64,000 bases of DNA. Origin: an uncultured Duodenibacillus sp. GTDB taxonomy: Bacteria > Pseudomonadota > Gammaproteobacteria > Burkholderiales > Burkholderiaceae_F. This document shows positions 1 to 64,000 of the stretch, in pieces; positions within the stretch are counted from its first letter, which is position 1, and every line of letters begins with the position of its first letter. Under the pieces are notes generated by a model, which did no database searches, was not told the DNA's origin, and saw only the letters and a program-made list of their open reading frames with translations. Made by a program: the position numbers and the translations under genes. The stretch is taken from positions 55,196 to 119,195 of the forward strand of contig CALXKM010000010.1 of NCBI GenBank assembly GCA_944388865.1. Reading direction: 5' to 3'.

Positions 1-1231
1 CAACAACGACTCGATAGACAGTGCCTGTGTCAATGACGCGCACGGAACCGAAGGCGGCTTGCTGCTGGGAGAACATCATTTCGGCATGAGCTGCGGCAGC
101 CTTTGCGTTGTCGGCGACTCCGAAAGCGCCTAACTGTACGGTCCAGCCGGTTGCGGCGGCAGCGTATCTTGATTGCGCTTTTTGCGCCTCAATGGCATTT
201 TGTTCGGCCACAATGGCGCTGATCGGGTCTGAAGTGCCTGCACTGCTTGGCTCGGCAGTCTGGTCAGTTCGTGCAGCATGGTAATTCTCGATGGCTGCCG
301 CTTCATCGGTACCGGTTTCCTCCACCGTCAGGCTGATGCTCACGGCAGGTTCGCCGGGGTCGTCAGTATCAGCGACGACTGAGTTCATGACATCGATTGA
401 TTCGGATTGAGCCGTCACTGGCAGAGGACGACTCAGTTGACCACCGGCTGCTGCTGCAGCAACGTACGTCTGAGAACTTGAAGCTTGTCCGGCCGCAGCA
501 GTCTGCCTCGCGGGCGATGAAGAATAAGAGCGCGGTGCTGTGCTCTTTGATGAGCGCGAGGAGACGTTGCTTGAGTAGTTTTTCTGCGAGCTTGTCCAGA
601 CTGCGGAGCTCGTGCTTGAAGAGTGACCAGACATGCTTGAGGCGGCAGCGGCGGCAACCAAAGTGGCATCAGACGAATTGGTCGAAGGAATGCGGCCGGC
701 GGCGATGTCTTTTCTTGTGATGCGCTCGACGCGCACGCGCGTTGTGCCCTCTTTCTGGTAGCCCAGACGCACGGCCGCAGCGTAGCTCAAATCAATGATG
801 CGTCCGCGCAGAAATGGTCCGCGATCATTGACTCGCACGATGATGGAGCGGCCATTTTTCAGGTTGGTGACGCGGGCATAGCTCGGAAGCTCCATAGTGG
901 GGTGAGCAGCTGACAAAGCATACATATCGTAGATTTCGCCCATGGAAGTTTTTTTGCCATGGAACTGCTTTCCGTACCAGCTGGCTTCTCCGACCTGCGT
1001 CATCGGTTTGTCCCCTGTTACGGGAACATAGCGCTTTCCCATAACCGTGTAAGGGCGATTAGCCCATTTATGAGGTTCTTCTACCTTGATGGTGATGTCG
1101 TCAGAGCCCAAAGCTTTGAGGTGGCCGAGAGCAGAAGGCGGGCCGTCGTTGTCAAAATAGCCGCCTTCGCTCGAGCCAAAGGAGCAGCCGGCAAGCAGCA
1201 TCGCGGCGGCTAAGGACAAAAAGTAGCGCAT
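1..1231 (-). CDS. rlpA: RlpA-family septal ring lytic transglycosylase/lipoprotein, C-terminus cut by window edge
   Basis: The reading frame opens at the ATG at 1231 and runs off the window start, leaving about 410 residues. The N-terminus is a lipoprotein signal with lipobox LAGC (Cys at residue 16). A double-psi beta-barrel RlpA domain follows, with GEASWYG near residue 75 and the RVNDRGPF motif holding the family's catalytic Asp. A long Ser/Ala-rich linker leads to the start of a SPOR domain (GWTVQLGAFG), which normally binds denuded septal peptidoglycan. Known family role: cleaves denuded glycan strands at the septum or acts as an outer-membrane lipoprotein in cell separation. It is divergent from gatC. 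The frame is intact over the visible part, so this is a real gene truncated only by the window. Confidence 0.9.
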   Translation of the reverse strand, partial: MRYFLSLAAAMLLAGCSFGSSEGGYFDNDGPPSALGHLKALGSDDITIKVEEPHKWANRPYTVMGKRYVPVTGDKPMTQVGEASWYGKQFHGKKTSMGEIYDMYALSAAHPTMELPSYARVTNLKNGRSIIVRVNDRGPFLRGRIIDLSYAAAVRLGYQKEGTTRVRVERITRKDIAAGRIPSTNSSDATLVAAAAASSMSGHSSSTSSAVWTSSQKNYSSNVSSRSSKSTAPRSYSSSPARQTAAAGQASSSQTYVAAAAAGGQLSRPLPVTAQSESIDVMNSVVADTDDPGEPAVSISLTVEETGTDEAAAIENYHAARTDQTAEPSSAGTSDPISAIVAEQNAIEAQKAQSRYAAAATGWTVQLGAFGVADNAKAAAAHAEMMFSQQQAAFGSVRVIDTGTVYRVVV

Positions 1232-1474
1232 GAGGTTAGTTGCACGTAAAAATCAGTAAGAAAGAAAAAGAGTCGTCGCGCGCAAGATAAACCTCGCACG
1301 GCAGCGCTCTGACAAAGCTCTCCCACTATAGCGCAAGGAGCTCTCAATCATGTTTCAGAAAAGCACCGTAAAGCAGAGAAAATTGAAACTTTTTCTGGGA
1401 AAGATCCCATAAAAATCAAGAAAGGCGCTAAATTTTCAACTTTGTTTTGTTTTGCATTTTGCAGGTACTGAGTT

Positions 1475-1762
1475 ATGTCCCTTGAAATGGACGACGTTCG
1501 CCGCATTGCTGAGCTTGCGCACATAGATATTGACGATGCGCAGGCGCAGAAAATGCAGGTTGAACTCAACGATATTTTTAAGATGATCGAACGTATTCAG
1601 GCTGTGAATACCGACGGCGTCGAACCGATGATGCACCCGCACGACGGCGTGCAGCGCCAGCGCGACGATGTGGTTGTGTTCGGCGACGACCGAGAAGAAA
1701 ACATGAAGAACGCTCCCGAAGAGTATGACGGCATGTTCCTCGTGCCTCAGGTCATTGAATAA
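1475..1762 (+). CDS. gatC: Asp/Glu-tRNA(Asn/Gln) amidotransferase subunit C
   Basis: A 95-residue protein beginning [17 protein letters not shown], the usual GatC N-terminal helix, with the PMMHPHDG segment that wraps between GatA and GatB. GatC stabilises the GatCAB heterotrimer, which converts misacylated Glu-tRNA(Gln) or Asp-tRNA(Asn) to the correct amidated form. It is the first gene of gatC-gatA-gatB, with 34 bases before gatA. The 243-base gap upstream separates it from the divergent rlpA. A possible weak promoter (TTGAAA near 1383 with CCATAA/CATAAA near 1408) is the only signal I see there. Confidence 0.95.
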
Positions 1763-1796
1763 CCGCGCGAGCAACTCGAATAGGCACAAGAAAAAA

Positions 1797-3254
1797 ATGT
1801 CTGAAACTAATTTTCATACTGTTGTGGAACTGTCCCGTGCGCTTGCTGCACGTGAAGTAAGCGCAGAAGAACTTGCCCGCGAATATCTTGGCCGCATTGA
1901 AAAGCATAAAGATCTCAACTGCTTTCTGGATGTTCGGCCGGAAGAGACACTGGCAGAGGCTCGGGCCGCTGATCAGCTCATCGCCGAGGGCAAAGCTGGC
2001 CGTCTGACAGGAATTCCGATTGCGCACAAAGATATTTTCGTCACCCGCAATTGGGCATCAACGGCTGCCAGCAAAATGCTTGAGGGCTACATGAGCCCGT
2101 TTGATGCTGCGGTTGTGAAAAAGTTGCGCGCGGCCGGTTTGGTGACGCTTGGCAAACTGAATTGCGACGAGTTTGCCATGGGGTCGGCCAACGAAAACTC
2201 GGCCTATGGCAAGGTGTACAACCCTTGGGATCCTCATGCCGTTCCCGGAGGTAGTTCCGGCGGTTCTTCAGCCTGCGTGGCGGCCGGTCTGGCGCCTATT
2301 GCCACTGCGACTGATACGGGTGGCTCCATTCGAGAGCCAGCATCCTTTACCGGAGTTACCGGCGTCAAGCCGACGTACGGCAGACCCAGCCGACTTGGCA
2401 TGATTGCCTTTGCCAGTTCGCTTGATACGGCCGGCCTGATGGCGCACACCGCCGAAGACATTGCTTGGGTGTTGGGCGATATGGTGGGCTACGAGCCGTG
2501 GGATTCGACAAGCGAAAACATGCCCACTGAAGATTTTGCCCGCGATCTCAACAAGGGCGTCAAAGGCATGCGTCTGGGCGTGCCTCGTGCCTGGTTTACC
2601 AATGAACTTGACGGCGAAGTCGCTTCTGCCGTCGAAAGCGTTATCGAAGAGTATCGCCGCCAGGGGGCCGAGATTGTCGATATCGAGCTGCCCAACGCCG
2701 GTCTGGGCGTTTCGGTCTACTACGTTGTGGCTTGCGCGGAGGCAAGTTCGAACTTGTCTCGCTTTGATGGCGTTCGCTACGGCTATCGGGCAAAGAACTA
2801 CACCGACATTCAAGATATGATCAAAAAGAGCCGCAACGAGGGCTTTGGAGCAGAACCCAAGAGGCGAATTTTGATTGGAACTTACGTGCTCTCGCACGGC
2901 TACTATGACGCCTATTACATCAAGGCGCAGAAAGTTCGCCGTTTGATAGCGCAGGAATTTGACGCAGCCTTTGAGAAGGTTGATGCCATTGTCAGTCCAG
3001 TGACGACGACGACAGCCTACGATTTCGGCTCCAAGAGTGATCCGGTATCGGCCTATATGAGCGACCTTTATACGGTTCCTGCTTCGCTTGCTGGGCTGCC
3101 GTGCATGAGCATGCCCTGCGGCATGCACTCCAACGGTCGTCCGATCGGCGTTCAGCTAACCTGCCCGCGTTTTGCCGAGGCTCGCATGCTTGGCGTGGCA
3201 CATGCCTGGCAGCAGGCGACCGACTGGCACAAGCGTCATCCAAATGGTTTTTGA
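1797..3254 (+). CDS. gatA: Asp/Glu-tRNA(Asn/Gln) amidotransferase subunit A
   Basis: A 485-residue amidase-signature enzyme, the glutaminase subunit of GatCAB that releases ammonia from Gln for transfer to the tRNA-bound amino acid. The catalytic Ser-cisSer-Lys triad is visible: Lys78 in [10 protein letters not shown], then [10 protein letters not shown] and [10 protein letters not shown] carrying the cis-Ser and the nucleophilic Ser. I chose the ATG at 1797 ([13 protein letters not shown]) because the longer in-frame start at 1725 lies inside gatC and adds 24 residues unlike the family. Length is normal. It is followed 20 bases later by gatB in the same operon. Confidence 0.96.
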
Positions 3255-3274
3255 GAGAGTGTGAAGACAGAGTT

Positions 3275-4726
3275 ATGCAGTGGGAAGTTGTGATTGGTCT
3301 GGAGACGCATGTTCAGCTGTCGACGGACTCTAAGATCTTTTCGGGGGCATCCACGGCCTTTGGGGCAGAGCCCAATACACAGGCCTGCTATATCGATCTG
3401 GCGTTGCCCGGAGCTTTGCCGGTGCTCAATCGCGGTGCTGTTGAGCGTGCTATTCGCTTCGGCCTTGCTATTGGGGCCGAAGTTGCGGAGAAGTCAGTTT
3501 TTGACCGCAAAAACTATTTCTATCCCGACTTGCCTAAGGGGTATCAGATCAGCCAATTTGATCTGCCTGTGGTCAAAGGAGGACAGGTGAACTTTAGGGT
3601 TGAGCCCAAGGACGGCGATCCCTATATGAAAACCATCAACCTCACGCGCGCGCACCTTGAAGAAGATGCCGGCAAGAGCAATCACGGCGTTCAGCCGCGC
3701 AAATCTGGCATTGATTTGAATCGTGCGGGGACGCCTTTGCTTGAGATTGTGACCGAGCCCGAACTCAGAAGTTCGGCTGAGGCCGTCGGCTATGCCAAGG
3801 CTTTGCATGCGCTGGTGGTTTGGCTTGGCATCTCTCACGGCAACATGCAGGAAGGAAATTTCCGGTGCGATGCCAATGTGTCGGTACGTCCTATGGGCGA
3901 AACCAAGTTCGGCACGCGTTGCGAAATTAAGAATCTCAACTCGTTCAAGTTCCTGCAGGAGGCCATTGACTATGAAGTGCGCCGCCAGATCGAAGTGATT
4001 GAGGCCGGCGGCAAGATTGTGCAGGCAACGAGACTTTATGATCCCGATAATGGCGAAACGCGAGAAATGCGCACCAAGGAAGATTCCATGGATTATCGCT
4101 ATTTCCCGGACCCCGACTTGCTGCCGTGCGTGATTTCGCCGCAATGGAAGGCGCAGGTGGCCGCTGATATGCCCGAGTTGCCAGGACAGATGCGCGAGCG
4201 CTTCATGCGCGAGTACGGCTTGTCGGAGTATGACGCCGATGTACTCACATCAAGCCGTGATGTGGCCGATTATTTTTGCGCCGTGTGCAAGAGCGCGCCC
4301 GACAAGAAGATCGCAGCCAACTGGGTGATGGGCGAAGTGGCCGCCAGCGTGAATGCCGCCGAAGGCATGACTTATGCTGCGGCTCCGGTGACAGCGGCCG
4401 CGCTTGCCGATATTTTGAAGAGAATTGCCGACGGCACGATCAATGCCAAGGGAGCCAAGCGCATCTTCTCTCTTATTTGGGAGGGGGCTGTCGAGGGTGT
4501 TGATGCTTTGATCGAGCGGGAAGGCTTGAAGCAGATTTCGGATGCCTCTGCCCTTGAAGGAATTATCGATGATGTGCTCAAGAATAATCCCAAGATGATC
4601 GAAGAGTTCAAGGCAGGCAAGCAGAAGGCTTTCAATGCGCTTGTCGGTCAGGCCATGAAGGCAACTCGAGGCAAGGCCAATCCCAAGCAGGTCAACGAAA
4701 TTCTCTCGCGCAAGCTGCAGGGATAG
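3275..4726 (+). CDS. gatB: Asp/Glu-tRNA(Asn/Gln) amidotransferase subunit B
   Basis: A 483-residue protein starting [15 protein letters not shown], the conserved GatB opening. The catalytic cradle domain (to about residue 295) contains [16 protein letters not shown] and DANVSVRP, and the C-terminal half is the helical GatB/YqeY tRNA-binding domain. It activates Glu- or Asp-tRNA with ATP and accepts ammonia channelled from GatA. The start at 3275 was preferred over the longer frame from 3101, which overlaps the end of gatA. Last gene of the operon; a hairpin with a T run follows at 4750-4802. Confidence 0.96.
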
Positions 4727-4749
4727 TTGATGTTGACCGGTTGATTAAA

Positions 4750-4802
4750 GAGAGCCAAAAGCTTTGCAGAATATGCGGCAGAGTTTGCGGCTCTCTTTTT
4801 TT
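4750..4802 (+). terminator. Rho-independent terminator after gatCAB
   Basis: A 7-bp stem GAGAGCC (4750-4756) with GGCTCTC (4789-4795), a long loop that can form partial inner pairs, and seven T directly after it. It ends only a few bases before the most likely start of the next gene, so that gene probably depends on read-through or an unusually placed promoter. Confidence 0.7.
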
Positions 4803-4805
4803 GGC

Positions 4806-5255
4806 ATGAAAGACGAGTTTGGATTTCTTCGCAGACAGATTCTGCTTTTTGACCGAACAAAGCTCGGACGCGTGTCGCGCCAAGTGTTTTGGCTGACGAT
4901 GGCCGTGTATGCCGCGATTTATTCGGTAGCTTTTACCGTGCCTTTTGAGGTAGGCTTCAGGCTTGAGGTTGAGCCGGATTCGGCCTACATGAAGATCTTT
5001 CTCAACGGGTGGCTGTGTTTTTTCTTTTTTTCCATTGCGCCTGTTGTCAGATTAACGCGCAGGCGGCTGCACGACGCAGGCTTGAGTGGCTGGTGGATGT
5101 TGCTTGGCGTGGTGCCTGTTGTTGGATGGGCGGTTGTGTGCGTACTGCTGTGTCTGCCTTCTGCACCGTTGGGCAAATACGATCGTTTTGTTGAGGAAAA
5201 TAGAAAAAAGCTGCGGGCCTTCGCGACAGACGAAGGCCTCGCAGCCATTCATTAA
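4806..5255 (+). CDS. DUF805 family inner-membrane protein
   Basis: A 149-residue membrane protein from the ATG at 4806 (MKDEFGFLRRQILLF). The DUF805 hallmark RRLHDAGLSGWW sits in the middle, and three to four hydrophobic segments surround it (VFWLTMAVYAAIYSVAF, WLCFFFFSIAPVV, WWMLLGVVPVVGWAVVCVLL). Function of the family is unknown. An alternative ATG at 4764 adds 14 residues but lies inside the upstream terminator stem-loop, so I prefer 4806. There is no clear Shine-Dalgarno for either. The gene is convergent with pyrE, 31 bases apart. Confidence 0.8.
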   Translation: MKDEFGFLRRQILLFDRTKLGRVSRQVFWLTMAVYAAIYSVAFTVPFEVGFRLEVEPDSAYMKIFLNGWLCFFFFSIAPVVRLTRRRLHDAGLSGWWMLLGVVPVVGWAVVCVLLCLPSAPLGKYDRFVEENRKKLRAFATDEGLAAIH

Positions 5256-5286
5256 TCGATGCTGCTGGACTGCAAGCTGTGAGTCC

Positions 5287-5964
5287 CTAGGCACCGTATT
5301 TGGTGCGGTAGGCGGCGACGGCTTCTCGGTAGGGGCGTGCTGCTTGAGCGGCAGGCGTATCCTGATTCATGAATTCAAGCAGGTCGTTTAAGTTGGCAAT
5401 GCTAACGACGGGCATGCAGAATGTTTTTTCGACATCCTGCACGGCAGAAGTCTCTGTCATCACTTCGGCATTGCCGCCGCGTTCCTGGCGATCCAGCGCA
5501 ATCAGCACGCCGCTGGGGGTTGCGCCTGCGGCACGGATTAGACTTACCGATTCTCGAACAGAAGTACCTGCACTGATGACATCGTCAATGATGACAACAC
5601 GTCCCTTCAGAGGCGAGCCGATGACCGTGCCGCCTTCCCCATGATCCTTGACTTCCTTGCGATTGAAAGCCCAGGGAACGTCGCATCCCAGACGGGCAAG
5701 ATTCATAGCGACCGTGGAAACCAACGGGATGCCTTTGTATGCCGGACCAAAGAGCATGTCAAATTCGATGCGGCCAGCCTTTTTTGCTTCGAGCAACGCT
5801 TGGGCGTAGAACGTACCGAGGCGGTCAAGAAGGTTGCCGGTGTTGAAAAGACCGGCATTGAAGAAGTAGGGGCTCATGCGGCCTGCTTTTGTTTTGAATT
5901 CACCAAAACGAAGAACGTTGGCCGTCAGGGCAAATTCGATGAACTGGGCTTGATTCGAGGACAT
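5287..5964 (-). CDS. pyrE: Orotate phosphoribosyltransferase
   Basis: A 225-residue type I phosphoribosyltransferase that joins orotate to PRPP to give OMP in de novo pyrimidine synthesis. The PRPP-binding loop reads [13 protein letters not shown]. The N-terminus [21 protein letters not shown] and the [10 protein letters not shown] segment are typical of proteobacterial PyrE. I used the ATG at 5964 ([11 protein letters not shown]); a TTG seven codons upstream at 5985 is possible, and neither has a good Shine-Dalgarno. Single gene, divergent from xth. Confidence 0.95.
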
Positions 5965-6082
5965 GATGGTTAAACAAGAAGACAAAAATTGTTGGTGCGC
6001 TGCACCCCGCAGCCTTCGAGCTTGAGGCGCACTGAAGCTAAAATTTTAGGACATTTGCGAATTTTCTAGGAGTCAAGAAAAA

Positions 6083-6859
6083 GTGCTTCGCGTCGTGACT
6101 TTTAATGCCAATGGCATCCGTTCGGCGGCCGACAAGGGCTTTTGGAACTGGTTTGAGAGACAGGATGCGGATGTGCTGTGCGTCCAGGAGCTCAAGGCGC
6201 AGGAGGCTGATTTAAAGCCTGAGGTGCGCGAGCGCAAAGGATATGAAAGCTGGATGCACTGTGCGCAAAAGCGCGGGTATTCCGGCTGCGGGCTGTGGTC
6301 TCGCATCAAGCCCGTGAACGTGCAGACAGGTTTCGGCGTTGATGAATTCGATAATGAAGGGCGCTATGTGAGGGCTGACTTCGACAAGCTGTCGGTGGTT
6401 TCCGTCTATTTTCCGTCCGGGACGTCTGGAGAAGACAGGCAGGCTGCAAAATACCGTTTTTTAGATGCTTTTAGAGAGCATTTGCGGCAACTTCGCTCAA
6501 CAGGGCGCGAAATCCTTGTGTGTGGAGACGTCAATATTGCCCACAAGGAAATCGACATCAAAAATTGGAAGGGCAATCTGACGCACTCCGGATTTTTGCC
6601 CGAAGAACGTCAATGGGTGAGCAAAATTCTCGAAGAAGACGGCTGGCACGATATTTTCCGCGAGCTTGATCCCAGACCAGAGCAATACACTTGGTGGAGT
6701 CAGCGAGGGCAGGCTAGAGCCAAAAATGTTGGCTGGCGCATTGACTACATGTTCGGCACTGCAGGCATCGCAAGGCAAGCCGTCAAGGCGTTTATTTACA
6801 AGGACGAGAAGCTTTCCGATCATGCTCCTCTTGTGATTGACTTCGACACGGACCAATAG
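6083..6859 (+). CDS. xth: Exodeoxyribonuclease III / AP endonuclease
   Basis: A 258-residue member of the ExoIII/APE1 endonuclease-exonuclease-phosphatase fold, which nicks DNA 5' of abasic sites and trims 3' ends in base-excision repair. Visible active-site motifs are NANGIRSA, VQELKAQ (metal Glu), GDVNIAHKEID and the C-terminal SDHAPLVIDF. Translation starts at GTG 6083, ten bases after AGGAG at 6068-6072, which fixes the start. Two bases separate its stop from rsuA, so the two are co-transcribed. Confidence 0.94.
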   Translation: MLRVVTFNANGIRSAADKGFWNWFERQDADVLCVQELKAQEADLKPEVRERKGYESWMHCAQKRGYSGCGLWSRIKPVNVQTGFGVDEFDNEGRYVRADFDKLSVVSVYFPSGTSGEDRQAAKYRFLDAFREHLRQLRSTGREILVCGDVNIAHKEIDIKNWKGNLTHSGFLPEERQWVSKILEEDGWHDIFRELDPRPEQYTWWSQRGQARAKNVGWRIDYMFGTAGIARQAVKAFIYKDEKLSDHAPLVIDFDTDQ

Positions 6860-6861
6860 AC

Positions 6862-7554
6862 ATGCGGCTTGAGCAGATTCTTTTTACGCAGGGTTTTGGG
6901 ACCCGTCACGAATGTCGAGGATTGATTGCGCTCGGTCGCGTTGCATTCGGCTCAGAAGTGCTTTGCGATCCAGATGTCGAAATAGATGAGGAGGGATTGA
7001 TTTTCTCTGTTGACGGACAGTCGTGGCCTTATTGCGAAAAGGCGCTGATTGTGATGAATAAGCCGGCGGGCTATGAATGTTCTCAAAAGCCAACTCACTA
7101 TCCGAGCGTAATGACGCTTTTGCCTGCGCCGTTGCGCAGACGTGGTTTGCAGCCGGTGGGCAGGCTCGATGCCGACACAACGGGACTTTTGCTGATGACC
7201 GATGACGGGGCGCTTTTGCATCGACTCACGCACCCTAAGCGGCACGTTGGCAAGCGTTATCGAGTCGAGTGCCGACATCCGATCTCGGAGAGCATTGTCG
7301 AAAGGCTTCAGCAAGGCGTGCTTCTTGTTGATGAAAAGCAGCCGCTAAAGGCTGCGGATGTCACGAAAAAAAGCGAAGTTGTGCTCGAAATGACTATTAC
7401 GAGCGGGAAGTATCACCAAGTCAAGCGCATGATTGCCGCGGCCGGCAACCGCGTAGAGGCGCTCGAGCGCATCAGCTTCGGCAAGCTTTGTCTTCCAATA
7501 GATCTTGAGCGAGGGAAGTGGCGTTGGCTGTCATCTCCCTCAGAGGTCATCTGA
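6862..7554 (+). CDS. rsuA: 16S rRNA pseudouridine synthase, RsuA family
   Basis: A 230-residue protein with an N-terminal S4-like RNA-binding segment (MRLEQILFTQGFGTRHECRG) and a pseudouridine synthase domain. The catalytic Asp lies in the motif GRLDADTTGLLLMTDDG, near residue 107. Family members isomerise one uridine of 16S rRNA (U516 in E. coli), although the related RluE/RluF branch cannot be excluded by eye. The S4 domain looks divergent. The start is two bases after the xth stop, and an MFS gene follows 19 bases downstream. Confidence 0.85.
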   Translation: MRLEQILFTQGFGTRHECRGLIALGRVAFGSEVLCDPDVEIDEEGLIFSVDGQSWPYCEKALIVMNKPAGYECSQKPTHYPSVMTLLPAPLRRRGLQPVGRLDADTTGLLLMTDDGALLHRLTHPKRHVGKRYRVECRHPISESIVERLQQGVLLVDEKQPLKAADVTKKSEVVLEMTITSGKYHQVKRMIAAAGNRVEALERISFGKLCLPIDLERGKWRWLSSPSEVI

Positions 7555-7573
7555 CAAGTCAGAGGCTGTTCCG

Positions 7574-8920
7574 ATGTGGCAAAAAAAATGGCAGACGTTC
7601 AAGCATTCGCTGGAGGTTTATCGGCACCCGATAGCTGTGCGGATGTTCTTTCTCGGCTTTTCGTCCGGGCTGCCTCTTTTGCTCGTTTTCGGCACCCTTT
7701 CTTTTTGGATGCGAGAGTCAGGAGTCGATTTGAAAACCATCGGCTTCATGAGTTGGGCAGGGTTGTGCTGGGCTCTAAAGTGGGTCTGGGCTCCACTTGT
7801 CGATAGGCTCCCTATTCCGGTGCTGACGCGGCGCTTGGGACGGCGTCGGGCTTGGCTTATTGCGGCGCAGACAGCGCTTGTCGCGAGCTTGGCGGGCATG
7901 GCGATGACAGATCCCGCAAGTCATCTTTCGGTGATGGCGCTTTTTGCCGTGGCGACAGCTTTTAGCGGCGCCACGCAGGATGTGGCGCTTGACGCCTACC
8001 GCATCGAGAGCGGATCGGAAAAAGAGCAGGCGGCATTTTTGGCGACCTATCAGACTGGCTACAGACTGGCCATGATCTGGGCCGGCGCTGGGGCGCTGGC
8101 CATTGCTGCTGCCGCCGAAGGATCGGCGCTCGGCGCTTGGCGTACTGCGTATCTTGCCATGGCGGGAAGTGCTTTGATCGGCCCGATTGCCGTGCTGATG
8201 AGCCCGGAGCCGCAGAGGCCGACGCAAGTCGTTGACAGAATGCCTGCTCAGGGCATCGCCGCGTGGATTTATTCGGCGGCGTGTCTGCCTTTTCTTGATT
8301 TTTTCAAGCGCTTCGGTTGGTGGGCGCTTGTGATCTTGCTTTTGATCGCGACTTATCGTATCAGCGATGTGGTAATGGGGGTGATGGCAAATCCCTTTTA
8401 TGCTGATTTGGGTTTTAGCAAACAAGAGGTTGCCGCGGTGAGCAAGGTCTTCGGCGTCATTATGACGCTGGTCGGCGCTTTTGTGGGGGGCGTTGTGGCT
8501 GTGCGCATCGGCGTGATGCGAACGCTCTTTCTCGGAGCTGTTCTTTCTGCCGCTACCAATCTTCTTTTTGCCGCTCTTGCGCTGCGCGGGCACGATATGG
8601 CATTTCTCGTTTTTACGGTAAGCGCAGACAATCTGGCCGCCGGCATTGCTTCTGTTGCTTTTCTGGCCTATTTGTCGGGCTTGACGAATGTAGCTTATTC
8701 AGCGACTCAGTACGCGCTTTTTTCCTCTGTGATGCTGACCCTGCCGAAGTTCCTGGCGGGTTTTTCCGGTGCTGCCGTTGAGTCGCTTGGATACAACGGA
8801 TTCTTCACGGCAACGGCTTGCTTGGGGATTCCTGTGCTTTTTTTGGTGGCGGCGGCTGCATTGGGTAGAAAAAAATTATCAGCAAAAACGCACGATCAAA
8901 GAAGGCCGCAGCCGCGCTAA
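7574..8920 (+). CDS. AmpG-like muropeptide MFS transporter
   Basis: A 448-residue membrane protein with about 12 hydrophobic segments. Early motifs are GFSSGLPLLLVFGTLSFWM and GLCWALKWVWAPLVDR, which match the AmpG branch of the major facilitator superfamily (import of anhydro-muropeptides for peptidoglycan recycling). GATQDVALDAYRIE in the central loop is also characteristic. The ATG at 7574 (MWQKKWQTFKHSLE) was chosen because upstream in-frame codons overlap rsuA. It ends nine bases from the convergent UPF0149 gene with no terminator between them. Substrate is inferred from family only. Confidence 0.85.
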   Translation: MWQKKWQTFKHSLEVYRHPIAVRMFFLGFSSGLPLLLVFGTLSFWMRESGVDLKTIGFMSWAGLCWALKWVWAPLVDRLPIPVLTRRLGRRRAWLIAAQTALVASLAGMAMTDPASHLSVMALFAVATAFSGATQDVALDAYRIESGSEKEQAAFLATYQTGYRLAMIWAGAGALAIAAAAEGSALGAWRTAYLAMAGSALIGPIAVLMSPEPQRPTQVVDRMPAQGIAAWIYSAACLPFLDFFKRFGWWALVILLLIATYRISDVVMGVMANPFYADLGFSKQEVAAVSKVFGVIMTLVGAFVGGVVAVRIGVMRTLFLGAVLSAATNLLFAALALRGHDMAFLVFTVSADNLAAGIASVAFLAYLSGLTNVAYSATQYALFSSVMLTLPKFLAGFSGAAVESLGYNGFFTATACLGIPVLFLVAAAALGRKKLSAKTHDQRRPQPR

Positions 8921-8929
8921 AAGGATTTG

Positions 8930-9589
8930 TCAGCGTCGGCGAGGCGGTTTGCGGACATTGGATTTTTTAACCGCTTTCTGGGCGCGCTCAATGTCTTCGG
9001 CACGCGTAACCTCGGCAATTTCCTGTACGCAGGCGGTAAGATCTGCCAGTGCTTCGTCGATATCGGCAAAGGCCATGTCTTCTTCAATGCTCGCGGCAAC
9101 TTCTCGTTCGTCGTCTTGAGAATCTTCATTGACCGATTCGTATCGCAGCACGCCGACAAGAGCCGCTTGAACGGCTTTTGATGTGGTTTTCATGAGCTCA
9201 GGCCAGTTGGAGCAGGCCAAAGCAAATCCGTCGGCAAAAGGATGCAGAGCATCAAAGGGATCGTCAGGATTTTCCGGGTCGTCTTCAAAAATGATCGGGT
9301 CAATCGGCTTTTGCGCAAGGATCATTTGTTCGATTTCAGAGCCGCGAGCAAGCACGAGCTTTCTGAGCTCGTGCTGCTTTTCTTCATTGGCAAGTCCTGC
9401 GCGAGTACGTCCTTCAATGTCAAAGACCAGTCCGATCCAATCTTCAATGCGCGGCGGGTGCTTCAAGAGCGCAATGGCCGTTAGGTAGCCGTCGAGCATA
9501 TCCGGTTCCATCGGCACAAAGGGATCAGGGATGGATGCAAGCAGTTCTCCGAGACGATCAATATCTTCAAGTGTGAGCGCACGAGGCAT
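8930..9589 (-). CDS. UPF0149/YecA family protein
   Basis: A 219-residue acidic protein. The segment PDMLDGYLTAIALL and the following PRIEDWIGLVF match the UPF0149 (YecA/YgfB) family. No C-terminal SEC-C zinc motif is present; the tail is basic (AVKKSNVRKPPRRR). Function is unknown for this branch. It lies 13 bases downstream of ptsI on the same strand and may be co-transcribed with the PTS cluster. Confidence 0.8.
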   Translation of the reverse strand: MPRALTLEDIDRLGELLASIPDPFVPMEPDMLDGYLTAIALLKHPPRIEDWIGLVFDIEGRTRAGLANEEKQHELRKLVLARGSEIEQMILAQKPIDPIIFEDDPENPDDPFDALHPFADGFALACSNWPELMKTTSKAVQAALVGVLRYESVNEDSQDDEREVAASIEEDMAFADIDEALADLTACVQEIAEVTRAEDIERAQKAVKKSNVRKPPRRR

Positions 9590-9602
9590 GGCGATGAAAT
9601 CC

Positions 9603-11549
9603 TTATGAACGAGTGTCGGCAGCGGCCGATTTGGCTTGCGGCATAGGGTAGACGAGACAGGAAGCCAACTCTTTGGCCTGAGGGTCGCCGCAGGCGAGCA
9701 GGTGTTCGTGGACGATGTTGCGCACGCTTGCGCAGGTGTCGCACCGACGAAGCTTTTTCATTAAATCGCAGGCCTGAGCCGCGTTGTAGGTAAAGAGTTT
9801 TTCTTTCTGGGACAAAAGTCTGGCGCAGTCCATGGAGAAGTTTCTCAAGCCCATGCCCAGCAAAAGCTTGGCGTAGATTGGATCTGCAGCAACTTCGCCG
9901 CATACGCTGATCTCTTTGCCTGCACGGTTGGCCGTCGAGATGGTTTTTGATAGAACTGAAAGGACAGCCGGATGCATCGGGTCGTAGATTTGGCTCACAG
10001 ATGCGTCTTCTCGGTCAACGGCAAGCATGTACTGGATCAAATCGTTTGTTCCGATGCTCACGAAATCCAGTTTACGCAGAAAAATAGGCAACGATATGGC
10101 AACGGCTGGAACTTCAATCATGCCTCCCAAAGAGATGTGCTCTGCATAGGAGGTGCCGCGGTCTTTGAGCTCCTGCTGAGCTCTTTTGATGTACTCCGTC
10201 ACAATCTGAATTTCCGAAACGCGCGAAAGCATGGGAATGAGAATGCGCACGTTGCCGTCGCAAGCAGCACGCAAAATAGCGCGCAGCTGCGTGAGAAAAA
10301 GCTCGGGAAAACCGAGAGAGAAGCGGATGGCTCGTTGTCCAAGGGCTGGATTGACGACGGTTGCGTCGGCATCGTATCCGATGCTCTCAAGAGCTTGCTC
10401 AGAGGGCATTTTGTCGCCGCCGAGATCAGCCGTACGGATTGTGACGGGCTTTCCCTTCATGGCGCGCACGACGCGGCGGTAGGTTTCGAATTGTTCGTCT
10501 TCGCTTGGCAGTACCGGTCGGTTCATGAAGAGAAACTCAGAACGAAATAGACCGATGCCGTCGGCGCCGCTGCTGACGGCATCACGCACGTCTTCGGGCA
10601 GAGCAATATTGGCAAACAAGTGCAGCGTTTCGCCGTCGGCAGTGGCGGCAGGAGTGCTTTTGAGCTCCTTGAGTCTTGCACGAACGGCTTTGAGCTGCTG
10701 AATGCGGTTCGAGATTCGAGGCAACAGCTCGGTCTCAGGATTGACGGTGAGAAGGCCTCGATCTGCATCCAGCAAAAGCACATCGTCGTTTTCGATGCGC
10801 TCCCGGGCGCCGGCAACATGAACAAGAGTCGGAATTTCAAGCGAGCGGGCCAAAATAGCCGTATGTGAGGTGAGCGATCCGTTTTCAATTACTAGACCGG
10901 TAATCGAAATGTCGCGGCGACGCTTCAGAATCAAAACATCTGCGGGGCTTAAATCTTCGGCAACAAGAATGACTGCGCTGTCGCGCATAGCTTGCGTGAC
11001 GGTATCGGCTGGGCGTCTGCGGCCTGTTAGTACGCGCTGCACGCGTTCGACCACTTGCGCGATGTCTTCAACGCGTTCGGCAAGGTAGTCGTCGTCGAAC
11101 TCTTCAAACGCGCGGCGAAGATCTTCAAGCTTAATCGAGAGAGCCCATTCGGCATTGATCAGGCGGTCGCGAATAATTTCCTGAGTATCCGTGAGGAGGG
11201 ATTCATCCTTGAGGATCTGGCAGTGCATCTCGATGAAGGCAACTGCTTCCGGCGGAGCATCGCCGTGCGAGGAGTTCTCAAGCAATTCGCCGAGCTCCTT
11301 TGCAACGGTGTTGATTGCCGCGCGCAGGCGAGTGAATTCTGCTCGCGTTTGATTTTTCTCTATGGAAAAATGAGGAACTTCAAGTTCGCCTTCGCCAAGT
11401 TGCTGTGCGTAGCCAAAAGCAACGCCGCTGCAGACCTTTGTGCCCGCAAGGGAAAACGATTCGATGCGAGGGGCAATTTCCTGCTGCATCTGCGCTGATT
11501 CTTCCGCAGCAGCATCGTCAGTGCAGACCTTTTCAATTTCTTCGGACAT
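9603..11549 (-). CDS. ptsI: PTS enzyme I (phosphoenolpyruvate-protein phosphotransferase)
   Basis: A 648-residue enzyme I that takes phosphate from PEP and passes it to HPr. The phosphorylated His is His229 in NGSLTSHTAILARS. Downstream are the PEP-utilising signature (GGMIEVPAVAIS) and the catalytic Cys in ISVCGEVAADP. A roughly 25-residue charged N-terminal extension and a Cys-containing C-terminal tail (RRCDTCASVRN) exceed the usual length of about 575. It is preceded by ptsH and an EIIA gene, the EIIA-HPr-EI arrangement of Betaproteobacteria that usually lacks sugar permeases and acts in regulation. Confidence 0.95.
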   Translation of the reverse strand: MSEEIEKVCTDDAAAEESAQMQQEIAPRIESFSLAGTKVCSGVAFGYAQQLGEGELEVPHFSIEKNQTRAEFTRLRAAINTVAKELGELLENSSHGDAPPEAVAFIEMHCQILKDESLLTDTQEIIRDRLINAEWALSIKLEDLRRAFEEFDDDYLAERVEDIAQVVERVQRVLTGRRRPADTVTQAMRDSAVILVAEDLSPADVLILKRRRDISITGLVIENGSLTSHTAILARSLEIPTLVHVAGARERIENDDVLLLDADRGLLTVNPETELLPRISNRIQQLKAVRARLKELKSTPAATADGETLHLFANIALPEDVRDAVSSGADGIGLFRSEFLFMNRPVLPSEDEQFETYRRVVRAMKGKPVTIRTADLGGDKMPSEQALESIGYDADATVVNPALGQRAIRFSLGFPELFLTQLRAILRAACDGNVRILIPMLSRVSEIQIVTEYIKRAQQELKDRGTSYAEHISLGGMIEVPAVAISLPIFLRKLDFVSIGTNDLIQYMLAVDREDASVSQIYDPMHPAVLSVLSKTISTANRAGKEISVCGEVAADPIYAKLLLGMGLRNFSMDCARLLSQKEKLFTYNAAQACDLMKKLRRCDTCASVRNIVHEHLLACGDPQAKELASCLVYPMPQAKSAAADTRS

Positions 11550-11552
11550 GGA

Positions 11553-11822
11553 TTACTCGTCTTCTCCGAATTTGGACTGAAAAAGCGCGCAGACGGCTTC
11601 AAGCGCAGCAACATCGCTGCGGCCCTGCGTTGAGATCGTGAGTTCATCACCGCACTTGGCGGCAAGCGTCATGACCGCGAGAATGGACTTTGCATCAACG
11701 GTTTTTTCACCTTTTTGGATGGTGACGGAACACTCGAACAAATTGGCGGTTTTGGTTAAAAGTGCAGCCGGCCGGGCATGCAAACCGAGTTTGTTGGTGA
11801 TGGTGACGGTGCGGGAAGTCAT
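11553..11822 (-). CDS. ptsH: PTS phosphocarrier HPr
   Basis: An 89-residue HPr. The phosphorylated His is in NKLGLHARPAALL and the regulatory Ser region is DAKSILAVMTLAA, so both histidine and serine phosphorylation sites are kept. I set the start at 11822 (MTSRTVTITNK); the longer frame from 11882 overlaps the preceding EIIA gene and adds 20 non-family residues. The stop is three bases from ptsI. Together with EIIA it forms a phosphorelay that usually senses PEP/pyruvate or nitrogen status. Confidence 0.95.
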   Translation of the reverse strand: MTSRTVTITNKLGLHARPAALLTKTANLFECSVTIQKGEKTVDAKSILAVMTLAAKCGDELTISTQGRSDVAALEAVCALFQSKFGEDE

Positions 11823-11853
11823 GGAAAAAAGAGTTTTCTTTAGTGGATGCAAA

Positions 11854-12243
11854 TTACGCAGTTTCGGGGCTGATGCTGACAATGCCGGCCCGGCGAATCA
11901 TTTCGACGAGTTCCTCCACCGGTTCATCTATGTGGCACAGTGCCGTCAGAATCATCGGAAGATTGACGCCGGAGACAACAATGTCTTGCGCTCCCGCAAG
12001 CGATTCCGCAATATTTGAAGGCGTTGCGCCGACAATGTCGGTGAAAATGATGGCTGGTTTGTCGCTGGCCTCAAGCCGGCAACGGATGTCGGCGGCGACT
12101 TGTTCAGCGTCGGCATCGGCCGCAACGTCGCAGGCTTCAATGCGACCATTTATGCGGTGGTCGTAGCTGTAGACATGCATGGCGCAGTTTTTCAATGCAC
12201 TTGCCAAAGGAGCATGAGCGATAATGAATAGGGATGTAGACAC
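11854..12243 (-). CDS. PTS EIIA component, mannose/fructose type
   Basis: A 129-residue EIIA-Man-fold protein. The phosphoacceptor is His10 in LFIIAHAPLASAL, and FTDIVGATPSN matches the family's second conserved loop. There are no EIIB, EIIC or EIID genes nearby, so it most likely ends a regulatory rather than a transport phosphorelay. Start is GTG at 12243. It is the first gene of EIIA-ptsH-ptsI and diverges from the DUF1840 gene, with a 144-base gap that must hold both promoters; I see no strong consensus in it. Confidence 0.9.
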   Translation of the reverse strand: MSTSLFIIAHAPLASALKNCAMHVYSYDHRINGRIEACDVAADADAEQVAADIRCRLEASDKPAIIFTDIVGATPSNIAESLAGAQDIVVSGVNLPMILTALCHIDEPVEELVEMIRRAGIVSISPETA

Positions 12244-12387
12244 GATACTGGTCAGATGAATTCCGATGTTGCGAAGTCTACATGAGAGGCACAGACGCTG
12301 GAGCCGAGCGGTGAATGTGAGTTCATGTCGAACAGGCGTCTAAAGGCGGCGAATAAGAAGAAACAGGAAAAAGGAAAGAGGGAAAGC

Positions 12388-12771
12388 ATGTCATTGTTGG
12401 AATTCCGGTCCCCAGCGGCCGGCGGATTTTTCATGATGCCGGAAACTTTTGCGTCAATCTGCAAAGTGATCGGCAGGCCCTATGCGGAATCGGGCTGTTG
12501 GCTGCCGGAGTATCAGGCGGGCATTATTGAAAAGCTTGAGGCGGAAATCGAGCGCGAGAAGGTGCTGCTTGATGCGCTTAAAAAACGCGAACGCGAGCGT
12601 GAGTTGGCCGGCCGCAGCGTTTTTAAATCTTTTGAAGAAGAAGAAAAAGAAGAAGAGGAAAAGAAAAAGGCAAAAGAACGGGTGAGTTTTGCCATGAGAG
12701 TTTTCCCGTTGCTTGAAATGCTGCGTGAGGCTCAGAAGAAAGAAGTCAAGGTGATGTGGGGTGTGCCTTAG
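12388..12771 (+). CDS. DUF1840 family protein
   Basis: A 127-residue protein whose start at 12388 follows a purine-rich AGGAAAGAGGGAAAG stretch. It begins MSLLEFRSPAAGGFFMMPET and ends with FPLLEMLREAQK...VMWGVP, both typical of DUF1840, a small family common in Betaproteobacteria. A central stretch (about residues 50-105) is very rich in Glu and Lys, including runs of consecutive Glu, and is probably helical or coiled coil. Function is unknown. It converges on trkH with only seven bases between stops. Confidence 0.8.
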   Translation: MSLLEFRSPAAGGFFMMPETFASICKVIGRPYAESGCWLPEYQAGIIEKLEAEIEREKVLLDALKKRERERELAGRSVFKSFEEEEKEEEEKKKAKERVSFAMRVFPLLEMLREAQKKEVKVMWGVP

Positions 12772-12778
12772 TTGTCGG

Positions 12779-14251
12779 CTAAAACCGCCAGAATGTACGG
12801 GTAAAGAGTACGAAGACTGTCACAAGCTCCAGGCGGCCGATGAGCATCAGGAAAGTGCACAGCCAAAGCTGGGTATCGGATAGGACGGAAAAGTTTGAGT
12901 AGGGGCCGACGATGCCCAATCCAGGGCCGAGATTGGTGATGCAGGCCACTGTTGTCGAGATGGCGCTCATCAGATCGAGTCCTGTAATCATCAGCACGAG
13001 CGTGACCAAAATGGAGACACCTAGCCACAACACCATAAATGACAGAGCGGAAAAGACAACGGAATTGCTCACAACGCTGTCGCCGATCCGCAGCGGTTCG
13101 ACCGCTTTGGGATAAAGAGTAAGCGTAAATTGACGCGTAGTCTGGCGAAAAAGAATGATGGCGCGCATCATCTTCATGCCGCCGCCGGTGCTTCCTCCGC
13201 ATGTGGCAAAACATGCAGCGCAGAACATCAGCATGGGCGCGGCTGCGGGCCACAAGCTGAAGTCAGCCGTTGCAAAGCCGGATGTAGAAATAATGCTGAT
13301 TGTGTTGAAGGCTGCATAGCGAAGCGCCGTCAGCGGATCATCGTAAATGCCTCTGTCGTAGAGAATTGCCGTAACGACGGCTACCATGATGAGGACAGTA
13401 AGCAACCACGCACGACATTCAATACTGCGGAAGTAGCCCAAGAGGGATTTCGCGCGCCAGGCTAGAAAATGCAGTGAGAAGCTGATGCCGCAGATGGTCA
13501 TGAAAAACATGCCGATGAGTTCAATGTCAATGCTGTTCCAGTAACCGTAACTTGCATCGTGTGAAGAGAATCCTCCGAGACTGACCGTGGAGAATGCGTG
13601 CAACATGCTGTCAAATGTGCTCATGCCTGCAAGCTTGAAGGCAAATGCGCAGGCCAGACTCAAACACAGATAAATGGACCACAAGCCCTTTGCTGTGTCG
13701 GCGATGCGGGGGGTTAGTCGGGCTTCTTTCATCGGACCGGAAAATTCTGCCTTGAATATCTGCGAGCCGCCCACGCCTAGGGCGGGCAAAATGGCAACGG
13801 CCAAAACGAGAATTCCCATTCCCCCCAGCCAACTCAGAAAGCATCGCCAGAAATTGATGGATTCTGGCAGCTTGTCAAGGTTTTCCAGCACTGAGGCGCA
13901 TGTCGTCGTCGTGCCGCTCATGGCTTCAAAAAAGGCATAGGTGAAGTTGATGCCGGGAATGCCTAGGTAGAGAGGAATGCTGGCAAAAAGAGGAATTGCC
14001 AGCCAAATGAACGTTGCCAGCAGAAATCCGTCGCGCGGCATCAACTCTCGCCGGTCTTTGCGGGTGAGAAATAAGAAAAATACGCCGGTGACAAAGCAGA
14101 TGAAAGCTCCCGTCAAAAAGCCATCTCCAGCGCCGTCATGATAGTAGACCGACACTACGTAGGGCAGCATCATGATGAAGGCAAAGGAAATTAGCACCGG
14201 GGCGGTGATGTTTAAAACAGGAAAAAGGATGTAGCGCAGTCCGTGGAGCAT
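12779..14251 (-). CDS. trkH: Trk-type potassium uptake protein TrkH
   Basis: A 490-residue channel-like K+ transporter with four repeated membrane-pore-membrane units. Pore loops are visible at SGTTTTCASVL, STVSLGGFSSHDAS, ISTSGFATADFS and ACITNLGPGLG. The usual Gly of the first filter (TTTGA in E. coli TrkH) is Cys118 here; the other three filter glycines are present. The regulatory subunit TrkA is encoded 15 bases upstream, and the pair ends a long operon beginning with fmt. The last residues LFTRTFWRF are the normal TrkH terminus. Confidence 0.95.
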   Translation of the reverse strand: MLHGLRYILFPVLNITAPVLISFAFIMMLPYVVSVYYHDGAGDGFLTGAFICFVTGVFFLFLTRKDRRELMPRDGFLLATFIWLAIPLFASIPLYLGIPGINFTYAFFEAMSGTTTTCASVLENLDKLPESINFWRCFLSWLGGMGILVLAVAILPALGVGGSQIFKAEFSGPMKEARLTPRIADTAKGLWSIYLCLSLACAFAFKLAGMSTFDSMLHAFSTVSLGGFSSHDASYGYWNSIDIELIGMFFMTICGISFSLHFLAWRAKSLLGYFRSIECRAWLLTVLIMVAVVTAILYDRGIYDDPLTALRYAAFNTISIISTSGFATADFSLWPAAAPMLMFCAACFATCGGSTGGGMKMMRAIILFRQTTRQFTLTLYPKAVEPLRIGDSVVSNSVVFSALSFMVLWLGVSILVTLVLMITGLDLMSAISTTVACITNLGPGLGIVGPYSNFSVLSDTQLWLCTFLMLIGRLELVTVFVLFTRTFWRF

Positions 14252-14266
14252 GATGTCGGGCCTCCT

Positions 14267-15676
14267 CTAGAAGAAGCCCACGTCGACGGCAAAAAGCTTT
14301 TCGACCTGCGGGATGGTGCGCTTGTTGGGAACAAAGACGATGACGCTGTCTTCTGATTCAATGGTGAGGTTTGGCGTGGCAATGAAGACTTCCGGTTCCT
14401 GAGAGGTGGAATCTTCACGCACGATTGCTGCAATTGATACGCCTTCTGGAAGCGCCAGTTCAGAGATGCGTTTGCCGACCACCTGAGAACTTTTTTTGTT
14501 ACCGTGTGCGACGATTTCGAGCGCTTCGGCTACACCGCGGCGCAGCGAATAGGCTGCCAACACATCTCCGTGGCGCACATGACGAAGCAGTTCGCCAATC
14601 GTGGCTTGCGTGACTGAGACGGTGATGTCAATTTGCGAACCCTGCATCAGATTGCTGAAAGTTGTGCTGTCGGTGAGCGCAATGACGCGGCGGGCTCCCA
14701 TTTTCTTTGCCAGAAGTGAGCCCATGATATTGGTCTCATCGTGGCGGCTAAGTGCAACAAAGAGGTCGCAACGATCAATGCCGGCGCTCTCGAGCGCCTC
14801 TTCGTCAATGATAGAGCCCTCGACAAAAAGAGTGTTTTTTGGCGCTTCAGAAGCGAGCTTTTTGCACAGATCGCGGTTCGTATCAAGGATGTTGATTTCA
14901 TAATTGCGACGCGAATCCGGTCCATTGAGCTTGTGCGCGAGCTGGAGTGCAAGCGAGGCATCACCTCCGACGATGATGCGACGGATGGACTTTTCGTGGT
15001 GGCGCAATTCTGAAATTACGCGGCGAACATCACGTCCGGAGGCCAGCGCGATGACCTCATCGCCACTTTCGATGACGGTGTCTTCCGTCAAATCAAGTCT
15101 GCGATTGCGTCGGAAGACGGCAATGATGCGCGCTGGTACCCTGGGCAGATGAACGGCCAGGTCGCCAGCGGGGCGGCCGACCAGGGGGCTGCCCGCAACG
15201 GTGCGCACGCTGAAAAGCATGGCTCGGCCTTCTGCGAAATCAATGATCTGCAACGCTTCAGGAAATTCGATCAGACGCAGAATTGATTCAGTGAGAGCCT
15301 CCTCAGGCCATATGGAGCTCGTAATCTGAAAGCCTTCTTCGGCCATCAGGCGAGGGTATTGTCTGAGTTCGCTGTTGCGTACGCGGGCAATGCGCGTGGG
15401 AATGTTAAATAGTCTGGAGGCAAGCAGACAGACAGCCATATTGATTTCGTCGCTTGCCGTTACGGCAACGACCATGTCCGCATCCTCTGCGCCGGCCTGA
15501 CGCAAAACATCAGGTGAAGTGGCGCTGCCGACAATGCCCCGCAGATCAAGCCGATCCTGCAGTTCTTCGATACGCGAAGAATCGGTGTCAACGACGGTGA
15601 TGTCGTTGGCTTCATCAACGAGGGATTCAGCGACCGATCGGCCAATGCGGCCTGCACCAATAATGAGAATCTGCAT
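14267..15676 (-). CDS. trkA: Trk system potassium regulatory subunit TrkA
   Basis: A 469-residue cytosolic protein with two RCK_N-RCK_C tandem units. The first Rossmann fold opens MQILIIGAGRIGRSVAESL with the NAD-binding GxGxxG, and the second begins RRIIVGGDASLALQLAHKL. It gates TrkH in response to nucleotides. It lies between the NtrX-like regulator and trkH; the 73-base gap upstream may hold an internal promoter. Length is close to E. coli TrkA (458). Confidence 0.95.
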   Translation of the reverse strand: MQILIIGAGRIGRSVAESLVDEANDITVVDTDSSRIEELQDRLDLRGIVGSATSPDVLRQAGAEDADMVVAVTASDEINMAVCLLASRLFNIPTRIARVRNSELRQYPRLMAEEGFQITSSIWPEEALTESILRLIEFPEALQIIDFAEGRAMLFSVRTVAGSPLVGRPAGDLAVHLPRVPARIIAVFRRNRRLDLTEDTVIESGDEVIALASGRDVRRVISELRHHEKSIRRIIVGGDASLALQLAHKLNGPDSRRNYEINILDTNRDLCKKLASEAPKNTLFVEGSIIDEEALESAGIDRCDLFVALSRHDETNIMGSLLAKKMGARRVIALTDSTTFSNLMQGSQIDITVSVTQATIGELLRHVRHGDVLAAYSLRRGVAEALEIVAHGNKKSSQVVGKRISELALPEGVSIAAIVREDSTSQEPEVFIATPNLTIESEDSVIVFVPNKRTIPQVEKLFAVDVGFF

Positions 15677-15749
15677 GCAACGCGGCTCTCCGAGCTATCT
15701 CTGAGAGCCGAAAAATTAAGTTGATCAATGCCCTGATTGTAGCGGCGGA

Positions 15750-16460
15750 TTAATTCTGCGCGCCGGGCTCCTCGCCGTCTTTGTGCTGCGGATGACGCAC
15801 GATTTCCATGTTAAGCGCTTTGAGCTTTCTGTAAAGATGGGTTCTTTCAAGTCCTGCATGGCGCGCAACGCGCGTCATTTGGTAGGACTCATGGCGCATC
15901 AATGCCAGCAGATAGGCTCTTTCAGTCGTCTCACGGACTTCCCGCAACGTTTTGCTGAAATCAATCACCATATCAGCGCCCGGCACGACAAGCTTAGGCA
16001 TTTCTTCTTGCTTTTCAGGAACATCAAAATTCGCAGGCGGCACGGGCGGAGCCTGCACGGCAGCAGGCTGATACTTGGAAAATGCACTGATGCGATTTTT
16101 AACGTCCAGTCCGTGACGCACGGAGTCAAGAAGCTTTTGCATGGAAATTGGTTTTTCCAGAAACGCCAAAGCTCCAAACTTTGTGGCTTCCACAGCCGTT
16201 TCAATGGTCCCGTGTCCGCTCATCATAATGACCGGACAATGGAGCATCTTGCGAACTCCCCATTCCTTGAGCAACGTGATGCCGTCGGTGTCCGGCATCC
16301 AAATGTCGAGAAGAATCAGGTCAAACTGCTCCTGCGACATCAGAACGCGCGCAGCTTCGGCGTTTTCAGCGGCATACACCGTGTAGCCTTCCTCATCAAG
16401 AATTTCGGAAAGTAATTCGCGTATGCCTATTTCATCGTCGACAATCAGAATATTGGCCAT
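15750..16460 (-). CDS. NtrX-like response regulator lacking the AAA+ domain
   Basis: A 236-residue regulator. The receiver domain has the acidic pair ILIVDDE, phospho-acceptor Asp in LILLDIWMPDTDG (about residue 52) and Lys in FLEKPIS. A Pro/Ala-rich linker (about 130-155) leads to a C-terminal Fis-type helix-turn-helix (ERTHLYRKLKALNM). The central sigma-54 AAA+ ATPase of true NtrX is absent, with no frameshift to explain it. It is probably phosphorylated by the kinase encoded upstream and would bind DNA without directly activating sigma-54. Known in some Burkholderiales. Confidence 0.88.
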   Translation of the reverse strand: MANILIVDDEIGIRELLSEILDEEGYTVYAAENAEAARVLMSQEQFDLILLDIWMPDTDGITLLKEWGVRKMLHCPVIMMSGHGTIETAVEATKFGALAFLEKPISMQKLLDSVRHGLDVKNRISAFSKYQPAAVQAPPVPPANFDVPEKQEEMPKLVVPGADMVIDFSKTLREVRETTERAYLLALMRHESYQMTRVARHAGLERTHLYRKLKALNMEIVRHPQHKDGEEPGAQN

Positions 16461-16535
16461 AGGGGTTCTTGTGTCCTTTTGCGAGAGCTTGAAGCAAAGC
16501 CTTCGGCAACCGTCTCAAACAAGCATCCTAACACA

Positions 16536-18737
16536 TCAGAAATTTTGTACAGAGGATGACGAATTTTCGATTTTAGGCGGCAAACATGGAAAAACTATGA
16601 CAATTTGCGCTCCGAGCACGTCCCCCTTGAGATCCGTGCGATTGCCGAGGGTAATGCGGGCATGATGTTCTTCAATGATCTTCTTTACCATCGGCAGGCC
16701 AAGTCCCGTGCCTGTAGGCTTGGTTGTCGTATAGGGTTCGAAGGCTCGCGCCAGAATGTGGGGAGAAAAGCCTGGGCCGTTGTCTTCCAAAACAACGCGG
16801 ATGGCTTCAATTGTGCCGTCAGGGCGTCGTATGCCTGTGCTTGAGAGGCGAATTTCGACTCTTTCTTGTCCTTGCGTTGCATCTATGGCGTTGCTGATGA
16901 TGTTGTGCAGGACTTGCCGCAACTGCCCTGCATCGCCGGCTATCTTGGGCAACCCCTGTTCGAGTGCTACCGTAAGCGGTGTGCCGGCTGTGGAGTAGAA
17001 CTCCTCGAGCTCGCCGAAGAATTGGTTCAGATCCATTGGTTCAAGTACAGCTGCAGGCAGTTTGGCGTAATCACGAAAATCGTTGACCATCTGCTTCATG
17101 GCATCCACCTGCGTGATGATCGTACGGCTTGTGCGGTGCAGCAGCGCCGCATCCTTTTCGCAGAGCTTGCCGGCAAGTTTCATTTCCAATCTTTCGGTCG
17201 CAAGTCGAATCGGCGTCAGAGGATTTTTTATTTCGTGGGCCAGACGTCTGGCGACCTCTCCCCAGGCAACGGCGCGCTGAGCTTCGAGCACGGCGGAGAT
17301 GTCGTCAAAGACGATCACCCATCCTTGGCCTCTGGCGTCGGTATCAAGACGTGCCGCGCGGATGAAGAGAAAAATGGAGGCATCAATGTCGTGCCGCGGC
17401 AGTTCGAGTTCAAATCTGATGTCTTTTCCTTTGTCTGCGAGCTGAATTTCATCGGTGAGTGCACGGGCAAATTCGGGTGCAATGGAAGTAAGAGGCATGC
17501 CGCGGGAAAGGTTTGAGACGCCTAGAATGCCGGCAGCTGATGCATTTGTGAGTCTCACGGTGAGGCGATCGTCGGTGACGATGACGCCCGATGAAAGATT
17601 TTCAAGGATAAGCTCAAGGTTTGCGCGCGCCTGCTCGGCTTGTTTTTTTTGCTTTTCAATGGTGCCGCGGGCTTCGGCCACTTGCGCAATCATGACGTTG
17701 AAGGATTGCGTGAGCGCGTTGATTTCGCTTTTGCCAGCGAATTCCTTAATGGGACGCAGATCGCCTTCGGCAACCTTTCGCGTGCCCTTGGCAAGCTGCA
17801 TGACCGGTGCAGACATGTTTCTGGCAAAAGTCAGGGCTAGAGCTACGGCTCCGAGTACGGCCAACACCATCGTCAGGGTAAGCGTCACGCCGTAGATGTT
17901 TCTCAAGCCAGATCGGGCAAGCACCAGTTCCTGATAATTGCGATAGCCTTGGATAAGGTCAAAGGTGTGTCCGGCGAATTCTCGAGGAATCAGCTGCGAG
18001 AGCTGCAGAAAGCTCGACGGCTTGAGGCTTGCGGACATTTCAAGAGGCACCAGAGCGCGAATGCGAAGCAAATCGTCGGACTCAAGCTGATCGCCTTCGA
18101 GCATGTAGATGCCGTTGTTGAGGGCGGCTTTGTTGAGCTGCTCGACGGTAGGGCGATCGATGATGGTAGCCGCTGTTGGCGAAAAAGAACTCAGCAGAAT
18201 TTCTCCGGTGGAAGAAAAGACGATGGCAGAGGCTGCATTGGTTGTCTCGCGCATTCTGTCGAGTGTGACCGCACGATCAGCTTTAGATGTGGCGTTGATG
18301 ATGGAGGCGATGCGAAGTGCGGTTTGGCGCAGGTTTTTTTGTTCGCGGTCAATGATTTCACTTGAAAAAGCGACGCCGGAATCCAGAGCTTGCTCAATGC
18401 GCACATCAAACCAGGAGTCAATCGAGCGACCGATGAATTGGTTTGAAACCATGTAGATGAGCAAGCAAGGCAAAATGGCGGCCGCTGACATCGTCACAGC
18501 CAGACGGGCAGTCATTTTCGAGCCGAATACGCCTTTTTGGAAGCGTTTGACCATTCGGTAGGTAATCGCAACGACGAATGCAAAAAGAGTAAGCGTTGCG
18601 AAAATATTGATGACGAGCAGCACAGGAAAGTAGCGCTCGAAATCTGCTGAATTCGAACCTCCGGCAGCAAGCGTGATTAAAAGGCCTGCACCGAGTGCTA
18701 CAGCCGAGAAAAAAACGATCCGCAACCAGTTGAGCAT
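16536..18737 (-). CDS. NtrY-like membrane sensor histidine kinase
   Basis: A 733-residue kinase. Transmembrane segments lie near residues 7-25, 40-60 and 80-100, followed by an extracytoplasmic sensor region, another membrane helix near 275-300, a HAMP segment (AKGTRKVAEGDLRPI), a PAS domain, HisKA with the phospho-His in RRLAHEIKNPLTPIRLA, and HATPase boxes NIISNAIDA, DNGPGFS and GTGLGLPMV. Likely partner is the NtrX-like regulator 75 bases downstream. The pair sits between DUF4390 and trkA, a conserved Burkholderiales arrangement. Signal is unknown. Confidence 0.92.
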   Translation of the reverse strand: MLNWLRIVFFSAVALGAGLLITLAAGGSNSADFERYFPVLLVINIFATLTLFAFVVAITYRMVKRFQKGVFGSKMTARLAVTMSAAAILPCLLIYMVSNQFIGRSIDSWFDVRIEQALDSGVAFSSEIIDREQKNLRQTALRIASIINATSKADRAVTLDRMRETTNAASAIVFSSTGEILLSSFSPTAATIIDRPTVEQLNKAALNNGIYMLEGDQLESDDLLRIRALVPLEMSASLKPSSFLQLSQLIPREFAGHTFDLIQGYRNYQELVLARSGLRNIYGVTLTLTMVLAVLGAVALALTFARNMSAPVMQLAKGTRKVAEGDLRPIKEFAGKSEINALTQSFNVMIAQVAEARGTIEKQKKQAEQARANLELILENLSSGVIVTDDRLTVRLTNASAAGILGVSNLSRGMPLTSIAPEFARALTDEIQLADKGKDIRFELELPRHDIDASIFLFIRAARLDTDARGQGWVIVFDDISAVLEAQRAVAWGEVARRLAHEIKNPLTPIRLATERLEMKLAGKLCEKDAALLHRTSRTIITQVDAMKQMVNDFRDYAKLPAAVLEPMDLNQFFGELEEFYSTAGTPLTVALEQGLPKIAGDAGQLRQVLHNIISNAIDATQGQERVEIRLSSTGIRRPDGTIEAIRVVLEDNGPGFSPHILARAFEPYTTTKPTGTGLGLPMVKKIIEEHHARITLGNRTDLKGDVLGAQIVIVFPCLPPKIENSSSSVQNF

Positions 18738-18749
18738 GATGGCGACTGC

Positions 18750-19343
18750 CTAGGCGGCTGACCTGGTGATGCGCACCGAGATCCAGTCGCTGTCAAGGTC
18801 CCAGTCAGAGTTGCCGCCGATTGTTACTTGCAATGGTTTGGGCAGACGCGAAGCATCCAGTCTCATGCGGACCTCGGCTTCAATATCGTCAGCGTCTTCC
18901 ACAGCAGAGACATCAGCGATGCGCCAGTCATGAATTTGCCGCACCAGCGGCAACACCTGTTCGAGCGAATCGAAGGTACGAGAAAGTCCGCCGAAAGATA
19001 AACGATAGTTGCGGGCAAGAGGACTGAAGCTGATGCGTTGCACGAGCTCAGCCTCGGCTAGATCTTTGTCAAGCCAATACCAGCGTTTTTTCTGCAGTCT
19101 TGCTTCGCAAACAAAGTAAAGAGCAATGCCGCGACGCAGACTTTCTATGAGCGTGATGGCCAGATCAAACTCCCAACTTGCCGAGAGGTAAACGCCGTCG
19201 GAACGTTTTTGCACTTGTGCCTGCATGAGTTCGATTCCGCTGCCGGCGGCACACGCGCTCGCAAACGGCCATGCCGCAAAAGGAGCGGCAGCGGCGGCAG
19301 CGCAGAGAGTTCGGCGGGAAATCATCATCGGTTGGGCAGCCAA
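18750..19343 (-). CDS. DUF4390 domain protein, probably exported
   Basis: A 197-residue protein with a possible Tat-like or Sec signal (ISRRTLCAAAAAAPFAAW, Ala-rich to about residue 35) and a DUF4390 body that includes the segment RRGIALYFVCEARLQKKRWYW. Function is unknown. It is always found next to rsmB and ntrY in this order of bacteria and may support the sensor kinase. It overlaps neither neighbour; the stop of rsmB abuts its start directly. The RR pair in the signal suggests Tat export, but this is weak. Confidence 0.82.
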   Translation of the reverse strand: MAAQPMMISRRTLCAAAAAAPFAAWPFASACAAGSGIELMQAQVQKRSDGVYLSASWEFDLAITLIESLRRGIALYFVCEARLQKKRWYWLDKDLAEAELVQRISFSPLARNYRLSFGGLSRTFDSLEQVLPLVRQIHDWRIADVSAVEDADDIEAEVRMRLDASRLPKPLQVTIGGNSDWDLDSDWISVRITRSAA

Positions 19344-20669
19344 TTAGTGTTTGAGCAAAAGTGCGTAAAAAAATCCGTCGTGCACGGGCGCGATGCCGGG
19401 AAATGACTCCTGATCGTCTTCGCTCGCAGCAAGGGTCAACATCAAAGGTGCACGCTCAGCCACCGGCGCAAGCTCTGCTTCCGGGTGCCGGCTTAGAAAG
19501 TTTTTGATCTGATCCTGACCTTCTTCCTTAAACACTGAGCATACGACATAGAGGAGCTTTCCGCCAAACTTTACAAGGGGCCAAAGTGCTTCGAGAAGCC
19601 TTTTTTGTTGTTTTGCGAGCGCCTCGATGTCGCCAGGTCGGCGGGAAAAGACGATGTCCGGATGTCGCCTGACAATGCCGCTGGCCGTGCATGGGGCGTC
19701 CAGCAAAATTGAATCAAAGGGAGTGCCGTCGTGCCAGCAGGCGATATCAGTGGCGTCGCTTGTGCGTACATCAGCTTTAAGGCCCAGGCGTTGAAGATTT
19801 TCATGAATGCGTTTGCAGCGCATAGAGTCGACTTCTAAAGCCGTAACGCTGCAATCAGCAAGCTCAAGCAGGTGAGCAGTTTTCCCTCCGGGGGCGGCGC
19901 ACGCATCAAGAATTCTTTGTCCGTTCTGTGGAGCAAGAAACTGCGCGGCTAGCTGAGCACCGGCGTCCTGCACGCTCACAAGCCCCTCGGCAAAGCCAGG
20001 CAGGTCGCCGACAGGCACGGGGTTTTCGAGCATGACCGCAGACTGTCCTAGAGGCCGTGTCTGCAGGCCTGCCGACTGGGCTATGGCGCACCAGTCGACT
20101 GGTGTGATTTTGCGGCGGTTGACTCGAACGGTCATCGGCGGACGCTTTTGCGCCAAGGCCATCATTTTGTCGGCTTTGGTTGTTCCCAGAGCCCCACGCA
20201 TTTTGTTTATCCACCAGACAGGAGCGTTGAAGCGAACTTCATCGCGCTCGAGAGCCTTGGCGCACAGCGCATCGCGTTCGCGTGTAAAGCGTCTCAGACA
20301 GGCGTTGGCAAATCCTGCAGCGCGGCTGTTGATGCTTTTGACGGCTTTAACCGCTTCGTTGCAGATGACGTAAGACTTCTGCGGTGATTCAATGAGCTCG
20401 GAAAGAGAAACAAGCAAAATGGCTTTGATTTGTGCTTCGGGCGAGCGCTGAGCAAGTATTGTGAGAATGGCTTGCGCAAGCATGTGGCGGCGCGTAGCCG
20501 TATAGACCAGAGCTTGACAGGCAGCTTTTTCTTGAGGGGAAGCGTCCTGACATGATGCCTCGAGCGCCTTTTCAAGAGAGGCGCCAGCGCTCATGGCACT
20601 TCTGGCTTTTGCAGCAAGTACGATGGCACGCGCAAGCGCGGCTGACGTTCTAGGGGTAAATTCAGACAT
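19344..20669 (-). CDS. rsmB: 16S rRNA (cytosine-967 C5) methyltransferase RsmB
   Basis: A 441-residue enzyme with an N-terminal NusB-like RNA-binding domain and a C-terminal SAM methyltransferase fold. SAM-binding is seen in LDACAAPGGKTAHLLEL. The catalytic cysteines are in LLDAPCTASGIVRRHPD and LLYVVCSVFKEEG. The start at 20669 (MSEFTPRTSAAL) overlaps the fmt stop in a TAATG junction, which supports it over the longer frame from 20705. Part of the fmt-to-trkH operon. Confidence 0.94.
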   Translation of the reverse strand: MSEFTPRTSAALARAIVLAAKARSAMSAGASLEKALEASCQDASPQEKAACQALVYTATRRHMLAQAILTILAQRSPEAQIKAILLVSLSELIESPQKSYVICNEAVKAVKSINSRAAGFANACLRRFTRERDALCAKALERDEVRFNAPVWWINKMRGALGTTKADKMMALAQKRPPMTVRVNRRKITPVDWCAIAQSAGLQTRPLGQSAVMLENPVPVGDLPGFAEGLVSVQDAGAQLAAQFLAPQNGQRILDACAAPGGKTAHLLELADCSVTALEVDSMRCKRIHENLQRLGLKADVRTSDATDIACWHDGTPFDSILLDAPCTASGIVRRHPDIVFSRRPGDIEALAKQQKRLLEALWPLVKFGGKLLYVVCSVFKEEGQDQIKNFLSRHPEAELAPVAERAPLMLTLAASEDDQESFPGIAPVHDGFFYALLLKH

Positions 20670-21625
20670 TAGGACAATATGTCGCCCGCTTTGAGCGGAA
20701 AACATTGCAGAAAAGAGGAAGCAGGCATTTCAGATTTACCGGCTTTTTGCAGTTTTGTGCATTCCAGTGCGCCAGAGCCGCAGGCAACGACAAGTGTTTT
20801 GTTTGCGCTGAGTACCTCGCCCGGCGTTCCTTTGCCGACAACAGGGTGGGCAGCCCGCAGTTTGAATATTTCGCCATTAAAGCACGCAGTCATGTACGGG
20901 AAAGGCGTGAAGGCACGCAGTCTGCGATCAATTTCTTCAGCACTCATCGACCAGTCGACGGGACTTTCTGACTTGAGAATTTTTTCTGCGTAGGTGACGC
21001 CTTCTTCCGGCTGCGTCGTACAGACGAGTTCTGAGGCATGGTTCAGCGCATTGACAACCAGTTCTGCGCCGATATCCGCAAGCCGGTCTGTGAGAGTTTG
21101 TGCGGTATCTTCGGTTGAGATGGGAATGGATGCGCTGCAGATCATGGGGCCGGTATCAAGGCCGGCTTCCATTTTCATGAGCGTGACCCCAGTCTGAGAG
21201 TCTCCGGCCATAATCGCACGCTGAATAGGGGCAGCGCCGCGCCAGCGGGGCAGCAGGGAAGCATGGATGTTGAGGCTTTTTATGGAACCATCGACTCCAA
21301 TGCCCGCAGCAGCGTCAAGCGCGCGTTGCGGCAAGATGAGTCCATAGGCCGCGACGACCAGAAGCTGTGCGCCGCAAGACTGCAGTTCTGATAATGCGGC
21401 TTCGGCTACCTCAGGATTGCGCTTGACTGAGAGTGTTTCAGGGGTGATTACCCGAAGGCCATGAGAAAGAGCTAATTCTTTAACGGCAGAGGCTTTGAGC
21501 TTCATACCGCGGCCGCTTGGGCGATCGGGCTGAGTCAAAACCAGAACGATTTCGTGGCCTGCGGCAAGCAGGGCTTTGAGTGCGGTAGCGGCAAAAGGCG
21601 GTGTTCCGGCAAAAGCAATGCGCAT
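20669..21625 (-). CDS. fmt: Methionyl-tRNA formyltransferase
   Basis: A 318-residue enzyme that formylates initiator Met-tRNA using 10-formyl-THF. The catalytic region reads NIHASLLPRWRGAAPIQRAI with Asn, His and the later Asp of the family, and the start MRIAFAGTPPFAATAL is standard. It heads the operon that continues with rsmB, DUF4390, ntrY, ntrX, trkA and trkH. In most relatives def lies immediately upstream on the same strand; here a plus-strand hydrolase gene separates them. Confidence 0.96.
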   Translation of the reverse strand: MRIAFAGTPPFAATALKALLAAGHEIVLVLTQPDRPSGRGMKLKASAVKELALSHGLRVITPETLSVKRNPEVAEAALSELQSCGAQLLVVAAYGLILPQRALDAAAGIGVDGSIKSLNIHASLLPRWRGAAPIQRAIMAGDSQTGVTLMKMEAGLDTGPMICSASIPISTEDTAQTLTDRLADIGAELVVNALNHASELVCTTQPEEGVTYAEKILKSESPVDWSMSAEEIDRRLRAFTPFPYMTACFNGEIFKLRAAHPVVGKGTPGEVLSANKTLVVACGSGALECTKLQKAGKSEMPASSFLQCFPLKAGDILS

Positions 21626-21856
21626 AAAGTGTTTGTCCTCAAAAAGCCTCGATGAAAAAGCGGACCGGCACGGTCGAATGCAATTGTATCTGTTGCCGAC
21701 AAACCTCTGCAGGTTGATGTGCCGTCACGGGAAGTCTTTGACGGTTTCTGCATCGTGTCTGGATACAATATCGACGCCTAAATGATTTTTTTGCAGTCAA
21801 CAAGCAAGCCTTCTGCCAGAGTCCGAAGGAAAGGCAATTTTCAAAGAGAAAAGACC

Positions 21857-22747
21857 ATGTCGACAAATCGCGGTTTATTGAGCTATCACACGTACGGCGA
21901 CCCCCGCATGCCCCCTGTTGTTTTGCTGATGGGGCTGGGCCTGCCTGCTGCAGGCTGGCCGCGAGGTTTTCTTGAAAGACTTGTTCAAAAAGGGCTTTAT
22001 CTGATTGCTCCTGACAACAGAGATAGTGGAGCGAGTCCTGTCTGCACGGAGCAAGTCACGACGGCCAGACTTCTGACAAGCATTGTGCGCTATGTCATGG
22101 GTGGAACCGTGTCGGCTGAGTACAGGCTTGAGGATATGGCTCGCGATGTTGAAGACTTGATGCACGCGCTCAACATCAAGCGGGCGCATATTGCAGGTGT
22201 TTCCTTAGGGGGAATGATTGCGCAGGTTTTTGCTGCGCGAGCTCCTCACCGGACGCTGTCGCTGACTTGTATTTCAACGGCGACAGGCAATCCGCGTACA
22301 GGGCTGGGAAATCTTTCGGCCATTCGCGCATTGTTGCAAAAGCAGCCTGATGGTAGTGATGATGAGTCGCTGCGCAATTATTTTCGGTACGTGATGGGGA
22401 TCATCGGCACTCAGGGCGAGGTGTACGACGATTCATTTTTTGACGGCATTATCAAGGCAACTCGCGAAAACGGCATTACTGAGGAATGCCGCTCGCGGCA
22501 GCTGATGGCAATCCTTGCAAGCGGTGATCGCAGAAATCAGCTCAAGCAGCTTGTGATGCCGACGCTTGTCATTCACGGCACGGCTGATCCGCTTTTGCCG
22601 TTTCGGGCAGGCAAAGAAATCGCAGCCTGCATTGAGGGTGCTCGACTGCTCCCGGTCGAAGGCATGGGACATGATCTGCCGCAGCGGCATCTTGAGATGA
22701 TTACCGATGCGATAGCAGAGCACTGCTACAGTCGCGCCCTGCGCTGA
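21857..22747 (+). CDS. Alpha/beta hydrolase
   Basis: A 296-residue alpha/beta-hydrolase fold protein. Visible features are the oxyanion region VVLLMGLGLPAAGWP, the nucleophile elbow GVSLGGMIAQ (Ser about 120), an acidic residue in HGTADPLLPF and the catalytic His in VEGMGHDLPQR. The ATG at 21857 gives MSTNRGLLSYHTYG; an earlier in-frame start at 21782 would add 25 residues and lacks support. Substrate cannot be assigned. It lies on the opposite strand between def and fmt, ending nine bases from the convergent def stop. Confidence 0.85.
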   Translation: MSTNRGLLSYHTYGDPRMPPVVLLMGLGLPAAGWPRGFLERLVQKGLYLIAPDNRDSGASPVCTEQVTTARLLTSIVRYVMGGTVSAEYRLEDMARDVEDLMHALNIKRAHIAGVSLGGMIAQVFAARAPHRTLSLTCISTATGNPRTGLGNLSAIRALLQKQPDGSDDESLRNYFRYVMGIIGTQGEVYDDSFFDGIIKATRENGITEECRSRQLMAILASGDRRNQLKQLVMPTLVIHGTADPLLPFRAGKEIAACIEGARLLPVEGMGHDLPQRHLEMITDAIAEHCYSRALR

Positions 22748-22756
22748 TTTGCGTTG

Positions 22757-23290
22757 CTATTGGGTTTCACCGCGCTTTGCGGCACGTGCTTTTTCCTTTC
22801 GCAGCTTGGCAAGCTTGGCTGCAGCACGCTGTTTTTTGAGCATGCTCAGGTGGTCAATAAAGACGATGCCGTCCAAGTGATCGAGTTCATGTTGTACGCA
22901 GACGCTCAAGAGCTCGTCGCATTCAAGCTCGCAGTTTTCGCCCTGAAGGTTCTGGTACTTGATTTTGACGTGAGACGGGCGCTTTACTTTTTCGTAAACG
23001 CCGGGCAGAGAAAGACAGCCTTCCTCGCATTCGACGAGGTCGTTGGAACTGGATTCAATGACAGGGTTGACAAAGACCTTGAGGTCATTTTTTTCTTCAG
23101 AAATATCAATGACAACCATGCGGATGAGTTCTCCGACCTGAGTAGCGGCAAGACCCACGCCGGGAGCGGCGTACATGGTCTCGGCCATATCAGCGGCGAG
23201 CTTGGCCAGGTTTTCATCAAACTGCTCGACAGGCAGAGCTTTCTGGGCCAAACGAGGATCCGGGTATTGAACAATGGGCAGCAAAGCCAA
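22757..23290 (-). CDS. def: Peptide deformylase
   Basis: A 177-residue metalloenzyme that removes the N-formyl group from nascent peptides. All three signature motifs are present: GVGLAATQVG, EEGCLSLPG (metal Cys) and QHELDHLDG (metal His residues and catalytic Glu). Start choice: TTG at 23290, giving the standard N-terminus MALLPIVQYPDPRL, seven bases after GGAG at 23298-23301. The longer frame from 23335 adds 15 residues unlike the family. It is divergent from dprA (84 bases). The C-terminus is Lys/Arg/Ala-rich. Confidence 0.95.
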   Translation of the reverse strand: MALLPIVQYPDPRLAQKALPVEQFDENLAKLAADMAETMYAAPGVGLAATQVGELIRMVVIDISEEKNDLKVFVNPVIESSSNDLVECEEGCLSLPGVYEKVKRPSHVKIKYQNLQGENCELECDELLSVCVQHELDHLDGIVFIDHLSMLKKQRAAAKLAKLRKEKARAAKRGETQ

Positions 23291-23374
23291 GGTGCATCTC
23301 CAAACAAGCCGCCAATCGCTGCAATGAAAAAGCAATGCTCTGCTCTCATGGGGCGGCTTAAAAAATAAAATATC

Positions 23375-24292
23375 GTGAAAGGACGCGTGCCGTCAGGCGA
23401 CAAAATTTTTGGAATCCAGCAAAAAGTGCATCTCAAATCACAGCAGGGACTTGACTGGCTGCAGCTGATGCTGTGCGCCAATGACATCGGCATTGAGCAG
23501 CTCAAGAGGCTGACGGAGGTCTATGAGTCATTGGACGACATTGTACGTGCCGGCAGACGCAAGGTGGCTGAAATTGTAGGAAAAGAAGCATCTCAACGGC
23601 TATTTTCTGAAGATAAACGCAAAGAATTCGACGAAGCGTGCAGATGGCTTTCATCAATCGAAGGCGCCGATGTCGTGACCTGGAGCGATCCTGACTATCC
23701 CAAAGAGCTTCTTGTTTGCGGAAAAGCTCCTTCTGTGCTCTTTCTCAGGGGCAGGCGCGAGCTTCTTGCTCGACGCCGTTTTTATCTGACCGGCACTCAG
23801 CACCCAGATGCGGAGGGAAAACTCAATGCCGCTTCCTTTGGCGAGGCCATCGCGCAGCGGGAAGTGCTGTTGACGGGGCTTGAGGCTGGCATAGAGCGAG
23901 AGGCGGCGGCCGCTGCGGCAGCTTCTTGCGGTGCGGTAGTTGTTGTGCAGGCGACCGGGCCAGACAGGCTGTATCCCAGCCAATGTCGTGATCTGTTTCA
24001 TCAGATTGCCGATAGTGGCCTTGTTGTCTCCCCTTTTGTGCCGTGTACGGGATTTTCACCTGAAAACGTGGCCGTGCAACGCAGGATTTGCATGCAGATG
24101 TGCAGCACCTTTATTGTCGTACAGGCAGAAATCAGATCCGAAACGCTCAAATTGGCGCAGGCGGCCGCAGAATTGGCAAAAGACGTCTATACAATTCCGG
24201 GCTCGATACATTGTGCACTCTACAAAGGTAACCATAATTTGCTGCGCGAAGGCGCCGGACTTGTTGAAAGCATTCAGGATCTTGGTCTTTGA
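23375..24292 (+). CDS. dprA: Divergent DprA/Smf-like DNA-processing protein
   Basis: A 305-residue protein with DprA's overall order: an N-terminal helical segment, then a Rossmann-like Smf domain. Remnants of family motifs are LLTGLEAGIERE (usual SGxAxGID), TGPDRLYPSQ (usual GxDxxYP), YTIPGSIH and GNHNLLREGAGLVES. Several canonical motifs are altered: GTQHPDAEG for GSRxPTxYG, ENVAVQRRICMQMCS for the NFPxRNRIIxGLS region, and IRSETLKLA for xSGSLITA. No C-terminal winged-helix domain is present. DprA normally loads RecA on incoming single-stranded DNA; whether this one still does is uncertain. Start is GTG 23375. Confidence 0.75.
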   Translation: MKGRVPSGDKIFGIQQKVHLKSQQGLDWLQLMLCANDIGIEQLKRLTEVYESLDDIVRAGRRKVAEIVGKEASQRLFSEDKRKEFDEACRWLSSIEGADVVTWSDPDYPKELLVCGKAPSVLFLRGRRELLARRRFYLTGTQHPDAEGKLNAASFGEAIAQREVLLTGLEAGIEREAAAAAAASCGAVVVVQATGPDRLYPSQCRDLFHQIADSGLVVSPFVPCTGFSPENVAVQRRICMQMCSTFIVVQAEIRSETLKLAQAAAELAKDVYTIPGSIHCALYKGNHNLLREGAGLVESIQDLGL

Positions 24293-24446
24293 TGGTGCGC
24301 AAAAAACACAACAGTTAGGCTGCAGAGGGCAAACGAGCCCCTTGTCAAAAGATACGGCCTGCGGTTATGCTGAAAAAAGGAGGCGCATGAACCTTTGATG
24401 GTCGTGCGCTTCATTTCTGCGGGAAAAGAAGATTAAAAAACTGAAA

Positions 24447-26969
24447 ATGAAGACTCTGATCATTGCGGAAAAGCCTTCGGTAGCCACGGATATTGCACGC
24501 GTATTGGGCGGCATGAAGAAAACGGGGGACTACTATGAAGGTGAACAGTATGTTGTTGCCAATGCGCTCGGACATTTGCTTGAGCTTGCCTGTCCGGAGA
24601 AGTATGAGGTCAAGCGCGGCAAATGGACATTCGCGCATCTGCCTGTGCTTCCGCCGACATTTGATTTAAAGCCGATTGCCAAAAGCGGGGAAAAACTTAA
24701 GAGCCTTGCTCGGCTGATCCGGCGCAAGGACATTGGAGAAATCATCAACGCATGCGACGCGGGACGAGAGGGCGAGCTGATTTTCCGCTACATCATGCAG
24801 GCCACCAAGGCCAAGCAGCCCATTAAGCGGCTGTGGCTGCAGTCAATGACCCCGGCTGCCATACGCGAGGCGTTTGACCATTTGCGAACAGACGAAGAAA
24901 TGCAGACGCTTGCTGCGGCTGCCAAAAGCCGATCAGAGGCCGACTGGTTGGTTGGCATCAATGGAACGCGCGCCATGACAGCCTTCAATAGCCTTGACGG
25001 GGGCTTCTTTTTAACCACAGTAGGCCGCGTGCAGACGCCTACGCTGGCCATTGTTGTGCGTCGGGAGAATGAAATCCGAGCCTTCCAGCCTCGCGATTAT
25101 TGGGAGGTCAAGGCTCAGTTTTCCGTTTCTCAGGGCACCTATGAAGGCCGCTGGTTTGATCCCCTGTTTAAGAAGGACGCCGCCAAGCCCGAACTGCGGG
25201 CCGAACGTATTTTTGACGGTGAGGCTGCTCAAGAAGTCGTCAGTCGCTGCAAGGGCAAGACGGCCGAGGTGACCGAGACGAGCAAGCGCACGACGCAGCT
25301 CTCGCCGCAGTTGTTTGACCTCACCAGTCTGCAGCGCGAAGCCAATACAAAATTCGGCTTTTCAGCTAAGACAACGCTGGCAATTGCGCAGGCGCTCTAC
25401 GAAAAGCACAAGGTGCTCACCTATCCCCGAACGGATTCAAGAGCGTTGCCCGAGGATTATCTTTCGACGGTTGGGCAAACGCTCTCAATGCTTTCGGCGA
25501 GCCCCTCTTACGAGCCGTTTGCGCAGAGGATTCTCTCCAATCAGTGGGTAAAGCCCAATCGGCGTATTTTCGACAATTCCAAAATCAGCGACCATTTTGC
25601 CATTATTCCGACCCTGCAGCCGCCCAAGACGGTGCTCTCGGAGGCTGAACACAAAGTCTACGATCTTGTCGTCAAGCGATTCATGGCGGTGTTCTTTCCT
25701 GCTGCGCAGTATGACGTCACCACGCGCATCTCCAAGATTGGCGAGGATCATTTCAAAACCGAAGGGAAGGTTCTGGTCTTTGCCGGATGGTTGGAAATCT
25801 ACGGCCGTTCAGCGGCGTCCGAGGCTGCCGATATGCTGGTGGCGCTCAATGGAGATGAGGCAGCTCAGACGATGGACGTGACGGTGACAAAGCTTCAGAC
25901 AAAGCCCCCCGTGCGCTACACGGAAGCAACGCTGCTCTCCGCAATGGAAGGTGCAGGCAAGTTGGTTAACGACGAAGAGCTTCGGGACGCAATGGCTGAA
26001 AAAGGGCTGGGCACGCCTGCTACGCGTGCGGCAATTATTGAAAACCTGATTGATCAGCACTACATGCAGCGCGAAGGACGTGAATTGCGACCGACGGCGA
26101 AGGCCCAGCAGCTCTTTGCTCTGATATCGGGGCTAGGCATCGGAGTACTGTCGGATCCGAAACTTACCGGTGAGTGGGAGCACAAGCTCAGTCAAATTGA
26201 AAAGGGCAAGCTCACGCGGGAAGCTTTTATGCGCGAAATTCGTGAGATGACTACGCGTATCGTGGACTCGGCCAAGACCTACGAAGGCAACACGGTGCCC
26301 ATTGAAAACCCTGCTCATCTCAAAGCTCGCTGCCCGAAGTGCGGCGGAGAAGTTGTAGAAAATTACCGTCGCTACGCCTGCACTCGGCAAGGGTGCGATT
26401 TCAGTTTGCCCAAACATCCTGGCGGCCGTACGTTTGAGGTCGAAGAAGTCGAGGAACTGTTGCGCAACGGTCGGATTGGGCCGATGACAGGCTTTATCAG
26501 CAAGACGGGCAGGCCATTTGGGGCAGTGTTAAAGCTCGATGATGACTTCAAGCTCGTTTTCGATTTTGGAGATGCGGCGGAGAACTCTGGAGAGGAACTC
26601 GATTTGAGTCAGTATCCCGTTGTCGGCAAGTGCCCTAAATGCGGAGGTCGGCTGCTTGAGGCGCCCACGAGCTACATCTGCGAGAACACGGCGGGAATGC
26701 GCACGTGCGACTTCCGGTGCGGGCGCATTATTCTGCAGCAGCCCGTTGACAAGGTGCAGCTGGAAAAAATTCTGACTGAGGGTAAGTCGGATCTTCTCAA
26801 TGGGTTCGTTTCAAATCGCAACGGCCGCAAATTCAAGGCGTATTTGGTTCTTGACAAGAAGACCGGAAAAATCGGCTTTGAGTTCCAGCAAAGAGAAACC
26901 GATGCCGTGGCGGCAAAGGCGAAAAAGCCGACTGTGCGCCATACGGTTGCCAAGAAGACGACAGCTTGA
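24447..26969 (+). CDS. topB: DNA topoisomerase III
   Basis: An 840-residue type IA topoisomerase. The Toprim domain opens MKTLIIAEKPSVATDIARVL and contains DAGREGE. The catalytic Tyr lies in LTYPRTDSRALP. The C-terminal part has zinc-ribbon repeats: a CPKCGG...CTRQGCDF unit near residues 629-652, and a CPKCGGRLLEAP unit followed by further Cys near 730-755, then a final TopA-C4-like segment. It decatenates DNA. It follows dprA by 154 bases, a common pairing in Burkholderiales. The gap holds two tiny overlapping ORFs (see findings). Confidence 0.95.
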   Translation: MKTLIIAEKPSVATDIARVLGGMKKTGDYYEGEQYVVANALGHLLELACPEKYEVKRGKWTFAHLPVLPPTFDLKPIAKSGEKLKSLARLIRRKDIGEIINACDAGREGELIFRYIMQATKAKQPIKRLWLQSMTPAAIREAFDHLRTDEEMQTLAAAAKSRSEADWLVGINGTRAMTAFNSLDGGFFLTTVGRVQTPTLAIVVRRENEIRAFQPRDYWEVKAQFSVSQGTYEGRWFDPLFKKDAAKPELRAERIFDGEAAQEVVSRCKGKTAEVTETSKRTTQLSPQLFDLTSLQREANTKFGFSAKTTLAIAQALYEKHKVLTYPRTDSRALPEDYLSTVGQTLSMLSASPSYEPFAQRILSNQWVKPNRRIFDNSKISDHFAIIPTLQPPKTVLSEAEHKVYDLVVKRFMAVFFPAAQYDVTTRISKIGEDHFKTEGKVLVFAGWLEIYGRSAASEAADMLVALNGDEAAQTMDVTVTKLQTKPPVRYTEATLLSAMEGAGKLVNDEELRDAMAEKGLGTPATRAAIIENLIDQHYMQREGRELRPTAKAQQLFALISGLGIGVLSDPKLTGEWEHKLSQIEKGKLTREAFMREIREMTTRIVDSAKTYEGNTVPIENPAHLKARCPKCGGEVVENYRRYACTRQGCDFSLPKHPGGRTFEVEEVEELLRNGRIGPMTGFISKTGRPFGAVLKLDDDFKLVFDFGDAAENSGEELDLSQYPVVGKCPKCGGRLLEAPTSYICENTAGMRTCDFRCGRIILQQPVDKVQLEKILTEGKSDLLNGFVSNRNGRKFKAYLVLDKKTGKIGFEFQQRETDAVAAKAKKPTVRHTVAKKTTA

Positions 26970-27020
26970 TTTTTTGCTGAGAAATTAAGTTCGGCGCAGT
27001 GCACGAGCCATCAAAATGAG

Positions 27021-27050
27021 CTGCCCGCAGGTTTGGAGATCTGCGGGCAG
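27021..27050. terminator. Bidirectional hairpin between topB and the CorC-family gene
   Basis: A perfect 10-bp stem CTGCCCGCAG (27021-27030) with CTGCGGGCAG (27041-27050) around a 10-base loop, followed by TTTATT on the plus strand. It lies between convergent genes and ends five bases from the stop of the minus-strand gene. The minus side has only a short T-rich stretch. Confidence 0.8.
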
Positions 27051-27054
27051 TTTA

Positions 27055-28386
27055 TTAAGATGATTTTGCGTCGGATTTGACGGGCTTGGAGGCTTCTGAA
27101 TCCTTAAGGCGGGTAACCAATACCTGATCGACCTTGTTGGCGTCAACATCAATGACTTCGAAACGGTAGCCGCTCCAGTCGATGCGATCAGTGCGCTTGG
27201 GGATTTTTCGCAGCATGTACATCATGAAGCCAGCTACTGTTTCGTAGTTTTGTGAGTCCGGCAGATCATCGAGCTCAAGCGTATAGACAAGATCCACCGT
27301 CGGCGTGGCGCCGTCGACGAGCCAGCTGTTTTCATCTCTTTCCACGATCTGCGACTCTTCAGGCGTCAAAACCAGATCGCCCATCACAGTGCTCATCACG
27401 TCTTCGAGCGTCAGCACGCCGACGACGAGCGCATATTCGTTGATGACGACTGCAAAATCCTCTCGCGAGCGCTGAAAGACTTCCAGAATTTCCGAAAGCG
27501 TCAATGTATCCGGAACAAATTGGACGGGTTTGATAAGGCCTTCTTCGGTGACGGATATGGATTTTCCGTCAAGCAGACGATGCAAAATGTCCTTGCTGTC
27601 AATGCAACCGATGACGTGATCTATGTCTTCGTTGCAGACAAGAATGTGGTGATGGGTGTTCTTGTTAATGGTTTTGCGCACGCTCTGTTCGTCCTGATCA
27701 ATCGTTACGTAGACCACAGATTCGCGCGCGGTCATGGCCGTTGTGACGGGACGATTCTCGAGATTGAAGACATTTTCAATGACAGCCTGTTCTCCTGGGG
27801 CAATGACGCCGGCGTTGCCGCCGGCAATTACGGAGGCAAGAATGTCGTTGGTGGTGATTTTGTCGCGCGGCTTGAGAGGAATGCCCAAAAGACGCATCAA
27901 AACATTGGAAATACCCTCAAGAAGCCAGACAAGAGGGCCAAGGATTTTGCTCAGGAAACCCATCGGCGGTACGCACAAAATGGCATTTTTCTCAGGGTTG
28001 TTCATGGAAAGCCGTTTGGGAAACAGGTCTGAGAAAATCACAAAAGCCAGCGTGATGATGAGAAAAGAAGTGATGAAGCCTGCGTTGTCGGCAATAGCAG
28101 GCGGCATGACGTAGCGATAAGCAAAGGCGAAGTAAGGCGAGAAAATCGACTCGCCCACGATGCCGCCTAGAATTGCCACCATGTTGGTGCAGATTTGGAT
28201 GACGGAAAAATAGCGTCCAGGGTTGGTTTTGACGCGCAAGGCAGCTTGAGCGCCTTTGATGCCGTCTTCGGCCATGGCGCTGAGGCGAATTTTGTTTGCT
28301 GCGGCAAGACTGATTTCGGCAAACGAGAAGAAGCCGCCCAGCATGACTAGCAGGAATAGACACAAAATCTGCGAAGAACCAGACAT
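27055..28386 (-). CDS. CNNM/CorC-HlyC family membrane protein with CBS pair
   Basis: A 443-residue protein. The N-terminal CNNM (DUF21) membrane domain has about four hydrophobic helices (LCLFLLVMLGGFFSFAEISLAAA, and VIQICTNMVAILGGIVGES). Two CBS domains follow near residues 215-330, and a C-terminal CorC/HlyC domain closes it (LVDGATPTVDLVYTLEL). Relatives such as YtfL are proposed divalent-cation (Mg2+, Co2+) transporters or export regulators. The substrate here is not known. Single gene with its own upstream region of 338 bases shared with the divergent amino-acid transporter. Confidence 0.9.
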   Translation of the reverse strand: MSGSSQILCLFLLVMLGGFFSFAEISLAAANKIRLSAMAEDGIKGAQAALRVKTNPGRYFSVIQICTNMVAILGGIVGESIFSPYFAFAYRYVMPPAIADNAGFITSFLIITLAFVIFSDLFPKRLSMNNPEKNAILCVPPMGFLSKILGPLVWLLEGISNVLMRLLGIPLKPRDKITTNDILASVIAGGNAGVIAPGEQAVIENVFNLENRPVTTAMTARESVVYVTIDQDEQSVRKTINKNTHHHILVCNEDIDHVIGCIDSKDILHRLLDGKSISVTEEGLIKPVQFVPDTLTLSEILEVFQRSREDFAVVINEYALVVGVLTLEDVMSTVMGDLVLTPEESQIVERDENSWLVDGATPTVDLVYTLELDDLPDSQNYETVAGFMMYMLRKIPKRTDRIDWSGYRFEVIDVDANKVDQVLVTRLKDSEASKPVKSDAKSS

Positions 28387-28724
28387 AAAAATCCTTAAAA
28401 AACAATAACTTCAGAATTTTAGCAGACTGGTTTTTCAGAGCATTTTCAGGCGTGCGGCGCTTGGCTGCGGTGAAGGCTGACGGCAAGGAATTTTTGAAAA
28501 AAATGCCAAGAGCAGTTCCGCTTGGAGACCGTTGTAGAGCATTTTGTCTTGGGAAAAGTGCTCAGAGGCCTTGATTAAGGCTAAGTGCAGGCTACGATGC
28601 AGTGGTTTTGTTTTGGGAGTTGATGCGTGATTCGATAGACTAAATAGCCAATATGGAGCACTATCGGCGCCTTCAGCAATATTTTTTCGAGCAACCAGGC
28701 GGCGCCAGCAAGGAGAATTTAGCA
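28387..28724 (+). other. Intergenic region between CorC-family gene and amino-acid ABC transporter
   Basis: 338 bases without a gene. I see two adjacent hairpins on the plus strand: GAGCATTTT (28537-28545) with AAAA-g-TGCTC (28554-28563), and GCCTT (28568-28572) with AAGGC (28577-28581) around a GATT loop. Neither is followed by a T run, so they look like leader structure or a regulator site rather than a terminator. The region must hold two divergent promoters, but no strong consensus is visible. The Shine-Dalgarno AAGGAG before 28725 is clear. Confidence 0.4.
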
Positions 28725-29744
28725 ATGAACATCAAAGCTCTTGGGGTGGCAGCCTCACTTGCCGTTTTGTCAATTTCTGCCGCTCAAGCCGGTCCCGTTC
28801 TTGACGCCGTCAAGGCTCGCGGACATGTTGTCTGCGGCGTCAATACGGCAGCGCCCGGATTTTCAAATGCTGACAGCAAAGGCGAGTGGAAAGGCCTTGA
28901 CGTAGATATTTGCCGTGCAGTGGCGGCGGCGGTTTTGGGTGATTCGACCAAAACGAAGTTTGTACCGCTTTCTTCGCCGCAGCGCTTTACGGCTCTGCAG
29001 TCCGGTGAGGTCGATTTGCTGGTGCGCAATACGACTTGGACGCTCACCCGCGATGCTTCCATGGGCGCGGTGTTTGCTGCAGTGAGCTACTACGATGGTC
29101 AGGGTTTCATGGTTCCCAAGAAGCTGGGCGTCAAGAGTGCCAAGCAGCTCAACGGCGCGACGGTTTGTCTGCAGTCGGGTACGAGCTCGGTGCAGACGCT
29201 GGCTGACTATTTCGCTGCCAACAAGATGAAGTACAAGCCCGTGATGTTTGATACCACCGAAGCGACGCAGGGAGCGTTTCTCTCTGGGCGCTGCCAGGTG
29301 TATACGACGGATATGAGCGATTTGGCAGGCGCCCGTACGCGTGCGCGTAATCCTGGTGACTTCGTCATTCTTCCCGAGACAATTTCTAAGGAGCCGCTTG
29401 GCCCCTCCGTGCGCCGCGGCGATGACGAGTGGTTCCAGATCGTTCGTTGGTCGTTCTACACGCTGGTGGAGGCTGAGGAAAACGGCATTACTAAGGCCAA
29501 TGTCGATCAAATGCGCTCCACAAGCAAGAGTCCGCAGGTCATGCGTCTTGTTGGAACAGGCGATGATACGGGCAAGCTGCTTGGGCTCGATAAGGATTGG
29601 TCGTATCGCATCATCAAGCAGGTCGGCAACTATGGCGAAAGCTGGACGGCCAACTTTGGGCCTGATACTCCGCTCAATCTGCCGCGCGGTTTGAATAATT
29701 TGTGGACCAACGGCGGCCTGATGTACGCCATGCCGATTCGCTGA
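28725..29744 (+). CDS. Periplasmic amino-acid-binding protein of an AapJ-type ABC transporter
   Basis: A 339-residue solute-binding protein. The signal peptide is clear (LGVAASLAVLSISAAQAGPV, cleavage after AQA). The body matches the family-3 binding proteins of the general L-amino-acid transporters AapJ/BztA: VVCGVNTAAPGFS, GEWKGLDVDICRAVAAA and LVRNTTWTLTRD. The start at 28725 follows AAGGAG; the longer frame from 28653 is not supported. Two permease genes follow. The separate large hairpin and promoter after it suggest it is expressed at a different level from the permeases. Confidence 0.92.
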   Translation: MNIKALGVAASLAVLSISAAQAGPVLDAVKARGHVVCGVNTAAPGFSNADSKGEWKGLDVDICRAVAAAVLGDSTKTKFVPLSSPQRFTALQSGEVDLLVRNTTWTLTRDASMGAVFAAVSYYDGQGFMVPKKLGVKSAKQLNGATVCLQSGTSSVQTLADYFAANKMKYKPVMFDTTEATQGAFLSGRCQVYTTDMSDLAGARTRARNPGDFVILPETISKEPLGPSVRRGDDEWFQIVRWSFYTLVEAEENGITKANVDQMRSTSKSPQVMRLVGTGDDTGKLLGLDKDWSYRIIKQVGNYGESWTANFGPDTPLNLPRGLNNLWTNGGLMYAMPIR

Positions 29745-29818
29745 TTTTCATCAGCTTCGGTCCTGCGTGGATATCTCTGAATATGCTTAACATGCATGTT
29801 CTGAGAACGCAGGCGAAA

Positions 29819-29874
29819 GAGAAAGCGGCTTAAGAGTCTGTGTCTAGAAGAGCTGACTCTTGAGGCGCTTTCTT
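29819..29874 (+). terminator. Long stem-loop between binding protein and permease genes
   Basis: An imperfect stem of about 20 bp: bases 29819-29838 pair with 29855-29874, with one G-G mismatch and two G-T wobbles, around a 16-base loop. There is no long T run (the sequence continues GCATTTG). It probably stabilises the upstream mRNA or causes partial termination, lowering permease expression relative to the binding protein. A shorter inverted repeat, CCTGCGT/ACGCAGG (29762-29768 and 29807-29813), lies just before it. Confidence 0.6.
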
Positions 29875-29914
29875 GCATTTGTGACGGTTTGAGAATTGCA
29901 AAATTCGTCTGCCC

Positions 29915-29920
29915 TATAAT
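29915..29920 (+). promoter_or_regulatory. -10 box of a putative promoter for the permease genes
   Basis: A perfect TATAAT at 29915-29920, 46 bases before the permease start. The -35 region is weak: TTGAGA at 29889 is 20 bases away and TTGCAA at 29896 is only 13 away. Position directly after the large hairpin suggests a second promoter for the permeases. Confidence 0.45.
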
Positions 29921-29966
29921 TAACACCCTTTTATTTTCAATATGCAGCCAAGGAGCTCAGCGTTTT

Positions 29967-31145
29967 ATGCCGCAGACTGAACGAATATCCCACATGCAGG
30001 GCGATGAGGCTTTTCGCCGCAGGGAACGGTCGCGGCGCTTGACGCAGTGGACGATGCAGGCGCTGGTGCTTGCCGCGCTCGTCGGCTGCGTATGGCTGCT
30101 TGCCAACAATGTGGGCGTCAACCTGGAAGAGCGCAATATTCGCAGCGGCTTTGGCTTTTTGCAGAATTCGGCAGGGTTTGACATCGGTGAGGCGCTGATT
30201 CCTTTCACTTCAACTGACTCTGTGCTGAAGGCATTTGCCAACGGCGTTCTCAATACAGTGCGCGTGGCGTTTTTTGCCTCAATCTCAGCATTGATTTTGG
30301 GGGTGATTGTTGGTCTAATGCGCCTTGCTTCTCACCCGATTCTGCGCATGCTGGGCACAGCGCACGTTGAGTTTTACCGCAATATTCCGCTCATCATTCA
30401 GCTTTTTGCGATCTACATGCTCATTACCGAGCTGTTGCCGATGAGCACGGAGCCGGTTCGCTTCGGCAGCTGGGCACTGCTCTCCAAAGCGGGGCTTTAT
30501 GTAGCGGTGCCGCAGCAGACGACGCTGGCGCTTTTGGCGGCAGCGATTGCGGCTGTTTTGGCCGCTTGCCTGCTTCGTGAAATATGGCGGTGCCGCGTGA
30601 CCGATCTTGTTGCGGCGCTTATCGGTCTCGGGGGCGGAGCGATCGTGCTGATTTTCGTCTGGTGCCTGTTTGGCTTTGTCGGCGGCTGGAGCAAGCCCGA
30701 AGTTTCGGGCTTCATGACTGAAGGCGGATCCGCCTTGTCTCCGGAATTTCTTGCCCTTTGGCTGGGGCTGACGACGTTTACCTCGGCAGCTATTGCGGAA
30801 ATTGTTCGCGCGGGAGTGCTTGCCGTTACCAGTGGGCAGTGGGATGCAGGCATGGCTTTGGGGTTGACGAAAGTGCAGACGATCAGCTACATCGTCTTTC
30901 CGCAATCGATGCGGTTGGCTATTCCGCCGCTGACGAGCCAGTTTATGAACTTGACGAAGAACTCTTCGCTGGCAGTCGTGATCGGTTATCCGGATATTGT
31001 GGCAGTGGGCAACTCCTCAATCAACATTACGGGGCAGGCGCTTGAGGTCATCGTCATCATCATGGCTGTGTACTTGTTTCTTAATCTCATCATCAGTCTT
31101 TTGATGAACACGCTCAACGCGCGTGTGATGCGCGCTCCGCGCTGA
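29967..31145 (+). CDS. Amino-acid ABC transporter permease, AapQ-like
   Basis: A 392-residue inner-membrane permease. After a charged N-terminus there is a first helix (WTMQALVLAALVGCVWLL), then paired blocks of helices. The conserved EAA loop reads QWDAGMALGLTKVQTISYIV, the site where the ATPase docks. Length and the inserted hydrophobic segment in the middle are typical of AapQ/BztB. The ATG at 29967 follows AAGGAG at 29950-29955. It overlaps the next permease gene region by TGATG, but the downstream start is probably 30 bases later. Confidence 0.9.
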   Translation: MPQTERISHMQGDEAFRRRERSRRLTQWTMQALVLAALVGCVWLLANNVGVNLEERNIRSGFGFLQNSAGFDIGEALIPFTSTDSVLKAFANGVLNTVRVAFFASISALILGVIVGLMRLASHPILRMLGTAHVEFYRNIPLIIQLFAIYMLITELLPMSTEPVRFGSWALLSKAGLYVAVPQQTTLALLAAAIAAVLAACLLREIWRCRVTDLVAALIGLGGGAIVLIFVWCLFGFVGGWSKPEVSGFMTEGGSALSPEFLALWLGLTTFTSAAIAEIVRAGVLAVTSGQWDAGMALGLTKVQTISYIVFPQSMRLAIPPLTSQFMNLTKNSSLAVVIGYPDIVAVGNSSINITGQALEVIVIIMAVYLFLNLIISLLMNTLNARVMRAPR

Positions 31146-31174
31146 TGCGAACGACGAAAAGGAGCCCAAGGATT

Positions 31175-32254
31175 ATGCAGCCTACTTTGTTCGATCAGAT
31201 TCGCGCGCGGTTTTTCTACTCAAATTTAGCAACCGGCATTACGGTTGTATCGGCGTTTTTGTTGGCCGTGGCGGCTTACTACTTCATGGATTGGGGTATT
31301 TGGAGCGCTGTTTTTCGCGCCGATCATGATGCCTGCTACGAAGCGCGCGGCGCTTGCTGGGGATTTGTTGCTGAAAAGTGGCGTTTGATTCTGTTTGGTC
31401 GCTATCCGTACGAAGATCAATGGCGCCCAGCGCTGGCAACTTTTGCCATTGTTGCCATGTTGATCGTTTCGGCTTGTCCTAAATTGTGGACGCGTACGGG
31501 GGCGCGGATAGTTTTCTGGGGCTGGGCGGCGGCGCTGCTGAGCTTTTTTGGGCTGATGTACGGTGGTTTTTTAGGGCTCGAATTTGTGGCAACCGACAGC
31601 TGGGGAGGCTTTCCGCTGACGGTTATCCTGACGTTGCTCGGCATCGGGGTGTCAACGCCGATTGGCATAGTGCTTGCGTTGGGGCGCCGCAGTTCGTTGC
31701 CTATCGTAAAGCTTCTGAGCACTGGCTATATTGAGCTTGTGCGCGGCGTGCCGCTGATTACGGTGCTGTTTGTTGCGAGTTTTATTTTCCCGCTACTTTT
31801 GCCTAGCGGCGTGCGCATTGACCCGTTTTGGCGCGTTGCCGGCGGCATCATCCTCTTTCAGGCTGCCTATATGGCAGAGACCGTGCGAGGGGGGCTGCAG
31901 ACCATCAGGCAGGGTCAGTACCTTGCCGCTGATTCTTTGGGACTGTCGGCATTTCAAAAGTATGTCTACGTGATACTACCCCAGGCGCTTGTCGCAATCA
32001 TTCCTTCGTTTGTGAACAATCTCTTGTCGATGTTCATGGACACGTCGCTAGTGACCGTCGTTTCCATGTTCGACTTGACCGGAAGTCTGCAACTTGCTTT
32101 GGGTGATGCGGCCTGGCGCGACTTCTTCCGCGAGGGCTATATCTTTGTGGCGGCCATTTACTTCTTCTGCAGCCTGCTCATGAGCCGCTACAGTCAGTGG
32201 CTTGAGGCCAGACTTCAAAGCGGTACTCGTCGTTCTGCGGCATTGCGGCATTAG
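31175..32254 (+). CDS. Amino-acid ABC transporter permease, AapM-like
   Basis: A 359-residue permease, second of the pair. EAA-loop residues are in GQYLAADSLGLSAFQKYVYV, and about eight hydrophobic segments are visible (TVVSAFLLAVAAYYFMDWGI, LTVILTLLGIGVSTPIGIVL). I prefer the ATG at 31175 because AAAAGGAG lies ten bases before it; a frame-matched ATG at 31145 overlaps the preceding stop. No ATP-binding protein (AapP) follows: the next gene is a small SRPBCC protein. The ATPase must be encoded elsewhere or shared. Confidence 0.9.
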   Translation: MQPTLFDQIRARFFYSNLATGITVVSAFLLAVAAYYFMDWGIWSAVFRADHDACYEARGACWGFVAEKWRLILFGRYPYEDQWRPALATFAIVAMLIVSACPKLWTRTGARIVFWGWAAALLSFFGLMYGGFLGLEFVATDSWGGFPLTVILTLLGIGVSTPIGIVLALGRRSSLPIVKLLSTGYIELVRGVPLITVLFVASFIFPLLLPSGVRIDPFWRVAGGIILFQAAYMAETVRGGLQTIRQGQYLAADSLGLSAFQKYVYVILPQALVAIIPSFVNNLLSMFMDTSLVTVVSMFDLTGSLQLALGDAAWRDFFREGYIFVAAIYFFCSLLMSRYSQWLEARLQSGTRRSAALRH

Positions 32255-32381
32255 GAGGTCTGTTTTTGCGGCAAACGCCGCTACAATGACGCTCGCTTTT
32301 AAAAAGCGTGCTGCCGCAAGGCATCTTTTTTGGTGTTTTTCCGGCAGTGCGCATGGTGCAGAGAAACAAGAAGATTTCGCA

Positions 32382-32849
32382 ATGCTGAAAGTTTTTGAAC
32401 ACGTCATTGATTTGAGTGAGCATATTGCCCGAGGGCTGACCGCTGACAAGCTCTGGGTTGGAATTGAAGATTTTGCTTTGCATCCGCATGAGTACGTTGA
32501 TTCAATGCAAGCAAGCCGCTTTGAATCTTGTCCCAGTGACGATGGGCGCAAAAGGTTTGCTCGTGAACTTGATTTCGGCAGTTCACTTGTGGTGAACGAC
32601 GTGATTGAACTGCAGGCGCCTGAGCGCTTTACCACGTTGGTAAGCGCCAGCGGGCCGATACCAGAATCGCGTCTTGACATCAGCATCGAGTCTGAAGTGA
32701 GCGGCTCCCTGAAGCTTCGTTTCTGCTACTACGAGACACCGATTGAGAATGCGGGCATGACGAGCCTGATGCGTGAGTTGCGTAAAAAGGCGTGGCTTGC
32801 CAAGGACCAGCGAGCTGTGGCTCAAATCATTGAGGCGCTAGAAGTCTGA
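32382..32849 (+). CDS. SRPBCC/AtaL-like (DUF1857) family protein
   Basis: A 155-residue protein resembling the SRPBCC lipid/ligand-binding fold, AtaL-like branch: [15 protein letters not shown] at the start, [16 protein letters not shown] in the middle, and a long C-terminal helix ([20 protein letters not shown]). Function is unknown. I took the ATG at 32382; upstream in-frame codons back to 32202 overlap the permease gene. It lies between the transporter and tex on the same strand. Confidence 0.65.
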
Positions 32850-32901
32850 GCGGCTGGACTGCGCTGATTTACCGTTAACCATTTTTTGTTTTCACAGATT
32901 C

Positions 32902-35238
32902 ATGACAGAAGAATTTTCCTCTGCCGTCGAGGCACGTATTGCTCGAAACATCGCCAAGGCCGTGAATGCACGCGTCGAGCAGGTGGCCGCTGCAGCGGCC
33001 CTTCTCGATGACGGCGCAACGGTGCCTTTTATCGCCCGCTATCGTAAAGAGGCTACAGGCGGCCTTGATGATACCCAGCTGCGTACGCTTGAAGAACTGC
33101 TGATTTATGGCCGGGAACTTGAAGAGCGGCGTGCGGCGATTCTCAAAGCGCTCGAAGACTCGGGCAAGCTCACCGATGAGCTCAAAAAGCAGCTCGAAGA
33201 GGCCGACACGAAGCAAAGACTTGAGGATTTGTATCTGCCTTATAAGCCCAAGCGCCGTTCGCGTGCTCAGATTGCCAAGGGGGCAGGGCTGGAACCCTTG
33301 GCAGAATCTTTGATGGCTGATCCCAGACTTGATCCCCAGCTGGAAGCCAGCAAGTATGTTAGCGTAGAAAAAGGCGTCGCCGATGCCAAAGCAGCGCTTG
33401 ACGGCGCAAGGGATATTCTGGCCGAGCGTTTTGCAGAAAACGCCGACATGCTCGAAATGCTGCGCGAATTTCTTTGGGATAATGCCGAGCTTGTTTCGAG
33501 GGTTGTGCCGGAGGCGGAAAATGGTGAGCAGGCAGCCAAGTACCGCGACTACTTTGACTACAACGAGGCGATGAGAGAGGTTCCCTCGCATCGTGCTTTG
33601 GCGGTGTTTCGCGGACGTCAGGAAGGCGTGCTGACGCTCAAAATGCTTCTGTCTGAGGAAGAAGAGGCGCTGCCCGTACATCCTTGCCAGCAGAAAATTG
33701 CTCAATTTCTCGGCGTTGCCGATCTTGGCAGAGCTGCTGATCAGTGGCTTGCCGGAGTGGTGCGCTGGACGTGGCGCGTCAAGTGTCTGGCAACGCTCGA
33801 GAGCGAACTCTTTGCTCGTGTGCGAGAAAGAGCGCAGACCGAAGCAATCGGCGTTTTTGGGACCAATCTGAAGGATCTGTTGCTGGCGGCCCCTGCAGGG
33901 CACAAGGCGGTCATTGGACTTGATCCTGGAATTCGCACGGGCGTGAAAGTGGCCGTAATTTCTGACACTGGTGCAGTGCTGGAGACGTGTGTTGTCTATC
34001 CGCATGAGCCGCATCGGGATTGGGAGGGATCTAAAAGAAAGCTCTACGAGCTTGCCAAGCGGCATCGAGCAGCGTTGATTTCGATCGGCAATGGAACAGC
34101 TAGCCGTGAGACCGACAAACTTGCTGGAGAGCTTTTGGCAGAACATCCGGAATTGGCGCTTACGAAGGTTGTGGTGAGCGAGGCAGGAGCTTCGGTGTAC
34201 TCGGCTTCGGCAACGGCAGCTGCAGAACTTCCGAATTTGGATGTGAGTTATCGCGGAGCGGTCTCCATTGCACGCCGTTTGCAGGATCCGCTTGCAGAGC
34301 TTGTGAAGATTGACCCCAAGGCCATCGGCGTCGGTCAGTACCAGCACGATGTCAATCAAAGCGAACTCGCGCGCAAGCTTGACGCCGTGGTCGAAGACTG
34401 TGTCAATGCCGTGGGAGTGGACGTCAATACGGCATCAGCGGCGTTGCTGCAGCGCGTGGCAGGTTTGACGGCTACTCAGGCCAAGGCCATTGTGGCCTAT
34501 CGTGATGCGCACGGCGCATTTTCCGACAGAACCGTGCTTTTGTCGGTGCCTCGTTTGGGGCCTAAGACATTTGAGCAGGCAGCAGGCTTTCTGAGGATTC
34601 CGGGAGGTGCCAATCCGCTTGATGCTTCTGCCGTACACCCGGAGTCTTATCCCGTTGTTGAGCGCATCGTGCAAAAGACTGGACTTTCCGTTAGTGAGCT
34701 GATCGGCAACCGGACGGTGTTGTCCAAGCTCAATGCCAGCGACTTTACCGACGAGCAGTTCGGCATTCCCACGGTGCGCGACATTCTGCTTGAGCTCGAA
34801 AAGCCTGGGCGAGATCCGCGCCCAGAATTCAAAACGGCAAAGTTTTCAGAGGTCGTCCACGAAATCAGTGATCTTGTGCCGGGCATGATGCTCGAGGGCG
34901 TTGTGAGCAATGTGGCTGCGTTCGGCGCCTTTGTTGACATAGGCGTTCATCAAGACGGTCTTGTGCATGTGTCCGAACTTGCTGATCGTTTCGTCAAGGA
35001 TCCTCGCGAGGTGGTCAAGGTGGGCGACATCGTTAAGGTTCGAGTTTTGGATGTCGATGTTGCACGGCGCCGCATCAGCCTGTCTATGCGTACGCAGGCA
35101 AAGGGGACGGTTGGCGAAAAGATCGCCGGAGAAGCTCGAGGCGCCAGCAATGGCTTGCAGGTGAGGAAAAAGGAGAGACTTTCTGCTCCTTCCGGTGCTA
35201 TGGCCGCAGCCTTTGCAAAACTGAAGCTTCAACGTTAA
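32902..35238 (+). CDS. tex: Tex-family RNA-binding transcription accessory protein
   Basis: A 778-residue Tex protein. N-terminal helical domain ([20 protein letters not shown]), a YqgF/RNase-H-like domain ([17 protein letters not shown]), helix-hairpin-helix repeats ([19 protein letters not shown]) and a C-terminal S1 domain ([26 protein letters not shown]). The family binds nucleic acid and affects transcription and stress tolerance. Full length and intact. Start is the ATG at 32902; no strong Shine-Dalgarno is visible. Confidence 0.95.
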
Positions 35239-35319
35239 TGAGTTTGTCAGCTGGCGCAGACAGCTTCGGAATCGGTTAAATTCTCCCATTAGGAATGCTT
35301 TTTTGTAGGAGAAGAAACA

Positions 35320-36591
35320 ATGACCGATCCAAAGCAGCTTGCGCCGGTGCTCAAATTTGTGGTTGATCGTGCCGCAGCTCTTTTTGATCTTCCTGTTGTG
35401 CAGGCTTCGCTTGAAGCCATTAAGCGCGATGAAAAGAAGACTTTGGCCGATCAGATAGCCATCACTGAAATTGAAGCGCCGCCGTTTCACGAAAAAATGC
35501 GGGGACTCGATCTGATGGAGCGCTTCAAGACGCTCGGTCTTAAAGACGTTTCAATGGATCCTGAGGGCAATGTCATAGCCGTGCGAAAAGGAAGCGGCAA
35601 CGGGCCGTTGCTGGTTCTTGCAGCGCATCAGGATACGGTTTTCCCAGCTGGTACTGATGTGAAGGTACGTGAGGAAAACGGCGTCTATCACGCCCCCGGC
35701 ATCAGCGATGATGCTCGAGGACTGGCCGTTATTTTGCAGGTTTTGAGAACGCTTGAAGAATACAAGATTGAAACCGTGGGAGACTTGTATTTCGTTTGCA
35801 CTGTGGGTGAAGAAGGAAATGGAGATCTGCGCGGCTCCAAATATCTTTTTCACAAGTCTTCTTTGCCCATTGACGGCTTTATCTCGGTTGACGGCGTAGA
35901 TGTTCACCGAGTGCTTTCGGCAGCGACTGGCTCAAAACGCTATCGTGTGCATTTCGATGGCCCGGGCGGACATTCCTGGAAAAATTTTGGCTTGCCCTCA
36001 GCCATTCATGCCATGGGCAGAGCTATTGCCAAAATTTCCGATGTTGCGCCTTGCGCAGATCCTCGCACGACTTTTACGTGCGGCACGATTGCCGGCGGTA
36101 CGACTGTCAATTCGATTGCGGCGCACTGCGAGATGGAACTTGATATGAGAAGTGCCGGCGCCAAAGAGCTCGATGAAATCGAGGCCAACATGCTGCCTCT
36201 TTTCGAAGAGGCCTGCCAAGAAGAGAATGCTCGTTGGGGGGCCGAGGGCGACAATGCCGTCAAGCTCAGACTTGAGCCGATCGGGCACCGTCCCGGTGGA
36301 CAGCAGTCCGATGAGGCAAGCGTTCTGCAGGCGGCGCGTGCTGCGATGCAAAAGCTCGGCATCGAGCTCAAAAAGTACGATGTGGCCTCAACCGACCACA
36401 ATATCGCCATCAATTGCGGCGTGCCTGCGACGACTCTTGGCGGGGGCGGTGCCGAAGGGTTCAATCACAACGTAAGAGAGTGGTACGACCCAAAGGATGG
36501 GTATCTGGGTCCTCAGCTGGCGTTTTTGACAGCGCTGGTGCTTTTGGGCGTAAAGGGGGTTACAGAGCCCGTGCTGCAAAAGCGTGCTTGA
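35320..36591 (+). CDS. M20 family metallopeptidase (PepT/tripeptidase-like)
   Basis: A 423-residue dizinc peptidase. Metal and catalytic residues are visible in LAAHQDTVFP (His and Asp), GISDDARGLA (bridging Asp), VGEEGNGDLRG (catalytic Glu and metal Glu) and GFNHNVREWYDP (metal His). The dimerisation domain begins at GPGGHSWKNFG. It would hydrolyse peptides or N-acyl amino acids in the cytosol; exact substrate is not evident. The start follows TAGGAG. A strong hairpin follows the stop. Confidence 0.88.
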   Translation: MTDPKQLAPVLKFVVDRAAALFDLPVVQASLEAIKRDEKKTLADQIAITEIEAPPFHEKMRGLDLMERFKTLGLKDVSMDPEGNVIAVRKGSGNGPLLVLAAHQDTVFPAGTDVKVREENGVYHAPGISDDARGLAVILQVLRTLEEYKIETVGDLYFVCTVGEEGNGDLRGSKYLFHKSSLPIDGFISVDGVDVHRVLSAATGSKRYRVHFDGPGGHSWKNFGLPSAIHAMGRAIAKISDVAPCADPRTTFTCGTIAGGTTVNSIAAHCEMELDMRSAGAKELDEIEANMLPLFEEACQEENARWGAEGDNAVKLRLEPIGHRPGGQQSDEASVLQAARAAMQKLGIELKKYDVASTDHNIAINCGVPATTLGGGGAEGFNHNVREWYDPKDGYLGPQLAFLTALVLLGVKGVTEPVLQKRA

Positions 36592-36623
36592 TGGTTGACG
36601 CCTGAAGCGAATTGCCTGATGCA

Positions 36624-36661
36624 AAAACGGCGCATGGGTCAACAGATCGATGCGCCGTTTT
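36624..36661. terminator. Bidirectional terminator between M20 peptidase and uraA
   Basis: A perfect 12-bp stem AAAACGGCGCAT (36624-36635) with ATGCGCCGTTTT (36650-36661) and a 14-base loop. The A and T ends within the stem make it usable from either strand, and it lies between convergent genes. Confidence 0.8.
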
Positions 36662-36689
36662 GCATGTGTGCGCCCTGCGGCAACGTGAG

Positions 36690-37970
36690 CTATCGGCGTT
36701 CTCCCAAGCTCATGATGGCATTGAGGATAATGGCGCCGAAAGTTGCCGTTCCGATGCCTCCGAACGTAAAGCCGAAAATGGTCAAAGAAAAGTCTCCGCC
36801 GCCCAGAATCATTGTGACGGCAGCGACAATCAGATTGCGGTTTTTGCCGAAGTCAACCTGATTGACGACCCAAATGCGGGCGCCGGCTACGGCAATAAGA
36901 CCAAAGACGACAATCGAGGTGCCGCCCAGAATCGGCTGGGGAATCGTCTGAATGACGGCGCCGAATTTGGGAGAAAAGCCCAAAATAATGGCAAAAATGG
37001 CTGCAATGACGAAAAGTAGCGTGGAGTAGACGCGGTTGGCGGCCATGACGCCAATGTTTTCGCCGTAGGTCGTCACTCCCGTGCCGCCAACGCTGGCTGC
37101 CACGATCGTGGCTACACCGTCGCCTAAAAACGCTCGCCCCATATAGGGATCGAGGTTGCGCCCCGTCATGGCTGTTACCGCCTTTACATGGCCTAGGTTC
37201 TCGGCAACAAGGATGATGACCACGGGGATGATGAGAAAGATTGCATCAACATTGAAAACGGGCGTGTGAAATACTGGCAGTCCGATCCAGTCGGCAGCGC
37301 CTACCACTGCGAAATCAATTGGTTTGCCGTAGCCCAGCAGATTGGCCAGTACGAAGTAAATGAAGTAGGCCATGGCAAGCCCTGCCAGAATCAAGAGCTT
37401 TTGAAGCAGACCACGTGTATAAACGGCGACGCCGCCTACGCATAAAACAGTGACCAGAGCCATCCATGCGTCGAAGTTAGTTGCGCCGACGCTTTTTACG
37501 GCCGTTGGGGCAAGGTTTAGGCCGATGACGGCGACCACTGCACCGGTGACGACGGGGGGCATGAGCTTTTCGACCCATTCGACGCCTGTGTACATCACGA
37601 TAAGGCCGATGAGACAGTATGTGACGCCGCAGGCAACGATTCCTCCCAGAGCAACGCTGATGTTGGCATTGAGCCCTGATCCGGCCGTGTAGCCTGTAGC
37701 TGCGATGACCACGCCGATAAAGGCAAAAGAACTACCAAGGTAGCTAGGTACGCGACCACCGACGATGAGAAAGAAGATGAGCGTGCCTATGCCGCTCATT
37801 AAAACGGCCACGTTTGGGTCAAAGCCCATGAGCAATGGTGCAAGGATTGTAGAACCAAACATAGCCACCACATGCTGAATGCCGAGTGCGGCCATTTGCG
37901 AGGCGGGAAGTCTTTCATCCGGACCGATGATGCCATCGGTCTTGAGCTTCCATTTGGGAAAGTAGCCCAT
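36690..37970 (-). CDS. uraA: Uracil/xanthine permease, UraA family
   Basis: A 426-residue nucleobase:cation symporter-2 family protein with about 14 hydrophobic segments. Motifs include QHVVAMFGSTILAPLLMG near the start, VAENLGHVKAVTAMTGR in the middle, and GGTGVTTYGENIGVMAANRV, which carries the substrate-site Glu. Uracil uptake is the likeliest role, given the UraA-like NLG-containing motif. The ATG at 37970 follows GGAG with an eight-base gap. Single gene. Confidence 0.9.
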   Translation of the reverse strand: MGYFPKWKLKTDGIIGPDERLPASQMAALGIQHVVAMFGSTILAPLLMGFDPNVAVLMSGIGTLIFFLIVGGRVPSYLGSSFAFIGVVIAATGYTAGSGLNANISVALGGIVACGVTYCLIGLIVMYTGVEWVEKLMPPVVTGAVVAVIGLNLAPTAVKSVGATNFDAWMALVTVLCVGGVAVYTRGLLQKLLILAGLAMAYFIYFVLANLLGYGKPIDFAVVGAADWIGLPVFHTPVFNVDAIFLIIPVVIILVAENLGHVKAVTAMTGRNLDPYMGRAFLGDGVATIVAASVGGTGVTTYGENIGVMAANRVYSTLLFVIAAIFAIILGFSPKFGAVIQTIPQPILGGTSIVVFGLIAVAGARIWVVNQVDFGKNRNLIVAAVTMILGGGDFSLTIFGFTFGGIGTATFGAIILNAIMSLGERR

Positions 37971-38340
37971 AAGAAATTCTCCAGAAGTTTGATGACTGCA
38001 GGCAGTTGCACATGAAAAAGGCACAATCATGGCCTAGACAATGAGAAAGGATTCGTCTGGTTTCTCAATAGCGTTGTAGTTGTAAGTCTGCTGCCGGCAG
38101 CACCGGCCATTGTAAAGAGGTTTTTGTGCGGCAGAAGTTGTTTGGCAGGAAGCGGGAAAATAGGCGAAAATAAGCCCCCTGCTAAGCGCCGATGATTTGA
38201 GATAGAGCGTTGATGTTTAAGGCGACTTTCGTCAAAAGACGCCGATGCGGCGAGATCTTTTTTCCGAAGGTTTTGTTTTCCATGGCCGATGTTTTGCTTT
38301 TTTCACAGACAAGAGGCGGCCGTTTTTTGTTGATTCACAC
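37971..38340. other. Intergenic region between uraA and prfC with leader hairpins
   Basis: 370 bases without a convincing gene. Features on the plus strand: a 7-bp hairpin TGAGAAA/TTTCTCA (38042-38067), then near prfC a mismatch-containing hairpin GGCG-A-CTTT/AAAG-A-CGCC (38221-38243) that shares its 3' arm with a second hairpin CGCC/GGCG (38240-38252) followed by six T (38258-38263). A third pairing, GGCCG (38284-38288) with CGGCC (38317-38321), is followed by six T (38323-38328). I see no strong promoter. An attenuator ahead of prfC is possible (see findings). Confidence 0.35.
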
Positions 38341-39939
38341 ATGTCCAAGCAAGCTATCCAACGAGAAGTAAAACGACGCCGAACGTTTGCCATCATTTCC
38401 CACCCTGATGCGGGCAAGACCACGCTGACGGAAAAGCTGTTGCTTTTCGGCGGCGCCATTCAAATGGCAGGTGCGGTTAAGGGGCGAAAGGCTGCGCGTC
38501 ATGCGACGAGCGACTGGATGGAAGTCGAAAAGCAGCGCGGCATTTCGGTGACGAGTTCCGTCATGCAGTTTGAGTATCAGGATCACATCATCAATCTGCT
38601 TGATACACCAGGGCATGAGGACTTCTCTGAGGACACCTATCGCGTGCTGACGGCTGTTGATGCCGCTGTGATGGTGATAGATGCAGCAAAGGGCGTGGAA
38701 GCGCAGACCATCAAGCTGCTCAATGTCTGCCGCATGCGCAATACCCCCATCATTACCTTCATCAACAAGCTGGACCGGGAAGTTCGTGATCCGCTTGATC
38801 TGCTTGGAGAAATCGAGTCTGTTCTCAAGCTGCAGTGCGTGCCAATTACTTGGCCTATCGGTATGGGAAAGACATTCCGAGGCGTTTTTTCGCTGCTGCA
38901 CAATCATCTCGTGCGATTTGCGCCGGGCACCGAGAAGCTGGCTCAGGATGAGGAGCTTATTGAAGGGCTGGGAAACCCCAGGCTCGATGAGCTCTATCCC
39001 ATGGAGATCGGCCCTGTGCGCGAAGCCATTGAATTAGTCGAAGGTGCAACGGAGCCATTCAGTCTTGAGAAATTCCTCAAAGGCGAGCAAAGTCCGGTGT
39101 TTTTTGGCTCGGGCGTGAACAATTTCGGCGTCAAGGATGTGCTGCAGGCTCTCATTGATTGGGCGCCAGAGCCTCAGCCGCGCGACGCAAGCGTGCGTTC
39201 CGTTAATCCGTATGAAGAGCCGTTTACAGGTTTTGTCTTCAAAATTCAGGCAAATATGGATCCTCGTCACCGCGACCGCATTGCTTTTTTCCGTGTTTGC
39301 TCGGGAAGCTACACGCCGGGCATGAAGGTGCAGCACATTCGTGAAGGACGTGAGATGAAGATTGCCAATGCTCTCACCTTTATGGCCAATGAGCGCGTGC
39401 ACATGCAGGATGCTTATGCGGGCGACATCATCGGCATCTACAACCACGGTCAGCTTCACATTGGAGATACTCTCACCGAAGGCGAGAAACTTGGCTTTAC
39501 CGGCATTCCCTATTTTGCTCCAGAACTTTTCCGTTCGGCCCGCGCGCGAGATCCTCTTAAGGGCAAGCAGTTGCACCAGGGATTAAAAGAGCTCGGAGAA
39601 GAAGGGGCCATACAGGTATTTGAGGGGGAATTCGGCAATCTGATGCTTGGAGCTGTAGGACAGCTGCAGTTTGAAATCGTGGCTCAGAGATTGGCAACTG
39701 AATACAAGGTCGATGCCATTTATGAGGCAACAGATGTTTCAACTGCGCGCTGGCTGGTCTTTCCTGATGAAAAGACCAAGAAGGAATTTTGTGAAGAGCA
39801 GGCCAATCGTCTTGCCCGCGACAGCGAGGGCAACCTTTGCTACATGGCAACTTCCATCTATAACCTGATGACCACGCAGAAGCATTGGCCGCAGGTGGAG
39901 TTCAGAACAACACGCGAACAGGGACAGAAATTTGAATAA
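38341..39939 (+). CDS. prfC: Peptide chain release factor 3
   Basis: A 532-residue GTPase that releases RF1/RF2 from the ribosome. G-domain motifs: [33 protein letters not shown] and [13 protein letters not shown]. The RF3-specific insertion [15 protein letters not shown] follows the P-loop. Start at 38341 ([16 protein letters not shown]); a frame-matched ATG at 38245 would add 32 residues of low similarity and overlap leader hairpins. The gene overlaps the next by eight bases. Confidence 0.95.
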
Positions 39940-40459
39940 ACTCAGCGTAATTCGCACGGCATCGCCGGCAGATCTGGAGACGATTTCTTCGATTGAGTCG
40001 ATTTGCTTTCCTGCAGCCGAAGCGGCCGACCAGAGCCGCTTTGCGGACCGGCTCAAGTGTTTTGCTGATCATTTCTGGCTGTGCGAGATCCAAGGAGAGG
40101 TTGTTGGCTTTATTGACGGCGCGGTGATCAATGTGCGCACAATCAGAGATGAGATGTACGCCGATGCCTCTTTTCACGATCCGGCAGGTTTGTGGCAGGC
40201 GGTCTACGGCATCAATGTGCTGCCGCAGTATCGCGGACAGGGCATTGGCCAGAAGCTGCTGCGAGCTCTTATTGATGCCGCGCGCAGGCAAGGCCGGCGG
40301 GGCTGCGTATTGACCTGCAAGGATCATATGATCGGCTGGTACGAGAAGCAGGGGTTCCAGTTGATGGGGCGCTCGGCCTCGGTGCATGGCGGTACGCTCT
40401 GGAACGACATGGTGCTTGAATTCGCTGAAGAAGTCGATCAGAAAGAGAAGAGAGAATGA
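39932..40459 (+). CDS. GNAT family N-acetyltransferase
   Basis: A 175-residue acetyltransferase. The acetyl-CoA loop reads [18 protein letters not shown] and the later motif is [12 protein letters not shown]. The N-terminal part ([18 protein letters not shown]) is normal for the family. Start is TTG 39932, inside the last codons of prfC. The acceptor substrate is not known. It overlaps gph by four bases (ATGA), so the three genes form one operon. Confidence 0.85.
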
Positions 40460-41139
40460 TTCAGGCAGTTTTTTTCGATCTGGACGGAACCCTTGTGGAT
40501 TCAGCTCCAGAACTTACCGCTGGTGTCAATGGGCTTATGAAGGTCGTGAGGTTGCGCCCTTTTTCCGTTGACGAGGTCAGTCGTATGGTCGGCAAGGGGG
40601 TGCGGGTGCTTATTGAGCGCGTCTGTGATGCAAGAGGAATCTTTCCTACTGAGCAGACGGTGTCGCTCATGATGCGTGAATACGCCAAAATCATGAGCGA
40701 GCTCGATATGTCGGCAAGCTTTTATGCTGGAGCGCTTGAGGGCGTCGGCCTTTTAAAGGCCAAAGGCTTTAGGGTTGCTCTTGTGACAAATAAGCTGCGC
40801 TCGATGACTGAAGAGTTTTTAAAACGAAACGACATTGCCGCTCTTTTTGATGTGCTCGTGTGCGGCGACGACACCCCACACCCCAAGCCTGCGGCCGATA
40901 TGATTGCGTTGGCTTGTTCAAAGACCGGCGTTGAGCCGGGGCAGGCTGTCATGGTGGGAGATTCAGCTAATGATGCACTTGCTGCGCGGGCGGCAGGAGT
41001 TCGCGCTGTACTTGTAAAAACGGGCTATAACGAAGGCATCCCCATTGAAGTTTGGGCACGAGCTCACGGCTTTGAGTGCGTCTTTGAGGATGCGGCGCAG
41101 GTCTGCACAAAAATTCTGGCCGGAGGCCTTGAGCCTTAG
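40456..41139 (+). CDS. gph: Phosphoglycolate phosphatase-like HAD hydrolase
   Basis: A 227-residue HAD-family phosphatase. Motif I is FFDLDGTLVDSAPEL (nucleophilic Asp9 with Asp11), motif II is VTNKLRS, and motifs III/IV are HPKPAADM and MVGDSANDALAA. The cap domain and length match Gph, which removes phosphate from 2-phosphoglycolate. Its stop overlaps the stop of the convergent hydE by four bases with no terminator between. Confidence 0.85.
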   Translation: MIQAVFFDLDGTLVDSAPELTAGVNGLMKVVRLRPFSVDEVSRMVGKGVRVLIERVCDARGIFPTEQTVSLMMREYAKIMSELDMSASFYAGALEGVGLLKAKGFRVALVTNKLRSMTEEFLKRNDIAALFDVLVCGDDTPHPKPAADMIALACSKTGVEPGQAVMVGDSANDALAARAAGVRAVLVKTGYNEGIPIEVWARAHGFECVFEDAAQVCTKILAGGLEP

Positions 41140-42266
41140 TTTTGTTTCGATCCTTCCTGACGCGAACGGAAGTGAACGGAAGAGCCTAAGAGGTGTCGGC
41201 CGATTTTACGGCCCGTTTTCGCGATGAGCTCAGCTTCGAGCATCACATTGCTGTCGGGTTCGGCCTCTGTTCCCTGCTTGTTGTCGTAGAGCTGATAGCT
41301 GGCGCGCGTTCGCTGCGGGGTGACGTTGGGCATCATCACATTGCAGCCAGACAGCACGCCCAGACTGCGAGCTCCAGTCTGCAGCGTTTCCAGAGCCGTT
41401 GCCGCGGCGATGTTGACCGTTGGAAGCGCAAGCCGGGTGGTCGAGAGCATGTTGCGCGTAAGTCTAAGCAAAGCGTCTTTTTGCATCATGCCTTCATCAA
41501 TCATGGCACCGCCGTGACTGACGAGGTAGGGGCCCATGCCGAGCATGTCGACATCAAGTTCCCTGAAAGTCAGAATGTCGCGCACAAGATCTTCTTCTGT
41601 TTGTCCCGGAATGCCGATCATGACTCCTGTGCCGACTTGATATCCCGCGTTTCTCAGATCCGCCAGTGCTTGTAGGCGTGCGGCATAGGTTTTCTGCGCT
41701 TTGCCTTGACCTGAATGCAGACGAGCAAAGAGCTTTTGATTGCTTGTTTCGATTCGCAGCAGATAGCGAAGCGCATTGCGGTTTCCTGCGGCAGCAGCCC
41801 AGCGCTCGTACGTTTGCGGTGTTTGTTCCCCAAAGGAAAGCGTCATGCCGCAGCCTTGAGCAATGCCGAACTCTTTGACGCTCATGTCATGGATGGCGGC
41901 GCAGATTTCTTCGATGAAATCAATGAATTTAGGATCGTTTCGTTCGCCGCTTTGCAAGGCCACAGACCCGTAGCCAGCCTTCAGAGCGTAGCGCGCGGCC
42001 TCAAGAATTTCATCCATGCTGAGCGTATAGCGGCGGGCGGCGGCGTTGCCTTTGCGTATGCCGCAGTAGCGGCAGTCATATACGCAGATGTTGCTGATCT
42101 CGATGAGGCCGCGAAAATAAATAGTGTTGCCGTGCACTAGCGTCGTGCGTCTGAAAGCTTCTGCGTAAAGAGCTTGACATTGGGCCGGGTCGGAAGTTTT
42201 TAAAAGACGCAAAAGATCGGCCTCGGAAAAAGCAGATTGCTGCAAGAGCTCGGCAAGGGACTTCAT
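41136..42266 (-). CDS. hydE: [FeFe] hydrogenase maturase HydE (radical SAM)
   Basis: A 376-residue radical SAM enzyme. The cluster motif is NICVYDCRYCGIR, Cys61, Cys65 and Cys68. GMTLSFGEQTPQTYERW, TGVMIGIPGQTEEDLV and SGCNVMMPNVTPQ match HydE, which acts on the Fe(CO)2(CN)-cysteine synthon to help build the H-cluster diiron site. Only the SAM-cluster Cys are clear; no extra C-terminal cluster motif is seen. It is last in the hydrogenase locus, 24 bases after hydF. Confidence 0.92.
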   Translation of the reverse strand: MKSLAELLQQSAFSEADLLRLLKTSDPAQCQALYAEAFRRTTLVHGNTIYFRGLIEISNICVYDCRYCGIRKGNAAARRYTLSMDEILEAARYALKAGYGSVALQSGERNDPKFIDFIEEICAAIHDMSVKEFGIAQGCGMTLSFGEQTPQTYERWAAAAGNRNALRYLLRIETSNQKLFARLHSGQGKAQKTYAARLQALADLRNAGYQVGTGVMIGIPGQTEEDLVRDILTFRELDVDMLGMGPYLVSHGGAMIDEGMMQKDALLRLTRNMLSTTRLALPTVNIAAATALETLQTGARSLGVLSGCNVMMPNVTPQRTRASYQLYDNKQGTEAEPDSNVMLEAELIAKTGRKIGRHLLGSSVHFRSRQEGSKQN

Positions 42267-42290
42267 GTAAAAAACAAAAAAGAAAAAGAA

Positions 42291-43583
42291 TCAAAGAGCG
42301 GCAAATTGTTTTTGCAGTTCGGCGTGTGCCTGATCAAATGCCTGCTTGGCCTGCGGATGCAGCTCCAGAGCGCGGGCAAGAACGCCTTGTAGGTGACTGA
42401 TGGCCACGCCATAGTTGGTCATCGGGACGCCTTGAGCACGAGCAGCGCGTACGCGTGAGAGCATGTGTCGACGCGTCACTACGCAGCCGCCGCATTGCAA
42501 AATGATTTTGTAGGGCGTCAAATCGGTTGGGAAATCTTTGCCGACGACGACGTCAATATCAAGTGCCCCGCCAATTTTTTTCTCAAGCCAGCGCGGTAGT
42601 TTTTTGCGGCCGATGTCATCTGGCTGCGGGTGGTGGGAGCATGTCTCGCAGATCATGACTTTATCGCCGGGCTTTAAAAAGTCGAGCATGGCAGCACCGC
42701 GGGCCATTTCCGTGAGATCACTTTTGCTGTAGGCCATTTGTATGGAAAAGGTGGTCACGGGAATCGATGCCGGGGTTTGTTCGATCACAGAGCGCACAAC
42801 CTGACTGTCGGTGACGATGAAGGCCGGCTTGGCCTTCTCATTAGCGATGGCCTCTGCAAGCCGATTTTCACGCACAACAAGGCATTTGGCATCGGCATCA
42901 AGTATTTCGCGAATGGTCTGTACCTGAGGCAGGATTAAGCGGCCTTTTGGGGCGCCGGTATCAATTGGTGTGACAAGAATGACGGTGTCACCGGGTTTAA
43001 CTAGATCTCCGAGCAGTGCACGGTCTGGCTGTGCTTTGTCGGCTAAGACGTGCTTGAGAGCTTCGCGCAGCCCTTCAATGCCTTCTTTAGCATGTACAGA
43101 AGTCTCAACAAACGGCAGTCCGCATTTCGTGGCTTCCTCTCTTGTAGCCGCCAAGGTTTGGCTCGCGCAGCAGTCTGTTTTGTTTAGCACGACAAGGGCC
43201 GGAATGTTATTTTCAGTTGCCCGAGCAATGAGTGCTCGCTCACAGTCGGTAAGCCCTGCTGCATCGCAGACGATGAGAGCAAGATCCATCCAGTCCAATA
43301 CGGAGTATGAGCGGGCCATACGCAGTCGGCCGAGTTCTCCGACATCATCAACGCCTGCCGTATCAATGAACACAACAGGACCGACGCCTGCCAGTTCGTA
43401 GGCCTTTTCAACAGGATCGGTTGTCGTTCCCGCTACATCGCTTACGATGGAAATCTGCTGACCGGTCAGAGCGTTGACTAATGAGGACTTTCCGGCATTG
43501 CGGCGGCCAAAAAGACCGATGTAAAGGCGAAGGCCTTTTGGGGTTTCGAGACGACTGGATGTGCTGATAGGAATGGTGCTCAT
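42291..43583 (-). CDS. hydF: [FeFe] hydrogenase maturation GTPase HydF
   Basis: A 430-residue GTPase and scaffold. G motifs: GLFGRRNAGKSSLVNAL (P-loop), SDVAGTTTDPV, FIDTAGVDD and VLNKTD. C-terminal cluster ligands are in MICETCSHHPQPDD and LQCGGCVVTRRHML, matching the HydF [4Fe-4S] site. It carries the assembled diiron precursor to apo-HydA. The ATG at 43583 was chosen; 55 upstream residues in the open frame are unlike the family and run into a hairpin. Followed by hydE. Confidence 0.93.
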   Translation of the reverse strand: MSTIPISTSSRLETPKGLRLYIGLFGRRNAGKSSLVNALTGQQISIVSDVAGTTTDPVEKAYELAGVGPVVFIDTAGVDDVGELGRLRMARSYSVLDWMDLALIVCDAAGLTDCERALIARATENNIPALVVLNKTDCCASQTLAATREEATKCGLPFVETSVHAKEGIEGLREALKHVLADKAQPDRALLGDLVKPGDTVILVTPIDTGAPKGRLILPQVQTIREILDADAKCLVVRENRLAEAIANEKAKPAFIVTDSQVVRSVIEQTPASIPVTTFSIQMAYSKSDLTEMARGAAMLDFLKPGDKVMICETCSHHPQPDDIGRKKLPRWLEKKIGGALDIDVVVGKDFPTDLTPYKIILQCGGCVVTRRHMLSRVRAARAQGVPMTNYGVAISHLQGVLARALELHPQAKQAFDQAHAELQKQFAAL

Positions 43584-43641
43584 GGTTCGATAAGCAAACA
43601 AGACGAGAAAAGCGAAGATATTGTATGCGAGCCTGACAATG

Positions 43642-43676
43642 AAAATGCCCGCCGCAGGAAGTTCCTGATGCGGGCA
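43642..43676 (-). terminator. Stem-loop between cytochrome b and hydF
   Basis: Two stacked stems TGCCCGC/GCGGGCA (43646-43652, 43670-43676) and CAGG/CCTG inside, followed on the minus strand by TTTTC. It may partly separate expression of the structural hydrogenase genes from the maturases. The short T run suggests incomplete termination. Confidence 0.55.
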
Positions 43677-43751
43677 AGAGCAATGTTGCCTGTCTGCTGA
43701 AGGTCTCCGCAGAGAGGATATCTTCGGCAAAGACCTCAGCCAAAGCAAAAG

Positions 43752-44426
43752 CTATTTTTCGATGTTGGTGCGCACAACATCTTTTTCGAGCCACACGGGT
43801 GAGTGGTGCTCGGCAGCTTCCCAGCTGATGTCGCCGGTGCCGATGCGCCAGATGCCCAGGAAGTGAGACATCGAAAGCAGAGCAAGAGGAATATGCGCGC
43901 AGACCACGAGCACGGTAATGAGCAGAGAGCCCCAAACGTGCAGATAGAACATCGTCACAAAGGCACCCTTGCCGATGGCAGGACCAAACACCCACAGCAG
44001 CCAGCCGGTGACAATAAGCATCACGATGGCTGCGGTAAAGAGCAGGTAGGAAGCCTTCTGACCGGCGTTGTAGCGGCCCTGTGGGGGCACCTCAACGGGG
44101 CCAAACGGGATATGGAAGAAACGGCGCGGATACCCGCCAAAGTTGCGGAACCACATGATCGTGTTCTTGTCCCAGATCAGGCAGGCATTGATCATCAGCG
44201 CAAAGCGTTCGGGGGCAAAAAGCAGGTACCCGACCAGGTTGAGCGTGAAGACGATGCCCAGGCCAAGGTGCCAGGACATAAGCATTTCGCCAGTGGCATT
44301 TTCGCAATCGGCAAGGTAGACGATTGCGCCGGTGATCACGAGAGCAAACCAGAGAATGGCATTGAGGCTGTGAAACACCTTATCGGCGATGTGAAATCGC
44401 AGGATGCGGTCATTGCTGTTGGACAT
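43752..44426 (-). CDS. Hydrogenase/formate-dehydrogenase-type cytochrome b
   Basis: A 224-residue di-heme cytochrome b, FdnI/HyaC-like. Four hydrophobic segments carry candidate heme His residues: FHIADKVFHSLNAILWFALV, SWHLGLGIVFTLNLVGYL, LFTAAIVMLIVTGWLLW and YLHVWGSLLITVLVVCAHIP. It would anchor the hydrogenase to the membrane and pass electrons to quinone. It follows the small-subunit gene by 15 bases, an unusual partner for an [FeFe] enzyme. Confidence 0.88.
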   Translation of the reverse strand: MSNSNDRILRFHIADKVFHSLNAILWFALVITGAIVYLADCENATGEMLMSWHLGLGIVFTLNLVGYLLFAPERFALMINACLIWDKNTIMWFRNFGGYPRRFFHIPFGPVEVPPQGRYNAGQKASYLLFTAAIVMLIVTGWLLWVFGPAIGKGAFVTMFYLHVWGSLLITVLVVCAHIPLALLSMSHFLGIWRIGTGDISWEAAEHHSPVWLEKDVVRTNIEK

Positions 44427-44441
44427 GTTGGCATCCCTCCA

Positions 44442-44783
44442 TTAATGATGGGCAAGAGCCAGCTGCGTACGCTGGGAGTAGTGAGTGTGCAGCAGCCCGT
44501 ACATGGTGTTGTCCATGGGGGCAGCCTGAAGATCTGTGTAGATCTTGCGCACAACGGGATTTTCGTGCGAACGCGTCAGGTTCATCTTTTGGCAAAGCTT
44601 GTCGTCTCTGTAAAGACCTTCCTGACGGGCAAGCAGCACGGAGTTGCGGTTGGCGATCAAATCGCTGACTGCCCAACCGGTCGCACCGGCGGCAACCGCG
44701 CACAAGCCCACGACCTTGAACAGACCGCGGCGGCCGAGGATAACGCCGGCCGGGCGTTCTTCGAACTGATAGTTTCGAGACAT
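44442..44783 (-). CDS. hydB: Periplasmic [FeFe] hydrogenase small subunit with Tat signal
   Basis: A 113-residue protein. The N-terminus has a twin-arginine motif (GRRGLFKVVG) and a hydrophobic stretch (LCAVAAGATGWAV), with no clear cleavage site, so it may remain as an anchor. The C-terminal part matches the Fe-hydrogenase small-subunit family: LTRSHENPVVRKIYTDL and LLHTHYSQR. In Desulfovibrio this subunit wraps the large subunit and carries it through Tat. It is 26 bases downstream of hydA. Confidence 0.9.
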   Translation of the reverse strand: MSRNYQFEERPAGVILGRRGLFKVVGLCAVAAGATGWAVSDLIANRNSVLLARQEGLYRDDKLCQKMNLTRSHENPVVRKIYTDLQAAPMDNTMYGLLHTHYSQRTQLALAHH

Positions 44784-44809
44784 GATTCAATCCTTATTGG
44801 GCTAACGGT

Positions 44810-46168
44810 TTAGATTTCCACAGGCAGCGGGAAGAGCGGGTTGAGCCAGCCGGTGCCGTCGGTGCGGACAGGTTGACCGCCGCCGTTGACGCAGCCGCCC
44901 GGGCAGTTCATGACTTCAATGAAGTGCCAGCGGTTGGGATCGCCGCGAAGCGTGTCAAGCACGTACTTGAGCGACTGGCCAGCGCCGTTGACCACGCAAA
45001 CGCGCAGCTCAAAAGTCTTGCCATTGAGTTCGGGCAGAGCCAGCGGGATCGTGGCTTCGACGTAGCTGTGATCCTTGCCGCGAACCGGCAGGATATCGGC
45101 CTGCTCGAGTTCTTTGCCCATCAATACTCGATAGGCAGTGCGCAGCGCAGCTTCCATCACGCCGCCGGAGGCGCCGAAGATGGTGCCGGCACCGGTGTAA
45201 ACATCAAGATTTTCACGCTTGCGTTCCTTGGGAAGTTCAAGCGGGTTGATGCCCTTGCGGCGCAGCAGTTCAGCAACGTCGCGTGCCGTCAAAACAGCGT
45301 CAATGTCGGGGAAGCGAGGAGCGTCGGCAGGAATGTTGCCTTGTTTGACATGGTAGCGCCAGGCGGTGTCCATCTCCGGACGGGAGGCTTCAAAGATCTT
45401 GGCCGTGCAGGGAGTCACAGCGACAACCTTGACCTTGCGCGGATCGCAGTTGTAGAGGAACTTCGGTGCCCAAACCTTGGCGAGCACGCCGCCCATCTGA
45501 ATCGGGGACTTGGCCGTCGACAGATGCGGGATAAAGTCAGCGTGGAAGGTTTCGCAGTTGCGTACCCATGCCGGGCAGCAGGAAGTAAAGTGCGGCAGCG
45601 GGTGGTGCGATGCGCGCTCGAATTCCGGCCCGCGCTTGCCGAGAACCCAGTACTGAACCTTGCGAACGAATTCCGTACCTTCTTCCATAATGGTCTGGTC
45701 GGCGGTACTGTTGACGTCGTAGGTCTTGAATCCGGCCTTCTCGAAGGCGTTCATCATCTGATCAGTGGTAATGTCGCCGGGTTTGCCTCCGAATTCTTCG
45801 GCAATCGATACGCGAACGGCAGGCGAGGGATGCGCCACAACGATGTTGCTCTTGTCTGCGAGCATCTTTTCGACTTCGTCGACAAAGGACATCTGCTCAA
45901 TGGCGTTGAACGGGCACGAAATCAAGCACTGACCGCAGGTGAGGCAGCGCTGATCATTGATCTTGTGCTTGGCGCCGAGCTTGCCTTCGATGGCGCCAAC
46001 CGGACAGACCTTGCGGCATGTGTCGCAGGCCTCGCACAGGTCTTCATTGATTTTGATAATGCCGCGCAGTTCACCCTTGCGGATGACGCCGACAAAATCC
46101 GGACCATTTTCACCGCGGGCATCGGCCGGCGGATTGAAGGTCTTGATTTTGAGAATCTTTCCAGTCAT
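44810..46168 (-). CDS. hydA: [FeFe] hydrogenase large (catalytic) subunit
   Basis: A 452-residue enzyme of the Desulfovibrio dimeric type. Two [4Fe-4S] ferredoxin motifs are CEACDTCRKVCP (residues 45-56) and CLTCGQCLISCP (75-86). H-cluster motifs: L1 TSCCPAW (195-201), L2 VTPCTAK (251-257) and L3 EVMNCPGGCVNGGGQP (418-433). All H-cluster Cys and the proton-path Cys are present, but the L2 Met before PC is Thr252. No extra N-terminal cluster domains. Start at 46168 follows AGGAG; the longer frame from 46234 is not family-like. Confidence 0.95.
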   Translation of the reverse strand: MTGKILKIKTFNPPADARGENGPDFVGVIRKGELRGIIKINEDLCEACDTCRKVCPVGAIEGKLGAKHKINDQRCLTCGQCLISCPFNAIEQMSFVDEVEKMLADKSNIVVAHPSPAVRVSIAEEFGGKPGDITTDQMMNAFEKAGFKTYDVNSTADQTIMEEGTEFVRKVQYWVLGKRGPEFERASHHPLPHFTSCCPAWVRNCETFHADFIPHLSTAKSPIQMGGVLAKVWAPKFLYNCDPRKVKVVAVTPCTAKIFEASRPEMDTAWRYHVKQGNIPADAPRFPDIDAVLTARDVAELLRRKGINPLELPKERKRENLDVYTGAGTIFGASGGVMEAALRTAYRVLMGKELEQADILPVRGKDHSYVEATIPLALPELNGKTFELRVCVVNGAGQSLKYVLDTLRGDPNRWHFIEVMNCPGGCVNGGGQPVRTDGTGWLNPLFPLPVEI

Positions 46169-46611
46169 CTTGACGGATCTCCTGTTTGCTGAGGAATGCG
46201 GCCGACTTCTTCTCTCCGGAAGACATCGGCTCAAACGCGTGATCTTGTGACGGCTCTGCCGTTCTTCTCAAGTGGAACTCTGAAGGCCCCTTGTTTTTTG
46301 GGAATGAAGAGAAAAGCAGAGAAATTCCATGACCGGGAAGAATGAGACGACCGGCCAGAATTTTCCATAGACACACGAAAACGCTGATTTTACGTATTTT
46401 TTCAAATTTTGCTTATTTCTTAAGACGTTTTCCAGAGTTTTGTTCGTAATCCCTTGGCCGCTCAGTCGTAGTGCCGATCAGTGTTGCAAGGAGCAAAAAA
46501 GTAAAACTCTTGAAAAATCAATTGTCTAGAAGTTCGTTTAATCGTTATGGATGTCTGATGGATTTTGAAAACAGTTGACTAAACTCGAACTGGGAAAAAT
46601 CGGAACTGTAC

Positions 46612-46625
46612 TTGACCAGAGTCAA
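46612..46625. promoter_or_regulatory. FNR/FixK-type palindrome
   Basis: TTGAC-CAGA-GTCAA, a perfect palindrome with the 14-base length and half-site spacing of Crp-Fnr family sites (TTGAT-N4-ATCAA for FNR, TTGAC variants for FixK). It lies 443 bases upstream of the hydA start, far for direct activation. Oxygen-responsive control of the hydrogenase is a reasonable guess only. Confidence 0.35.
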
Positions 46626-46630
46626 CAACC

Positions 46631-46671
46631 ATGGAAAAGATCCGCATGCAGACTGGTCCACATGCGGATCT
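46631..46671 (-). terminator. Terminator after the HemN-like gene
   Basis: A perfect 11-bp stem AGATCCGCATG (46638-46648) with CATGCGGATCT (46661-46671) around a 12-base loop. Read on the minus strand it is followed by TTTTCCAT. It lies 29 bases past the stop of the minus-strand gene. Confidence 0.75.
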
Positions 46672-46700
46672 ATTGCGAACTGAATGAGAAAAGGCTGAAG

Positions 46701-48011
46701 TTACATATCTATGTCTTTGAGCGGTTTTCTGAGTTCTGCGCGGACATTGTCCATTCCGGAATAGAAAGCCTTCATCATTACCAGCCCTAGGAACTTCCCG
46801 GCATCTGTGACGATGAGATTGTCGGGGTCCTGGGGGTTGTCTTTAATGGCGCCTATCAATTTGAGAGCAAGCATTTCCTTGAAGAGCGCGCGGTCAAGAT
46901 TGACGCCGTGCACTTGGCGGAAATACTTTCGCGACAACCGAGCTGAGAACAGTCCTAACAGTAGTCGATACTGCAGTACAGCGTGCTTGTCGAAATGACG
47001 CTGGCGTTCAACTCCTGTTTTGCCCTGTGCAATGCGCAGTCCGTAGCGGTGCAAACTGAACGTGTTGACGTAAAGATTGCTGCCTAAAAAAGAAAAGGCA
47101 CCTGAGCCTACGCCGACATACTCGTCATGGTCAACGACATACTCATCAAAACCTTCATCATGCGTCCGCCCAAATGTCCAGCTCGTGAGCTGACGGTAGC
47201 GGCTGCCAAGGGTATTCATGATGATGCGGTATTGATCGGCCAGTTCCAGTCCTTTTGCTGCAATGGTGTTTTTAACGCTTTTTTTCGTCTGACTTGTGAC
47301 CATGAGCGGATATGTCGTGATCTGTCTTGGATTGAGTTCAACGAGCAGATCCATATCGCGTTGAAGCATTTCCAGACTTTGACCGCGAAAACCGAAAATC
47401 ATATCGATATTCGTGGTGGGGAAAAGCTCCAGGGCTTCATGCAGACGATCATAAATTTGTGCACCAGAGCCGAACTTGTCATATCGTTCGGTGAGCTTGA
47501 GAATATTGTCATCAAAGCTTTGTACGCCGATGCTCATGCGGTCTACGAGACCTTTGAGATTGCGGAAAGTGGGAGTTGCAATCTGGGCAGGATCAGTTTC
47601 ACAGGAAACTTCTTTGATGCTAGGGAAAAGTTTTCTGGCATGCTCAATTGTGGCGATGAGCTCATCTTCAAGAATCGTTGTTGTTCCGCCGCCGATATAC
47701 ATTGCAGTGAAATCGTATCCGAGCGCCTTGACGTAATCCATTTCCTTGCGCAGATTTACGAAATATTCACGCGCTTTGTATTCCTTGAAAAGGAAACGAT
47801 GAAATGTGCAGTACGAACACAACGTTTTGCAAAAAGGAATGTGTGCGTAGAGCATGTATTGATGGCCGGACTGCGGTTGCGGCGGTCGATCCAGAACGAT
47901 GGGATCACAGTTGAGATACCGCTTGATGTAGTAATCCATGATTTGATCCGTGGCACGGATTACCCAGTTGGGAAGCAGTTTCCCGACCTGGTAGGTCGAT
48001 TGTTCAGACAT
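46701..48011 (-). CDS. HemN/HemW-like radical SAM protein
   Basis: A 436-residue radical SAM protein. The cluster motif is HIPFCKTLCSYCTFHRF, Cys61, Cys65 and Cys68, with the HemN-specific fourth position followed by Phe. AMYIGGGTTTILEDEL and RMSIGVQSFDDNIL are the next conserved blocks, and the C-terminal region has the HemN helical fold. The family includes coproporphyrinogen dehydrogenase, HemW (heme chaperone) and heme-degrading ChuW/HutW. I cannot place it among them. It lies 85 bases downstream of an acyl-CoA synthetase. Start: ATG 48011, two codons after an in-frame TTG. Confidence 0.8.
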   Translation of the reverse strand: MSEQSTYQVGKLLPNWVIRATDQIMDYYIKRYLNCDPIVLDRPPQPQSGHQYMLYAHIPFCKTLCSYCTFHRFLFKEYKAREYFVNLRKEMDYVKALGYDFTAMYIGGGTTTILEDELIATIEHARKLFPSIKEVSCETDPAQIATPTFRNLKGLVDRMSIGVQSFDDNILKLTERYDKFGSGAQIYDRLHEALELFPTTNIDMIFGFRGQSLEMLQRDMDLLVELNPRQITTYPLMVTSQTKKSVKNTIAAKGLELADQYRIIMNTLGSRYRQLTSWTFGRTHDEGFDEYVVDHDEYVGVGSGAFSFLGSNLYVNTFSLHRYGLRIAQGKTGVERQRHFDKHAVLQYRLLLGLFSARLSRKYFRQVHGVNLDRALFKEMLALKLIGAIKDNPQDPDNLIVTDAGKFLGLVMMKAFYSGMDNVRAELRKPLKDIDM

Positions 48012-48096
48012 AAACAAAAATCAAAAAGAAAAAACTAAGGCGCCCGCATTGTAATTGAATCAAGCGGGAGGACTGTGAGCGCCGTGAAGAAATCAA

Positions 48097-49968
48097 TTAT
48101 GCACGGGCGTGCGAGGCGTACATCTCCTCAATGGCTTGAGAAAAACGAGCAGTCAGTGGCGCACGTTTGAGCTTGAGCGTAGGCGTTAGAAATCCGTTTT
48201 CAATCGTCCATGGCTCAAGAGTTAGGGTGACGTTTCTCGGCAAGGCGTAGTGCGGAAAATCTGCCGCTGCGGCACGCGCCCGCTTGAGAACGGCCGAACG
48301 GACGGCAGCGCCTGACATGGCAAGGTGATCGTTTGGGTCAACGTTGAGTTTTGTTGCCAGGAGTTTCCATTCATCGGGGTTCAGAACGGCGATGAAAGAG
48401 ATGAAAGGGCGACCTTCACCGACAACGAACGTTTGGGCAAAAAGCGGATCTGTCTCAAGAGCGAGTTCAAGATCAACAGGAGGCACTTTCTCTCCAGTGC
48501 TTGTCACGATGATTTCCTTGATGCGGCCGCGGATGCGCAGCAACCCGTCTTTTGTGAATTCGCCGATGTCTCCCGTGCTGAGCCAGCCGTCGGCAGAAAG
48601 AACACGTGCAGTGTCCTCGGGTCTTTTCCAATAGCCTTTCATAACCGAAGGGCCGCGCACCTGAATTTCATGGGTTTCCGGAGCAAGCCGGACCTCTAGA
48701 TTGGGGAAGATTGTGCCGACAGTATCCGGTTGATTGATGCGAAGCGAGTTTCCAGCAATAATCGGCGAAGTTTCCGTCATGCCGTAGCCTTGAATGGGCG
48801 CCAGTCCCAGACCGCAAAACATGCGCGCCACGCGATTGTTTAGTGCTGCGCCTCCGGCGATGGCAACCTTAAGTTTGCCGCCGAACTGACGTGTGATTTT
48901 GTCTGCGATAAGTTTTTTGAGAATCGGTCCGGTGAGGCCGTCGAGCCACATAAAGGCGGCGGAAGGAACTGGCATGCGGTTGGTGCGGCAGAAATTTCGC
49001 CATCCCACATTGACGCAGCACTCAAAAAGCCAGCGAGCGTACTTGGGGGCCTTTTTGAGCTTGTCGTTGATGCGCGCATAGATACGTTCATAGATGCGCG
49101 GCACGCTGATGAGCACATCGGGACGCACAAGTTTGAGATCCTCGTTGAGAAGCATAATGGATCGAGTGAATGTGACGGTGCAGCCCATGCCCAGAGGTAG
49201 GTAGTAGCCGGCAGTGCGCTCAAAAGTGTGCGACAAAGGTAAAAAGGAGAGAAAGCCGTAGTCGGGTTCCGGAGCCGGGGCAATGTGTTCGAGCGTGGCA
49301 AAGACATTGCTGACGACATTGTTGTGCGTGAGCATGACGCCCTTGGGTTTGCCTGTGGTGCCGGATGTGTAGACAATGGCGGCGAGATCTTCCGGTTCCG
49401 GCCCTGCAGGAAGTTCCTTGACTGCATTGCCTAGTGCCAGCCAATCATCAATGCCAAGAACACGAGGCCCGAGAGGAGACTGATTTGCAGGCGTGGCTTC
49501 ATCGGTCAGAACCACCGTCTTTAGCGAGGTAAGCACATCACCGGTTGAGGCGATTGCCTGCCAACGTTCGAATTTATTGGTAATCAGGCACTCCGCATCG
49601 CTGTCGCTCATGATGAACGAAAGCGATCCCGGGGTGTCAATTGCGTGAAGCGGGACGGGAATCAGTGCATTGGCCATGACCGCTTGGTCAGCAAGCACGG
49701 CATTGACGGAATTGTTGAGCAAAATGGCTACGCGTGCCCCGCGTTTAAGGTTTAATGCGGATAGAGCCTTGCGCCAGGTCGAGATACGCAGATTTAGTTC
49801 GGCATAAGTTATCTCTGCCCAGTCGTTGGCGATGCGGTCAAACTGCCGCAGAGCGATTTTCTCAGGGATAAGTCGAGCGCGCAGAGCAACGAACTCCGGC
49901 AGCGTTCGGCAAGCTTTCAATTCGGCCAGACGGGAGGCCGACGTATCGCCGCAAATGGTATTTTTCAT
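48097..49968 (-). CDS. Long-chain fatty-acid-CoA ligase (AMP-binding)
   Basis: A 623-residue adenylate-forming enzyme. The P-loop motif is AAIVYTSGTTGKPKGVMLTH, A5 is IQGYGMTETSPII, A7 is GWLSTGDIGEF, and GRIKEIIVTSTGEKVPP marks the hinge. FACS-type length and order suggest activation of long-chain fatty acids with CoA. Although named FadD-like here, bacterial members of this clade may act in lipid remodelling rather than beta-oxidation. No fad genes are nearby. Confidence 0.88.
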   Translation of the reverse strand: MKNTICGDTSASRLAELKACRTLPEFVALRARLIPEKIALRQFDRIANDWAEITYAELNLRISTWRKALSALNLKRGARVAILLNNSVNAVLADQAVMANALIPVPLHAIDTPGSLSFIMSDSDAECLITNKFERWQAIASTGDVLTSLKTVVLTDEATPANQSPLGPRVLGIDDWLALGNAVKELPAGPEPEDLAAIVYTSGTTGKPKGVMLTHNNVVSNVFATLEHIAPAPEPDYGFLSFLPLSHTFERTAGYYLPLGMGCTVTFTRSIMLLNEDLKLVRPDVLISVPRIYERIYARINDKLKKAPKYARWLFECCVNVGWRNFCRTNRMPVPSAAFMWLDGLTGPILKKLIADKITRQFGGKLKVAIAGGAALNNRVARMFCGLGLAPIQGYGMTETSPIIAGNSLRINQPDTVGTIFPNLEVRLAPETHEIQVRGPSVMKGYWKRPEDTARVLSADGWLSTGDIGEFTKDGLLRIRGRIKEIIVTSTGEKVPPVDLELALETDPLFAQTFVVGEGRPFISFIAVLNPDEWKLLATKLNVDPNDHLAMSGAAVRSAVLKRARAAAADFPHYALPRNVTLTLEPWTIENGFLTPTLKLKRAPLTARFSQAIEEMYASHARA

Positions 49969-50096
49969 AAATCAGGAAGTGTGCAAATTCAGGCAGATTG
50001 TAACGCGCGAGCTGATGTCAGGCCGCAGTATTCTGCTAAAGAGAAATGTAGCGTGAAAATTCCGTATTAAGCCTTAGAGGTCATGCAAAAACTGTC

Positions 50097-50105
50097 TGTT
50101 ATACT
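50097..50105 (+). promoter_or_regulatory. Extended -10 promoter of the structured RNA
   Basis: TGT followed by TATACT (50100-50105), an extended -10 element. No consensus -35 is seen at the matching distance. Transcription would begin near 50112, about 16 bases before the first helix of the RNA. Confidence 0.5.
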
Positions 50106-50111
50106 CAACTC

Positions 50112-50533
50112 AGGGAGCTGAAGTAGTCTTGCCTGCATCTGAGGTTTCGTCTGCCCATTGCGTTGAGTGCAGGCAGGCGGACGTGTGGGTCGAAAGGAGT
50201 CATGGTCAATCCTCCCAGCTTAGGGGTGGAGACTCGCGAAAGATTTGACTGACTTGTCTCAATGGCCTTCTTTGGGGGAGGCAAACTATGTTGGTGGGGA
50301 ATGCACAGGCATCGCGAAATGTAGATCCAAGTTCCGCGCTCTGCGGCCGGTGGCTGAAAGCTCTGAGAGGCGGGAGCGGTGGTGCCGGTAGGAAACCCCT
50401 TCTGACATTGGCGAAGGATCGTTACCGGTCGAAAGACAAAGGGCGGAGCCCAAGAGTTTCCGTCGCCGGATTGTTTTAAGGAGGAGGCGCTGTTTCCCCA
50501 GCATGGATACAGGGATTCCTGCGCTGATTTTCT
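50112..50533 (+). ncRNA. Large pseudoknotted structured RNA of unassigned family (HEARO/omega-RNA-like candidate)
   Basis: About 420 bases with dense base-pairing. An H-type pseudoknot opens it: 50130-50137 pairs with 50168-50175 (8 bp), and 50148-50155 pairs with 50176-50183 (8 bp, one wobble), the two 3' arms being contiguous. Further helices: 50197-50201/50231-50235 stacked on 50210-50216/50224-50230; 50265-50270/50277-50282; 50301-50304/50309-50312; 50334-50337/50343-50346; 50385-50388/50466-50469 continuing into 50391-50396/50456-50461, which enclose 50398-50402/50413-50417, a GAAA-capped hairpin (50428-50437) and GGGC/GCCC (50441-50451). It ends with AAGGAGGAGG and small hairpins just before the Rrf2 ATG. 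No RNase P, tmRNA, SRP or cobalamin motifs are seen. Resemblance to HEARO/IscB-associated RNA is from memory, not a search. Confidence 0.6.
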
Positions 50534-50998
50534 ATGAAAATTTCAACAAAGACCCGTTATGCTCTCAGGCTGATGCTTGATCTGGAACAGAATCAGGGAG
50601 ATTTTTCGTGGGTGTCTCTCAAAGATATTGCCGAACGCCAGGGAGTATCCAAAAAGTATCTGGAACAAATTGTTTCGTCTTTGCATCAGTATCGCCTGCT
50701 TTTGACGTCTAGGGGCAACAAGGGCGGCTACAGGTTGGCAAGAGACCCGCGAGATATTACGCTTGGCGAGATTATGCGTGCAACAGAATCTACGCCGACA
50801 ATCATCCCCTGTTTGGATAGGCCTCTTACTTGTCCAAGATCAGGAGAGTGTCTTACGCGCAATGTTTGGATGGGGCTCAAGGAAGTGCTTGAGCAGTATG
50901 TTGACTCCATCACGTTGGCGGCCATCGCTGAAAATGATTTCGACTCGGATACTGCTGGGTGCATGGTCAGCGTCCGAGAGCCGTTGCGATTGCTGTAG
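50534..50998 (+). CDS. Rrf2 family transcriptional regulator with three-Cys site
   Basis: A 154-residue regulator. The winged helix-turn-helix covers residues 1-80 (MKISTKTRYALRLMLDL, DIAERQGVSKKYLEQIV, SRGNKGGYRLAR). Three cysteines at 93, 100 and 106 (PCLDRPLTCPRSGEC) occupy the position of the IscR/NsrR cluster ligands, so Fe-S or redox sensing is likely. Spacing is C-x6-C-x5-C, one residue wider than IscR. There is no Shine-Dalgarno directly before the ATG. It converges on cysK and may control cysteine or Fe-S genes. Confidence 0.9.
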   Translation: MKISTKTRYALRLMLDLEQNQGDFSWVSLKDIAERQGVSKKYLEQIVSSLHQYRLLLTSRGNKGGYRLARDPRDITLGEIMRATESTPTIIPCLDRPLTCPRSGECLTRNVWMGLKEVLEQYVDSITLAAIAENDFDSDTAGCMVSVREPLRLL

Positions 50999-51013
50999 CG
51001 TTTAGAGCCGCAA

Positions 51014-51042
51014 GCTCCAAAGTTTTCAAGGGGCTTTGGAGC
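51014..51042. terminator. Hairpin between Rrf2 regulator and cysK
   Basis: A perfect 9-bp stem GCTCCAAAG (51014-51022) with CTTTGGAGC (51034-51042) and an 11-base loop, between convergent genes. T runs on either side are weak. Confidence 0.6.
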
Positions 51043-51057
51043 GGTGGAAAGCGCCTT

Positions 51058-51996
51058 TTAGGCGTTGCGTCCAGAAAAGACAGGTGTGGACAGATAACGA
51101 GTCCCGGTATCGGGGAGGATGACGACGGTTGTCTTTTTTGCATTTTCGGGACGAGAGCAGATTTCCTTGGCTGCGTACAATGCGGCGCCGGCGCTGATGC
51201 CTACGAGGATGCCGTCGTCAATGACGGCATTTCTGGTTGCCTCAAAAGCATCCTCGTCCGAGACGGCGATGACCTCGTCGTAGACAGAGGTGTCGAGTGC
51301 TTTTGGTATGAAGCCCGCACCAATGCCTTGAATGCCGTGTGTGCCGGCAGGCCTTCCCGAAAGTACAGCAGAACTTGCCGGTTCGACAGCTACAACGAAG
51401 ACATCAGAATTCTTTTCTTTGAGATAGTGAGCCGTGCCTGTGATCGTACCCCCGGTGCCGACGGTTGAAATCAGAATATCTACGCGTCCTTGTAAGTCAT
51501 CCCAGATTTCCGGACCAGTTGTTTCGTAGTGTGCTGCACTGTTGTCCTGATTTTCAAACTGCTGCGGCAAAAAGCTCGACGGCAATTCTGCAGCAAGCTC
51601 AATAGCTTTCTCAATGGCTCCGCTCATGCCTTTTTCTCCAGGGGTGAGGACAATCTCAGCCCCATAGGCCGTCAGCAACGAGCGTCTCTCAAGACTCATG
51701 GTTTCCGGCATTGTCAAAATTGTGCGATAACCGCGGCGGCCAGCGATCAGTGCTAGTCCGATGCCCGTGTTGCCGCTTGTAGGTTCTATGATGACGGCTC
51801 CGGGTTTGAGCAAGCCCTTTTTTTCGGCCTTGTCGATCAGGGCGAGAGCTGTGCGGTCTTTGATGCTGCCGGCTGGGTTGAAATACTCAAGCTTGCCCCA
51901 GAGCGAGGCAGTCAGATGGTATCTGCGGGTTGTTCCTGACAGTTGTAAAAGCGGGGTTTTGCCGATTAATTCTGTAATGTCATGATATAGGGGCAT
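51058..51996 (-). CDS. cysK: Cysteine synthase A
   Basis: A 312-residue PLP enzyme that makes cysteine from O-acetylserine and sulfide. The PLP Lys is in NPAGSIKDRTALALI (about residue 44), the substrate loop is PTSGNTGIGLAL, and the phosphate loop is STVGTGGTITG. Length and order are those of CysK/CysM; the specific isozyme is not decided by eye. It is convergent with the Rrf2 gene, whose product could be a cysteine-metabolism regulator. Confidence 0.92.
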   Translation of the reverse strand: MPLYHDITELIGKTPLLQLSGTTRRYHLTASLWGKLEYFNPAGSIKDRTALALIDKAEKKGLLKPGAVIIEPTSGNTGIGLALIAGRRGYRTILTMPETMSLERRSLLTAYGAEIVLTPGEKGMSGAIEKAIELAAELPSSFLPQQFENQDNSAAHYETTGPEIWDDLQGRVDILISTVGTGGTITGTAHYLKEKNSDVFVVAVEPASSAVLSGRPAGTHGIQGIGAGFIPKALDTSVYDEVIAVSDEDAFEATRNAVIDDGILVGISAGAALYAAKEICSRPENAKKTTVVILPDTGTRYLSTPVFSGRNA

Positions 51997-52035
51997 AGCA
52001 AATCTTCTCGCAAGGCAAAAGCGGTTGGCGGCAGC

Positions 52036-54783
52036 CTAAGGCAGTGGATTGGGATCGGCTGCCTGGGGGTTGATGGTGCCCAAGATGTCCGTGATGCGCA
52101 TCGGGTTGGTGCTGTAGCGGCTGTAAGCCGCAATGTTGGCCGAAACCTGCATCACATAGTTTCTCGTTTCACCAAAGGGAATTGATTCAGTAAAAACGGC
52201 TCCGTCGACTTCCTTTGGCAAAGATGCCCTCCAGGCTTGTGCGCGGGAGGGACCTGCGTTGTAGCTTGATGCGGCAAGTGGCAGATTTCCGTTAACACTG
52301 TCGGCAACCATTTTGAGATAGCTCGAACCGAGGATGAGGTTTTTCTGCATATCGTTCAAGTCGCTTGTGCGATAGTCATCAATGCCGATTCTTTTAGCAA
52401 TCCATTTGCCTGTCTTCGGCATGATCTGCATCATGCCGCGTGCTCCGGCAGAGCTTTTTGCTACAGGAATGAAGCGAGATTCCTGACGGATAATTCCGTA
52501 GACCCAGGCTGCCGGTAATCCAGCTTTTTCTGCGGCAGTCTCGATTTCTTTTCTGTGTGGTGTCGGATAGCGCAGACTGAAAATGGCTTCATTCGTACTC
52601 GACGAGGTGTTGATTTCGCGGTGTGTCAAGCCAAGGCGGCCAGCGTATTGTGCTAGATCAAGACGAGTGCGTCCGTTCATTGATCCTAGAGCCCAATTCC
52701 ATTCGCGGTGTCCGTAGCTGTAGAGATCAAGAGCATAAAAATGCATGGCTCGCAGCAAAGATTTGTTTTGCGCAAACTGTTGGTATTGCGTTTGAGATGG
52801 GGAAGGAGTCATGACGGCTTTAGGCGAGTAATACCCGATGTTCAGCGCATCGCATGCCAGAAGCCCGTAAAAGTCCAGGCGCTTTGAGAGCGACATTAAA
52901 AGTTTTTCGCCTTGGCTTTTTTTTCCGGAGGCTATCAACAGCCGTCCTTTCCAGTAAATCCACGCTGGATCTTTTTTTTGCCGATTTGAGAGCATGTTGA
53001 TGGCGGCAAGCGCACGTTTGGTGTCTTTTTCGCGCAGGGCGGCGCGTACATGCCAGGCCTGGAGCACCTCTCCGGCAACGGTAACAGGACCTTGATGAGC
53101 TATCGCCAAAGCTTGACCTGCTTTAGCGTAATAGCCAAGTGCGCCGTCTTTTTGATCTACAACAGCTTCATATCCAAGACGTCCCCAGAGAAGCGCCTGC
53201 GTGTGGGCTGAAAGCTTTCCGTCAAGACGTTGAGCAATTGCAGCGGCCTTGTCTATATCGGCAGCGAGCATGCGAAGCGAGGCAAACAAAAGCGTTTTGG
53301 TGTTGTAGCGTGACAGCCGCTTGCGATTTTGCTTATACCAGCTCGAGGGGTTGGTTAGGATGGCAGCAAGTGTTTTCTTGGGAGCAGGAAGATATTTTTG
53401 CGGTGTGCGCTCGATAATCTGCCGAGCCTGTGAAAAGCTCTTTTTCTGCAGCAGGATAATCGTGTATGTCCAGCCCCAGGAAGGTTGTTTGCTGAGCACG
53501 GCATCGGCAAGTGTTGAGCACGAAGTGCCCAGGGAGTTCGTGGTGTGAAGCAGTTGAATTTTTGCTTGCTGAAGGGCGTTTTTTGCCCCTGACTGGAGAT
53601 TGAAATAAGCATTCCAGCACAGCAGGTCTGGTTCGTTTTTATTCCAGGCTAGTTTGTGATAAAGCGCGCGAAATGTTTTTGCATCGTGGGCTCTTGCAGC
53701 AAGCCGTGCCCAGTCAGTGCGCGCGCGTTCGGCCAGATAGCTACCTTCGTGCTGTTTTACGAAGGCTGAAAATGATTTAGCAAGCTTGGACGAGACTTTC
53801 ACTGCTTTTGCTGTCTTTGGCTTGCCTTTGACGGATTTGTCTGATGCAAGCGTGCCTTCGACAACGAGCCTCCAAAGGGTGACGTACTCTCCCAGAGGAT
53901 GTTCGCGGGTCTGGGCCGCCAGTGCATTGAGTTTTTTGAGGTTCTTGTCTTCATAAGCCTCATAGGCAGCCTTGATCAGATCGTCGGCAGGGTGCGGCTT
54001 GATTGGGGAGGCAAGAGGCAGGGGTTCAACGATTTCGTAGCGCGAAATTGCCTCAGTCGGTTTGGTTTGAAGATGTGGTCCTGCGGCGGCCGACGGCTGC
54101 GGTCGGGATGCCGCAGGGACTCTGAGCGAAGAGACTTTTGCGTTGTTGGGAACGGATGCCGTAGCCTCGGGGGTTCTGGGCCCAGAAGTCGAGAAAGAGG
54201 CGGCTTTGTCAGAAGGTTTCTTGGCGGAGATTAAAGAGGATTGGGCAGGAGCGGGTGCCGCAGGCAGAGTAACGCCTGAGATTGGCGTTGGGGACTCAAT
54301 GCGCTCGGTGATTCCTGAAGGAGTGACGATGGTTTCTTTAATGCCATGTGCTTCCGGCGCGGGCTGCGTGCGCTGGGAGGTTGCGGACTCGGCTTTGTGA
54401 GCGTCAGCGTGGGTGTCGGCTTTCGGTTGAGCCGAGGGAATGGCGTTCTCTGTAGAAAGTGGCGGCTGCTGAACTGGCTGCGGACGCGTCGGGTGCGGTT
54501 GCGCTGGCTCTGAGTAGATAATTTCCGGAGCGACGAAAAGCGGCGTCGGTTCGTTTTTTTGCTCTGCTTCAAGCTTTTGTTCGTGCAGTTTTTCGATGAG
54601 CGCAGGCGTGAGCGACTCTTCATCGTAATCGTCGGGATCAACACCGGTAAGATCGACAAGCTGGACGGTAGGGTCGCTTGCAGAGGAGCCTTCAACGGAA
54701 AAATTTTCTGCACTTTGAGCTGCGGCCGGCAGACCTTGTGCAAGTCCGAGGAGAAGAAGTGAATAAACTGCCTGACGAAGCAT
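52036..54783 (-). CDS. slt: Soluble lytic transglycosylase (Slt70-like) with long disordered N-terminal region
   Basis: A 915-residue exported enzyme. Signal peptide: LRQAVYSLLLLGLAQGLPAAAQ. Residues from about 30 to 255 are rich in Pro, Ala, Ser, Thr and Glu and predicted disordered. A superhelical alpha U-domain follows, and the SLT catalytic domain at the C-terminus has the catalytic Glu in YGIIRQESRFIP plus GARGMMQIMP and LAASSYNAGPSRAQAW. Typical Slt70 is about 620-650 residues; the excess is mostly the N-terminal region. The ATG at 54783 begins the signal; the longer frame from 54849 is rejected. Confidence 0.92.
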   Translation of the reverse strand: MLRQAVYSLLLLGLAQGLPAAAQSAENFSVEGSSASDPTVQLVDLTGVDPDDYDEESLTPALIEKLHEQKLEAEQKNEPTPLFVAPEIIYSEPAQPHPTRPQPVQQPPLSTENAIPSAQPKADTHADAHKAESATSQRTQPAPEAHGIKETIVTPSGITERIESPTPISGVTLPAAPAPAQSSLISAKKPSDKAASFSTSGPRTPEATASVPNNAKVSSLRVPAASRPQPSAAAGPHLQTKPTEAISRYEIVEPLPLASPIKPHPADDLIKAAYEAYEDKNLKKLNALAAQTREHPLGEYVTLWRLVVEGTLASDKSVKGKPKTAKAVKVSSKLAKSFSAFVKQHEGSYLAERARTDWARLAARAHDAKTFRALYHKLAWNKNEPDLLCWNAYFNLQSGAKNALQQAKIQLLHTTNSLGTSCSTLADAVLSKQPSWGWTYTIILLQKKSFSQARQIIERTPQKYLPAPKKTLAAILTNPSSWYKQNRKRLSRYNTKTLLFASLRMLAADIDKAAAIAQRLDGKLSAHTQALLWGRLGYEAVVDQKDGALGYYAKAGQALAIAHQGPVTVAGEVLQAWHVRAALREKDTKRALAAINMLSNRQKKDPAWIYWKGRLLIASGKKSQGEKLLMSLSKRLDFYGLLACDALNIGYYSPKAVMTPSPSQTQYQQFAQNKSLLRAMHFYALDLYSYGHREWNWALGSMNGRTRLDLAQYAGRLGLTHREINTSSSTNEAIFSLRYPTPHRKEIETAAEKAGLPAAWVYGIIRQESRFIPVAKSSAGARGMMQIMPKTGKWIAKRIGIDDYRTSDLNDMQKNLILGSSYLKMVADSVNGNLPLAASSYNAGPSRAQAWRASLPKEVDGAVFTESIPFGETRNYVMQVSANIAAYSRYSTNPMRITDILGTINPQAADPNPLP

Positions 54784-54806
54784 CGGCTTTTTCGACCTGA
54801 AAGAAA

Positions 54807-55547
54807 ATGATTGCGAAAATTTCTGACAACCAATCAATGATAACGGCAAAGCACTCCCATCTAGCAGAGGTTCAAACAGAAAAAAACCGACTGCGGCAAG
54901 TCTTCTTGCAAAAAAGAAAGCTTGTGCTCGAGAGCTGCCCCGATTTGCGGGTTCATTTGTGCAAGGCTATTGAAAAGTGGCTCTTGCAGCAGGAAGTTTC
55001 CTGTGTGGGGTTTTATAGGCCGTTTCGTTCGGAGCCGGACATTACGCCGGCCTTGGAGTCTTGGGCTGGAAAGAAAAAGGGAAGAACACTTTGCGTTCCA
55101 GTTATTGACGATCAAAAAAATCACTGCATGCACTACGCGCTTTGGCGCAGCAATGCAGCTTCGCGCGCGGGTTGCTTCGGAATTGAGGAGCCGGCCGAAG
55201 ACATTGCCGTTGTTCCTGAGGTTGTTTTTTCGCCTTGCGTGGGTGTGACGCGAAGCGGATTTAGGCTAGGCAATGGAGGCGGTTATTTTGATCGATACCT
55301 GGCTCAGCGTGCCGCGGAGGGAAGAAGTCCCGCCGCGACGGTAGCTGTGGCGTTCGAGGCGCTCGTCATCGAAAAGTTCGAAGCTTCTGGCTGCGACGTG
55401 GCATTCGACTGGGTGGCTACTGAAGCAGGAGTCGTGCCGGCATGCGGAGGCGCCCCGGCTGCATTAAACGACGCAGACGCTCTTGACGGTGCCGAGCTTG
55501 GCAATGTCGCTGTCTTTTCTGTCGCCAAAAATTTTGATGCAGGATAA
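54807..55547 (+). CDS. 5-formyltetrahydrofolate cyclo-ligase
   Basis: A 246-residue member of the 5-FTHF cyclo-ligase family, which converts 5-formyl-THF to 5,10-methenyl-THF using ATP. The hallmark is SGFRLGNGGGYFDRYLA; upstream FYRPFRSEPDITP and CVGVTRSGFRLG fit the fold. The C-terminus extends about 35 residues past the usual end and overlaps the convergent AKR gene by 84 bases. The start may be 54807 or 54837. It lies 23 bases from the divergent slt start, so its promoter must overlap that gene. Confidence 0.85.
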   Translation: MIAKISDNQSMITAKHSHLAEVQTEKNRLRQVFLQKRKLVLESCPDLRVHLCKAIEKWLLQQEVSCVGFYRPFRSEPDITPALESWAGKKKGRTLCVPVIDDQKNHCMHYALWRSNAASRAGCFGIEEPAEDIAVVPEVVFSPCVGVTRSGFRLGNGGGYFDRYLAQRAAEGRSPAATVAVAFEALVIEKFEASGCDVAFDWVATEAGVVPACGGAPAALNDADALDGAELGNVAVFSVAKNFDAG

Positions 55548-56471
55548 AGCTTTTTCGAGACGCTCAAAGGATTCATTGGAGAGATCGGCGCAATCCGCGC
55601 CGAAGTTTTCCTTCATGCGAGACTCACTGCGCATGCCGCAGATCGGCACGATCCATGGCTTTTTCTTCAGCAACCAACGCAAGGCGATTTGAGCGGGGGT
55701 GGCATTGTCTTCTTTTGCAGTCTCTTCGAGCAGATCTAAAAGAGGTTGGTTTGCCGTGATGTTTTCTTTGGCAAAGCGCGTGATGACGCGGCGCACATCG
55801 TCTCCGGTGAATATGGTGGAGGCTGTGTATTTGCCGGAAAGAAAGCCGCCTGCTAATGGCGAATAGCTTTCAAATCCGATGCCGAGTTCTTCGCACGTCT
55901 CGAGCATCCCTTGTTCGGCTCTGCGCTGCATCATCGAATATTCGTTTTGAACGCTTGTCACAGGCGTGATGGCGTGGGCAATTCGCAGTTGTTCAACCGT
56001 TGGCTCGGACATGCCCCAAGCCAGAATTTTTCCTTCGGCAATGAGTTCGCCCATCCATCCTGCAATCTCGGCAGGGTCGCTTTCGATCGGCACGCGATGC
56101 TCGTAGTAGAGATCGATGTGATCGGTCTGCAGTCGCTTAAGAGAACCCTCGAGTGCAGATCTCAAACCTTTGCGCGAGAGTTTGCCTTCGGGATAATCCT
56201 GCCCAGGAAGTGCTAAGGGCATGAATTTTGTTGTGAGGACAATTTTGTCGCGAATTGGCTTGATGGCTTTGCCGACGAGTGTTTCGTTGGCAAAGGTGCC
56301 GTAGACCTCGGCTGTGTCAAAAAGCGTGCAGCCGAACTCCTCATAGGCCAGACGCATCAGGCGAATGGATTCAGTCTCTTCGGGAGTCGGGCCGTAGCCG
56401 TGACTAAAGCCCATGCACCCAAGTCCGATGGACGATACGGTGAGCTTTCCTAAGCGGCGTGTTCTGAGCAT
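55464..56471 (-). CDS. Aldo/keto reductase
   Basis: A 335-residue NADPH-dependent reductase. Catalytic tetrad: Asp and Tyr in LFDTAEVYGTFANE, Lys in IVLTTKFMPL, His in DLYYEHRVPIESD. GLGCMGFSHGYG is typical of the Tas/YhdN/YeaE group. ATG 56471 follows AGGAG with a nine-base gap. The C-terminal 15 residues beyond KIFGDRK are unusual and overlap the cyclo-ligase gene. It follows the SDR gene with a 22-base overlap; an AraC-type regulator is divergent upstream. Confidence 0.92.
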   Translation of the reverse strand: MLRTRRLGKLTVSSIGLGCMGFSHGYGPTPEETESIRLMRLAYEEFGCTLFDTAEVYGTFANETLVGKAIKPIRDKIVLTTKFMPLALPGQDYPEGKLSRKGLRSALEGSLKRLQTDHIDLYYEHRVPIESDPAEIAGWMGELIAEGKILAWGMSEPTVEQLRIAHAITPVTSVQNEYSMMQRRAEQGMLETCEELGIGFESYSPLAGGFLSGKYTASTIFTGDDVRRVITRFAKENITANQPLLDLLEETAKEDNATPAQIALRWLLKKKPWIVPICGMRSESRMKENFGADCADLSNESFERLEKALSCIKIFGDRKDSDIAKLGTVKSVCVV

Positions 56472-57145
56472 TGAGTTTCTCCTGTGTAGATGGTTTCCCA
56501 GGAAGATCTTTTCTGGTGAAATTTTTTGAAGCATTGAGCAATGAGCTTGGGGTCTCCTTTGGGGTCTTCCCATTTGATGACCGGTCTAATTTGTACGATG
56601 CCTGCGAAAATGCCTTTCTCCTTGAGTTCGTCGTGCAGGCACTTGACGAGCATGCGCAAAGCTGCCTTGTCAACTGAAAGCGATACATATCCCGGCAGTC
56701 CTGTCATGCCTGCGGTTCCTCCCGTGACGATGAATGCTCCGTTCTTTTTGGAAAATTCTGGCGTACAGATGCATTGGGCACAGGCAAGAGCGCCGGCAAC
56801 GTCGCCTGCAAAGCGTTCCGGCCAATGCAGAACGTCTGCGTCAAAACATGTGTCTGGAGAAATGTTGCAGGTGTTGTAGATCAGGCAGCTTGGGGTACCG
56901 AATTTCTGAACGGCTTTTCCGAGAATGTCGCAGTAGGACTCGAGCCGGGCGCAGTCAAGCACGCATCCATCTGCATCAATGCCCTGTTTTTGAAGCGTGC
57001 GGCAGAGTTCATTCAAATGTTCTGCATGACGAGCAAAAAGCACAATTTTCCAGTTGCTGCTGCCGTAGCAGCTGGCAATTCCCTGACTTAGTCCAGGGCC
57101 GGCACCAAGAATAAAGAGAGTTTTCTTTGAATTGATCTCGGTCAT
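56450..57145 (-). CDS. SDR-fold protein lacking the catalytic Tyr
   Basis: A 231-residue short-chain dehydrogenase-like protein. The cofactor loop is ILGAGPGLSQGIAS and the residue order matches SDRs up to VSLSVDKAALRML, where the usual YxxxK reads L156-SVD-K160; Tyr153 is three residues earlier. NNAG is replaced by NTCN. It may bind NADP without normal oxidoreductase chemistry or use a different acid. First gene of the SDR-AKR pair and overlapping it; divergent from the AraC regulator. Confidence 0.8.
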   Translation of the reverse strand: MTEINSKKTLFILGAGPGLSQGIASCYGSSNWKIVLFARHAEHLNELCRTLQKQGIDADGCVLDCARLESYCDILGKAVQKFGTPSCLIYNTCNISPDTCFDADVLHWPERFAGDVAGALACAQCICTPEFSKKNGAFIVTGGTAGMTGLPGYVSLSVDKAALRMLVKCLHDELKEKGIFAGIVQIRPVIKWEDPKGDPKLIAQCFKKFHQKRSSWETIYTGETQCSEHAA

Positions 57146-57282
57146 AAGAAGCCTCAATGAGGGATGGCGGTTTTTAGTAGAGATGAGCGGAAGGATCATC
57201 TGGTGAGAAGAAGATTAATCGCAGAGCTTGCAAAAAATGATGCAAAGAAATCAATTTCTTGCTCAATTGAGGCGATAAGCAT

Positions 57283-58239
57283 ATGAAAAGGAAATTCTCT
57301 TTGGATGTAGAATCCTCAGTGTTCTCCGCGTTTATTAGGCTATTTAGCATGAAAAAAGACTTAAATTTGCTGGAAAAGATTATTTGCGAGAGATTGCCTG
57401 TTGCAGGCGCTATGGAGACGAAATTGCAAGGTTTGGTTCTGCATCGCAGAGAAACAGTGCATGATGTGGAAAATTTGATTTATCAGCCGACTTTGGTGCT
57501 GACTGTCGCAGGCAATAAGCAAACGCGCATGGGAACTCAAACGTTTGACTTCGCGCCAGGGGACTGCTTTCTGACGAGCATATGCATGCCGGCCATCAGC
57601 ACCCATGTAAGCGCAAGTCATGAAAAGCCTTTTTTGGCCGTATCGCTGCGGCTGGATCTGAGTGTGGTGTTTCGCATGACGCAGGAGTTCGCATCGGCGG
57701 GCGGGGTGCGATGCGGCCAATCATCTCAGGGCATGGGGACGTTTCAGGCCAATGAGCGGCTGATTGATGCTTTCGTTCGGCTGCTTGAGCTTGAAGAAGA
57801 GCCAGAAATAGCGCGAGTTGTGAGGCCACTGATTGAAGCAGAAATTTATTGTCGTCTGCTGACAGGTCCTGCGGCTCAGATGCTTGCCTCGATTGTTCTG
57901 CCGATGGCCGCAGCGGGCCGCATCGCTGAGAGCATTCGATATATCCGCAGCAGCTATCGCGAGCCGCTCGACATTGCAAAGCTCTCGAGCAGCGCATACA
58001 TGTCGAGCTCGACTTTTTTCAGACAATTTCGCCGATTGACGCACCTGTCTCCAGTGCAGTACCAAAAACAGGTTCGTCTGCAGGAGGCAAGAAAGCTCAT
58101 GCTCGAAAAATCTTTTTCTGCCGTCCATGCTGCGATGGAGGTCGGCTACGAGAGTCCTGCGCAGTTTTCTCGCGACTACAAGCGACTTTTTGGCCGTCCT
58201 CCTAAAAAAGATGTCTGTTGTTCGCTGCCGCTGCAGTGA
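57283..58239 (+). CDS. AraC-family transcriptional regulator, YqhC-like
   Basis: A 318-residue regulator. The N-terminal half is the AraC_N (PF06719-type) domain (QPTLVLTVAGNKQTRMG, FLAVSLRLDLSVVFRM). The C-terminal half has two helix-turn-helix motifs (SSTFFRQFRRLTHLSPVQYQ and AMEVGYESPAQFSRDYKRLF). YqhC, with the same layout, controls aldehyde-reductase genes; here it is divergent from an SDR-AKR pair, so control of those genes is probable. Start taken at 57283; an ATG 22 codons later is also possible. Confidence 0.88.
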   Translation: MKRKFSLDVESSVFSAFIRLFSMKKDLNLLEKIICERLPVAGAMETKLQGLVLHRRETVHDVENLIYQPTLVLTVAGNKQTRMGTQTFDFAPGDCFLTSICMPAISTHVSASHEKPFLAVSLRLDLSVVFRMTQEFASAGGVRCGQSSQGMGTFQANERLIDAFVRLLELEEEPEIARVVRPLIEAEIYCRLLTGPAAQMLASIVLPMAAAGRIAESIRYIRSSYREPLDIAKLSSSAYMSSSTFFRQFRRLTHLSPVQYQKQVRLQEARKLMLEKSFSAVHAAMEVGYESPAQFSRDYKRLFGRPPKKDVCCSLPLQ

Positions 58240-58273
58240 AGAGGGAGAGGTATTGATTTTTGAGCGCTGAGGA

Positions 58274-58302
58274 TAAAAAAATCCCGCCCCTTGCGGGCGG
58301 GA
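58274..58302 (-). terminator. Rho-independent terminator of ahcY
   Basis: An 8-bp GC-rich stem TCCCGCCC (58282-58289) with GGGCGGGA (58295-58302) and a 5-base loop. On the minus strand it is followed by ATTTTTTTAT. It lies 29 bases beyond the ahcY stop. Confidence 0.85.
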
Positions 58303-58330
58303 AGCAAATATGGAGCAGGGTTTGCGCCGG

Positions 58331-59731
58331 TTAGTAGCGATAGTTTTCGCTCTTGTAGGGGCCTTCGACCTTTACGCCAATGTAGTCAGCCTGCTTTTGC
58401 GTAAGCGTTGAGAGCTCGGCATTTAATCTTGTGAGCTGCAGGCGGGCAACCTTTTCGTCAAGGATCTTGGGAAGGATGTACACCCCTGTCGGATACTTGT
58501 CGGTGTTGTTGAAGAGCTCAATCTGAGCCAGAACTTGATTGGCAAAAGAGCTTGACATGACGTACGAAGGGTGTCCGGTGGCGCAGCCCAGATTCACCAG
58601 GCGGCCTTCGGCAAGCAGGATGATTGAATTGCCCGAAGGCAGCTTGATGTGATCGACCTGAGGCTTGATGTTTTCCCATTCATACTGACGCATGGAGGCA
58701 ACATCGATTTCGCTGTCGAAGTGGCCGATGTTGCAGACGATGGCCTGATCGCGCATGCGAACCATGTGTTTATGCGTAATGACGTGATAGTTTCCGGTTG
58801 CCGTGACGAAAATGTCTGCTTTGTCCGCTGCCCAGTCCATGGTCACCACGCGATAGCCTTCCATGGCGGCCTGCAGGGCGCAGATGGGGTCAATCTCTAC
58901 GACCCAGACCTGAGCGGCAAGTGCACGGAGAGCCTGCGCGCAGCCCTTGCCCACATCGCCGTAGCCGACGACGACTGCAATCTTGCCGGCAATCATGACG
59001 TCGGTGGCGCGCTTGATGCCGTCAACGAGCGATTCTCTACAGCCGTAGAGATTGTCGAACTTGCTCTTGGTGACGGAATCGTTGACATTGATGGCCGGGA
59101 ATTTGAGTTCGCCCTTGGCCTGCATTTGATAGAGACGGTGCACGCCGGTAGTAGTCTCTTCGCTGACGCCCTTGATGTGCGCCATGCGGCGCGTATACCA
59201 GTGCGGATCTTGAGCAAGATGTTCACGAATGGCTGCAAAGAGAACTTTTTCCTCTTCACTTTCGGGGTTGTCGAGAACGGAAATGTCTTTTTCAGCTTTG
59301 GCGCCAAGGTGAAGCAAAAGCGTGGCATCTCCGCCGTCGTCCAGAATCATGTTGGAAAAGCCGCCGTCTTCCCATTCGAAGATGCGGTGCGTGTAGTTCC
59401 AATAATCGGAAATAGATTCACCCTTGACTGCAAAAACAGGAATGCCTTCAGCGGCAATTGCTGCGGCGGCATGGTCCTGCGTTGAGAAGATGTTGCAGGA
59501 AGCCCAGCGAACCTGAGCGCCAAGGGCGACGAGCGTTTCAATAAGCACGGCTGTTTGGATGGTCATGTGCAGACTGCCCGAGATGCGGGCGCCTTCCAAA
59601 GGCTTTTGACCTGCGTATTCCTTTCGGATGGCCATGAGGCCGGGCATTTCTGTTTCAGCAATGCGGATTTCTTTGCGGCCCCAGTCGGCCAGGGCAATGT
59701 CGGCAATGACGTAGTCAGCGGCTGCGCTCAT
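58331..59731 (-). CDS. ahcY: Adenosylhomocysteinase
   Basis: A 466-residue NAD-dependent enzyme that splits S-adenosylhomocysteine into adenosine and homocysteine. Substrate-domain motifs are [18 protein letters not shown] and [16 protein letters not shown]; the NAD loop is [15 protein letters not shown]. Start at ATG 59731 follows GGAGGTG; the open frame continues upstream for 69 residues that are not family-like. No SAH riboswitch motif is seen in its leader. Its minus-strand upstream region has TATAAT at 59872-59867 without a good -35. Confidence 0.95.
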
Positions 59732-59954
59732 TTTTTGCGCACCTCCATAAAGAAATGAACTGAAAAAGTAAGATTGAACTTTCGTCGGCGGAAAAATGAA
59801 CAAGCAGATGGAAAGAATGAGCTCGCATCTGCAGCCGCGAAGGAAAGCGGATATTTTGATGCGCGCATTATAAGGCGCTTGCCTGATGCACTTTTTGCCG
59901 GCTTTCCGTAGGATTGCCCTTTGCGGCATCCAAAACACGAACGGTCAGACACCT

Positions 59955-60566
59955 ATGTCTCAAAAAAGAACAAGCACATTTAGTGAAAAAAAGAATGCAG
60001 GACCAGCGTCAATTTTTCTAATAGGCATGATGGCCTGCGGAAAAAGCACTGTGGGGCGCCACCTTGCGCAGCTTCTGGGCTGGGAGTTCTACGATGTAGA
60101 TCGCGCGATTGAAGAACACTGCGGAGTGCCGATCTCCTTTATTTTTGAAAAAGAGGGGGAGGCGGGTTTTCGTGCGCGGGAAACACAGATGATGTCGCAG
60201 TTGATGAGTCGTCCCGGGGTAGTAGTGGCCACAGGAGGCGGAGCTCCAATGTTTGAGATCAATCGCCGCATTCTGTCGCAGGGTTTGGTCATTCAGCTTG
60301 CTACGACTGTCTCGGATATTCTTGAGCGCACGCAGCGGGATGCGACCCGTCCGCTTTTGCAGGCTGATGACAAAATTGCTCGCATCCGCAACTTAATGCT
60401 CGAGCGCGGCCCTGTTTATGACAGTCTTTGCGCATGCAAAATCATGACCACTCGCAAGGCGCCCGCGGCGGTGGCTGAAAAAATTCTGGCTCTTGATGAA
60501 GTAAAGGAAGTGGTTGCCCGCGGCAATAGACTGCTTGCGCAAATTCAGAACATCCCTGGAGAGTGA
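59955..60566 (+). CDS. aroK: Shikimate kinase
   Basis: A 203-residue kinase that phosphorylates shikimate. P-loop: LIGMMACGKSTVGRHLA. Substrate residues: YDVDRAIE, GFRARETQ and ATGGGAPMF. LID Arg is in RDATRPLL. The ATG at 59955 (MSQKRTSTF) was chosen over 59886. It overlaps aroB by four bases (GTGA), so the two are translationally coupled as usual. Confidence 0.94.
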   Translation: MSQKRTSTFSEKKNAGPASIFLIGMMACGKSTVGRHLAQLLGWEFYDVDRAIEEHCGVPISFIFEKEGEAGFRARETQMMSQLMSRPGVVVATGGGAPMFEINRRILSQGLVIQLATTVSDILERTQRDATRPLLQADDKIARIRNLMLERGPVYDSLCACKIMTTRKAPAAVAEKILALDEVKEVVARGNRLLAQIQNIPGE

Positions 60567-61657
60567 AAGTGATCAGAATCAATGTGGAGCTCGGTGAAAG
60601 ATCCTATCCGATTCATATCGGGCAAGGCGCTTTAGAGGAGGTGGGCAAAGAACTCGCACGACTCAACGCTACGCGTGTGCTTGTAGTGACGAATACGACT
60701 GTGGGTCCGATGTATGCCGGACGGATTCTGAAAAACATTCAGGCTGCTTTTCCGAACATGCCGGCAGCGGTTGTCGAGCTCCCAGACGGCGAATGCTACA
60801 AGGACCTCGAACATATCCAAACGATCCTAGATGCAGCGGTTCGGTGCGGGCTTGATCGAAAAAGCGTCATGATTGCTCTGGGCGGAGGTGTGGTCGGCGA
60901 TATGACGGGGTTTGCTGCCAGCATGTGGATGCGCGGAATCTCGTTTATTCAAATACCGACGACGCTTTTGGCGCAGGTCGACAGCAGCGTCGGGGGAAAA
61001 ACCGGCGTCAATCTTCCCGCCGGCAAAAATTTAATTGGCGCATTTCATCAGCCAAAAAGCGTGCTGATTGATCCAGATGTGCTGAAGACCCTTGATCCAA
61101 GACAGATTAGTGCGGGTCTTGCGGAAGTCATCAAGTATGGCTTTTTAGGGGATTGTCAATTCGTTCAAAGTCTTGAAGAAAGAATGCCGCAGCTGCGCGC
61201 GCTTGACCCTGCCGCCATATCGGATGTCGTGGCGCATTGCTGCCGCATGAAGGCACGCATTGTGAAGCTCGATGAACGAGAAGCAGGGGAGCGGGCAAAG
61301 CTGAATCTGGGGCACACGTTTGGCCATGCGATCGAGAAGGCAACAGGCTACGGCGTTTGGCTGCACGGTGAGGCGGTTGCCGCAGGAACCGTGATGGCTG
61401 CTGTGCTCTCAAGACGGCTCGGGTATATCTCTGAGGATGATGTTGTTCGCGTGCGTCGTCTTGTGAAGGCCTGCGGTCTTCCCGAGGTCATCGCCAACAT
61501 CAACGCCCAAGAGGCGTGGCTTTTGATGCAAGGAGACAAGAAAACGCTTGGAGGCATCGTGCGCTTTGTGTTGATGCACTCAATAGGAGAAAGCGTGATT
61601 GAAAGCGTTGACAAGCAAGCGGCAGTAGATGCCATGCATGAGTGCGGTTGGAGTTGA
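60563..61657 (+). CDS. aroB: 3-dehydroquinate synthase
   Basis: A 364-residue NAD- and zinc-dependent enzyme that makes 3-dehydroquinate from DAHP. NAD loop GGGVVGDMTGFAAS; metal ligands in GLAEVIKYG (Glu), LGHTFGHAIEK (His) and LHGEAVAAG (His). GTG start at 60563 inside the aroK stop. Length is normal. A hairpin terminator follows at 61670. Confidence 0.95.
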   Translation: MKVIRINVELGERSYPIHIGQGALEEVGKELARLNATRVLVVTNTTVGPMYAGRILKNIQAAFPNMPAAVVELPDGECYKDLEHIQTILDAAVRCGLDRKSVMIALGGGVVGDMTGFAASMWMRGISFIQIPTTLLAQVDSSVGGKTGVNLPAGKNLIGAFHQPKSVLIDPDVLKTLDPRQISAGLAEVIKYGFLGDCQFVQSLEERMPQLRALDPAAISDVVAHCCRMKARIVKLDEREAGERAKLNLGHTFGHAIEKATGYGVWLHGEAVAAGTVMAAVLSRRLGYISEDDVVRVRRLVKACGLPEVIANINAQEAWLLMQGDKKTLGGIVRFVLMHSIGESVIESVDKQAAVDAMHECGWS

Positions 61658-61669
61658 GCGGCCATACGC

Positions 61670-61698
61670 AAAACGGCGCTTGTTTGAAACGCCGTTTT
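61670..61698. terminator. Terminator between aroB and M61 peptidase
   Basis: A perfect 9-bp stem AAAACGGCG (61670-61678) with CGCCGTTTT (61690-61698) and an 11-base loop. A/T ends make it usable on both strands; it lies between convergent genes. Confidence 0.8.
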
Positions 61699-61746
61699 CC
61701 GAGATTTGATCGACATCCCTTATGGATGCCTGCCTTATTTTTTGCC

Positions 61747-63564
61747 TTATTTCGTCTTTGCATCAAGGTTTTCATCGGACGGTGAGGCCAGCCATTGACG
61801 ACCGAGACGCGTCGGCTTTATTTTCACCGTTGCTGAGATCTTTTTTTCTTGACCGAGCAGGAGACTCCATGCCATGAGGGCATCGTCGCGAAATGCGTGA
61901 ATGAGCATTTCATCTCCTGCCCGATATCTGGAAAGGATGTCGTCAAATGTGTCGGGCTTGATGCGCGTGCCGTCAATGGCAATGAGCGTGTCTCCAGGGG
62001 CAATGCCGATCCATTGCCCAGATTCTGCCTCGTGCACGGTTTTGACGACGAAGCCTGCTTCAGACAATTTGCCTGAAATTCCCAAAAGACGTCTTTCACG
62101 GGGGAGCTCCGTTTCCGAAAGAGTCAAGCCTAAGGGTTTCCAAAGCCGTCCGTAGTCGGTTTCTTCAGTCGTTTCGGTGAGTTGCACAATGAGCTCGGTG
62201 AGATTAATGCCGGTAGCACGTTCGACAACTTCTGCCACGTCATCAGAACCAATGCCGCCGTAGTCTGAGCCAGCTTCCTTGAAGTCGGTCCAGAACTGAC
62301 GCATTACGTCGTCGAGGCTTTTTGTTCCGTGCGATTTCTGTCTAATGGTCGCATCCAAAGACAGCGCGGCAAGCGCTCCTTGACGGTAGTACGAGACATG
62401 GGCATTAGGGGTATTGGGACAAGGCCGGTAATACTTGATCCAGGCATCAAAACTTGCCTCTGCAAGCGTCTGTACGCGGCGCGCAGCATTGCTTAGCACA
62501 TATTTGACGTCTTCAGACAACAGGGCAACATAGGCATCGTTGTCAAGAATTGAGGTGCGGCGCAAAAACAGGTTGTCGTAATAGCTGGTAAATCCCTCAA
62601 AAAGCCACAGCAAGGGAGTATTGACTTCAATGTCAAAGCTGCAGTTCACAAGTTCTGCGGGCTTGATGCGCTTGACGAACCAGGTGTGAAAGTACTCGTG
62701 TGAAAAAAGTCCCAAAAGTTTCAAGTAGTCCTTGGAAGGTTTTTCATCATGAGTACAGGGAAGCATTTTTCTGGAGCAGGCCAAAGCAGTGCTGTTGGCA
62801 TGTTCAAGACCGCCGTACCCGGATGCTGTCACGTTCAAAAGAAAGGTGTACTCAGAAGCGGGGCATTTGTGTGAGTCAGGTTCAAAAAAAGCGCATTCGG
62901 CTTCGCAGATGGTCTTAACGTCTTTGACGAGACGATCAGCATCGAAGTTGGCATTGGTGTCATTGATGATGATGTCGTGCCGTACGCCGCCGGCATAAAA
63001 GGAAAGGGCTGTAAAGTCAGACAACTCAACCGGGCAATCAAGAAGAGTCCTGAAATCGGCCGCTTCGTACAGCCCCCACCCAAAGCGTTCCGTTCCCTTG
63101 CATCGTTTGAGTCCGGTGGCGACTTTCCAGGAAAAAGCCGCTGCATGGATGTCGTTTTCGGGCGGAGTGATGTTGACGAGAATTTTGCCTGTCTCGATGC
63201 CAAGCGCCTCCATAAAGCAGGCGCCGGGATTAAAGAAGCCGCGGCAGTTGTCGAGGTAGTTGCCGCGAACAGAGGGATCAAAAGCCCAAACTTGATAAAA
63301 AAACCGCAGTGATTCATTTCCTTGACGGCCTTTGGTAGAAATACGCCAAGTGCACTTATCGGTCTTGGAAACAGGTATTTCGCGAGTACCTAAAAAGGCC
63401 TTCACGCACTGTATATGCGAGGAAAAATCGCGGATGAGATATGAACCGGCGATCCAGGAAGGAAGTCTCAAAAATTGTTCTTCAGGCGTCGGTTCATCAA
63501 TGGTGATTCCAATGATGAATAGATGCGCTTCTGGATCAAGGGGGCTGATGTCGTAGCGAAGCAT
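61747..63564 (-). CDS. M61 family aminopeptidase with PDZ domain
   Basis: A 605-residue metallopeptidase of the glycyl-aminopeptidase family. The zinc site is LGLFSHEYFHTWFVKRIKP (HExxH with a downstream Glu in WLFEGFTSYYD). The N-terminal beta domain covers about residues 1-170. A PDZ domain lies at the C-terminus (IGIAPGDTLIAIDGTRI). No signal peptide, so probably cytosolic. Single gene, start ATG 63564. Confidence 0.9.
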   Translation of the reverse strand: MLRYDISPLDPEAHLFIIGITIDEPTPEEQFLRLPSWIAGSYLIRDFSSHIQCVKAFLGTREIPVSKTDKCTWRISTKGRQGNESLRFFYQVWAFDPSVRGNYLDNCRGFFNPGACFMEALGIETGKILVNITPPENDIHAAAFSWKVATGLKRCKGTERFGWGLYEAADFRTLLDCPVELSDFTALSFYAGGVRHDIIINDTNANFDADRLVKDVKTICEAECAFFEPDSHKCPASEYTFLLNVTASGYGGLEHANSTALACSRKMLPCTHDEKPSKDYLKLLGLFSHEYFHTWFVKRIKPAELVNCSFDIEVNTPLLWLFEGFTSYYDNLFLRRTSILDNDAYVALLSEDVKYVLSNAARRVQTLAEASFDAWIKYYRPCPNTPNAHVSYYRQGALAALSLDATIRQKSHGTKSLDDVMRQFWTDFKEAGSDYGGIGSDDVAEVVERATGINLTELIVQLTETTEETDYGRLWKPLGLTLSETELPRERRLLGISGKLSEAGFVVKTVHEAESGQWIGIAPGDTLIAIDGTRIKPDTFDDILSRYRAGDEMLIHAFRDDALMAWSLLLGQEKKISATVKIKPTRLGRQWLASPSDENLDAKTK

Positions 63565-63703
63565 GGATGTCCTTGAAGGTGTGTTGGCGGTTCTTGAGTC
63601 GCTTTAAAGAGAGCAATGCCGCATATGATTTATTGAAAGCCAATTATGTTGGTTGATGAGAGCAAAGGGAAAAAAGAAAGTGAAAAATTTTTTTCTTCTT
63701 TGC

Positions 63704-63732
63704 TTGACAAATAAAAAAAAGATATTCATAAT
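63704..63732 (+). promoter_or_regulatory. rRNA operon promoter P1
   Basis: TTGACA (63704-63709), a 17-base spacer, then CATAAT (63727-63732). An A/T-rich run at 63668-63700 could act as an UP element. The 63565-63703 stretch before it holds no gene. Confidence 0.8.
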
Positions 63733-63862
63733 GCGCAACCTCGCTTGAACGACAGTGATGTTAAACGAGCGAGAAAGTCAGAGCAAATCCGCAGGAAGAG
63801 CTCTTTTTTCTTGCCAAAAAGAGACAAGAAAAACGGGGAGAGAAAAAAATTCTGGACCGGAC

Positions 63863-63891
63863 TTGCAAAAGGCAAAGAACTTCTGTATAGT
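63863..63891 (+). promoter_or_regulatory. rRNA operon promoter P2
   Basis: TTGCAA (63863-63868), a 17-base spacer, then TATAGT (63886-63891), expected start near 63898. Tandem with P1, 159 bases downstream, as in many rrn operons. Confidence 0.75.
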
Positions 63892-63901
63892 TCGCATCCT
63901 T

Positions 63902-63936
63902 GTCGCCGACGAGGCGACGAAAAAGCTCTTTAAAAA
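63902..63936 (+). promoter_or_regulatory. rRNA leader boxB and boxA antitermination elements
   Basis: A 6-bp hairpin GTCGCC/GGCGAC (63902-63918, loop GACGA) is followed by AGCTCTTTAAAAA (63924-63936), close to boxA TGCTCTTTAACA. The order boxB-boxA and the following ATAAGTGTGGGCG stretch are typical of the leader ahead of a 16S rRNA gene, which must begin past the window end. Confidence 0.8.
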
Positions 63937-64000
63937 CTTGAAAACGAACCGATAAGTGTGGGCGTCGAGATAGACGATTCCAAAAGGACTCGAAAAAATA

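Follow-up and report, generated by a model that had tools for sequence, protein, structure and literature searches.

The 64,000-nucleotide stretch of DNA analysed here (the window) comes from a genome of 2.49 Mb (G000), whose family also includes Sutterella wadsworthensis (G019) and Parasutterella excrementihominis (G014). It raises the question of what fills a 565-base gap (49969-50533) with an AMP-binding gene (acyl-CoA synthetase-like, - strand) on one side and rrf2 (+ strand) on the other. The latter encodes an Rrf2-family regulator (50534-50998 in the ORF list; PF02082, E 3.3e-36). A first-pass annotation had assigned 50112-50533 to a large pseudoknotted RNA of no recognised family. The feature is composite and comprises an rrf2 leader (50112-50204), a HEARO RNA (50205-50425), a junction region (50426-50473), and a transposon right end (50474-50533), all on the + strand. 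As to a coding reading of 50112-50533, the ORFs overlapping it are three in number and encode 59, 72, and 63 aa; this reading was set aside.

No Rfam family was matched at gathering thresholds anywhere in the 64-kb window, and RNase P, tmRNA, SRP, 6S, and cobalamin gave no Rfam match, as the annotation had said. At E <=10, the region returned only HEARO (RF02033) and a chance match to SNORD74. The HEARO match (cmscan, 58.2 bits, E 3.4e-11) extends over 50205-50425 and covers all model positions from 1 to 211. The all-Rfam covariance-model check advised in the annotation gave nothing at gathering scores and HEARO over the whole model by E-value; by this E-value, the claim that the RNA has no recognised family fails. 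The idea of a large structured RNA stands insofar as the stretch derives from one, whereas it does have a family and its 420 bases are not a single RNA. HEARO is described as the guide RNA of IscB-type nucleases (PMC9755519). The gathering score of the family is 83 bits; since neither the window copy nor the syntenic copy of the related genome G004 (76.1 bits) reaches it, the window copy is treated as a degenerate HEARO derivative and not as an Rfam member. It is a HEARO descendant and shares with the HEARO/IscB omegaRNA the full-length model match, the helix order, and a 5' guide position in flanking DNA. It differs from this RNA in its score below the gathering value, in the partly broken P1-P2, in having no IscB downstream, and in lying in the 5' leader of an unrelated gene.

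Of the 65 HEARO consensus pairs, 49 are formed in the window copy, 53 in G004, and 57-59 in eight other copies. Ten pairs are broken in the window only, six in G004 only, and six in both; one-sided differences number eight, and no two-sided compensation was detected between the two copies over the 65 consensus pairs. The pairs of P1, P2, and P2' are all formed in G004 (17/17) and 12 of 17 in the window. The stretch 50285-50437 is 85% identical to the copies of P. excrementihominis, which score 125-143 bits when full. The GAAA-loop hairpin noticed in the annotation was confirmed at 50428-50437 (+ strand), and a similar hairpin follows HEARO in some intact elements (e.g., L021 and L035).

The 3' part of the feature, 50474-50533 (+ strand), is 75-80% identical to the transposon right ends at G000:C25, G004:C17, G019:C4, and G019:C7, with an nhmmer E-value of 4.8e-17 for a profile that includes the window row. 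A full S. wadsworthensis element (L096) has a 428-aa IscB after its HEARO, and the right end that comes next is homologous to 50478-50539. Both ends of an IscB element are identified in this way, and according to the ORF list no IscB ORF is present between 50425 and rrf2. About 50 bases are retained between the element ends, and comparison with L096 assigns 50426-50473 (+ strand) to a remnant of the sequence between HEARO and IscB together with the deletion junction. Because IscB is gone, 50205-50533 is a non-autonomous element. Its left end GTCAA (50205) comes directly after TCGAAAGGAGTCATG, and its right end terminates in GATTTTCT; next comes the beginning of rrf2, ATGAAAATTTC, and the ATGA of this gene (50534) doubles as the insertion/target motif. 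The right end is thus homologous to those of full elements, and the target motif lies on the right-end side (right flank ATGAAA), as in IscB elements. The IscB transposons of Sutterella and relatives, e.g., those of Sutterella wadsworthensis 2_1_59BFAA (L096/L110), resemble the window element in the kind of left and right end and in the ATGA target, whereas the distance from the HEARO start to the ATG is 1585 bp in the full S. wadsworthensis element and 329 bp in the window, with IscB deleted. Other short derivatives were found in G004 (374 and 335 bp), in G019 (380 bp), and in G007 (596 and 779 bp). Non-autonomous derivatives of the IS200/IS605 type are named MITE/PATE-like; the window element resembles them in keeping both ends and losing the coding part and differs in that one end is a guide RNA and the other a probable ribosome-binding site. 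The reading we hold with high confidence is that an IscB/HEARO (OMEGA) transposon with an internal deletion occupies 50205-50533, between the Shine-Dalgarno sequence of rrf2 and its ATGA, and that the right end of the transposon most likely replaces the ribosome-binding site. A caveat to this reading is that the window HEARO has lost ten pairs that G004 keeps.

The sequence upstream of the element belongs to rrf2. The extended -10 reported in the annotation (TGTTATACT, 50097-50105, + strand) is indeed located just upstream of the feature, its letters are identical in G004 and in the relative G008, and the block 50092-50118 is 93% identical in G008. Since a consensus promoter scan of the rrf2 leader region found none, activity of this rrf2 promoter is presumed only. 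It is followed, 5' of the element left end, by the older rrf2 leader (50112-50204, + strand), which is about 68-70% identical to that of G004. Both 8-bp helices described as an interleaved pseudoknot are present (50130-50137/50168-50175 and 50148-50155/50176-50183); the second contains one G-U pair, and the first can be extended to 11 bp. As for the conservation of these helices in homologues, G004 is the only homologue with the leader, and 9 of 11 and 7 of 8 pairs are kept there, with one two-sided change in each helix. A competing 10-bp helix (50146-50155/50172-50181) keeps eight of its ten pairs in G004. Pairs kept in two leader sequences are suggestive of structure and are not proof. The interleaved helices (50130-50183) are part of the older rrf2 leader and lie outside the element; they possibly represent a structured leader that predates the insertion.

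The dense pairing that had been emphasised is no greater than chance. Compared with dinucleotide shuffles, 50095-50560 has a folding z-score of +0.72 on the + strand, where 77 of 100 shuffles fold at least as well, and of -0.62 on the - strand. The values for its parts are -0.18 (50112-50204), +0.95 (50205-50351), and +0.94 (50352-50425). Because the region folds no better than shuffles, pairing density by itself is no evidence of structure, and whole-region folding was dropped as such evidence. A new pseudoknotted RNA unrelated to known families, as initially proposed, agrees with the leader helices being mostly kept in G004; with a HEARO match of E 3.4e-11, a transposon right end, and a fold no better than that of shuffles, this explanation is almost certainly wrong. 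For annotators, HEARO remnants below the Rfam cut-off resemble orphan structured leaders.

The original Shine-Dalgarno sequence of rrf2, AAAGGAG (50193-50199, + strand), is now 329 bp further from the ATG. When the flanks are joined into an empty site, it would lie 5 bases 5' of the ATG and has an anti-SD energy of -8.2 kcal/mol, which is a good Shine-Dalgarno sequence; the element has thus come between the ribosome-binding site and the start codon. In the aligned bases of G004 the motif is lost (AAAGAG). The right end contains another motif, AAGGAGG (50478-50484, + strand), which is identical in G004 and is proposed to be the working one. It is followed by a hairpin (50486-50525, + strand) with the outer stem GGCGC (50486-50490) and GCGCT (50521-50525), then by 8 bases and the ATG. 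In G004 the outer stem is kept through two one-sided changes (GGCGT/GCGCC). Given this order, the right end probably re-supplies a ribosome-binding site, and its sequence anatomy corresponds to that of a bridged site (Shine-Dalgarno, hairpin, short linker, AUG). In phage T4 examples, a hairpin between the Shine-Dalgarno sequence and AUG restores the spacing. The right-end module has the same order as these hairpin-bridged mRNAs, whereas it is a transposon end recurring at unrelated genes. No paper on hairpin-restored spacing between Shine-Dalgarno and AUG was found in a search of open-licence papers.

The same arrangement is widespread among the right ends. In many, AAAGGAG(G) is followed after a few bases by an outer and then an inner stem, with about 8 bases left before the ATG; the outer stems vary by lineage (GGCGC/GCGCC, CCGCGA/TCGCGG, GCGGC/GCCGC, and GGCAA/TTGCC). 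With boundaries picked by eye and near variants included, a motif of the AAGGAG type was present in 37 of 42 right ends at a median of 57 bases 5' of the ATG, and the remaining 5 of 42 were without it. The anti-SD energy was <= -7 in 32 of 42 right ends vs 6 of 42 control windows further up in IscB. In full elements, AAAGGAG is mostly located within the last IscB codons; relative to the IscB frame, the 37 motifs fall in phase 1 (18), phase 2 (12), phase 0 (3), or after the stop codon (4). Its nucleotides are therefore kept without the reading frame, which points to a nucleic-acid function. The inner right-end hairpin has decayed in the window copy. Right-end folding is mildly better than that of shuffles in the window (z -1.02), and the value for G004 is -3.44. 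In minimum free energy folds, some of the AAGGAGG bases are paired, and their partners in G004 adjoin the ATG. The start-like ATGs of the window have a mean anti-SD energy of -1.8 kcal/mol, and many genes of the genus may have weak Shine-Dalgarno sites anyway. Judged from the sequence, the right end is most likely the ribosome-binding site from which rrf2 would be translated and is referred to here as a candidate one.

The insertion is shared by G004 (L099), in which 50000-50694 is 77% identical, so the copies of both genomes are of common descent; none of the remaining 65 of the 67 family genomes searched, some of which are incomplete, yielded it. The dS values between G000 and G004 are 0.88-1.07 in rrf2 and four neighbouring genes. 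With gaps left out, identity between the two genomes is 88% in the promoter, 55% in HEARO P1-P2, 82% in the HEARO core (50258-50425), 65% in the stretch after HEARO, and 73% in the right end; rrf2 and purN have 65% identity at their fourfold sites (117/181). The HEARO core (138/168) is above both the fourfold sites (p 2.7e-4) and the guide plus P1-P2 (p 3.3e-5), and the latter (38/69, 55%) are no more conserved than fourfold sites (p 0.19). TTTTAAGGAGG and the last 8 right-end bases are unchanged in both species (19 columns, p 4.7e-4, with blocks picked post hoc). In G008, the rrf2 orthologue has the promoter block, and its leader gave no HEARO or right-end match. The ATG of this leader (L101, - strand) is preceded by GGAGG, a strong GC hairpin, and a short linker, which may be an eroded old right end or convergence.

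These data bear on two further explanations. The element could be plain decaying transposon debris, the insertion being tolerated, translation of rrf2 hardly needing a Shine-Dalgarno sequence in this genus, and the omegaRNA and right end idle. This would fit the HEARO pairs broken in one species only without two-sided compensation and the guide plus P1-P2, which are no more identical than fourfold sites; it is opposed by the identity of the HEARO core, by the unchanged right-end blocks, and by purN (see below), where little survives except the right end. We consider debris possible but rather unlikely. Alternatively, the HEARO core may have been recruited as a cis-acting leader, acting on the rrf2 mRNA as riboregulator or stabiliser. 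The core has 82% identity between two species, and a full IscB was not found in one of them; a terminator scan of 49970-50560 detected no terminator-like site. Only two genomes can be compared, and within HEARO they exhibit no two-sided compensation, so such recruitment appears doubtful. The constrained core may act in cis.

The retained omegaRNA also raises the question of a guide function in trans. IscB is the presumed ancestor of Cas9. The guide position of the window omegaRNA, placed from the HEARO left end, is 50189-50204 (+ strand), i.e., the bases immediately 5' of HEARO, for which a length of 16 bases is assumed. A kept guide RNA, transcribed from the rrf2 promoter, might still program an IscB made elsewhere in the cell. 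One intact-looking IscB is encoded in G000 (432 aa; G000:C23:15951-16779, L095 and L223), where it represents the only RRXRR match; the HEARO core is constrained, and P1, P2, and P2' are fully paired in G004. This IscB is only 33-35% identical to two IscBs of the element family and has a divergent HEARO of its own (71.5 bits), and the search found no common-type right end at this locus, whereas in G004 no more than a short IscB fragment was found. This low identity and the fragment in G004 make a guide role unlikely. Moreover, the window copy retains 12 of the 17 P1, P2, and P2' pairs, the guide position diverges freely (9/16 identical to G004, 56%), and no target was found in G000 beyond chance. 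A kept trans-acting guide is therefore regarded as very improbable. Of the candidates considered, an active guide for the resident IscB was rejected as unsupported, as was a guide target elsewhere in G000: a search with AAAGGAGTCATGATGA at <=2 mismatches gave three matches, including the locus itself, vs one in the reversed control.

The insertion directly before an ATG is a recurrent feature of these elements. HEARO and IscB are already known; HEARO reportedly integrates at ATGA/GTGA, an ATGA-like motif is said to be used by one IscB, and stand-alone omegaRNAs are said to exist, so that ATGA-type targets and stand-alone omegaRNAs are known as well. In 37 relatives searched, HEARO was matched in eight genomes and above the gathering score in six. 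Run on the collected loci, the right-end profile gave 35 distinct matches, and all 35 flanks begin with ATGA or ATGG and then diverge. As the ATG was part of the profile, this adjacency is to some extent built in, and the divergence after ATG[AG] is not. Two further weak matches (E 0.14) are not right ends. Altogether, 36 of 42 HEARO matches were analysed, after exclusion of four located at contig ends and two that were weak or degenerate, and 32 elements were scored (three had no right-end match and one a masked left flank), 19 of them from a single genome (G007). An ATG was defined as start-like when the joined flanks had a frame of >=100 codons and an in-frame stop within 50 codons upstream. 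By this definition, 24 of 32 elements were placed before a start-like ATG vs 59 of 1041 control ATG[AG] sites in the window. The other eight include as failures L193, cut by the locus end, and L208, which has a masked stretch. The left flank had an energy of <= -5 kcal/mol with the anti-SD in 13 of 32 elements, compared with 13% of the 1041 controls and 19% of the 59 start-like ones. Among the best 80 of 137 IscB loci of a GTDB scan, 45 were scored, with right-end boundaries set by eye and the control rate measured in the window only; 22 were at start-like ATGs (>=80 codons) and 23 were not. The rest of the 80 were repeats of the first set or were without a left end or a clear right end. In the G007 genome (2.4 Mb, same genus), 21 HEARO matches were found, and many elements precede start-like ATGs.

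The downstream proteins were compared with NCBIfam. In eight of ten picked gene-like proteins, namely SerC, a histidinol-phosphatase-like protein, LolC/E, NtrC, a dehydrogenase, PurN, AtpA, and NadD, the best match begins within 5 residues of the ATG; four of these matches are below the curated cut-off, two of the four proteins being cut by the locus end. The match begins at residue 37 in DnaB and at residue 21 in LpxB. As the matches begin near the ATG, it is very probably the true start codon. In an uncultured Erysipelotrichaceae (L179, 3766-3780), an IscB element is situated directly before the atpA start, and AAAGGAGG lies 4 bases 5' of the ATG.

Right ends also occur as remnants before host genes. 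Ten matches to a strict right-end pattern were distributed over 4 of 10 genus genomes, and the reversed control had none. The pattern contains AGGAGG, three bases of the 5' arm, and TTTCTATG, with the 3' arm of the stem left free; since these bases are part of the pattern, it cannot show that they are kept. Eight of the ten matches precede a gene-like frame: rrf2 (twice), purN, dnaB, lpxB, and three others identified by eye as a metal-binding-type, a methyltransferase-like, and a dehydrogenase-like gene. Full HEARO is still present at three of the eight, and none was detected at E <0.01 at the other five, for dnaB within the only about 300 bases covered upstream. The purN right end is identical at 43 of 60 positions between G000 and G004, vs 103 matching among the 290 columns before the last 100, and in G004 it has a changed tip (TTTTTATG). 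By eye, no clear right end was found in the purN orthologues of seven other genus genomes, and those without a right end have no clear Shine-Dalgarno sequence. A right-end-like stretch, recognised by eye, is located 5' of the ATG of dnaB in G008. The module kept at the purN start codon provides the strongest sign that host genes use it.

Based on these observations, the following course of events is proposed. A transposon would have landed directly before the rrf2 ATGA and so between start codon and Shine-Dalgarno sequence, its left end being the omegaRNA with the guide position within the flanking rrf2 leader, and IscB would subsequently have been lost by internal deletion. Transcription of rrf2 from the old promoter presumably runs through the omegaRNA remnant, which would no longer guide IscB. 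The ribosome would bind 50478-50484, replacing the displaced Shine-Dalgarno sequence, and the hairpin 50486-50525 would close a gap of roughly 50 bases and bring AAGGAGG to about 9 bases from the AUG. More generally, IscB/HEARO transposons appear somewhat more probably than otherwise to be start-codon specialists, with an ATGA/ATGG target that itself represents a start codon plus the following base, a guide taken from the Shine-Dalgarno region of the host, and a right end that is a portable ribosome-binding site restoring translation of the gene hit and kept by hosts. Among the open-licence papers searched, none was found to deal with start-codon insertion of IscB or with a ribosome-binding site carried by the element. 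If this is true, insertion between Shine-Dalgarno and AUG would be nearly harmless even in core genes (atpA, serC, nadD, ntrC, and lolC/E), and right-end remnants would be kept for good as the ribosome-binding sites of rrf2, purN, dnaB, and lpxB, offering a route for transposon ends to become permanent translation signals of core genes. With the right end as a replacement ribosome-binding site, such near-neutral insertion could explain the many copies in small genomes.

Two further loci contain HEARO RNAs lined up around a single IscB match, as stand-alone guide RNAs arranged like an array. In Butyrivibrio sp. RUI559 (L141), HEARO was found at 1349-1560, 1769-1977, 2252-2463, and 4198-4432, and in L121 at 1719-1931 and 2263-2474. 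Elsewhere in the window, an ORF at 44810-46234 (- strand) resembles an iron-only hydrogenase and contains ferredoxin-type cysteine motifs recognised by eye.
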